A DNA stretch of 37,149 bases, taken from Gemmatimonadota bacterium (GTDB lineage Bacteria; Gemmatimonadota; Gemmatimonadetes; Longimicrobiales; Gaopeijiaceae). Of the stretch, positions 1 through 37,149 are shown one piece after another (within the stretch, counting starts at the first letter, position 1; each line of letters opens with the position of its first letter). The position numbers and the translations under genes were made by a program. The stretch is from contig SLBA01000067.1 of the NCBI GenBank assembly GCA_007126575.1, forward strand, positions 1-37,149. The letters run 5' to 3'. The notes below the pieces were generated by a model that worked only from the letters and a program-made list of their open reading frames with translations, ran no database searches and was not told the origin of the DNA.

Positions 1-1
1 C

Positions 2-634
2 CTGGCCCGGAGCAACCGGAAGGAGGCCGTCGGGGAGTCGGCCGGGATCCGGGACTACGCCACCTCTCTGGAGCACCTGGTCCGCCGGGACGTGGGCGAC
101 TACTACACGGTGAACATCTCCTGCCCCAACGTCCACGGGGGAGAGAGCTTCGCCGATCCGGAGCTCCTGCGGCCCCTCCTGGCCCGTCTCGGACAGGTGG
201 AGCACGACCGCCCGGTCTACGCCAAGATGCCCATCAACCCCTCCTGGGACGAGTTTCGAAGGATGGCCGACGTCATTGCCGAGCATGGGCTCCACGGCCT
301 GGTCATCGGGAACCTGAACAAGGACTACGACTCGGCCCGCCACCGCGACGAGGCACCGGCAAGCTACAGCGGAGGACTCTCGGGGGAGCCCTGTCGCGAG
401 CGGTCCACCGAACTGGTCGCCCGGACCCGCGAGGCCTATGGGGACCGCTTCACCCTCGTCGGGTGCGGGGGGATCCTCTCGGCCGACGACGCCCTCACCA
501 AGTTCCGCGCCGGGGCCGACCTGGTGCAGCTGATCTCCGGAATGATCTTCACCGGCCCCCATCTCCTGCGAGAGATCGCGGGGGCCTACGCGAGGGAGAT
601 CGCCCCGTCGCGAGCCGCCGACCGCCGGGGTTGA
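2..634 (+). CDS. pyrD: Dihydroorotate dehydrogenase (PyrD-like), 5' end outside window
   Basis: This is the C-terminal ~210 residues of an FMN-dependent dihydroorotate dehydrogenase, the fourth step of pyrimidine synthesis. The frame is open to the window edge, so the true start lies upstream; the GTG at 92 is internal. Seen: an active-site loop reading NISCPN near 113-130, a lysine in YAKMP, the phosphate-binding GGLSG stretch, and VGCGGI followed by GADLVQLISGMIF, which form the FMN phosphate site near the C-terminus. The C-terminal half reads like the membrane-bound class 2 enzymes, but the active-site loop has Cys (codon 122-124), the base used by class 1 enzymes, where class 2 usually has Ser. 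The stop at 632-634 is followed 2 bp later by the ATG of the next gene, so the two are probably co-transcribed. Family assignment is firm; the class is not. Confidence 0.88.
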   Translation: MARSNRKEAVGESAGIRDYATSLEHLVRRDVGDYYTVNISCPNVHGGESFADPELLRPLLARLGQVEHDRPVYAKMPINPSWDEFRRMADVIAEHGLHGLVIGNLNKDYDSARHRDEAPASYSGGLSGEPCRERSTELVARTREAYGDRFTLVGCGGILSADDALTKFRAGADLVQLISGMIFTGPHLLREIAGAYAREIAPSRAADRRG

Positions 635-636
635 CG

Positions 637-1347
637 ATGTGCACCGCGACGTGGACGACCGACGACGAGGGGCACCACCACCTCTTCTTCAGTCGCGACG
701 AGCGACGCAGCCGTTCGACCGCAGAACCTCCGCGGGTGCGCGAGGTGGACGGGACGCGAATCCTCGCCCCCCGAGACCCCGACGGCGGGGGGACCTGGAT
801 TCTGGGAAACGAGTTCGGCCTGGGGGTCTGCCTGCTCAACGCCTGGGCCGAGCAGGCGGCGGCGAAGCCCGGGGAGCGGAGTCGGGGCCTTCTGCTGATG
901 GATCTGGCCACCGCCCGGGAGCTCGACGAGGCTCGAGACCGACTGACACGAGCCCTGCAGAAGACCCGCTATGCCCCCTTCCAGATCCTGATCCTCGACT
1001 CCGGGGGCGCCATCCTCCGTCATCACTGGAACGGAACCGAGCTGCGTGCCCGTCCGATTCCCGCTCCCCCCATCGTGGTCAGCTCCGCGGTATCCGAAGA
1101 GGAAGTGGGGAGGCGTCGTGCCCGGCTCCTCGCAGGACTGGATGGGGATCCGGTCGAGGCCCTCCGGAGCTTTCATCTCGATCCCGGGACCCCGGATGCT
1201 CAGAGCGTGAGGATGTCCCGGCCCGAGGCCCGCACCGTCAGCCTCACCCAGATGACGCTCATCGCCGGCCCTTCGGTCCGGATGCGCTACTGGGCCCGAA
1301 GGGGGGACGGACCCTTCGATGACCCGGACGAGGCCTCCCTTCCTTAG
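637..1347 (+). CDS. NRDE / TANGO2-family protein
   Basis: A 236-residue protein of the NRDE family (TANGO2-like, PF05742). The start ATG at 637 is chosen because family members begin Met-Cys; here the protein starts MCTATW and is followed by the family signature in the form SRDERRSR (usually NRDE) at about residues 19-26. Other family-like stretches are the GGTWILGN segment near residue 50 and the conserved LLNAW that follows. The longer open frame back to 463 overlaps pyrD and is discarded. TANGO2 proteins have been linked to acyl-CoA, lipid or haem handling in eukaryotes; the bacterial role is not established. An N-terminal Cys2 also fits the wider Ntn-hydrolase fold idea, which is only an inference. 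No signal peptide, so cytoplasmic. It lies 2 bp after the pyrD-like gene. Confidence 0.85.
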   Translation: MCTATWTTDDEGHHHLFFSRDERRSRSTAEPPRVREVDGTRILAPRDPDGGGTWILGNEFGLGVCLLNAWAEQAAAKPGERSRGLLLMDLATARELDEARDRLTRALQKTRYAPFQILILDSGGAILRHHWNGTELRARPIPAPPIVVSSAVSEEEVGRRRARLLAGLDGDPVEALRSFHLDPGTPDAQSVRMSRPEARTVSLTQMTLIAGPSVRMRYWARRGDGPFDDPDEASLP

Positions 1348-1351
1348 CCGG

Positions 1352-1382
1352 GGACTGCTCCGGAACTTTCGGGGGAGCGTCC
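1352..1382 (+). terminator. Hairpin after the NRDE gene
   Basis: Just after the stop at 1347, GGACTGCTCC (1352-1361) can pair with GGAGCGTCC (1374-1382), giving nine base pairs with one bulged T and a 12-nt loop. There is no T-run, so it is only a possible terminator separating the pyrD/NRDE pair from the efflux operon. The remaining ~45 bp before the GTG at 1428 would have to hold the efflux promoter; I see no clear -35/-10 pair. Confidence 0.3.
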
Positions 1383-1427
1383 GGGTGATCGCCACGGGTA
1401 CTCCCTCATCTACTGCAGAGGTCTCCC

Positions 1428-2570
1428 GTGAGCCCGACCCTGAAGCGCATCCTTATCGGCGCCGCCATCGTGGTGGCGGCGGGCCTGGCCGTCGTGGCCT
1501 TCATCGGGAGCCCCGGCGAGGAGGGCGTCGAGGCAGGCGGTCCTCCGGGGGGCCCCGGGGGCGGAACGCTCACGGTCGACGCCCACATCGTCGAGCCCGT
1601 GCGCCTGGTCGACGGGACCCTGACCACCGGGTCGCTCCTGGCCAATGAATCGGTCCAGCTCCGCCCCGAGGTCTCCGGGCGCCTCGTCGAGCTCGCCATG
1701 GAGGAGGGGACATCCGTGTCCGCAGGCACCGTCCTGGCTCGGATCAACGACCGTGAACTCCAGGCCCGGCTCCGCGAACTCGAAGCCCGCCGGCGCGTCA
1801 TGGAGCAGCGGGAGTTCCGCCAGGCCCGTCTCCTCGAAGAGGGCGGGGTGAGTGCCGAGGAACTCGAGGAGACCCGCGCGGAGCTCGAGGCCATGGAGGC
1901 CGAAGCCGAGATCCTCCGCACCCAGATCGAGCAGCACACGATCCGCGCCCCCTTCGATGGACGGCTGGGCCTTCGCCAGGTGAGCCCGGGGAGCTACGTC
2001 TCGCCCGAGACCGTCATCGCCACCCTGAGCGAGACGGACCCCATCCGCCTGCAGTTCACCGTCCCGGCCCGCTATGCGGATCGGGTCGGGGAGGGCTCCT
2101 CGGTCCGGTTCCAGGTCGAGGGCTTCGACGAGGAGTTCGAGGCCGTGATCCACGTCATCGACCCGGCGCTCGAGGAGGGCACCCGAACCCTCCGCCTCCG
2201 GGCCCGCACCGCGAACCCCGACGGCCGGCTCCGCGTCGGGTCCTTCGCCGCGGTCGAGGTGATCTTCGAGGAGCTCGAAGAGGCGATCACGGTGCCCTCG
2301 ATCGCCGTCCGGCCGGATCTGGAAGGACCGCAGATCTGGCTCTATCGGGGCGGGGAGGCCGAACGTGTGGGGGTCGAGACCGGAATCCGCACGGCCGCGA
2401 GCGTGCAGATCCTTTCGGGAATCGCGGCCGGAGACACCGTGATCACCACCGGATTCGGGCAGCTTCGCGAGGGTCGGGAGGTCGAGATCGGCGACGTGAC
2501 CGAAGGCCGGGCCCCCGACGAGCCGTCGGGCGACCTCCTGGACGAGGTGATCGCCGAGGAGGGCAGGTGA
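1428..2570 (+). CDS. RND efflux periplasmic adaptor (membrane fusion protein)
   Basis: A 380-residue HlyD/AcrA-type adaptor that would bridge the inner membrane RND pump and the outer membrane channel. Start is GTG at 1428, preceded by GCAGAGG at 1415-1421. Residues 7-27 form a hydrophobic signal anchor without a lipobox cysteine. The split biotinyl-lipoyl domain is visible at about 76-107 and 171-205 (TIRAPFDGRLG), separated by a charged alpha-helical coiled coil at about 108-168 rich in Glu, Arg and Leu. A beta-barrel domain (about 208-280) and a membrane-proximal domain (to about 350) follow. The stop overlaps the GTG start of the pump gene by four bases (GTGA, 2567-2570), indicating translational coupling. 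No regulator gene lies next to the operon. Substrate cannot be told from sequence. Confidence 0.95.
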   Translation: MSPTLKRILIGAAIVVAAGLAVVAFIGSPGEEGVEAGGPPGGPGGGTLTVDAHIVEPVRLVDGTLTTGSLLANESVQLRPEVSGRLVELAMEEGTSVSAGTVLARINDRELQARLRELEARRRVMEQREFRQARLLEEGGVSAEELEETRAELEAMEAEAEILRTQIEQHTIRAPFDGRLGLRQVSPGSYVSPETVIATLSETDPIRLQFTVPARYADRVGEGSSVRFQVEGFDEEFEAVIHVIDPALEEGTRTLRLRARTANPDGRLRVGSFAAVEVIFEELEEAITVPSIAVRPDLEGPQIWLYRGGEAERVGVETGIRTAASVQILSGIAAGDTVITTGFGQLREGREVEIGDVTEGRAPDEPSGDLLDEVIAEEGR

Positions 2571-5500
2571 AGCTCTGGGAGGTCAGCGTTCGGCGGCCGG
2601 TCCTGGCCACGGTGATGTCGCTGGTGATCATCATCTTCGGGGTCATCTCCTTCACCTACCTGGGCGTGCGGGAGTTCCCCTCGACCGACTCCCCCATCAT
2701 CACCGTCCAGACGAACTACCCCGGGGCGAACGCCAACGTCATCGAGAGCCAGATCACCGAGGTCCTGGAAGAGTCGGTGAACGGGGTCGAGGGCATTCGC
2801 TCCCTCGTCTCGACCACCCGCGAGGGCCGGAGCACGATCCAGGTGGAGTTCGCCCTGGACGAGGACCTGGACCGGGCGGCCAACGATGTGCGGGACCGGG
2901 TGAACCGGGTCCTGGGCCAGCTCCCTCCGGACGTGGATCCCCCCCAGGTCTCGAAGGCGGGGGATGACGAAGGCCCCATTGTCTTCCTCAACGTCTACAG
3001 CGACCGCCGCGACCTGCTCGACCTGACCCGGATCGCCGAGGATCTCTTCGCCGAACGGCTTCAGACGATCTCGGGCGTCTCGAGGGTCGATGTATGGGGG
3101 TCCAGGCGATACGCCATGCGACTCCGGCTGGACCCCGGCCGACTCGCGGCCTACCGGCTCTCGCTGAACGAGGTCCGCGCTGCGCTCGATGCCGAGAACG
3201 TCGAGCTGCCCTCGGGGAATCTCGAAGGCGACGACCTGCAGCTCACGATTCGCACCATGACCCGCCTCGAGACCGAAGAGGACTTCAACGACGTCATCCT
3301 CCGTCAGGACGAGACGGGGACGGTGCGCCTGAGAGATGTGGGGCGGGCGGAGCTGGCTGCGCAGAACGAGCGCACGATCCTGAAGCGGGAGGGGATCCCC
3401 ATGGTGGGGGTCGTCATCCGCCCCCTGCCGGGGGCGAACAACGTGGCCATCGCCGACGAATTCTACGAGCGGCTCGAGGGGATCCTGGCCGACGCCCCCG
3501 ACGACATCGAGACCGCCATCGGCTTCGATGTCACGGAGTTCATTCGCGACTCCATTCGCGAGGTCCAGCAGACCGTCCTGATCGCCCTTTTCCTGGTGAT
3601 CATGGTGATCTTCCTCTTCTTGAGGGACTGGCGAACCACCGTGGTCCCCGTCATCACGATCCCGGTGGCGCTGATCGGGGCCTTCTTCATCATGTTCCTG
3701 CTGGGCTTCACGATCAATGTCCTGACCCTGCTGGCCGTGGTGCTGGCCATCGGGATCGTGGTCGACGACGCCATCGTGGTGGTCGAGAACATCTACAAGA
3801 AGATCGAAGCCGGAGAGGACCCCATCGAGGGTTCGATCGACGGGACCCGCGAAATCTTCTTCGCCATCGTGAGCACGACGCTGGCCCTGGTCGCCGTCTT
3901 CCTGCCGATCATCTTCCTGGGTGGGTTGACCGGACAGCTGTTCACCGAGTTCGGGATGACGCTGGCCGGGGCCGTGGTCATCTCGTCCTTCGTGGCTCTC
4001 TCTCTGGCGCCGATGCTCTGCTCGAAGCTCCTGAAGAAGCGCGCGGAGCAGCCCTGGTTCCACCGGAGGACCCAGCCCTTCTTCGACGGTCTCACCGAGG
4101 GGTACCGGACCTCGCTCGACGCCTTCCTGGAGCGCCGCTGGCTCGCCCTCCCCCTGGTTGCCGTCTGTATCGGGCTGGGGCTCTTCCTCTTCCAGCAGCT
4201 CCCCCAGGAGCTGGCCCCCACCGAGGACCGGGGCGGGATGCAGCTGATCGTCTCCGGCCCCGAAGGGGCGACCTTCTCGTACATGGACGAGCGGATGGAC
4301 CGGCTCTCGGCCCTCGTCGAAGAGGAGGTCCCCGAGTATCGGGCAGTCGTCAGTGTGACCTCACCCGGATTCGGCGCGGCCTCGGCAGTGAACTCCGGCT
4401 TCATCCGCCTGGCGCTGGTCGACGCCTCGGAGAGGGATCGATCCCAGCAGGAGATCGCGAGCCACCTTCGCTCCCTCGTCGGGCAGGTCCGGGGCATCGA
4501 GGTCTTCGTGGCCGAGGATCAGACCATCCGTACCGGTGGAGGGGGAGGGCTCCCCGTCCGCTACGTCCTTCAGGCTCCGACCCTCGATGACCTCCGCGAG
4601 GTGATCCCCGCCTTCCTGGATGCCGCCCGGAATCGGGACGAGCTCTCGGGGGTGGATGTCGACCTCACCTTCGACAGCCCCGAGATCCAGCTCCGGGTGG
4701 ACCGCCAACGGGCACGGGACCTCGGGATTGCGACGGCGGACGTCGGGCAGGCGCTCCAGCTGGCCCTCTCGGAGCAGCGGACCGGGTTCTTCGTGATGAA
4801 CGGCCAGCAGTACGACGTGATCACCGAGGTGGATCGGGACTTCCGCCGGGATCCTCGAGACCTGCGATCGCTGTACGTGCGCAGCGGGGGGGGAGAGCCC
4901 ATCCAGCTCGACAACCTGATCTCACTCGAGGAGACGGCGGCTCCGCCCCAGCTCTACCGCTTCGATCGATTCGCCTCGGCCACCATCTCGGCCGGGCTCG
5001 CCGACGGCCGCGTTATCGGCGACGGGATCCGGGCCATGGACGAGATTGCCGACGAACTCCTCGACTCCCGCTTCACCACGAGCCTCACCGGTCCCTCCCG
5101 GGACTTCGTCGAGGGAGGAGAGGGCGTCGCCTTCGTCTTCGTTCTGGCCCTCCTCCTGGTCTTCCTGATCCTGGCGGCCCAGTTCGAGAGCTTCCGCGAT
5201 CCCCTGATCATCATGTTCACCGTCCCACTCGCCCTGGTCGGGGCCCTGGTGGCGCTCGCGGCCTTCGGCCAGACCGTGAACATCTTCAGCCAGATCGGGA
5301 TGATCATGCTGATCGGGCTCGTCACAAAGAACGGGATCCTGATCGTGGAGTTCGCGAACCAGCGCAAGGCCCAGGGGCTGCCGGTCCTCGAGGCGATTCG
5401 TGACGGGGCCGCGGTGCGTTTCCGGCCGGTCCTCATGACCTCCATCTCGACCGCGCTGGGGATCCTTCCCCTGGCGCTGGCGCTGGGGGCCGGGGCCGAG

Positions 5501-6931
5501 AGCCGGATGCCGATGGGGATCGCGGTCATCGGAGGGCTGGCCATCGGCACCATCCTGACTCTATATGTCGTCCCCGCCATGTACTCGTTTCTGAGTGCGC
5601 CCGTCTCGAATGCGACACCCGCCGGGGCCGCGGCCACCGCGCTGGTCGCGGCTCTTCTGATCGCCGCGCCGCTGGGTGCGCAGCAGGCGCCCGCCCTCAC
5701 GCTGGATGAGGCCCTCCGGTCGGCGCTCGAGCGGAATCCCACGCTGGAGCTGGCCCGAAACGAGGTGGCCCGATCCCGGAACCGCGAGGGTCTGGGGGCT
5801 GCTGGGTTCCTCCCCGAGCTCTCAGTTTCGGGCCAGTGGCAGCAGACTGTGGCGAACACGGAGCAGACCTTCCAGGGGCAGGACCCCCAGGTCCTGCGCG
5901 ATGCCCGCACCCGTCAGGGCGGGCTGGCGGCCTCGGCGGACTGGCGCCTCTTTCAGGGGCTGGCCCGCTTCGATGTGCTGCGCCGCCTCGAGGTCGAGTC
6001 GGCCAGCCTCGCCTCGGCTCTGGACGGAGTCACCGAGGACATCCTGGTCTCGGTGATCGCCGGGTATTTCGACCTGGTCCGCCAGGAGCGCCAGGTCGAG
6101 GTCCTGGAACGTGCGGTGGAGCTCTCGGAGGAGCGCCTCCGCCTGGTCCGGGTCCGCGAAGAGGTGGGGTCGGCCTCGGATCTCGAGGTGCGCCAGGCCC
6201 GAGTCGATCGAAACGCGGACCGGGCAGAGGTGTTACGGGCCCGAAGCCAGCTCGCCGAGGCTCGCGCCGACTTCAATCGCATCCTGGGGCGCGCGGCTAC
6301 CGATCCGTTCCGCCTGGTGGACACCCCCGCGGTGGATCCGGATCTTCCCCGCGACGAGCTTCGCACCCGCGCCCTCGAGGCGAGCCCCTACCTGCGGCAG
6401 GCGGAGCAGCGGCTCGAGGTGACCCGGCTCGAAGCGCGCGAGGAGCGAGCCCGACTCTTCCCCACCCTGGATCTGAGCACGGGGCTGGACTGGACGGACC
6501 TGTCGTCGGAGAGCGGCTTTCAGCAGGCCAGCCGGGGATGGCAGTACTCCTTCGGCATCCAGGGCTCCTTCGTCCTCTTCGCCGGATTCGACCGCACCCG
6601 AGACCGTGCCGACGCCCGACTGGCCCGCGAGGCGGCCGCCGTCGAACTGGATGATATCCGGGCCGGGATCGAGGCGGACTTTGAGGTCCAATGGGTGCGC
6701 TACCAGGACCAGCTCGAGCTCGTGGGGCTCGAGACCGAGAACCTCGAGATCGCCCGTCGGAACGTGGACACCGCCCTGGAGCGCTTCCGGCTGGGCGGGA
6801 TCTCGTCGCTGGAGCTGCGTGAGGTGCAGGAGGCCCTGGTTCGGGCCGAGATCCGACTCCTTGAGTCCGAATTCGCCGCCCGCACCGCGCAGGCCGAGCT
6901 GGAACGGCTGGGCGGCCGACTCCTCCCCTGA
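2567..6931 (+). CDS. RND efflux pump fused to a TolC-like outer membrane factor
   Basis: A 1454-residue protein. Residues 1 to about 1010 are a complete HAE1-type RND transporter: TM1 near 10-30, two large periplasmic loops, and the proton-relay residues Asp400-Asp401 in TM4 (VVDDAIVVVENI) and Lys921 in TM10 (GLVTKNGILIVEF), matching AcrB D407/D408/K940. The frame then continues without a stop through an Ala/Leu-rich hydrophobic segment (about 1019-1038, ending PLGA before QQ, a plausible signal peptidase site) into a ~416-residue TolC/OMF domain with its two-fold repeat (TLDEALRSALERNP at about 1044; long helices rich in Glu/Arg/Ala; a second half from about 1260). Normally pump and channel are separate genes. 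Start GTG 2567 overlaps the adaptor stop. Met1005, just before the hydrophobic segment, could act as an internal start for a free OMF. All three parts of a tripartite exporter are thus encoded by two genes. Confidence 0.93.
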   Translation: MKLWEVSVRRPVLATVMSLVIIIFGVISFTYLGVREFPSTDSPIITVQTNYPGANANVIESQITEVLEESVNGVEGIRSLVSTTREGRSTIQVEFALDEDLDRAANDVRDRVNRVLGQLPPDVDPPQVSKAGDDEGPIVFLNVYSDRRDLLDLTRIAEDLFAERLQTISGVSRVDVWGSRRYAMRLRLDPGRLAAYRLSLNEVRAALDAENVELPSGNLEGDDLQLTIRTMTRLETEEDFNDVILRQDETGTVRLRDVGRAELAAQNERTILKREGIPMVGVVIRPLPGANNVAIADEFYERLEGILADAPDDIETAIGFDVTEFIRDSIREVQQTVLIALFLVIMVIFLFLRDWRTTVVPVITIPVALIGAFFIMFLLGFTINVLTLLAVVLAIGIVVDDAIVVVENIYKKIEAGEDPIEGSIDGTREIFFAIVSTTLALVAVFLPIIFLGGLTGQLFTEFGMTLAGAVVISSFVALSLAPMLCSKLLKKRAEQPWFHRRTQPFFDGLTEGYRTSLDAFLERRWLALPLVAVCIGLGLFLFQQLPQELAPTEDRGGMQLIVSGPEGATFSYMDERMDRLSALVEEEVPEYRAVVSVTSPGFGAASAVNSGFIRLALVDASERDRSQQEIASHLRSLVGQVRGIEVFVAEDQTIRTGGGGGLPVRYVLQAPTLDDLREVIPAFLDAARNRDELSGVDVDLTFDSPEIQLRVDRQRARDLGIATADVGQALQLALSEQRTGFFVMNGQQYDVITEVDRDFRRDPRDLRSLYVRSGGGEPIQLDNLISLEETAAPPQLYRFDRFASATISAGLADGRVIGDGIRAMDEIADELLDSRFTTSLTGPSRDFVEGGEGVAFVFVLALLLVFLILAAQFESFRDPLIIMFTVPLALVGALVALAAFGQTVNIFSQIGMIMLIGLVTKNGILIVEFANQRKAQGLPVLEAIRDGAAVRFRPVLMTSISTALGILPLALALGAGAESRMPMGIAVIGGLAIGTILTLYVVPAMYSFLSAPVSNATPAGAAATALVAALLIAAPLGAQQAPALTLDEALRSALERNPTLELARNEVARSRNREGLGAAGFLPELSVSGQWQQTVANTEQTFQGQDPQVLRDARTRQGGLAASADWRLFQGLARFDVLRRLEVESASLASALDGVTEDILVSVIAGYFDLVRQERQVEVLERAVELSEERLRLVRVREEVGSASDLEVRQARVDRNADRAEVLRARSQLAEARADFNRILGRAATDPFRLVDTPAVDPDLPRDELRTRALEASPYLRQAEQRLEVTRLEAREERARLFPTLDLSTGLDWTDLSSESGFQQASRGWQYSFGIQGSFVLFAGFDRTRDRADARLAREAAAVELDDIRAGIEADFEVQWVRYQDQLELVGLETENLEIARRNVDTALERFRLGGISSLELREVQEALVRAEIRLLESEFAARTAQAELERLGGRLLP

Positions 6932-8632
6932 TCAGGCGCCGACACGCCACCCCACGAGTCCCCCGAGGCCCGCCGCCAGTACCATCAGGAGTCCGACCGT
7001 GAACCAGCCGGGGCCGTCCGGTGGGTCCGTGACGAAGGCGGCTGCCGCGTAGCTTCCGTGGGCGCGAGGGTAGTCGTCGATACCGGGACGCCAGCAGCGG
7101 ATGGGAAGGTTCCCGGACCGCAGACTCATCCCCTCGGTCGCGTCGCCGGTCGGCATCCGGATCCCGAAGCGTTCGCGGGTCTCTCTTTCGACGTGCTCGA
7201 CGAGAAACTCGCCGAGGGCCAGAGCGTCGAGGAATCGCCCCTCCGCCGCCTCGGCCAGACGCTGCCGCGCGGCAGGGGCGTCCCCACCATCCAGAAACGC
7301 TCGCACCTCTGCCTCGAGCTCCACCTGGTCGCGGATCGCCCGGGCCTCGAAGGCCTCCAGGCTCCCCGTGACCGGACGCAGAAAGATCTCGGGGTTCTCA
7401 CAGGTGTGGTACAGAAGGCGCTTGTGAACGCGGAAGGCGGAGCGGGTGGCCTCGAGGGGTCCGAAGTCCGGATCCAGAAAGGTGCGGTCCGCCTCCTTGG
7501 TCATGTACCGGTGCTGCCTGTACTCCGGGGGCACATCCTCGGCGCCGATGTGCACGGGAACGAACGGGCTCGCCACCGCGCCGGTGATCGACATCCACAG
7601 AACCCCCAGCTCCGGTGGCACATCACGGCGGAGGTGGGCGACCTGGCCATACCCCGCAGCGTCATCGGACCACCGTGGATCGCGGATGAGCGCGAGCATG
7701 TCCTCGAGGCTCACCGGCGCGAGGCGGGCGATCTCGTCCTCCAGCTCGGGCGGATAGCGAAACCGGGCGTCCGGCCCGACGTCACCCGGCGAACTGGGAA
7801 AGGGCTGACCGTAGACCCGCTGTAGATTCAAGGGCTCCTCCCCATCGGGATCCCACCACCCCTGCTCCACGGCGAACGGGACCAGGTTCTCGGAGGCCAT
7901 GAAATCGGGGTGCTCCCGAGCGTCCACGGGAAAGTCCCCGATGTATCCCGGATACGAGACCCGCACCGCCCCGGGACCCAGTCTCTCCGCCGCCCACAAC
8001 CCCTCGCCACCGGCAAAGTTGATGAAGAGCCACCCCTCCTCCGGATCGGCGAACAGGTGGGAGTTGCCGCCGTAGGTGGCGTAGCCGAACTCGTCGATCA
8101 GGGCCCCGACGATCTCGACCGCCTCGCGCGCGGTGCCGGCGCGCTCCATGGCGATCCGCGAGAGATCGCTGTAATTGAGGCCCCGCTGCGGAATCGGAGT
8201 CCGGTCGCGGAGCTCCTCGCGCGAAGGCGACCAGACATCACGGGCCGCGACGTGCCGCTCGTTCAGCCCTCCGTTCGTGAGTGGAGGCGGAAAGCCCGCG
8301 AACTCCGAGTAGTTCGTGGTGATGAAGCGCAGCGTCCGGGGAACCTGGGGCACCTGGATCCGCTCCCCGGGAATTCGAGCCTCCTCGGTGACCCCGGCGG
8401 CAAAGGTGGCGCCCTCGGTATGAGTCGCGGCAGGCCTGATCTCGATCCAGTGGCTCGAGGGCTCGTGACCGAACCCTCCCAACAGGACCGATCCGTCGGC
8501 CGTGAGATCGCGGCCGACATAGATCGCAATGCTCTTCGAGGGAAGCTGAACATCGCCGGGATCGGGTGCCTGGGCTCCGGCCGGGATCGCCAGGGCGAGA
8601 GTTGCCGCGACGCTCGTCAGCCGCCGGATCAT
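6932..8632 (-). CDS. Peptidase C69/U34-like protein with Ser at the nucleophile position and a C-terminal membrane anchor
   Basis: A 566-residue exported protein of the C69 dipeptidase (U34) family. An N-terminal signal peptide (residues 1-20, ending PAGA) is followed by SIAIYVGRDLTADGSVL. In the family this stretch normally reads C-T-x-I-x-V-G-x-x-A-S-x-D-G-S, and the Cys becomes the N-terminal nucleophile after processing; here Ser34 occupies the Cys position. The family-like NYSDLSRIAMERAGTAREA segment and GGNSHLFAD follow. Near the C-terminus a hydrophobic stretch (about 541-562) ends in WRVGA, predicting a membrane anchor. The ATG overlaps the stop of the upstream gene (ATGA, 8629-8632), so it is translated from the same operon. 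The gene ends flush against the convergent RND-OMF stop. It may be a Ser-nucleophile Ntn hydrolase or an inactive homologue; sequence alone does not decide. Confidence 0.82.
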   Translation of the reverse strand: MIRRLTSVAATLALAIPAGAQAPDPGDVQLPSKSIAIYVGRDLTADGSVLLGGFGHEPSSHWIEIRPAATHTEGATFAAGVTEEARIPGERIQVPQVPRTLRFITTNYSEFAGFPPPLTNGGLNERHVAARDVWSPSREELRDRTPIPQRGLNYSDLSRIAMERAGTAREAVEIVGALIDEFGYATYGGNSHLFADPEEGWLFINFAGGEGLWAAERLGPGAVRVSYPGYIGDFPVDAREHPDFMASENLVPFAVEQGWWDPDGEEPLNLQRVYGQPFPSSPGDVGPDARFRYPPELEDEIARLAPVSLEDMLALIRDPRWSDDAAGYGQVAHLRRDVPPELGVLWMSITGAVASPFVPVHIGAEDVPPEYRQHRYMTKEADRTFLDPDFGPLEATRSAFRVHKRLLYHTCENPEIFLRPVTGSLEAFEARAIRDQVELEAEVRAFLDGGDAPAARQRLAEAAEGRFLDALALGEFLVEHVERETRERFGIRMPTGDATEGMSLRSGNLPIRCWRPGIDDYPRAHGSYAAAAFVTDPPDGPGWFTVGLLMVLAAGLGGLVGWRVGA

Positions 8633-9339
8633 GGCCCTCCCAGCCGGATCCGCAGCCCGAACGAGAGATGGGGGAAGTATCGGTAGCTCTCGATCTCTTC
8701 CTCGGCGTCTTGGATCTCTCGGTCGAGGTCACTCTGGAAGGTGGGATCGTCCGCCAACGCACCGGTCACGTTCACGGTGATCCGGGGCGACCCGGTGAAC
8801 GCCACCCCGACCTGCAGGTGGGGCTGGATGCGGCCCGAATGCCCCTGCCATCCCAGTCCCAGGTAGGGCGCCGTCTCGTTCCCCCAGACCCGGGCCCGCA
8901 CCTCGCCCACCTCTTCCGGACTGTACTCGCGGTCGTTGATCTCCACCGAATCCCGGGCCACGACACGGGCCGAAACACCTCCGGAATACCGGTGCAGTCC
9001 CGCGCTCAGGTGGAAGCCCCCGGCCAACGGAAACAGGTCCGCCACCAGTCGCGTGATGGGTGATGGAGGCGAGATCGTACCCATCACATCATCCTCGTCG
9101 ATATCCCCCTCATACGGGATCCAGCCGATTCCGAACCGCGCGCCGACTCGCTCCCATGGGCGCACTCCGGCCTCGAGGCCGACGCCCGCCGTGCCCACCG
9201 CCACACCCACCGAGGGCTTCGCGGTCTCGATCCAATCCTGCGCCTCGGCATCCGCTGGAAAGGCGGTGACCGCACCGATCACAAGGGCACACCCCCAGAC
9301 CAGCGCGAGTTTCGTCCGGAACGTCCCTTCACAGGCCAT
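8629..9339 (-). CDS. Putative outer membrane beta-barrel protein, unknown function
   Basis: A 236-residue protein not assigned to a named family. It has a signal peptide (hydrophobic core about 10-28, cleavage likely after AEA at about residue 33). The mature part alternates short amphipathic strands with Gly-rich turns (GVAVGTAGVGLEAGVRPW, then LHLQVGVAF-like strands) and closes with an aromatic, alternating strand (YFPHLSFGLRIRL), as expected for a small outer membrane beta-barrel. An acidic segment (about 195-215, DLDREIQDAEEEIE) precedes the last strand and could be a surface loop or helix. It lies 44 bp after the metzincin gene and its stop overlaps the start of the C69-like gene (ATGA). 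Its place in an operon of exported hydrolases suggests a surface or transport partner, which is inference. Confidence 0.7.
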   Translation of the reverse strand: MACEGTFRTKLALVWGCALVIGAVTAFPADAEAQDWIETAKPSVGVAVGTAGVGLEAGVRPWERVGARFGIGWIPYEGDIDEDDVMGTISPPSPITRLVADLFPLAGGFHLSAGLHRYSGGVSARVVARDSVEINDREYSPEEVGEVRARVWGNETAPYLGLGWQGHSGRIQPHLQVGVAFTGSPRITVNVTGALADDPTFQSDLDREIQDAEEEIESYRYFPHLSFGLRIRLGGP

Positions 9340-9383
9340 GGTCGTGCCTCCTCAATTGGGCGTGGAACGGCATGGGATCGAGG

Positions 9384-11792
9384 TCACCCGTCCAGAAGCG
9401 CCTCCACCCGGGCCAGGGCATCGTCGAGATGGAGCCGGCTCCCGGCGTGCGACGTGCGGCCGACCGCGCTCTCGAGCTCTCCCCTGAGCGCACGAAGCTG
9501 TCCCCGCGCCTGCGGGGCGATGTCGGTGCGAAGGGCCTCATCATCCTCCATCAGGGTGGCGATGCGATCCAGGTAGGCCCGCTGGAGGTTGCGGCGGTAG
9601 GGATCGATGGTCGCACCCGCTTCGATCTCCCGCCAGATCATCCGTCGCGTCGACTCCATCATCACGGAAAGGGGGAACGCCTCGTCCCCCAGCAGGGCCT
9701 CCTGTTCGATTAGACGCTTCATCCGGGGCACCTGAAGGAGGTTGTTGAGCGCGCTCACCTGGAGCTGCCGGATCTGGTCCGGGGTCCCCTCGTTTCGGAT
9801 GCGGAAGAGGATTTCGGGGTCGATCATCCATTCCGGCGTAGTGAAGACCTGTCGGTCGAGGTAGTCCAGGGCCCGCTCCTGTCGCTCCCGCTCGATGACC
9901 GTGTAGGGCCGCTCCGGCTGGCCCTGGGCCCGTCTCGTCCAGTCCACCCCGCCGATGTTGGCCATGACGTGCCCCACGTAGCGACTCCACTGGCCCGCCA
10001 CCTGTCCGTAGAGCTCGGCAAGCTGGGAGTAGTCCCGCCCCTCCTGGTAGGTCCAGTCCCGAAGGTTCTCGACGATGATCTTGAGATTCTCGACGCCGTA
10101 GTCCGACGCCCGCACGGCGTCATCCCCCAGCGCCTCGGTGAGCGATCCGGGGTCGGTCTGGGTGGGATCACCGAAGCGGTAGAGGGGGTCCTCGGCCCGG
10201 GCCACGATCCACTCGTTCAGGGTCTCCCGCTCCTGATCCGGTGTCCTCGCGTCGGGGATCCAGCGATGCCCCCACTCGATCGACCACTTGTCGTAGGGGC
10301 CGACCCGGGGGTAGAAGCAGGTGTCATCACCCGGCTGCGCTACGTAGTTGAAGCGGGCGTAGTCCATGATCGAGGCCGAGGTCCCATTCTCGCAGACCCA
10401 CCGCGTCCGAAGGGAGTCGACCGGAACCCCGGCGTGCCCCTTCATGTTGTGGGGGAGCCCCAGCGTGTGGCCCACCTCGTGAGCCGAGACGAAGCGGATC
10501 AGCTCGCCCATGACCTCGTCATCGAAGGCCACGCCCCGGGCGTCGGGGTTCGCGGCCGCCGCCTGCACGAAGAACCAGTTCCTGAGCAGGTTCATCACAT
10601 TGTGGTGCCACTGGATGTGGGTGCCCAGGATCTCTCCCGTGCGGGGGTCGAAGAACCGCGGACCCGAAGCATTCTGAACCGGAGAGGCCAGGTATCGGAT
10701 GATGTTGATTCGGGCATCTGCCGGATCCCAGTCCGGATCCTCCTCCGGTGACGGAGGCATGCGGGCCACGATGGCGTTGCTGAACCCGGCCGCCTCGTAG
10801 GCCACCTGCCAGTCGTCCACCCCCTTCGCGAGCCACTCCCGCCACTTCTCGGGGGTGGCCGGATCGATGTAGAAGACGATCGGCTCCACCGGATCCACCA
10901 GCTCGCCCCGCAGGTAGGCCGCCGTGTCCGAGGGCACCAGCCGGAAGCGCTGGATGAACCGCCGCTGCTCCAGGCGCTGGGCGTCGGCCCCGAAGTCGTT
11001 GATCTGCGTCGAGAAGTAGCCCACCCGCTCATCCCAGTAGCGGGGCATCATCGGCTCCGCCGGCAGGATCATCAGGGAGTGGCCGAACTCGACCGAGAGG
11101 GTGCCCCCGGCCTGGTTCGAGGGCGGATTGGGGGTCACGTACGTCGCCACCCGCCGCACCTCGAGGTTTTCCGGGAAGGCCCGCATCGACTCGATGAAGG
11201 TGCGGTTGCCGTCGAGGCTCCGGACATCGAACTGCTGCCGTCGCTGCTGCGTGAGCCCGATGATCGGGGCATCCGAAGTAAAAAATCCCGTGACATCCAC
11301 GACCAGGGCATCGGTGTCCGGATTCGTGGCCTTGATGTCCATCGCCTGCAGGACCGGCTCGAAGTTGGAGTTCCGCACCGCCTCGTAGATCGGATCGTCT
11401 GGATCCGCCACGTTCTCGAAAGACACCTGGCGGAGGAGGATCTGGTCCCCGCGGCGCTGGAAGCGGACCACCTCGGTGGTCTGCCGATGTCCCCCGAAGC
11501 CCACCCCCGCAGCCGATCGCGTGATGCGGGTGATCAGGATCATCTCGCGATCCAGGGTCTCGACCGGGATCTCCCAGAGCCAGCTGTCATCCACCTCATG
11601 GACGGTAAAGAGGCCTTCCCTGGAGATCGCCGACTCCGGCACGACTTCAGCGTAGCTCCGCGGGCCATCGGTCGCGGTGGTGCGCTCCGCCGCCTGGGGG
11701 GCCGGCGGCGCCTCGCCGGGTCCTCGAAGACCACATCCGGCAAGGAAGAGAAGGGTGAGGGCGGTCAGAGCCGGAAACAGGCGATGCAGCAT
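9384..11792 (-). CDS. Zinc metzincin lipoprotein, DUF5117/DUF5118 type
   Basis: An 802-residue lipoprotein metallopeptidase. Start ATG at 11792 is chosen because it has GGAGG about nine bases upstream and begins a lipoprotein signal peptide (FLAGC, Cys20); the open frame further upstream to 12407 is antisense to the beta-lactamase-like gene. Residues about 90-400 match the DUF5117/DUF5118 architecture. The zinc site is HEVGHTLGLPH (His438, Glu439, His442, His448), the metzincin HExxHxxGxxH pattern, with the Met-turn SIMDY at Met476. A long C-terminal helical region follows, with an acidic/basic end. It should act on proteins or peptides in the periplasm or at the outer membrane. It is 106 bp after the beta-lactamase-like gene and 44 bp before the beta-barrel gene. 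The catalytic residues look complete. Exact substrate unknown. Confidence 0.92.
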   Translation of the reverse strand: MLHRLFPALTALTLLFLAGCGLRGPGEAPPAPQAAERTTATDGPRSYAEVVPESAISREGLFTVHEVDDSWLWEIPVETLDREMILITRITRSAAGVGFGGHRQTTEVVRFQRRGDQILLRQVSFENVADPDDPIYEAVRNSNFEPVLQAMDIKATNPDTDALVVDVTGFFTSDAPIIGLTQQRRQQFDVRSLDGNRTFIESMRAFPENLEVRRVATYVTPNPPSNQAGGTLSVEFGHSLMILPAEPMMPRYWDERVGYFSTQINDFGADAQRLEQRRFIQRFRLVPSDTAAYLRGELVDPVEPIVFYIDPATPEKWREWLAKGVDDWQVAYEAAGFSNAIVARMPPSPEEDPDWDPADARINIIRYLASPVQNASGPRFFDPRTGEILGTHIQWHHNVMNLLRNWFFVQAAAANPDARGVAFDDEVMGELIRFVSAHEVGHTLGLPHNMKGHAGVPVDSLRTRWVCENGTSASIMDYARFNYVAQPGDDTCFYPRVGPYDKWSIEWGHRWIPDARTPDQERETLNEWIVARAEDPLYRFGDPTQTDPGSLTEALGDDAVRASDYGVENLKIIVENLRDWTYQEGRDYSQLAELYGQVAGQWSRYVGHVMANIGGVDWTRRAQGQPERPYTVIERERQERALDYLDRQVFTTPEWMIDPEILFRIRNEGTPDQIRQLQVSALNNLLQVPRMKRLIEQEALLGDEAFPLSVMMESTRRMIWREIEAGATIDPYRRNLQRAYLDRIATLMEDDEALRTDIAPQARGQLRALRGELESAVGRTSHAGSRLHLDDALARVEALLDG

Positions 11793-11847
11793 GGACAAAA
11801 CCTCCGAAGATCGTCGGGTGCAAGTCGGCGATTGTGTAGACGGGCTC

Positions 11848-11876
11848 AGAGTACACGCGCCGACTCTTCCGGACAA
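11848..11876 (-). promoter_or_regulatory. Possible internal promoter before the metzincin gene
   Basis: In the 106-bp gap upstream of the metzincin start, the minus strand reads TTGTCC (11876-11871), 17 bases, then TACTCT (11853-11848). This matches the sigma-70 -35 in four and the -10 in three of six positions, about 55 bases before the ATG. The rest of the operon is joined by overlaps or a 44-bp gap, so a second promoter here is plausible but weakly supported. Confidence 0.22.
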
Positions 11877-11898
11877 GGAGGTCGTCTCGGTGGTGGGA

Positions 11899-13317
11899 TC
11901 AGAGGATCCGTTCGAAGCGGAAGCCCCGGATCCGGCCCTGGTTGGCGGTGAAGTGGGTGATCCCACCCTCCGCGTCCCGAACGAAGATGACCTCCCCCAG
12001 CGTCGGAGCCTGAAACCGGTCCGGTGCCACCGGTCGAAGGAGCCTGGTCCCCGTCCGAAAGTGGTGCGCCAGGAGCCGCCCCTCATCCACCACCAGATGG
12101 TACGTGGACTCGATCTCGGGACTGCGGAAGACGCCCTCGTACTCGACGAGGGTCTCGGCGCTCGGCGTCCAGGGCTCCGGCGGATCCCCTCCCCCGCGCT
12201 GATTGTCCTGGGCCACCATCGGAGGATCCAGAGCATCCGCCAGGTAGATCTCGGTGATCCGGTTCGCGAGCCCCGCCGGGTTTGCGTCGGCACGGTTCGC
12301 CAGGACGACCACGGCGAAGCGTTCGTCCGGGTGCCGGAAGAGTGCCGTCCGGTAGCCGGCCCAGGACCCGGTATGGGTCCACCGGGTGCTCCCCCTGAAG
12401 CTTCCAAGGCTCTGTCCTCCGGCGTAGGCGATGGTGTCGCCGTCGCTCAGGATTCCCCGCTCGTGCATGCGGTCGAAGACGAGGGCATCCCCCACCACGG
12501 GCTCCTCGAAGTTGAGGATCCAGCGCGCCAGGTCTTCGACCGTGCTGAACAGGGAGCTGGATCCCATCGCGGTGAGCGAATTCACGACGTTGCGATACCC
12601 CGGCTCGCCTCCGGGGGCGAGCCGGTACGAGTCGGCCCGGTCCGCGACGAGCCGGGTGTGGTCATCATGGAAATGGGTCCGGGTCATACCCAGCGGGCCG
12701 AAGATCCGTTCGTCGGTGAAGTCCCGAAAGGACTGCCCGCTCACCCTCGAGACCACTTCGGCGATCAGGTTGTACCCGGTGTTCGAGTAGGTGTACTCGG
12801 TGCCGGGATCGAAATTCAGCTCCTCCTGCTGGAAGGCCATCCGGAGGATCTGTTCGAAAGACATGACATCCTGGTAGTCCCATCCGGCCATGGCCAGCGT
12901 CCCGGGCCAGTCCCGAATCCCGCTCGTGTGATGGACCAGCTGCCGGAGCGTCACGGGACGCCCGAAGTCCGCAAGCTCCGGGATGTACTGGTGAACCGGA
13001 TCGTCCCACCCCACGAGTCCGTCGGACTCGAGGAGCGCCAGGGCGAAGGCCGCGAACTGCTTCGACACCGACGCGATGTCGAAGACCGAGCTGGGCCGGA
13101 TCGGAGCTCCCTGCTCCAGGTTCGCCATCCCATAGCCCCGGGAGTGGACCACGGCGCCGTCCTTCAGGACCAGGACCGCCGCTCCAGGGGTGTCGGGGCG
13201 ATGCCACGCCTCGAAGAGCCGGTCCACCTCGGCGGAGAGCGAGTCGGCCCCATCCTGCGCGACCGCGGATAGCGGAAGGAGCAGGGTCAGAACCAGCGGT
13301 GCCATCAAGAGTCTCAT
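11899..13317 (-). CDS. Serine hydrolase, class C beta-lactamase / PBP4* family
   Basis: A 472-residue exported serine hydrolase (PF00144 family, which includes AmpC, D-aminopeptidases, D,D-peptidases and esterases). Signal peptide residues 1-20 end SAVA. The catalytic set is visible: S83-V-S-K86 (SxxK), Y177-S-N179 (YxN) and H315-T-G317 in place of KTG, the form common in non-lactamase members. A C-terminal domain of about 100 residues (from about 375, starting PWTPSAETLVEYEGVFRSPE) resembles the lipocalin-like DUF3471-type tail seen in D-aminopeptidase and esterase members. ATG 13317 overlaps the stop of the upstream sensor gene (ATGA, 13314-13317). Likely a periplasmic peptidase or esterase acting with the neighbouring peptidases rather than an antibiotic resistance enzyme; that is inference from the motif and context. 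Confidence 0.92.
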   Translation of the reverse strand: MRLLMAPLVLTLLLPLSAVAQDGADSLSAEVDRLFEAWHRPDTPGAAVLVLKDGAVVHSRGYGMANLEQGAPIRPSSVFDIASVSKQFAAFALALLESDGLVGWDDPVHQYIPELADFGRPVTLRQLVHHTSGIRDWPGTLAMAGWDYQDVMSFEQILRMAFQQEELNFDPGTEYTYSNTGYNLIAEVVSRVSGQSFRDFTDERIFGPLGMTRTHFHDDHTRLVADRADSYRLAPGGEPGYRNVVNSLTAMGSSSLFSTVEDLARWILNFEEPVVGDALVFDRMHERGILSDGDTIAYAGGQSLGSFRGSTRWTHTGSWAGYRTALFRHPDERFAVVVLANRADANPAGLANRITEIYLADALDPPMVAQDNQRGGGDPPEPWTPSAETLVEYEGVFRSPEIESTYHLVVDEGRLLAHHFRTGTRLLRPVAPDRFQAPTLGEVIFVRDAEGGITHFTANQGRIRGFRFERIL

Positions 13318-15254
13318 CGTGGCCCTTCCATCATTGCAAGTTCAGAGCGCTGCCGCTCCAGATCCTCGTCCATTCGCCGCTCGATCGCCTGAAAGCGGGG
13401 CACGTCCCGAATCGGGTCCCACGCGGGCTCCAGAAGCCGACGGTACCCGCGCCAACCCGACGCGAAGGCCCTCTCCAACTGATCCAGGGCCCCTTCGGTG
13501 TCACCACCGAGAAGTGTGATCAACGCCATCAGGTACTCCCGTTCACCACCCCACAGCCGCGGCAACTCGGTGACAAGCTGCTGCTCGGCGTCCTGCAGGA
13601 GCGGTTCGAGAGGCTCATCGGAGCCGGAGAAGTCCCACACCCACGCCCGGATGATCGCTGCACGCTGCACCTCCGGGAAGTCTCGCCAACGGTCGAGAAT
13701 CTCCACCAGCGACCCTCGATCGCGGAGCCCGAGGTAGACGAGAACGCCACAGGTCGTGACGAACCACGAGTCGCTCTCGAGTTCCAGGGCGTTCTCGATG
13801 CGCCGGCGCGCGGTCTCCTCATCGCCGTCGACCGCGGCGACGAGGGCCACGTGACAATCCAGTCGGGCTTCGTGCGGGGTGATGCGGCCCCAGGCGAGCT
13901 CGAACGCCTCTCGTGCGGCGGGGAGGTCCCCGATCATCCAGTAGGTATTCGCCAGTTCGTCGAAGAGGTTGGCATCGCCGGGCTCGATGCGGGTGGCCTG
14001 GCGCAGCAGTCGAACGGCTTCGGCAACACGTCCCTGGTTGCGAAGGATGGAGGCTCGCGCCGCCAGGAGCTCGGCGCCCTCGGGTTCGAGCCGCGAGGCC
14101 AGGTCGAACTTCTCGAGCGCCGCCTCGGCCAGGCCCTGTGTGAGATAGGCCTTGCCCAGGTGCACATATCCGGTCGCCGAGCCCGGCGCCAGTTCGGTGG
14201 CCCGCCGAGCCGCATCGATCGCCTCTCGGTAATGCGCCTCGGCCCCTTCCGGATCCACATTGATTCGTGACCGCGCGACCCACGACAGCCCGGCCCAGGC
14301 CTCGGCATAGCCCGGGTCCTCCACGATCGCGGCCCGAAACCGGGCTTCGGCCTCATCCACGAGAGCCTCGAACTCTCCGAAATCACTGAAGGACCGGTTT
14401 ATCTGCGCACGACCGAGCAGGTACTGTTCGTAGGCCCGGGTGTCGTCGGTGGGTCGCTCGGCCAGATCCTCGCGTTCCTGCGCGCTCAGGCGGACCGCCA
14501 GGGCTTCGGCGATCTGCTCGGCGATCTCGGTCTGGATCGCGAAGACGTCGGGCATTTCGCGGTCGAAGCTCTCGGCCCACAGGTGGGCGTCGTCGTCGGC
14601 ACGGATCAGCTGGCCGGTGATCCGGAGTTGATCGCCGACCCTCCGGACACTGCCTTCCAGGACGTGGGCAACCCCGAGTTCGGCGGCAATCTCGGGCAGG
14701 CTCATCGTCGACCCCTTGTAGCGCATGATCGAGGTGCGGCTGATCACCCGGAGCCCGTCGATTCGCGTCAGCCGGGTCAGGATGTCCTCAGTGATTCCAT
14801 CGGCGAAGAACTCCTGCTCGGGATCTGCCGAAAGGTTTGTGAACGGAAGCACGGCGATGCTCATGTCCGCGATCGAGGCGGCATCTCCCGGAGACGAGCC
14901 CGGCTTGAGGAACCAGCCGGCTCCAAGGCCCACGCCGAGGGTGACCAGCATCCCGGAGACGAATAGCGTGCGCGTGCCCAGAAGGTCCGGCGCGGCATCG
15001 GGGGCCCCCCGACGCTCGGCGCGCTGGATCCCGTCCGGCGTCAATTCCAGCGCCCACGCCAGAACCAGCGCGATCGGAAAGCCGAGAATGGTCAGGACCA
15101 CCACCAGACTCATCGCCCAGTCCGGCACCCCGAGGCGCGGCAGGATGAGGTCCGCGGCCTGCAGGATGACGAACGCGGTGGCCGCGTACACCACCGCCAC
15201 ACGAAAGACCTTGCGACGCCTCACCTCCCGCAGGAAACCTGCGAGCCCCTTCAT
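13314..15254 (-). CDS. Membrane TPR protein with TolB/FlgO-like domain (adenylate-cyclase-associated type)
   Basis: A 646-residue protein. The N-terminus FLREVRRRKVFRVAVVY is typical of a family of membrane TPR proteins often annotated as adenylate cyclase-like; no cyclase domain is present. Three TM segments are predicted at about 17-38, 47-70 and 95-115. The Arg-rich N-terminus and the Arg-containing loop 72-93 should be cytoplasmic, which places the rest in the periplasm. Residues about 131-260 are a TolB/FlgO-like domain (SIAVLPFTNLSADPEQEFF, then VISRTSIMRYKG), followed by about six TPR-like helical pairs (about 300-560). It is the first gene of the hydrolase operon and its stop overlaps the next start by ATGA. 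It could sense or scaffold envelope proteins and control the operon; it has no visible DNA-binding or catalytic domain. Confidence 0.85.
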   Translation of the reverse strand: MKGLAGFLREVRRRKVFRVAVVYAATAFVILQAADLILPRLGVPDWAMSLVVVLTILGFPIALVLAWALELTPDGIQRAERRGAPDAAPDLLGTRTLFVSGMLVTLGVGLGAGWFLKPGSSPGDAASIADMSIAVLPFTNLSADPEQEFFADGITEDILTRLTRIDGLRVISRTSIMRYKGSTMSLPEIAAELGVAHVLEGSVRRVGDQLRITGQLIRADDDAHLWAESFDREMPDVFAIQTEIAEQIAEALAVRLSAQEREDLAERPTDDTRAYEQYLLGRAQINRSFSDFGEFEALVDEAEARFRAAIVEDPGYAEAWAGLSWVARSRINVDPEGAEAHYREAIDAARRATELAPGSATGYVHLGKAYLTQGLAEAALEKFDLASRLEPEGAELLAARASILRNQGRVAEAVRLLRQATRIEPGDANLFDELANTYWMIGDLPAAREAFELAWGRITPHEARLDCHVALVAAVDGDEETARRRIENALELESDSWFVTTCGVLVYLGLRDRGSLVEILDRWRDFPEVQRAAIIRAWVWDFSGSDEPLEPLLQDAEQQLVTELPRLWGGEREYLMALITLLGGDTEGALDQLERAFASGWRGYRRLLEPAWDPIRDVPRFQAIERRMDEDLERQRSELAMMEGPR

Positions 15255-15622
15255 GGTCGGATCAGCTCGCGCAGGGCAGTCGGCGGGGACGTCGACTCAC
15301 GTGTGTTTCCGGTGGAACCCGGGTCCCACCGGCCAGGAGGGAGAGCCATGGCGCAGGGCCTTCAAAGGTCACGGGCGCTCAGCGGTTTACTCCAGTCTGC
15401 ATCCCAGGGCCCCGTGGCGCAAGAAAATGAAACCGAATTGCGAGTCCGCGTCCGATTCAAGGGATCCATCCGGTGACGTCGTCGAGACGGTACGACCCCG
15501 TTACCGACCTGTGCCCGCCGAGATCCAAAACCATGCCCTTTACCCAACGATCCTACAGTCACTAGCGGAGGCGGCCCGGCCGCACCTCCATGGCTGTATC
15601 CCCATGTTCCGTCGAGGGCATC
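15255..15622 (+). promoter_or_regulatory. Divergent control region between the hydrolase operon and the TonB receptor gene
   Basis: This 368-bp stretch lies between outward-facing genes and must hold at least two promoters. Seen in it: an inverted repeat CCGGTGG / CCACCGG (15309-15315 and 15326-15332) around a palindromic centre; a possible small ORF at 15348-15476; a less GC-rich patch at about 15418-15450; and CCGTTACCG at 15498-15506, the same nine bases that occur 63 bp before the phosphatase gene. I find no convincing -35/-10 pair. Confidence 0.5.
15348..15476 (+). CDS. Candidate 42-residue small ORF with strong ribosome binding site
   Basis: An ATG at 15348 is preceded by AGGAGGGAGAG ending three bases upstream, one of the strongest Shine-Dalgarno sequences in the window, and is followed by 42 sense codons to TGA at 15474. 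The predicted peptide is basic (MAQGLQRSRALSGLLQ at its start, RVRVRFKGSIR at its end), with no TM segment or signal peptide and no family I recognise. It lies 146 bp before the TonB receptor start and could be a leader peptide, a small protein, or chance. It uses codons rare for this GC-rich genome (TTA, AAT, TCA), which argues against a strongly selected gene. Confidence 0.28.
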   Translation: MAQGLQRSRALSGLLQSASQGPVAQENETELRVRVRFKGSIR

Positions 15623-18460
15623 ATGAAAGCTTCGCATGTGCGCGGTCCGAAGGCGCATTCCTCCTGGGCGCTCCCCGCCCTGTTGATGTTGGTGTGGTTC
15701 CTGGTTCTCCCCATGGTCGCAGAGGCCCAGCCGTCCGACGGGAACGGAGCGGTCACGGGTCGCGTCCTGGCTCCCGACCAGCGGCCTCTCACCGGTGCCG
15801 CCATCGAGGTCCTCGGTCTGGACCGGGTTCGGATGACGGGATCCAACGGCACGTTTTCGTTCCCGAACCTGGCTCCGGGTCACTACACCCTGAGGGTGTC
15901 GCTGCTCGGATACGCACCGGACGAGAACGAGATCGAGATCCAGGCCGGAGAGACCTCCTACGCCCTGATCACCCTTCGGACCCAAGCCGTCCAGCTGGAC
16001 GGGATCGACGTGTCGGCCGTCCTCGAAGGGCAGGCCCGCGCGCTCATGGACCAGCGCCTCTCCGACAACATCGTCTCGGTGGTGTCCTCGGACGGGATCG
16101 GCCGCTTCCCCGATCTGAACATGGCCGATGCCATGAACCGGCTTCCGGGGATCTCCCTGGTGCGGTTCCGGGGAGAAGGGGTGTCGTTGAACATCCGGGG
16201 TGCTCCGCCGGAGTTTTCGGCCGTGGCGATCAACGGGGTCAACCTTCCCACCGCCAATGACGGTCGAGCGACCAATCTGAACGCGTTTACCACCGACGTG
16301 GTCGGCTCGGTCGAGGTCGCCAAGGCGCTGACCCCGGCCATGGACGCCAGCTCCATCGGGGGCCGGGTGAACATCCGGACCCAGGGTGCCCTCACCGCCG
16401 GACAGCGCCGCATGCAGCTGACTCCGGCCGTGGGATACAGCGAGCTGGGCGAGGTGGGCAACTACAACGGCTCCTTCAGCTTCGGCGAGATCTTCGGTCA
16501 GGATCGCAACATCGGGCTGCTCCTCTCGGCCTCCCGGTCCCGCATCGGGCGGGAGCTGGACAATGTCGAGAACTCGTGGGGCTGGAATGACGAGGTCCAG
16601 GACTTCCGGCCCACGGAGTCCCTCACCAAAGCCTATGACATCGTGCGCACCCGGGCATCATACTCCGCCCGGCTGGACTGGCTCCCGAGCGAGCGCTCCA
16701 GCTTCTTTCTGAGCGGGACCCACTCCTTTCTCGACAACCGGGAGGAGCGGCACAACGTGCGCTTCCGCCTGGGTGACCGGGGGACGTACGGGGCCGGATC
16801 CAACTCCGTTTCGGGGACGGCCCACAACTTCGGGGCCCGCTGGAACTACCACGACCGACGCACGCAGACCAATACGCAGATGTTCTCCGGTGGCGGCACC
16901 TACCAGACCAGCCTCGGGCACCTGGACTTCACGGGCGCCTTCTCCCGCGCGCGCTCCGAGATCCCCCAGGGACGGATGTATGTGGAGTACCGGACGCCCT
17001 CGACCTTCGGGATGAGTGTCCAGTACGACTACTCGGACCCGGACTTCCCGGTGTTCACCCCCCTGGATCCGGTCACCGGCCAGCCCAACGGGAGCCTCTC
17101 GCTCGCACAGAACCCGGCCGACTTCAACTTCTACGAGTTCAACAGCCGGCAGAACCTGGTCCGCGACGACCAGATCACCCTGGCGGCCAACTTCACCGTG
17201 CCCACCACGCTGGCGGAGTTGCCGACCTCCTTTCAGTTCGGGGTCAAGGCCGACCTGAGCGAGCGGGATCGGGAGTACCGATTCTTCCGGACGCGCAACG
17301 AGCCCGGGGCGGTGCCCCTGGCCGCCATGCTCGGGGATCGACCCAACAACAACTTCCGCCGCTATGATTTCGGAAACCGCTTCCAGAACAACCTGGTGCG
17401 GGCCGCAGAGACCTCTGTCCAGAACATGGACCTGGTGCCCGGTTCCAGCTTCCCCAACGACTACGTCCTGACGGAAGGCATCTACGCGGCGTACGCGATG
17501 CAGACCACCGACATCGGCCGGCTGCGGCTTCTCGGGGGCGTCCGGATGGAGCACGCGCGTGCCGGTGGTGAAGGATACGTGACCAGGGATGGTTGGCAGA
17601 GCTGGGAGGAGGGCACGACCTCTCGCGTCGACACCTATGTCTTCCCGAGCCTCCACGCGACCTTCCGAGCCACCCCGGAGTTCGTGCTGCGTGCTGCAGC
17701 GACCAGCGGGATCATCCGGCCCCGTATGTCACACATGCGGCCCAGCGGATCGATCAACGAGGAAGCGAGCATCCCCACCTTCTCGGGATCCAACCCCGAC
17801 ATCCGCCCCACCCGGTCCAATGGGCTGGACCTGATGGCCGAGTACTACCTGCCTCTGGGGATCCTCTCGGGTGGTCTGTTCTACAAGTCGCTGCAGGACG
17901 TGGTCTTCACCGTCACCCGCGACGGTACCGCCGAAGACGAGTTCCTGGGACAGAGCCTCGAGGGCTACCGGATCAGCCGGGCCGAGAATAGCCCCAGTGG
18001 ACGGATCGCCGGCTTCGAGGTGAGCCTGGACCGCCCGCTGGACTTCCTTCCGGGCTGGCTTCGCTACACCGGGATCATGACGAACTACACGCAGACCCGG
18101 TCGTCGGCCACCCACCCGCAGACTGGAGAGCGGCTCACCCTGGCCAGCCAGGCGAAGCACTCCACCAACGTCTCCAGCTACTTCGACCGGGGGCCGCTCA
18201 ACGTGCGGCTCAGCATGAACTACCAGAGCGACTACCTGAATTCTCTCAACAATGACCCACGTCTGCACCTGTACATCTCCGGGCGGGAAATCGTGGACCT
18301 CACTGCCAGCTACGATGTGCGGCCGGGGATGGGGCTCTTCGTGGAAGCCACGAACCTGACCGACAGCGTGCAGCGTCGGTACCGCGGGGTCGAGAGTCGA
18401 GTCGACGAACTGGAGCAGTTCGGCCGGGCGCTCACCCTGGGCCTTCGGTTGACCCGCTGA
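15623..18460 (+). CDS. TonB-dependent outer membrane receptor
   Basis: A 945-residue receptor. I place the start at ATG 15623, which has GAGGG at 15614-15618 and begins a clean signal peptide (MKASHVRG, hydrophobic core about 18-34, cleavage after AEA). The ATG at 15590 in the same frame has no ribosome site. The mature N-terminus carries a carboxypeptidase-regulatory-like beta-sandwich (about 40-115, GAVTGRVLAPDQRPLTGAAIEV). Next comes the plug domain (about 120-245) with NMADAMNRLPGISLVR, SLNIRGAPPEFSAVAING and ASSIGGRVNIRT, a pattern like the TIGR01782 TonB receptors of Xanthomonas and Caulobacter. The remainder is a long beta-barrel ending in alternating strands (ALTLGLRLTR). No TonB box can be fixed with confidence. 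It is followed by a strong hairpin and a phosphatase gene. Ligand unknown; context hints at phosphorylated or organic substrates. Confidence 0.92.
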   Translation: MKASHVRGPKAHSSWALPALLMLVWFLVLPMVAEAQPSDGNGAVTGRVLAPDQRPLTGAAIEVLGLDRVRMTGSNGTFSFPNLAPGHYTLRVSLLGYAPDENEIEIQAGETSYALITLRTQAVQLDGIDVSAVLEGQARALMDQRLSDNIVSVVSSDGIGRFPDLNMADAMNRLPGISLVRFRGEGVSLNIRGAPPEFSAVAINGVNLPTANDGRATNLNAFTTDVVGSVEVAKALTPAMDASSIGGRVNIRTQGALTAGQRRMQLTPAVGYSELGEVGNYNGSFSFGEIFGQDRNIGLLLSASRSRIGRELDNVENSWGWNDEVQDFRPTESLTKAYDIVRTRASYSARLDWLPSERSSFFLSGTHSFLDNREERHNVRFRLGDRGTYGAGSNSVSGTAHNFGARWNYHDRRTQTNTQMFSGGGTYQTSLGHLDFTGAFSRARSEIPQGRMYVEYRTPSTFGMSVQYDYSDPDFPVFTPLDPVTGQPNGSLSLAQNPADFNFYEFNSRQNLVRDDQITLAANFTVPTTLAELPTSFQFGVKADLSERDREYRFFRTRNEPGAVPLAAMLGDRPNNNFRRYDFGNRFQNNLVRAAETSVQNMDLVPGSSFPNDYVLTEGIYAAYAMQTTDIGRLRLLGGVRMEHARAGGEGYVTRDGWQSWEEGTTSRVDTYVFPSLHATFRATPEFVLRAAATSGIIRPRMSHMRPSGSINEEASIPTFSGSNPDIRPTRSNGLDLMAEYYLPLGILSGGLFYKSLQDVVFTVTRDGTAEDEFLGQSLEGYRISRAENSPSGRIAGFEVSLDRPLDFLPGWLRYTGIMTNYTQTRSSATHPQTGERLTLASQAKHSTNVSSYFDRGPLNVRLSMNYQSDYLNSLNNDPRLHLYISGREIVDLTASYDVRPGMGLFVEATNLTDSVQRRYRGVESRVDELEQFGRALTLGLRLTR

Positions 18461-18470
18461 TCATACTCGG

Positions 18471-18500
18471 ACGGCCGGGCTCCACCCGGAGCCCGGCCGT
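18471..18500 (+). terminator. Strong hairpin after the TonB receptor gene
   Basis: A perfect 13-bp stem, ACGGCCGGGCTCC (18471-18483) with GGAGCCCGGCCGT (18488-18500), closes a 4-nt ACCC loop ten bases after the stop. There is no T-run behind it, as is common in GC-rich genomes. It probably ends or attenuates the receptor transcript before the phosphatase gene. Confidence 0.65.
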
Positions 18501-18599
18501 CGGGGATGTAGCAGGACCTACACCGTACCGTTACCGGGCCGTGATCATGGACAGGTTACCCTTTCGGCATCCCGGCTTCTTCCCCCTCAGACAACTTGC

Positions 18600-20276
18600 A
18601 TGATGATGCCCTCCCCCAGTGCTGTGCCTGCTCTCCTTCTGCTTTTGATCCTCGCCTTCCCGCTTTCGGGAATCGCCCAGGATCGAGCGGTCGACGAGAC
18701 CCCCGACCTGGTCGTCGGAATCATCGTGGACCAGATGCGTCCCGACTATCTGTTCCGATACTGGGACCATCTGGGCGAAGGCGGACTCAAGCGCCTGGCC
18801 ACCGAAGGCTACCTCTTCCGGAACGGGTACTTCCGGCAGGGCCAGACCTCGACGGGTCCGGGGCACGCGGCGCAGTGGACCGGCGCCACCCCGGCCATCC
18901 ACGGACTGGTGGGGAACAGCTGGTACGTCCGGGAACTGGATCGGTCGATCAACGTCATCGAAGCGGTGGGATCCGGCTTCCGCGGGGTGGGCTCGCAGCC
19001 GGACTACGACGGCGAAAAGGGTCCGGTGAACATGCTCACCACCACGGTGGGCGATGAGCTCTACCTTCACACGGGTCATCGCTCCCGTACGGTGGGAATC
19101 TCCCGGAAGGACCGGGGCGCCATCCTCCCGGCCGGCCACACGGGTGAGGCCTACTGGTTCGAGGGATCCACCGGGAACTTCATCACCTCCACCTTCTATC
19201 GTGACGAGCTGCCGGAGTGGCTGCAGACCTTCAACGCCCGGAACCTTCCCCAGGAGTATCTGACTGCGATGTGGGAGCCGTTGCACCCCATCGAAAGCTA
19301 CGTCGAGAGCCGCGAAGATAACAATCCCTACGAGGGTCAGACCGGAGGCTCCACCGCCTTCCCCTTCGACCTCCCGGGTATGATGGCGGACGGCGCCTCT
19401 CCCAGCCTGATCAACACCACTCCGTTCGGTGACCAGCTCCTGCTCGAGCTGGCCAGGGCCGCCATCGAGGGCGAGGGACTGGGCCGAGGACCGGTACCGG
19501 ACATCCTCTCGGTGGCCCTCTCGGCCACCGATGCGATCGGTCACCGCTTCGGTCCGGGGTCCAAGCAGATGCAGGACCATATCATCCGCCTCGACCGGTA
19601 CCTGGCCGACTTCTTCTCGTACCTCGACACGGAATTCGGGATCGAGAATGTGCTGATCTTCCTCACCGCGGACCACGGGGGCGCGTACATCCCCCACTAC
19701 CTGCGGGACCTGGGAATCGCAACCGGCAATCCCGACAACGAGACTCATGTCAACAACCGCATGCTCTCGGCGATAGGGGAGTTCCTGGAGGGACGGTACG
19801 GCCGGGACCTCCTTCTGGCCTCTTCCAACCAGAATCTCTTCCTGGACCATGCGGCCATGGACGAGTTGGGGCTGGACCCCGAGCAGGTGCGCATCGAGCT
19901 GAAGCGCTTCGTCCTGGGTCTGGACGCCGTGGCGGGAGCCCTCACCGCCGAGAACCTGACCCGGACCGAGTACACGCTCGGACCGCGGGCGGCCATGCAG
20001 CACTCCTGGCACCAGAGGCGGTCCGGGGACGTGGTGGTCTGGCTGGAGCCTCAGACGCGGTCCAACACCGGCACCGGGGGAACGGGCCATGGAACGCCGT
20101 GGGTGTACGACCGCCATGTGCCGATCATCTTCATGGGCCATGGGATCCCCGCCGGCCAGTCGATGGAGCCGGTCTACGTGTCGGACATCGCTCCCACCGT
20201 GGCCACCTTCCTCAACTCCCCCTTCCCGAGCGGAAACATCGGCCAGCCGCTCAACGACTTTCTGCGGGCCCGCTGA
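18600..20276 (+). CDS. PafA-like alkaline phosphatase / phosphodiesterase
   Basis: A 558-residue exported member of the alkaline phosphatase superfamily. The signal peptide covers about residues 1-26 (ending SGIAQ); three ATG codons in a row (18600, 18603, 18606) make the exact start uncertain and no good ribosome site is seen. It matches the PafA (phosphate-irrepressible phosphatase) active site residue for residue: Asp44; nucleophile Thr85 in STGPGHA; Asn106 in GLVGNSWY; Lys170 and Arg172 in RKDRGAILPAGH; Asp311 and His315 in ATDAIGHRFG; Asp358-His359 in TADHGG; His497 in GTGHGTPW. The spacing to Elizabethkingia PafA (D38, T79, N100, K162, R164, D305, H309, D352, H353, H486) is nearly constant. 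The Lys/Arg pair marks a phosphate monoesterase rather than a diesterase. It would release phosphate from organic compounds in the periplasm, next to a TonB receptor and a barrel protein. Confidence 0.93.
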   Translation: MMMPSPSAVPALLLLLILAFPLSGIAQDRAVDETPDLVVGIIVDQMRPDYLFRYWDHLGEGGLKRLATEGYLFRNGYFRQGQTSTGPGHAAQWTGATPAIHGLVGNSWYVRELDRSINVIEAVGSGFRGVGSQPDYDGEKGPVNMLTTTVGDELYLHTGHRSRTVGISRKDRGAILPAGHTGEAYWFEGSTGNFITSTFYRDELPEWLQTFNARNLPQEYLTAMWEPLHPIESYVESREDNNPYEGQTGGSTAFPFDLPGMMADGASPSLINTTPFGDQLLLELARAAIEGEGLGRGPVPDILSVALSATDAIGHRFGPGSKQMQDHIIRLDRYLADFFSYLDTEFGIENVLIFLTADHGGAYIPHYLRDLGIATGNPDNETHVNNRMLSAIGEFLEGRYGRDLLLASSNQNLFLDHAAMDELGLDPEQVRIELKRFVLGLDAVAGALTAENLTRTEYTLGPRAAMQHSWHQRRSGDVVVWLEPQTRSNTGTGGTGHGTPWVYDRHVPIIFMGHGIPAGQSMEPVYVSDIAPTVATFLNSPFPSGNIGQPLNDFLRAR

Positions 20277-20352
20277 GGATCCACACCCGTTAATCATCCA
20301 GTAATCCCCCCTTGCCATTCTTCTTCCGGATCCGAAGCTCAGGGCTCGGATC

Positions 20353-20372
20353 GGGGCGGCGGTCGCCGCCCC
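20353..20372 (+). terminator. Hairpin after the phosphatase gene
   Basis: GGGGCGGCG (20353-20361) pairs with CGCCGCCCC (20364-20372), giving up to nine base pairs, with the tip opening to a small loop. It sits 77 bp after the phosphatase stop and about 50 bp before the next start, so it may be a terminator or part of the 5' leader of the barrel gene. No T-run follows. Confidence 0.4.
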
Positions 20373-20423
20373 AGGGGGCCGATCGAGTTCGGCTCGTCAC
20401 CCTACGGAAAAATGGAGTTCACA

Positions 20424-21254
20424 ATGAACGGCATTCGTTCGGGCCTGATCGCGGCGCTCCTCGGCGTCGTTCTGATGGGGGCCCAGCCCCTCGCGGCACA
20501 GAGCTATCTTCTGCCCGGCACCCCGCAGAAGGGAGTCTGGCTCGAGATCAGTCATCCAGATGTCGAGGTCTTCGAGGTCAGTGCACCCTCCACCGCCTGG
20601 TACGCCTCGGGCCGATATCCCCTGGCCCCCCGCTTCTGGGGTGTGGCCGAACTCCCCTTCGCGTATGGAAAGCTCAATCGGCCGGCAGGTGTCGAGTCGG
20701 ATGGGAGCACGGTGCTGGGAAATCCCTACCTGGGGATCGAGTACGCACTGACGGACCGCATCCAGCTCGAGGCGGGAGGAAGGTTGCCTCTGACCACGGC
20801 CGACGAGCAGAGCTTCGGCGATGTGGTCGGATTCCTCGCCGACCCCCTGAGGGGAGAGGCCTTCATGCAGGATGTGGTGCCGATCTCGGGCGGCGTGGTC
20901 TTCCACCATGGCCTCGCGGGCGGGGTTGACCTTCGGGCCCGGGGTGGCCTCACCTCGCTGTTCTGGAGGGGGGATGACGACCTGGGCGAGACGATGACGG
21001 CGCTCGACTACGGGGTGATGGCACTCGTGCCCCGGGGCGCGGCACGGTTCGGCGGGGGTGTGACCGGACGCTGGGATGTCTCGGCCGACGAGGACGGCTT
21101 CGCCGAGAACAGCCTCCACCAGCTCGGACTGAACGCGGACTACGCCTTCGGACGCATGCGCCCGGGGATCACCCTTCGGGTTCCGCTGGACAGTGATTAC
21201 CGGGACATGGTGAAGTCCTCGGTGGGTATCTCCCTTCAGGTCACCCTCCCGTAA
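20424..21254 (+). CDS. Outer membrane beta-barrel protein, transporter-like
   Basis: A 276-residue protein. Start ATG at 20424 is preferred to the in-frame ATG at 20412 because GGAG (20414-20417) sits six bases before it. The signal peptide covers residues 1-26 (MNGIRSGLIAALLG, cleavage after LAA). The mature protein is a run of amphipathic strands with aromatic girdle residues (WGVAELPFAYG, NPYLGIEYALTDRIQLEAGGRLPL, YAFGRMRPGITLRVPL) ending SVGISLQVTLP, typical of a 10-14-stranded barrel. The layout is reminiscent of the MetA-pathway/phenol-degradation barrel family (PF13557), but I cannot confirm this. It is downstream of the PafA-like phosphatase in the same direction and is followed by a strong hairpin. 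Probable porin or channel; function unproven. Confidence 0.72.
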   Translation: MNGIRSGLIAALLGVVLMGAQPLAAQSYLLPGTPQKGVWLEISHPDVEVFEVSAPSTAWYASGRYPLAPRFWGVAELPFAYGKLNRPAGVESDGSTVLGNPYLGIEYALTDRIQLEAGGRLPLTTADEQSFGDVVGFLADPLRGEAFMQDVVPISGGVVFHHGLAGGVDLRARGGLTSLFWRGDDDLGETMTALDYGVMALVPRGAARFGGGVTGRWDVSADEDGFAENSLHQLGLNADYAFGRMRPGITLRVPLDSDYRDMVKSSVGISLQVTLP

Positions 21255-21282
21255 CCGGGTGGGTGTGTCCAAACGAGAAGAA

Positions 21283-21312
21283 CCCGGGACGGGTAGCCTC
21301 GCCCGTCCCGGG
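21283..21312. terminator. Hairpin between convergent barrel and PRC-barrel genes
   Basis: CCCGGGACGGG (21283-21293) pairs perfectly with CCCGTCCCGGG (21302-21312) across an 8-nt loop. It starts 28 bases after the barrel gene stop and 72 bases beyond the stop of the opposing PRC-barrel gene, so it may serve both strands. No T-run on either side. Confidence 0.6.
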
Positions 21313-21383
21313 CTCGTCCTTCGCTCAGCTTCGCTGTACCCCCGGACCGGTGGCTACCCGATGCACAGGGGCGTCATGCAGAC

Positions 21384-21812
21384 TCAGCGGCGCATTCCAC
21401 CGGTATCCTGCTTCCCCTCGTGCTTCCAGTAAGGGGTGGTGCCGTAGTGATCGTGAATCCCCTGACCCCAGCTCGAGTCAGAGAAGTCCGGCCACTGGTC
21501 CTTGTCGAATCCGGGTGCGTCCTCGAGCACCTTCTTGTCGATGTCGAGGAGGAAATGCTCCTTGTCCTGGACCAGCGTCAGGGCCTTCCAGGGAACGGCG
21601 AAGAGCTTGTCGCCCATTCCGAGGAAACCGCCGAACGAGATCACCGCGTACGCGATGGACCCGTCGTTGACGTCGAGCATGATCTCCTGGACCTTGCCCA
21701 GGTCATCCCCTGCCAGGTTCTGGACACTGTCGCCGGTCATGGTGCCGGCGGAAACGATCCTGCGGGTGCTGCTGTCTGTGCTGCCTGTGGTTCTGTGTGC
21801 TTGCGTTGCCAT
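21384..21812 (-). CDS. PRC-barrel domain protein
   Basis: A 142-residue protein with a single PRC-barrel domain at about 20-100: IVSAGTMTGDSVQNLAGDDLGKVQEIMLD, then GSIAYAVISFGGFLGMGDKLFAVPW, the standard family pattern (quotation split at the domain gap). An N-terminal Ser/Thr-rich tail and a C-terminal Trp/His/Asp-rich tail flank it. The start is supported by GGGAGGA nine bases upstream. PRC-barrel proteins bind partners in photosynthetic reaction centres, RNA processing (RimM) and stress responses; stand-alone copies like this one resemble the general stress type found near membrane genes. No signal peptide, so cytoplasmic. It stands alone between a convergent barrel gene and the phosphodiesterase gene. 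Confidence 0.9.
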   Translation of the reverse strand: MATQAHRTTGSTDSSTRRIVSAGTMTGDSVQNLAGDDLGKVQEIMLDVNDGSIAYAVISFGGFLGMGDKLFAVPWKALTLVQDKEHFLLDIDKKVLEDAPGFDKDQWPDFSDSSWGQGIHDHYGTTPYWKHEGKQDTGGMRR

Positions 21813-21913
21813 CTTGGACTGTCCTCCCGTTCGGGTACATGAGTAGTCTCCAAATCTCGGTCAGGTGCCACCGGTCGGACATCGCTAGATGGGGTGAAAA
21901 GAGGATGAGATCC

Positions 21914-21950
21914 CGAAGGGGGACATCTCGAAGACGAGGTAGTCCCTTCG
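21914..21950 (-). terminator. Hairpin after the glycerophosphodiesterase gene
   Basis: CGAAGGG (21914-21920) pairs with CCCTTCG (21944-21950), and inside it CTCG (21927-21930) pairs with CGAG (21935-21938) around an AAGA loop. It lies just beyond the minus-strand stop at 21970, in the 157-bp gap before the PRC-barrel gene start, and could end the phosphodiesterase transcript. The gap otherwise holds no ORF I can support. Confidence 0.4.
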
Positions 21951-21969
21951 GTGGAGGAGCGGCAGCCGG

Positions 21970-23079
21970 TTACTCGTGGAGAGGAGGCTGCAGGCTGACC
22001 GCGAGCGGCACGTCGTCGGCGTAGAGGGCCGCGACGCCCAGCGACGCCCCGAAGTGCCACTCCTGCGCGCTGGACACGTCACCGGCAAGGACCCGGAACC
22101 CCATCGCCTTCGAAGCCTGCACCAGCTCGGCAGCCGCACCGGGCATGGCCTGCTCCATCTGGCCGAGGAGCCGGAGGTCGTAGCTCACGAACTGCGATCC
22201 GGTGGCGAAGGCCGTGGCGATCGCCTGATCCACGGACGCGTATCCGGGCAGGCGGTACACCGGCCCGACCTCGGCCCACTGGAGGCCATAGTCGGGATCC
22301 TTGTCGACGAGCGTCACCGGAAGGCCGAGGGCGGCCTCGACCTCTTCGGCGGTCAGGAACTGGAGGACGATGAGGGTCAGCTGCCTGGGAATCTCCGGAG
22401 CCAGATCCCGGGCCTGGCCAAGGAGGACGGGAGACATCGAGTTGAAGTAGATGAGCTCCGTCGCCCCCATCCTCCGGATGATCCGGACCACGTTGGAGAC
22501 GAACCTCGCATCCCTCTCGGCGATGTCCTCGGGATCGCAGTGGGGGGAGGTCGGCTTCAGGTCGACGGTCAGCAGGCCAGAGAGTCGGTCCGGGTTGTTG
22601 CGGTTGAAGCGAGCGGCTGTCTGCAGTATGGCCTGGAAGCTGTCGATGTGCGGTGCCCGTTCTGCCAGCTCCCGGCGGGTGAGGGAACCGATGCAGGTGA
22701 AGTCTTCGAGGAAATCGTCGTGCCAGCCCACGATCTCACCATCGGCCGTCATCTGCAGGTCCACCTCCACCACCGGCGCGCCAGTCTCGAATCCCTGTCG
22801 GACAGCGGGGACCGTATTCTCGATGGGGCGGCTCGGATCCTCTCCGAGATTGGGCCCCATCCCCCTGTGAGCGATGGCGACCGGTCCCGCATCCAGCGCC
22901 ATGAAGCGGTCGATGGTGCTCGGGAAGCCCGATCCTGGCCCCCCCGGATGGAGCGCCGAGGCGCCCGCGAGCCCAGATGGTGGGGCGGTGGGAGAGTGCT
23001 GGTCGCCACAGGCCGTCGGAAGGAAGAGGAAGGCCAGGAGCAACGCGAGTCGTGACGGGAGTCGGGTGGGATGAGACAT
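21970..23079 (-). CDS. Exported glycerophosphodiester phosphodiesterase
   Basis: A 369-residue GDPD-family enzyme that would split glycerophosphodiesters into glycerol-3-phosphate and an alcohol. The start has AAGGAGGG a few bases upstream. The signal peptide ends LPTACGD: Cys24 may be lipidated, although Pro at -3 makes the lipobox weak. Catalytic pattern: AHRG with a following ENT (the His-Arg and Glu of the metal and phosphate site, about 70-90), EVDLQMTADGEIVGWHDD (Glu, Asp and second His), and VDLK near 170. TIM-barrel strands follow to the end. A Ser/Pro/Gly-rich linker (about 27-50) separates the signal from the domain, as in surface lipoproteins. Along with the PafA-like phosphatase 2 kb away it could supply phosphate from lipids. 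Confidence 0.9.
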   Translation of the reverse strand: MSHPTRLPSRLALLLAFLFLPTACGDQHSPTAPPSGLAGASALHPGGPGSGFPSTIDRFMALDAGPVAIAHRGMGPNLGEDPSRPIENTVPAVRQGFETGAPVVEVDLQMTADGEIVGWHDDFLEDFTCIGSLTRRELAERAPHIDSFQAILQTAARFNRNNPDRLSGLLTVDLKPTSPHCDPEDIAERDARFVSNVVRIIRRMGATELIYFNSMSPVLLGQARDLAPEIPRQLTLIVLQFLTAEEVEAALGLPVTLVDKDPDYGLQWAEVGPVYRLPGYASVDQAIATAFATGSQFVSYDLRLLGQMEQAMPGAAAELVQASKAMGFRVLAGDVSSAQEWHFGASLGVAALYADDVPLAVSLQPPLHE

Positions 23080-23221
23080 CGAACCCTCCTTGTCTGAGGA
23101 GCCGGTCCGCCCGCGGGGTGCGGGTCACCGGTGTCCCTCCAAGGTGGGGCTCGACATCGCGTCGCCCTGTACGCGCCGAGACGTAGGAAGTGCGTTGAAA
23201 CCGCGTAGGCGCGGCCGACGC

Positions 23222-24211
23222 TCAGGCGTCCGGCAACCCCTCCACCAGCTCTACCATGCGACGCAGGTGGTCCGGGGTCGGAAGGCGCCCGCGCCCGCCG
23301 CCCAGATTGTCGACCATGTGTGCCGGGTTCCCGGTCCCGGGCGCCGCGACGGTGACCGCCGGCTGTGCAACGACGAACTTGAGCATGAACTGGGCCCAGG
23401 TCGAGGCATCGAACTCGGCGGCCCACTCGGGCACCGGGCGGTCTCCGATTCGATCCCACATCCGGCTCCGCCCGAAGGGCAGGTAGACCATGACGGCGAT
23501 CCCCTCATCCTGCGCCAGGGGGAAGATCTCTTCCTCGGCCACCCGGTTGTCGATGGCGTAGTCGATCCCGATGAAGTCGATCGGGTAGTCGCGCATGACC
23601 TGTGCCAGCTCCGGATACCGGCCCTGGCTGGTGGTGGTCATGCCGATGTACCGGATCCGGCCTTCCTCCTTGTACTCCTGAAGGATGCCGAGCTGGGTCG
23701 GTGGATCGCCCAAGTTGTGGACCTGGTTCAGGTCGATCACATCGAGCCGGAGCCTCGAAAAGGACCGCTCGATCTGCTCGCGCACGGCGTCCGGATCCGC
23801 GGAGCCCCCGCCCGCGACGTTGACCTTGGTGGCCCAGAAGATGTCGTCGGCGAAGCCGTCTTCGTCCGCCCACTGCCCGGCATACTCCTCGGATCCGCCG
23901 CCGCCGTAGCCGGCCGCGCTATCGAAAAGCCGGCCCACCCCCTCGGCTCCGTCGGCCAGCGCATGCATGACCGCCCGATGGTCGGTGAGCTCCTCGGGGG
24001 TGGAGTTGGTCGAGATCCACCGGCCGCCGAGGCCTATGACCGGAATCTGCTCTCCGCTGGAGGGAATCGCCTTGAGGAGCATCGCGCCATTTCCGGCGAC
24101 TGCGTTGATCGCCGCCTCGACCGCAGCATCCCCATCCGCACGACAGGCGCCAAGACCGATTGCCGCACCGGCACCTGCGGTGAGTCGGAGCCACTCTCTT
24201 CTGGAAAGCAT
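23222..24211 (-). CDS. Tat-exported aldo/keto reductase
   Basis: A 329-residue aldo/keto reductase. The N-terminus SRREWLRL (Arg4-Arg5) is a twin-arginine signal, followed by GAAIGLGAC: LGAC with Cys23 fits a lipobox. The AKR tetrad is complete: Asp97 in LFDSA, Tyr102 in GYGGG, Lys129 in ATKV and His165 in NQVHN. Later strands include RIRYIGMTTT and GIDYAIDNR, usual for the barrel. AGGAGG lies seven bases before the ATG. The Tat route fits an enzyme that binds NADP before export, or an anchored periplasmic reductase. A hairpin-forming stretch around 23217-23230 covers the stop codon. Substrate unknown. The nearest neighbours are single genes in the same direction with gaps of 84-142 bp, so it may be monocistronic. 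Confidence 0.9.
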   Translation of the reverse strand: MLSRREWLRLTAGAGAAIGLGACRADGDAAVEAAINAVAGNGAMLLKAIPSSGEQIPVIGLGGRWISTNSTPEELTDHRAVMHALADGAEGVGRLFDSAAGYGGGGSEEYAGQWADEDGFADDIFWATKVNVAGGGSADPDAVREQIERSFSRLRLDVIDLNQVHNLGDPPTQLGILQEYKEEGRIRYIGMTTTSQGRYPELAQVMRDYPIDFIGIDYAIDNRVAEEEIFPLAQDEGIAVMVYLPFGRSRMWDRIGDRPVPEWAAEFDASTWAQFMLKFVVAQPAVTVAAPGTGNPAHMVDNLGGGRGRLPTPDHLRRMVELVEGLPDA

Positions 24212-24272
24212 CGGGAAACCTCCTGCGTTGGCGAATCTGTCGGGGTGAAGACTGTCACCATAGGCTTCGCGG

Positions 24273-24290
24273 CCGAGTGCTGCAACTCGG
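24273..24290 (-). terminator. Small hairpin after the threonine synthase gene
   Basis: CCGAGT (24273-24278) pairs with ACTCGG (24285-24290) around a 6-nt loop, five bases beyond the minus-strand stop of the threonine synthase gene. Six base pairs and no T-run make it a weak candidate. Confidence 0.28.
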
Positions 24291-24295
24291 AGTCG

Positions 24296-25495
24296 CTACC
24301 CGTCGAGGGGCTTCATTCCCGCGTACTTGAGACCGCTCCCGGTGTTGAAGAGGACCACTTCGTCCTCCTCATGGATCAGCCCCATCCCCATCAACGGCTG
24401 GACGGCGGCAGCGGTGGCTCCTCCTTCCGGTGCCGCGAAGATTCCGGTGTCGGCTCCGAGGCGGGCGACCCACTCCGCCATCGCCCGGTCCGAAACCGCC
24501 ACCGCCCCCCCGCCGGACTCCCGCAGAGCCCGCAGGATCAGAAAATCGCCGACCGCCCCGGGGACCCTCAGACCCGACGCGTAGGTTGCCGCCCCATCCC
24601 ATACATCCGCATGCTGCGCCCCATACTCCCATGCGCGAACCATCGGTGCGCACCCCGCAGCCTGCACGGTGAACATCTTCGGCCGCTCGGAGCCGATCCA
24701 GCCGAGCCGCTCCATCTCGTCGAAGGCCTTCCACATCCCGATCAGTCCGGTGCCGCCGCCCGTCGGGTAGACGATGGCGTCCGGAAGATGGCCCAGTTGC
24801 TCGAAGAGCTCGTACCCCATCGTCTTCTTGCCCTCGACTCGATAGGGCTCCTTCAGGGTCGACAGATCGAACCAGCCGTGCTCCTCGACCCCGCGCCGGA
24901 CCACCTTTCCGCAGTCCGAGATCAGCCCGTCCAGCAGTTGCAGGTCCGCACCCAGGGCCGCGATCTCCTCGAGGATCGGCGCGGGGGTGTCGCTCGGCAC
25001 GACGACGTGGACGGGGAGGCCCGCCGCCGCGCCATATGCGGCCGCGGCGCTGCCCGCGTTACCCGCCGAGGGGAGCGCCAACTCCCGCGCACCCAGCTCG
25101 AGAGCCCGGGACACGGCCAGGCAGAGCCCCCGGTCCTTGAAGCTGCCGGTGGGGTTGATGCCCTCATTCTTGATCAGCAGCCGCCGAACGCCGAGCCGTG
25201 CCGCGGTCCGTGGCGCCTCGGTGAGCGGAGTCCATCCCTCCCCCAGGGAGACCTGCGCCTCGCGGTTCCGGACGGGGAGGACCTCCTCGTACCGCCACAG
25301 GTCCGACCTGCGCGACGACACCGCATGCGGAGTGAACGCCGCCCGAATCGCCTCGAGATCGTAGCGGGCGAAGAGCGGTTTCCCCGTGCTGGAGAGGCCG
25401 ATGAGCTGTTCGCAGTCGATGATCGTCCCAGTCCCGGTGCACTCAAGGTGCGACGCACCGCGGAGGGGTTCGCGGAGAGCTTCGCTTCGATCCAT
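24296..25495 (-). CDS. thrC: Threonine synthase (PLP-dependent)
   Basis: A 399-residue fold-type II PLP enzyme, best matching threonine synthase, which converts O-phosphohomoserine to threonine. Seen: LGEGWTPL at about 84-91, the PLP lysine Lys120 in NPTGSFKDRG, SAGNAG (phosphate or substrate loop), PTGGGTGLIGMWKAF (PLP phosphate loop) and NTGSGLKY near the C-terminus. The N-terminal ~45 residues (HLECTGTGT to GKPLFARYDL) sit where threonine synthases often carry a small zinc-ribbon-like segment; here most of its Cys pairs are missing. Length is normal for the family. No homoserine kinase or dehydrogenase gene is adjacent. The start has only a weak ribosome site. A related PLP lyase is the alternative, but the combination of motifs favours ThrC. 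Confidence 0.88.
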   Translation of the reverse strand: MDRSEALREPLRGASHLECTGTGTIIDCEQLIGLSSTGKPLFARYDLEAIRAAFTPHAVSSRRSDLWRYEEVLPVRNREAQVSLGEGWTPLTEAPRTAARLGVRRLLIKNEGINPTGSFKDRGLCLAVSRALELGARELALPSAGNAGSAAAAYGAAAGLPVHVVVPSDTPAPILEEIAALGADLQLLDGLISDCGKVVRRGVEEHGWFDLSTLKEPYRVEGKKTMGYELFEQLGHLPDAIVYPTGGGTGLIGMWKAFDEMERLGWIGSERPKMFTVQAAGCAPMVRAWEYGAQHADVWDGAATYASGLRVPGAVGDFLILRALRESGGGAVAVSDRAMAEWVARLGADTGIFAAPEGGATAAAVQPLMGMGLIHEEDEVVLFNTGSGLKYAGMKPLDG

Positions 25496-25607
25496 GGGAT
25501 ACCATCACCGAGTTCGAGGGGCGCCGACCCGCGCAGAGGGGCCACGGGAATTCCCGACGCTACGGTGAGCATCCGCTTCGTACAAGGGGCAGTCCCGGTT
25601 GTCCCCA

Positions 25608-26450
25608 TCACGACGGATCGAGCGCCTCCTGAAAGCGCAGCCAGTTCTCGTCGGACACCTGGCGCCGGCAGACGCCGGTCCAGTCATCCGGATCCACCCC
25701 CCGGAGCCGGTGCGTCCGGAGCGTCTCCGCGACCGGATCCGTGCCCAGCGCCGGCGGGGGCGCCTGGTTCGGGATCCGGACCCCCGCCCGGTTGAGGAAT
25801 CGGGGCAGCCGATCGCGCCCGAGCTTGACCTTGAACCCGGTCTCGTGGACCCCGCGGTGGTGAGACGGGCAGAGCAGGACCAGGTTGTCCAGACTGGTGG
25901 GACCCCCATCCGCCCAGTGCAGGATGTGATGCGCCGACACGTAGCGCAGCCCACATCCCGGAAAGGCGCATCCGCCATCCCGGGCCCATAGCGCACGTCG
26001 GATCGCGGGAGGAATCGTTCTCGTCCGACGCCCGACATCGAGCACCTCGCTGGAGGGTCCGCGGACGATCCGGACCACGGAAGCGTCGCAGGCCAACCGC
26101 CGGGCCGTCTCGGAGGGAATGGCCCGTCCATCGACATCTGCGACTCCCGTCCCCGCCAGGGTCTGGTAGGGGACGTTGACCATCACCATGTACCGCTCAG
26201 CGCTGGGGGAAGGGGGAACGCAGCCGCATCCGGCACCCAACCCCGCGACTCTGGCTTCCGGCTCCCGAACGCCACCCTGCGATGCAGCGGAATCGGTCTC
26301 GGACCCCGGCCGGATGTCCGCGAACCCAATCGCCATCGCCCGATCCAGCACGAGCCGCAGTGCATCCGCCCGCCGCTGATCCGGCGTCACATCCTCGGTG
26401 GTCAGCCGTACTTCACACCCGAAGCACGCACCGGAAACCACGGGCCCCAT
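25608..26450 (-). CDS. HNH endonuclease domain protein, N-terminally truncated DUF222/13E12 type
   Basis: A 280-residue product from ATG 26450. It holds the C-terminal half of a DUF222 (13E12-repeat) HNH protein: VTPDQRRADALRLVLDRAM at about 22-40, a variable middle with a Gly/Cys-rich part, RTIPPAIRRALWARDGGC, and the HNH fold CAFPGCGLRYVSAHHILHW to LCPSHHRGVHE, with Cys161, Cys166, His174-His175, Cys194 and His197-His198. Family proteins are usually 400-500 residues with a long N-terminal DUF222 domain. Here that domain is absent and the coding frame instead overlaps the last 38 bp of the DUF4256 gene. The HNH motif is intact, so a nuclease activity is possible, but I think it is a 5'-truncated remnant. 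These genes are often multicopy in actinobacterial and related genomes. Confidence 0.72.
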   Translation of the reverse strand: MGPVVSGACFGCEVRLTTEDVTPDQRRADALRLVLDRAMAIGFADIRPGSETDSAASQGGVREPEARVAGLGAGCGCVPPSPSAERYMVMVNVPYQTLAGTGVADVDGRAIPSETARRLACDASVVRIVRGPSSEVLDVGRRTRTIPPAIRRALWARDGGCAFPGCGLRYVSAHHILHWADGGPTSLDNLVLLCPSHHRGVHETGFKVKLGRDRLPRFLNRAGVRIPNQAPPPALGTDPVAETLRTHRLRGVDPDDWTGVCRRQVSDENWLRFQEALDPS

Positions 26451-26742
26451 AGTACGATTCTGCCCCGTTGTGATACACGAAGACTCTACCGAAACGATAG
26501 TCGCCGAAGATGGCCCCGCCGAGCTCACGGACATCGCCCGGGGTTCGGAGCCAACTCGAGGTCTTCGTGTCGCACGGGCCGATTTCCTGCAGCCTGCGGT
26601 ACTGCTCTTCGCTCAGGAGTGCGGCGCCCATCGCCTCGGCCATTTCGACCGCACTGTTGACCGGCTTGTGCTTCTTGCGAGCGTCGCGCGGGTGGCTCTC
26701 GAAGCGATCCTTCAACGTCGCCAACAGGTCATTCGACTCCAT
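26413..26742 (-). CDS. DUF4256-family protein with internal deletion
   Basis: A 109-residue product from ATG 26742, which has GGAGGA four bases upstream; the ATG at 26754 is less likely. It matches the start and the end of the DUF4256 family (about 185-190 residues as I recall it): NDLLATLKDRFE, then KKHKPVNSAVEMAEAMG, LLSEEQYRRLQ, DTKTSSWLRTP, LGGAIFGD, VFVYHNGAESYYGARGF and a final LRV. The roughly 65-70 residues that normally separate the first two blocks are missing, with the frame kept. The gene is visibly less GC-rich than its neighbours, suggesting transfer. Function of the family is not known. Its stop falls inside the HNH reading frame. It may be a short natural variant or a decaying gene. 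Confidence 0.75.
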   Translation of the reverse strand: MESNDLLATLKDRFESHPRDARKKHKPVNSAVEMAEAMGAALLSEEQYRRLQEIGPCDTKTSSWLRTPGDVRELGGAIFGDYRFGRVFVYHNGAESYYGARGFRCVLRV

Positions 26743-26760
26743 GGTCTCCTCCATTCAGGA

Positions 26761-28032
26761 TCACCCACCCGCGTACCGATACCACTCGACGTAGGCCACA
26801 TCCAGCTCCGCGTCGCTTCGGACCAGGAGCACGCCCTCCGCATCGGCCCACAGCGGGTGGCTTCGGGGCGGCAGGGTCAGGACCCCGAGCAACCGGAGCG
26901 CTCCGGACCACTCTTCGAAGACCACCCAGCGGCGCACGGCCGTCAGTTCTCCCGAGGGAAGCCGCTCGGGCGGGGGCTCGGTCAGTCCGATCCAGACCCG
27001 CTCCGCGGTATCCGCGAAGACCGCGGCCACCGGGGGGATGCCCTCCGGATACTCCCTCTCCTCGAAGTCGGCTCTCCAGAGTTCCCGGATCTGGGGATCA
27101 TCCACCCGATCCAGTTCGACGCGGTGGAGGGAGTCGATCAGCGCCCGTGAGAAGGGCCGGTCCGGTGCCAGAATCCGGACGATCCGATCCAGGCCCTGGT
27201 CCAGGTCGAAATGCCGAGCCTCGAGGGCAAGCTGGTCCGCCGTCCACACGCCGCGTGCAGAGGACCAGGCGAACCCCTCTCCCCACCACCATCGGCCCTG
27301 CACGTTGACGGACACGATCTCCCCCGCGTCCGAACGCGCAATCTGAATGGCCCGCTCCGTCCCCGGCACGGTGCCCAGGGTGGAGGATGCCGGCGACAGC
27401 GGTACGACCTGCCAGAGTTCCCGGACCCGCCCCTGGTTGCCCAGATCCTCTTCCGTCGTCGTCGCACCCAGCGCCACGACCGCCCCACCTGGCGACAGCG
27501 CCACCCGGCGCAGGGACCGGATTCCCCCGGGCTCCCGCAGCGTCTGCTCCCGCTCCAGCGTCCCATCCACCCCGAACCAGCTCAGGCGGGTGGATCCGCG
27601 ATCCCAGACCAGGATCGTGTCGCCGGGTAAAACGGCCAGGCCGACGGGCGACCTGAACTCCCCGGGGCCATCCCCGCCCGCTCCCACCCGCCTCACAAAC
27701 CCGCCGGAGGCATCGAACACACGGACTTCAGCGGGCGCCTGCTCGAGGACCGCGAAGCCCCCATCCGACAGCCTCGCCGCGGCCACCGGCCGGGTCCATT
27801 GGTATTCGGATGCCCCCTCGACCACCCCGATCCGGACCTCCGGGCTCCCGGGCAGACCGAAGGCGGATGGCCACTCCAGAGCCCCCGCCGGAAACTCCGC
27901 GATGACCACACCCGCAGAATCCCGGACCACCGGATCGAGCGCCGGCCCCGCATCCTCACCGCACCCCGCGAGAAGGATCAGGAGCAGAAGCGGGAGCAAC
28001 ACCCGAGAAACACGCGCCGAGATCGGCATCAT
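26761..28032 (-). CDS. Beta-propeller lipoprotein (6-bladed, NHL-like)
   Basis: A 423-residue lipoprotein. Start ATG 28032 is chosen because GAGGG (28037-28041) lies four bases upstream and it begins a lipoprotein signal (LLILLAGC, Cys24); the open frame back to 28092 adds residues with no signal character. The mature part shows propeller-type blades: VRDSAGVVIAEFP, AARLSDGGFAVLEQAPAEVRVFD, SGGFVRRVGAGGDGPGEFR (a motif typical of 6-bladed NHL-like propellers), PGDTILVWDRGSTRLSWF and further WVVFEEWSGALRLLG-like repeats. No catalytic motif is seen. Such proteins are common in Gemmatimonadota-like genomes and of unknown role, perhaps ligand or protein binding at the outer membrane. It is divergent from the YqgE gene. 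Confidence 0.85.
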   Translation of the reverse strand: MMPISARVSRVLLPLLLLILLAGCGEDAGPALDPVVRDSAGVVIAEFPAGALEWPSAFGLPGSPEVRIGVVEGASEYQWTRPVAAARLSDGGFAVLEQAPAEVRVFDASGGFVRRVGAGGDGPGEFRSPVGLAVLPGDTILVWDRGSTRLSWFGVDGTLEREQTLREPGGIRSLRRVALSPGGAVVALGATTTEEDLGNQGRVRELWQVVPLSPASSTLGTVPGTERAIQIARSDAGEIVSVNVQGRWWWGEGFAWSSARGVWTADQLALEARHFDLDQGLDRIVRILAPDRPFSRALIDSLHRVELDRVDDPQIRELWRADFEEREYPEGIPPVAAVFADTAERVWIGLTEPPPERLPSGELTAVRRWVVFEEWSGALRLLGVLTLPPRSHPLWADAEGVLLVRSDAELDVAYVEWYRYAGG

Positions 28033-28126
28033 CGAACCCTCAGAAGGTGAAAGGCCCCAACCGCACCCGGGAGAAGATCGCGGCATCGCCACTGATTGTC
28101 AGGAGACCCCGGGGCAGACCGTCCGG

Positions 28127-28156
28127 TTGACCCCGAGCACACCGACCCCCCAAAGT
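28127..28156 (+). promoter_or_regulatory. Weak candidate promoter for the YqgE gene
   Basis: In the 156-bp divergent gap, TTGACC (28127-28132; five of six -35 positions) is followed after 18 bases by CAAAGT (28151-28156; three of six -10 positions), 33 bases before the YqgE start. The -10 is poor. Confidence 0.22.
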
Positions 28157-28188
28157 ACGGGACACGTACCCTCACCGCGGAGAGACCC

Positions 28189-28731
28189 ATGGACAGCCTC
28201 AAAGGTCAGTTCCTCATATCGAGCGGTGGACTCTACGACAGCAGCTTCCGCCACACCGTCGTCCTCGTCGGCGAACATGACGCGACCGGCGCCGTCGGGG
28301 TGATCCTGAACCGCCCGATGGAGATCACGGTCGAGGAGGCGGTCCCCCCGCTCGGGGAGCTGGTCGAGCCCGGCACCCCGCTCTTCGAAGGAGGCCCCGT
28401 GGGGATGGACCAGGTGGTGCTCCTGGTCGACCTGCCGGTCCCGGGCGTCATCGACATCCCGATCTTCGGGGACGTGGGGTTTCTCACCGGAAAGGTCCCC
28501 GCAGAGGTCCGACCCCAACTCCGGCGGGTCCGAGTCTTCATCGGGCATGCAGGATGGGGTCCCGGGCAGCTCGAGGCCGAAATGGCCGAAGACGCGTGGA
28601 TCCTCGAAGACGCCAACGCCCGGGACGCCTTCACCGGAAAGCCGGACAACCTCTGGCACGACCTCCTGAAGCGAAAAGGGCCCCCATACGACCAGATGGC
28701 CCGGGTCCCCTTTGACCCGAGCATGAACTGA
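28189..28731 (+). CDS. yqgE: YqgE/AlgH family protein (DUF179)
   Basis: A 180-residue cytoplasmic protein of the YqgE/AlgH family (DUF179). Start ATG 28189 has GGAGAGA just upstream and begins MDSLKGQFLISSGGLYDSSF, the usual family N-terminus; the frame further upstream is noise. Conserved parts: TVVLVGEHDATGAVGVILNRP, PLFEGGPVGMDQVVLL, RVFIGHAGWGPGQLEAE (the hallmark GYAGWxxGQLE region) and AWILEDAN. AlgH was named for a proposed role in Pseudomonas alginate regulation, but its biochemical function is not settled. It is 20 bp upstream of the acylase gene, which has AAGGAA before its start, so the two probably form one transcript. Confidence 0.94.
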   Translation: MDSLKGQFLISSGGLYDSSFRHTVVLVGEHDATGAVGVILNRPMEITVEEAVPPLGELVEPGTPLFEGGPVGMDQVVLLVDLPVPGVIDIPIFGDVGFLTGKVPAEVRPQLRRVRVFIGHAGWGPGQLEAEMAEDAWILEDANARDAFTGKPDNLWHDLLKRKGPPYDQMARVPFDPSMN

Positions 28732-28751
28732 ACCGACCCCGAAGGAACCCG

Positions 28752-30944
28752 ATGAAACCGATCCCGACCCTGCTGACCGCAGCGCTGATCATCCTCGCGC
28801 CCGCTCCGATCGTGGCCCAGACGTGGCAGGGCCTCTCGGACCAGGCCGAGATCACCCGGACTACGCGTGGGATCCCCCATATCCGCGCCGAGAACCCCAC
28901 GGCCGCCGGATTCGCCCTGGGATGGGTCCAGATGGAGGACTATGGGATCCGGGTCGTCGACCTGCTCCTCTCCGCCCGAGGCGAGACCGCGCGCCACTAC
29001 GGTCCGGGCGACAACGACAGCCGGGTGACCTCGGACCTCCGGTCGCTGCGGACTCTCGGCATCGCCCGATCGGAGTTCGACACCCTTCCCGAGGACCTTC
29101 AGGGCATGTACAACGGCTTCGCGCTCGCCGTGAACCGGTGGCTGGAACTGCATCCGGGGGATGCCCCCCCGTCGCTGCACCCCGACTTCGAAGGCTACCA
29201 CGTGCTGGCCCGCGACGTGCCCGGCCCCGACTGGGGAATGGGCGAACGCTTCGTGCGGGGGCTGGACGAAGGCTTCTCCGCGCCGCAGGACTCCGGCCTG
29301 GACGAACTCGGCTCCAACACCTGGGCCCTCGGCCCCGAGCGGACCACCTCCGGCCACGCAATCCTCTTCCGGAACCCCCACCTGTCCTGGACCGCGGGAT
29401 ACTACGAAGGCCACATGATCATCGAGGGCGACCTGGAGTTCTACGGCGATTTCCGGATCGGCGGGCCCTTCAGCGTGATCGGCGGGTGGAACGCCCGGCT
29501 CGGCTGGTCCACCACGAACAACAATCCCGAGCGGTCGGACCTCTATGCCCTGACCCCGGATCCCGAGAGGGAGGATCACGTGCTCTGGGACGGCCGCTCG
29601 GTCCCCCTCGAACGGAACCGCTACACGGTCCGGGTCTGGACGGGCGATCGCCTGGAGACGCGCAGCCGCGAGATCGTGGAGACTCCCCTAGGCCCCGTCA
29701 TCCATCGCTCCGACGACGCGATCTATGTGATCCGAACCGCGGGCGACGGCAATCCCCGCCTCGGCGAGCAGTTCCTGGCCATGATGCGCGCCCAGTCGCT
29801 GGACGCCTGGCTCGATGCGATGCGGATGCTCTCGAGGACCCAGTCGAACTTCACCTACGCCGACGCCGACGGAAACATCTTCTACGTCTGGAACGCCATG
29901 CACCCGGACCGCCCGCACCCCTTCGGCGGCGATTCGGTGGCACATCGGGCCAGCGGGCCGGAGGACGCATGGCAGCGCCTGCTCGCCTTCGAGGATCTCC
30001 CCCAGCTCCTGAACCCACAGGGCGGATATCTGCGCAACGAGAACGATCCCTTCCACCACACCAATCTGAACGCGGTGATGGACCCCGCCGACTACCCGCC
30101 CGAGGCCGAGGCTCCCCGTCTCCGCCTGCGGAGCCAGCACTCCCTCGAGCTTCTTCACAATGACCGGCGTTTTTCCCTGGAGGAGGTCACTTCGCACCGA
30201 GCCAGCGACCGGATGCTTCTGGCGGACCGGGTGCTCGACGCCCTGCTGCCCGCGCTGGACGCTCAGCGGGGCGGGACGGACTGGACCGAGGAGTTCGAGG
30301 ATGCACGGATCACCCTCGAGACGTGGGACCGGACGGTGGCCGCCGAGGCCCGCGGCGCCGTCCTCTTCGTGGAATGGTGGGAGCGCTACCTGGAGTCGGC
30401 CGGACGCTCGCCTGCCACGGATGAAGGCCGCGCAAGCTCGGTCGGATTCCCGGCCCCCGCCGAGCTGCTCTTCGCCGAACCCTGGTCTCCCGACGCGCCG
30501 ATGACGACGCCGCACGGACTGGCGGACATGGATCGGGCCGTGGCCGCCTTCCGCGCTGCCGTGCCCGCCACCCGGGACCGCTGGGGGAGTGCGGACGTCG
30601 CCTGGGGGGACATCCACCGCGCGCGGCACGGCCGGCTGGACCTTCCGGTCAGCGGATGCGACGGACTCCTCGGCTGCTTCCGAGTGATCTGGTACAACGA
30701 CGACGAGGACGGGCGACGCCGGGTCCGGGGGGGCGACGGGTGGATCTCGGCCGTCGAGTTCGGACCGGAGCCCCGGGCGTACACGGTGCTCGCCTACGGG
30801 CAGAGCAACAGGCCGGACAGCCCCTTCCACGAGGACCAGCTCGCCGACTTCGTGGCGCATCGGATGACCCCCGTCGCCTGGACCGCCGCCGACATCGCCC
30901 GCGAGGCCCTCATCACCTACCGACCGGGGGTCGATCGGCGGTAG
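28752..30944 (+). CDS. Penicillin acylase family (S45) Ntn hydrolase
   Basis: A 730-residue exported Ntn hydrolase of the penicillin amidase / acyl-homoserine-lactone acylase family. The signal peptide is residues 1-22 (ending APIVA). The alpha chain runs to about residue 187; autoprocessing before Ser188 in LGSNTWALGPERTTSG would expose the serine nucleophile of the beta chain. Supporting residues: NPHLSW shortly after, SVIGGWNARLGWSTTNNNP (oxyanion Asn region), GNIFYVWN, and a late GSADVAWGDIHRARHG typical of the family. Two Cys in SGCDGLLGCF near the C-terminus may form a disulfide. It would cleave amide bonds of N-acyl compounds in the periplasm; quorum-signal, beta-lactam or N-acyl peptide substrates cannot be told apart. 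It ends 3 bp from the convergent kinase gene. Confidence 0.93.
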   Translation: MKPIPTLLTAALIILAPAPIVAQTWQGLSDQAEITRTTRGIPHIRAENPTAAGFALGWVQMEDYGIRVVDLLLSARGETARHYGPGDNDSRVTSDLRSLRTLGIARSEFDTLPEDLQGMYNGFALAVNRWLELHPGDAPPSLHPDFEGYHVLARDVPGPDWGMGERFVRGLDEGFSAPQDSGLDELGSNTWALGPERTTSGHAILFRNPHLSWTAGYYEGHMIIEGDLEFYGDFRIGGPFSVIGGWNARLGWSTTNNNPERSDLYALTPDPEREDHVLWDGRSVPLERNRYTVRVWTGDRLETRSREIVETPLGPVIHRSDDAIYVIRTAGDGNPRLGEQFLAMMRAQSLDAWLDAMRMLSRTQSNFTYADADGNIFYVWNAMHPDRPHPFGGDSVAHRASGPEDAWQRLLAFEDLPQLLNPQGGYLRNENDPFHHTNLNAVMDPADYPPEAEAPRLRLRSQHSLELLHNDRRFSLEEVTSHRASDRMLLADRVLDALLPALDAQRGGTDWTEEFEDARITLETWDRTVAAEARGAVLFVEWWERYLESAGRSPATDEGRASSVGFPAPAELLFAEPWSPDAPMTTPHGLADMDRAVAAFRAAVPATRDRWGSADVAWGDIHRARHGRLDLPVSGCDGLLGCFRVIWYNDDEDGRRRVRGGDGWISAVEFGPEPRAYTVLAYGQSNRPDSPFHEDQLADFVAHRMTPVAWTAADIAREALITYRPGVDRR

Positions 30945-30947
30945 GGG

Positions 30948-33431
30948 TCAGTCCCCAGCCAGCGCGGCGCTCTCCGCTCGGACCTGTTCGAGCAGGGCCG
31001 CGAACCGCGGCTCCCCCCGCAAGTCGTCGAGGAACCAGTCGTGCTCGGCCAGGAAGGGGTAGTTGAGCATGCCGAGCTCGATCTCCCGCTCGAGCCAGTC
31101 CATCGCCCGCTCGCGCTCACCGGCGAGGGCGTAGAGGTGGGCGAGTTCCCGGGCGAACATCTCGCTCCCACGCGCCGCGTTCTCGAACGCCGGGGTTACC
31201 GCGCGCACCGCCTGATCCCCTTCGCCGCGCAGCGCGTGGGCGAAGGATCGGGCAAAGGAACCGAAGGGGCTTTCCGAAAAGCGTTCGGCCGCGTCGTCGA
31301 AGACGGCCAGGGCCTCATCCAGCCGCCGGTTGTACGCCAGCGCCCAGCCGTGGAAGACCGCGGCGAAGGGACTCTCCGGATCCATCTCGGCGTGGCGGCG
31401 ATACGGCTCGACGGCGTCCTCGAAGCGTCCCTCGAGGATGGGGACGAAGCCCTGCACACTCTGGGTCAGGGGCGTGAGTGGATCCAGCTCGAGGGCGCGT
31501 GCCAAGAGGCTGCTCGCCTCCCCGTTGCGGCCCGCGTGCGCCAGGATGTATCCGAACAGGAGGAGGGTGTCCGGATCGTCCGGCGCGAGCGCGTGGGCTC
31601 GTTCGCTCGCCCGGATCGCCTCCCGCATCCTCCCACGCTGGAAGGCGGACCACGCCATGAGCCGGTGTCCCCGCGCCGAGTCCGGGTTCAGCGCGAAGAT
31701 CTTCTGCGCGACCTCGTCGACCTGCTCGACACCCACGTCGGGACCGGTGCCGGTCTCGATGTACATGACCAGGATGTGTCCCAGAGTGCTGTAGAGGAGT
31801 TCGTTGTCGCCCACGATGGCCAGGGCCGACTCGATGTACCGCTTCGCCCGCTCGAGCCCCTGTCGGGAAAAGCGCCACGCCTCGTAGCGAGCCCTCAGGT
31901 AGGAGTCGTACGCCCGCACGTCGTGGATCGGGCGATCCGACAGCGTCTGCGTTTCGTCCGGAGAGAGGCGGAGCCGCAATGCCCCCACGATGTCCCGCGC
32001 CACCTCTTCCTGGATCTCGAAGACATCGTCGACCGTCCCCTCGAACTTGCGGGCCCAGAGCTGGTCGTCGGTGTGGGCGTCGACGAGTCGCGCGGTGATT
32101 CGCAGTGCATCGCCCGCCTTCCGGACCCCTCCTTCGAGGACGTACCGGACGCCCAGCTCCCGTGCGATCGTCCGCACGTCCCGGTCCGCGCCCTTGAGCC
32201 GCATGGCCGATGTGCGCGAGATGGTTCGAAGGGCCCGGATCTGCGACAGGTCCGCAATGACCTCCTCGGTCAGACCGTCACTCAGATACTCGTTGTCGGG
32301 ATCCGGGCTGATGTTGACGAAGGGAAGGACCACGATCGATGCCTGCACACCGCTGTTGCCGACGTCCCTCCCGGTCGCGATCGCACGAAGGTCGGCCAGC
32401 AGCGTCGAGGCATCGGGATAGCGTCGGTCGAGGCTTCGGGCCAGACATCGATGCACCGCAAGGGCGAGCCGGGGCGGGACCTCGGGCCGGAGGCTCTCGA
32501 TGGCCGGGGGATCGTCATTGCGAATCGCGAAGATCGTGGCGTCCTCACTCTCGCGCCGAAATGGGCGGGCGCCCGTGAGCATTTCGTACAGGACGACGCC
32601 CGCCGACCAAAGGTCGGTCCGGTGATCCACGTCCACGCCCCGCGTCTGCTCGGGACTCATGTAGGCGATGGTGCCGAGCCTCGTCCCCTCGCGGGTGAGC
32701 CGGGATCCGGAGCCCCTGGCCACCCCGAAATCCACGATCTTGACCTGACCGCTTTCGGTCACGATCACGTTGGCGGGCTTGATGTCGCGATGGACGATGT
32801 CCGCTTCGTGGGCCTTCGACAATCCATCGAGGATCTGGATGGCGTAGTCGAGCGCTTCACCGACGGGGAGGGGACCCCGGGCGATGGCTTCCTGGAGCGT
32901 CTGTCCCTCGTAGTGGGCCATCGCGATGAAGAGCCGTCCGGGATCTCCCGGCGAGCCGTCTGTGGTGCCGATTTCGTAGATGGTCCCGATGCTCGGATGG
33001 TCGAGTGCGGACGCCGCCCGCGCCTCCCGCTTCAGGCGAGCTCGGGCTTCGGGGTCGGTCGTCAGATGGGTGGGAAGAAACTTCAGCGCCACCCACCGAT
33101 CGAGCGACCCGTCACGGGCCTTGTATACGACGCCCATCCCGCCCTCGCCGAGCGGCTCGATGATCTCGTATCGTCCCACGGCTCGTCCCGAAAGGGAGGG
33201 CTCCTCGGGGTCCGTACCGAACATGGGACCGAGGACTTCGGCCCCCATCTCCTCGAGGAAGTTCGGGGCCGCGGCGTGCGAGGCGAGGAGCGAGGTCAGC
33301 TCCCGGCGCAGGTCGTCGTCGTTGCAGGACTCCTGGACCCAGGCCGAGCGCCTCTCGGGTGGCAACGCGATCGCGCGCTCGAACAGCTCCGCGAGCCGTT
33401 CCCGGTCCGGATGGTCCCCGGACGCACTCAT
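30948..33431 (-). CDS. Ser/Thr protein kinase fused to TolB/FlgO-like and TPR domains
   Basis: An 827-residue cytoplasmic protein. Start ATG 33431 overlaps the sigma factor stop (ATGA, 33428-33431); no ribosome site of its own, so translation is coupled. After an N-terminal helical part (1-85), the kinase domain spans about 88-350 with all key residues: GEGGMG loop (95-100), Lys117 in [14 protein letters not shown] (His214-Asp216), DFG (Asp234-Gly236) and the SPEQ/APE-like motif at 259-262. No TM segment follows. Residues about 365-490 are the TolB/FlgO-like domain ([30 protein letters not shown]), then many TPR helices to the end. This architecture next to a TIGR02999 sigma factor is well known in Planctomycetes and related groups. 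The kinase probably controls the sigma factor by phosphorylation; inference from family literature. Confidence 0.93.
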
Positions 33432-34150
33432 GGGGGAGAGTCCATCTCGCGGTGCAGCCATGCCTGCGCCATCGCCCAGTCCCGTTTGACCGTGCGTGCA
33501 GAGGTGCCGACGGCGGTCGCGGTCTCTTCCACGGTGAGCCCTCCGAAGAACCGGCATTCGACCACCCGGCTCTGCCGCGGGCTGACCTGCTCGAGGCGCT
33601 CGAGTGCCTGGTCGAGGGCGATGAGGGACTCCGACTGCTCCTCCGAGAAGACGACCTGGTCCGACACAGCCCGGAGCTCCTCGAGCGGGAGCCGCTCGAG
33701 TCCCCCGCCCCGTTTCTGTGCCGCCTGATCCCGGGCGTAGTCGCACAAGATATGCCGCATGGCGCGAGACGCGAGCGCTCGAAAGTGCGCACGACCCCCG
33801 ACCTCGATCCGCGACTGCCCCACGAGCTTGACGTAGGCCTCGTGGACCAGCGCCGTGGTGTTGAGCGTGTAGTTGCCGTGCCAGCGGTGGCGCTGACGGC
33901 CGGCCAGCTCCTTCAGCTCGTCGTACAGGATCGAGAAGAGCTGATCCACGGCGGCCGGGTCCCGGCCGCCAAGATCTTCCAGGAGTCGCGCAACGGTCTT
34001 CTGGGTCTGATCCAATTCGACACCCCCTCGATGCTCCCGCTTCGGATCCCAACAATACGTGGCCGAAACGCCCCCCCTCAAGTCTGCCGCCATGATCGAG
34101 GGTGGCCCCTGTCCCGGCCGAACGGCGTGAAGGAGGGTGAAGACAGTCAT
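33428..34150 (-). CDS. ECF RNA polymerase sigma factor, TIGR02999 type
   Basis: An extracytoplasmic-function sigma factor of the Sig-70_X6 group (TIGR02999), usually about 190 residues. Region 2: [49 protein letters not shown]; region 4: [47 protein letters not shown]. The 240-residue frame from ATG 34150 is shown, but family similarity starts at about residue 46. A TTG at 34015 with GAGGGGGTG upstream gives a normal length and leaves room for a promoter between this gene and the divergent lipoprotein gene (otherwise only 41 bp). Its stop overlaps the kinase start. Such sigma factors have no classical anti-sigma factor and are thought to be controlled by the partner kinase. Confidence 0.9.
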
Positions 34151-34191
34151 TCACCACAGCCAGCCGGACCAGCCGGCGCAAGGAGGACACC

Positions 34192-34728
34192 ATGAAACCC
34201 CTGAACTACCTTCTCATTCTGCTGTTCACGCTCGGCGTCGCCGCCTGTGACCAGGTGGTGGCACCCGACACCGAGGCCACCGAACCGCTGAGCCACCTCG
34301 TGGCCGAGGCACCGCCGCACAGCATGGCCTCCGGGACCTTCACCCAGACCGGAATCACCAGCATCGAGTTCGGATCCGCGGGCCCGAATACCATCATCGA
34401 ACAGACCTCGGTGGGAACGGTCGCCGGCACCCTGAGCGGCACCTACGAAGACGACCTGAGGGTCGTGATCCACCCCAACGGCAACTTCAACGCGAAGTTC
34501 ACGATCCGCTGCGAGTGCACCGTGGGAGGCCAGCAGGGGGTGATCGACTTCGTGGCCACGGACCGTGGCCAGCTCGTCAGCGAGACCCTCGCCGAGTTCA
34601 CCGGTCGCGCGGTGATCACCGGCGCAAGCGGAGACCTGGCGGGCCTTCGGGGCGTCCTGGGGATCGAGGGCACGATCGACCTGGCGACCGGCCTTTCGAC
34701 GTACGACTACTCGGGCCGCATCCACTGA
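34192..34728 (+). CDS. Small lipoprotein with DUF3224-like barrel
   Basis: A 178-residue lipoprotein. AAGGAGG lies five bases before the ATG. The signal peptide ends VAAC (Cys19). After a linker (20-45), [46 protein letters not shown], then [20 protein letters not shown] and the end [10 protein letters not shown] match the rhythm of DUF3224-type (allene-oxide-cyclase-like barrel) proteins, which I cite from memory. A Cys-Glu-Cys at 107-109 is unusual for such a barrel and could form a disulfide or bind metal. Function unknown. It is divergent from the sigma factor gene and is followed by a hairpin and the HMA-domain gene. Confidence 0.75.
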
Positions 34729-34744
34729 TCGAGGGGAAACCGGC

Positions 34745-34778
34745 ACGCCTCCCGATCCGGTCCCGGGTCGGGAGGCGT
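34745..34778 (+). terminator. Hairpin after the small lipoprotein gene
   Basis: ACGCCTCCCGA (34745-34755) pairs perfectly with TCGGGAGGCGT (34768-34778) across a 12-nt loop, 17 bases after the lipoprotein stop and 79 before the next start. A T-run is absent. Likely terminator or attenuator between the two genes. Confidence 0.55.
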
Positions 34779-34856
34779 CGGCCACGGGACCTCACACTCG
34801 ACATCCGGGGTCTTACTCCTTCCGTTCCGTCCCACCCCATCGACCAGGACCACACG

Positions 34857-35072
34857 ATGTCTCAGACCACACTGACCGTCCGCGGGATGACCTGCGGAAA
34901 CTGCAGGGCCCACGTCCACAAGGCGCTGGCCGGTGCGGCCGGAGTGACGTCCGCCGAAGTCGACCTGGAGGCCGGCCGGGCCGAGGTCCGCTACGATGCC
35001 GAGACGACCTCCCCGGAGGAGATGATCGCCGCGGTGAAGGACGCGGGGTACGAGGCGGAGGTGGGTAGCTGA
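34857..35072 (+). CDS. HMA-domain metallochaperone (CopZ-like)
   Basis: A 71-residue cytoplasmic heavy-metal-associated domain with the canonical site GMTCGNC (Cys13, Cys16) and a normal ferredoxin-like layout: TTLTVRG strand, HVHKALAGAAGV helix, SAEVDLEAG and AEVRYD strands, then SPEEMIAAVKDAGYEA helix. It resembles CopZ/Atx1 copper chaperones and the N-terminal domains of CopA ATPases. The ATG at 34857 is chosen because the domain begins there; the longer frame from 34515 reads through the lipoprotein gene in another phase and is discarded. No copper ATPase or CueR/CsoR regulator is in the window, so it probably serves a distant transporter. It ends 8 bp from the convergent BTAD-TPR gene. 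Confidence 0.92.
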   Translation: MSQTTLTVRGMTCGNCRAHVHKALAGAAGVTSAEVDLEAGRAEVRYDAETTSPEEMIAAVKDAGYEAEVGS

Positions 35073-35080
35073 CCCGGAGG

Positions 35081-37149
35081 CTATCCTTTCGGACGCATCA
35101 GCGCATCGAAGCGGGGCTGACCTCGCATGAGGGCCAGATGGGGATCGGTGTGGATGAAGGGCTCCATCGGCAGACCGTCTGCGAAGGCCCGGCCGAGTAG
35201 CCGAACGGCCCGCTCCCCTTCCCCCTCGAGCGCCGCGGCGGCCGCAAGCCAGAACCACTGGGCCCCATACAGAAAGGGCCCTTCGAGGCGTTCGAGGCGT
35301 TGGCGCAGCCGAGCGGCTTCGTCGGCCGCCCCGGTGCGCACGGCGATCACGGCCAGGTAGCCCTCGTCGAGATGGGCCTCGAGGTGCCCGTGGTGATAGC
35401 CGACCGGCTGCACCCGCGATCGCGAGTCGCGAGCCAGCTCGGTGAAGAGGCTTCGGGCCTCGTCGAGCTCCCCGAGGTGGTAGAGGGCACGGGCCAGCTC
35501 GCGCCGCCGCGCAGGGGTCCCATCGTCTGCGCCATGCTCCCGCAGCCACGAGACGGCCCATTGGAGCAGCCGGGATGAGGCGTCTTCCGAGTCCGGGTGG
35601 TGTGTCCGGATCTCGAGGGCCGCCTCGAACATGATCTCTGCGGGTTGCGGTCGCTGTTCCCCCGGGCTGGTCAGCGCCTGTTCGGCCAGTCGCTCCACAT
35701 CGGCGACCCGGCCCAGCGCGGCCAGGGCCCGCATCTCGAGCAGGGTGGCCGCGGGGTCGGTCGGGTGCAGCTCCCGGCACCGGCTGGCGAGCTCGAGCTC
35801 CTGACGGTGGTCGCCGATGAAGTGTTCGGCCGTGGTCCGTTCGATCCAGTAGAAGATCCAGCCGCGCAGCTCCCCGGACTCGGGATCCAGGCGATTCAGG
35901 ACCTCGCGCGCCTGGCGAGGTCGATTCAGGCGCCGCGTCTCCTCGGCCACCTGGAAGTGAGGGATCGAGCCGGGTGCGATCTCGGCCTGAAACTCGCTGG
36001 CCCGGTGTGCGGCCGCCCAGTCCCCATCGAGCCACCCCCGCACCATGTCGAGCACCGCCTGCTCGAATCGCCCCAGCGACGCCCGCCTGGCCTCGGCCTC
36101 GGTGGCGGCCGCTTCAGCCCTCTCCAGTTCCCCCAGGTTCCAGAGGGCGATCGCCCCCACCACACGCGGAAGCGCGTATCCCGGCTCCAGTTCGACCGAT
36201 CGGCGGAACTGCGCCAGGGCACCGGTCCAGTCCCGACGGATGAATCGCTCCAGACCGTCGAGATAGACCCGGAAGGCCTCCATGCCCGGAGGCCGCGTGG
36301 CCCCGCGCACGTGGACCGATCGCTCGGTCAGCGCGGGTCCGAGGGTGAGCATGACCCCGTCGCGTACCCGCTCCATCCCCGACACCGGGTCCGAGCGATC
36401 GACCTCGACGGGCTCCGGTCCGGCCAGGAGGATGTCCTCTGCCGCGTTCACGATCCGAACCTGAAAGCGCAACCGCTCTCCGGCGAGGTGAAAGGACCCG
36501 CTGACCACGGTGCCGGCACCCACCGACTCGGCCGAGGCGCCCGCGGCCGCCATCGGAGGGACGACCTCGAGTTCGGGGATCAGCGCCAGCCCCTGGGCCA
36601 GGGTATCCGCGGTGAGTCGGCCCAGGGGATCGAAGTGGGTGTCGCCCGTCAGGTTCTCGAACTCAAGGACGAGAACCCGGCGGGCCGACGTGCCGGCCGG
36701 GGTCGCCACGCCGGGGGAACCGCTCACGACGCCCTCCCCACTCCCCTGGAGAGGCTCGATCGACGCGCGGGTCTCGGGGGAGGGCTCGAGCGAGAGCTCC
36801 CGTGACAGGGTTTCCGCCAGCGCCTCGTAGGCCGCCACCGCACCGCCCCGATTCCCGCTTCGAGCGAGCAACGAGATGAGTCGGCGGGCCACCGCCTCGT
36901 CGGTCGGGGACCACTGAAGGGCCCAACGCGTTCGATCGGCGGCTTCGGGGAGGTCCCCCCGGGCCTCCGCGCGGTCCGCGAGACGGAGCGAGCCCCGGAT
37001 CGCAGCCACCCGGAGGCGGCGTCGTTCCCCCTTAAAAGGCCGTTGAAGAAATACAGGGCGCACCGGGACAGGGTCTTGCGTGTCCTGGTCAAGGCGGTTC
37101 GCTGAAAGCGATGCACTAGCATCGGTGAAGCGGGCCAACGAAGATCCAG
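35081..37149 (-). CDS. BTAD-TolB-TPR regulator, 5' end apparently disrupted at ~37036
   Basis: The frame is open to the window edge. From about 37036 downwards it reads like a SARP/BTAD regulator: RRRLRVAAIRGSLRLADRAEARGD, then DEAVARRLISLLARSGNRGGAVAAYEAL and LEPSPETRA (BTAD domain, about 100 residues; quoted in parts). Next is a TolB/FlgO-like domain (RRVLVLEFENLTGDTHFDPLG, LLAGPEPVEV) and a long TPR region to the end (LMRPKG). SARP proteins normally start with a winged-helix DNA-binding domain just before BTAD; here the frame upstream of 37036 shows no such domain in any phase, but an IS-like end sequence at 37038. The gene is therefore either cut by an insertion or its start lies outside a rearranged edge. 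DNA binding is then uncertain. Translation could still start at a GTG near 37018. Confidence 0.8.
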   Translation of the reverse strand, partial: GSSLARFTDASASLSANRLDQDTQDPVPVRPVFLQRPFKGERRRLRVAAIRGSLRLADRAEARGDLPEAADRTRWALQWSPTDEAVARRLISLLARSGNRGGAVAAYEALAETLSRELSLEPSPETRASIEPLQGSGEGVVSGSPGVATPAGTSARRVLVLEFENLTGDTHFDPLGRLTADTLAQGLALIPELEVVPPMAAAGASAESVGAGTVVSGSFHLAGERLRFQVRIVNAAEDILLAGPEPVEVDRSDPVSGMERVRDGVMLTLGPALTERSVHVRGATRPPGMEAFRVYLDGLERFIRRDWTGALAQFRRSVELEPGYALPRVVGAIALWNLGELERAEAAATEAEARRASLGRFEQAVLDMVRGWLDGDWAAAHRASEFQAEIAPGSIPHFQVAEETRRLNRPRQAREVLNRLDPESGELRGWIFYWIERTTAEHFIGDHRQELELASRCRELHPTDPAATLLEMRALAALGRVADVERLAEQALTSPGEQRPQPAEIMFEAALEIRTHHPDSEDASSRLLQWAVSWLREHGADDGTPARRRELARALYHLGELDEARSLFTELARDSRSRVQPVGYHHGHLEAHLDEGYLAVIAVRTGAADEAARLRQRLERLEGPFLYGAQWFWLAAAAALEGEGERAVRLLGRAFADGLPMEPFIHTDPHLALMRGQPRFDALMRPKG
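37038..37149. mobile_element. Possible insertion sequence end at the window edge
   Basis: From 37038 the plus strand reads GGCCGTTGAAGAAATACAGG, which resembles the terminal repeats (GGCTGTTGAAAAA-like) seen in IS1182/IS5-type elements as I recall them. A TTAA sits just before it at 37032-37035. The DNA to the edge is less GC-rich and holds a 6-bp inverted repeat CGATGC/GCATCG (37109-37124). No transposase domain is visible in 112 bp. Confidence 0.35.

Follow-up and report, generated by a model that had tools for sequence, protein, structure and literature searches.

In tripartite pumps such as AcrAB-TolC and MdtABC-TolC, the RND pump and the outer membrane channel are the products of separate genes and are separate proteins. 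The C-terminus of RND pumps is cytoplasmic, and the first helix (H1) of the outer membrane factor (OMF) lies beyond the whole pump and the tip of the adaptor. A precedent for two membrane proteins made as one is FbcH, the cytochrome b/c1 polyprotein of Bradyrhizobium, which signal peptidase splits in two at an internal signal sequence. Fusions of RND pumps with OMFs are in themselves already present in public genomes, and the HAE1 fusion described here is a rare variant of the metal-pump fusions; no description of HAE1-OMF fusions or of their processing was found in the open-access literature. What is new is the HAE1 type in Gemmatimonadota together with a conserved signal at the junction between pump and channel.

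The window, a stretch of 37,149 nucleotides from a Gemmatimonadota draft genome of 205 contigs, contains one gene in which the codons of a whole HAE1-type RND pump (residues 5-1009) run on into those of a whole TolC-type channel (residues 1039-1454). The features of the locus are as follows.

1428..2570, + strand: periplasmic adaptor RND_mfp, 380 aa (NCBIfam TIGR01730, E 6e-73)
2567..6931, + strand: RND-OMF fusion gene, 1454 aa (open frame; Pfam ACR_tran and OEP)
2579..5593, + strand: HAE1-type RND pump domain, residues 5-1009 (PF00873 ACR_tran, E 6e-296; NF033617, 1108 bits)
3764..3769, + strand: proton-relay Asp400-Asp401 (alignment to MdtB)
5327..5329, + strand: proton-relay Lys921 (alignment to MdtB)
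5594..5620, + strand: linker that follows TM12 (residues ~1010-1018), without Lys or Arg and expected to be cytoplasmic
5621..5680, + strand: predicted internal signal peptide, retained, or 13th hydrophobic segment; residues 1019-1038, with LGA at the end
5678..5683, + strand: predicted signal peptidase I site A1038↓Q1039 (LGA↓QQ; conforms to the -3/-1 rule and shares A↓Q with other exported proteins encoded in the genome)
5681..6928, + strand: predicted mature channel, a TolC-type outer membrane factor; residues 1039-1454 (two PF02321 repeats; AlphaFold2; PDB matches)

The frame is uninterrupted from its GTG start codon at 2567 to 6931, with ACR_tran followed by OEP and the junction signal retained between them, and the GTG overlaps the adaptor stop codon (TGA, 2568-2570) in the sequence GTGA at 2567-2570. 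These observations agree with the preliminary description of this DNA, which had proposed a single frame running from pump to channel and an adaptor gene translationally coupled to it, and the 1:1 synthesis of pump and channel that it also proposed is likely. Downstream, the fusion gene is convergent with a gene for a peptidase C69-like exported protein (6932-8632, - strand), the two stop codons abutting at 6931/6932, and a Met-zincin metallopeptidase (DUF5117/DUF5118/DUF4953; 9384-12407, - strand) lies farther on, with a lipobox, LAGC, at its N-terminus if read from a start near 11798.

The assignment of the pump to the HAE1 type, also made beforehand, is borne out by the NCBIfam scores, in which the HAE1-like RND_permease_2 model (1108 bits) and TIGR00915 (757 bits) outscore the CusA/CzcA model TIGR00914 of the heavy-metal (HME) pumps (360 bits), with the pump lying below the curated cut-offs of both HAE1 models (1250 bits for RND_permease_2 and 940 bits for TIGR00915). 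MdtB is the closest solved relative of the pump, and the relay residues D400, D401 and K921, which had been read correctly from the sequence, are all in place and aligned with those of MdtB. The substrate class is putatively that of drug or amphiphile export. The channel likewise has all of its parts, as had been claimed for a stretch of ~416 residues: the predicted mature part is 416 aa, two OEP repeats begin at residue 1046 (E 3.4e-51), and residues 1002-1454, modelled with AlphaFold2 (mean pLDDT 89.3), show the full OMF fold. This model matches TolC (best, TM about 0.75), OprM and CusC in the PDB, and the channel is therefore complete.

The join has a sequence suggestive of processing of the long protein into the two usual ones. 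TM12 of the pump ends near residue 1009 and is followed by SAPVSNATPAGAA, the hydrophobic stretch ATALVAALLIAAPLGA and the start of the channel, QQAPALTLDEAL. The hydrophobic core (residues 1019-1037) has a hydropathy of 1.95 over 19 residues and is a helix in the AlphaFold2 model; together with LGA↓QQ it has, as far as sequence can tell, the makings of a channel export signal with a peptidase site. Since the C-terminus of an RND pump is cytoplasmic, a 13th segment at this position would cross outward, like a signal peptide. The same segment is hydrophobic enough for a membrane helix, and it could in principle stay uncut as a 13th membrane helix that tethers the channel in a trimer of single trans-envelope polypeptides. 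Only about 7 residues separate it from the first helix of the channel, however, and in OMFs this helix (H1) belongs to the equatorial domain, halfway along the length of a periplasmic barrel that measures about 100 A (PMC8277102). So few residues would not be expected to span the distance, which makes two chains after cleavage the better reading. An uncut chain would require a geometry unlike that of any known tripartite pump, and it has against it the signal peptidase sites of two kinds that occupy this place in 22/22 fusions (see below); we regard it as very unlikely. A picture in which a single chain, anchored in both membranes, serves as pump and channel at once is thus probably wrong, given the cleavable-looking signal at the join and the few residues available for so long a distance.

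We propose instead that the gene encodes an RND-OMF polyprotein from which cleavage during export yields a pump and a channel of the ordinary kind in a 1:1 ratio, and give this reading, including the predicted cleavage, a probability of roughly three in four. By the expected topology, the 12 segments of the pump part would insert in the inner membrane and its C-terminus would remain in the cytoplasm; the retained signal peptide of the channel would then engage the Sec translocon again, as a 13th segment, and take the channel part to the periplasm. Signal peptidase I would cleave after A1038, leaving the pump with a short extra C-terminal segment, and the freed channel would proceed to the outer membrane, presumably by Bam, and would combine in the usual way with the pump and with the adaptor encoded alongside. 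The effect of the fusion would be a strict 1:1 and spatially linked synthesis of the two proteins. In the window fusion no Lys or Arg precedes the signal core, where the other fusions scored have 3-8, and this may weaken insertion or cutting.

A Gln directly after the signal peptidase I site is found in most of the exported proteins of this genome, with examples in the window and at L190, L193, L195, L196 and L198. Within the window, A↓Q is present in 6/6 clear exported proteins (15623+, 28752+, 20412+, 8632-, 13317- and 9339-), and over about 300 kb [AGS]Q follows the core in 10/30 signal-like N-termini, many of which are membrane proteins or lipoproteins, against 0/30 in a control stretch. 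This Gemmatimonadota genome resembles in this respect the Bacteroidota with their Q-rule, which was reported to be largely specific to Bacteroidetes (PMC5837995); the word Gemmatimonad is absent from the main text of that paper.

Among 116 genomes of the family, only four others have close orthologues (G009, G070, G058 and G016). Separate genes in all close relatives, which the preliminary description would have taken as grounds to reject the fusion, were not found, as one of the four, G009, is fused likewise, with 68% identity over residues 14-1452; both this genome and that of the window are fragmented draft assemblies. In G058, G016 and G070, which have the same gene order, pump and channel (79-82% and 52-56% identical to the fusion, respectively) are encoded by separate genes with a 4-base ATGA overlap of pump stop and channel start, which indicates that the fusion is derived; it would have arisen by loss of this overlap. 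An NTGA overlap is also found in most of the more distant homologues in the class with a readable join, and the pump is unfused in 80/80 relatives from named genomes (Gemmatimonadota, Bacteroidota, Ignavibacteriota, one Desulfobulbaceae and others).

These relatives also bear on whether the fusion is an artifact in which one base missing near 5620-5640 joined two genes. One added base in this GC-rich stretch would allow an ATG at 5610, in another frame, to serve as the start of a channel whose signal peptide would be basic and look normal (MRHPPG..), but the end of the pump would then lie about 100 bases inside the channel gene, where the relatives have 4-base overlaps. None of the single-base changes examined in the join restores such an overlap, and this sole option, with an overlap of about 100 bases unlike that of any relative, makes a single-base error an unlikely cause. 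Moreover, G009 and G218 (see below) are fused too, with linkers that contain neither an ATG start nor an NTGA overlap, and overall we consider a sequencing or assembly error very improbable. Separate translation of the channel from an internal start within the last codons of the pump is quite improbable as well. An in-frame ATG does occur at 5579, 34 codons upstream of the predicted mature N-terminus, but no purine-rich ribosome site lies 5' of it, the resulting signal would be without a basic n-region, the Met is a conserved pump residue that is also present in relatives whose channel starts elsewhere, and the G009 linker contains no start codon.

Another HAE1 fusion is found in G218, from another family of the class, where the contig ends before the channel part of the frame is complete. 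Among 298 genomes sampled from the phylum, 47 matches were obtained at E <= 1e-215, and the fusions among them were those of the window and G218 only. In the pump tree G218 is clearly apart, and one origin with the window is rejected (p-AU 3.6e-28). This rules out a single common origin of all Gemmatimonadota HAE1 fusions and implies at least two. The window and G009 are sisters with support of 71/46, so that shared descent of their fusions is weakly indicated and unproven. Long frames in other genomes of the class (G282, G176, G174, G184, G222, G138 and G275) resemble fusions but are not; they have a GC-rich open frame 5' of ordinary pumps and no C-terminal channel. G018, of the same family, may have a further fusion of a pump with an envelope protein: its 1486-aa RND pump frame (L026:1096-5553) leads into a C-terminal DUF1207 (E 6.6e-40), with the signal-like segment LGLVLLLVFSASFVGEEASG in between.

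The HME RND-OMF fusions of Bacteroidetes mentioned in the preliminary description do exist, being found in 16/49 CusA/CzcA genes in 16 genomes, with frames of 1427-1495 aa. Its expectation that an HAE1 fusion would be less usual held as to rarity, with 3/96 HAE1 genes (those scoring 665 bits or more) fused in 16 comparison genomes, mostly Bacteroidota; it does not extend to uniqueness, as there are three such fusions in Bacteroidota (L184, L185 and L186) and three in Gemmatimonadota. The junction signal is kept in all 22 fusions inspected, HAE1 and HME, from Gemmatimonadota and Bacteroidota. After the hydrophobic core, 19/22 have [A/S/G]↓Q (L213 and L214 among them were read by eye, where the script found no anchor), and the other three, all with NodT-type channels, have a lipobox, which implies signal peptidase II. 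That signals for two different peptidases are kept at the same place argues for selection for cutting, and they would not be expected to persist in a mere linker. The fusion is real and recurrent, with ordinary parts in an uncommon packaging.

If this reading is true, tripartite pumps have repeatedly become polyproteins that are processed by the cell's own signal peptidases, of type I or II, and the locus is a natural example of a pump and its channel being supplied at an enforced 1:1 ratio. Long 'RND transporter' annotations would then conceal a second, separately acting protein, which would affect channel counts and the reading of proteomics data.

Compared with known systems, the locus has tripartite pump parts and relay residues like those of AcrAB-TolC and MdtABC-TolC, from which its packaging sets it apart. 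The CusA/CzcA fusions of Bacteroidota are alike in domain order, size and a retained signal with A↓Q, but theirs are heavy-metal pumps, whereas the pump in the window scores far higher as RND_permease_2 than as CusA/CzcA. The HAE1 RND-NodT fusions of Chitinophaga and Parapedobacter (L184, L185 and L186) likewise combine an HAE1 pump, an OMF and an internal signal, but they belong to the RND_permease_1 subgroup, their channel is a NodT lipoprotein and their internal signal is a lipobox for signal peptidase II. FbcH is similar in having one gene with an internal signal; the proteins are unrelated, however, and both of its products remain at the inner membrane.
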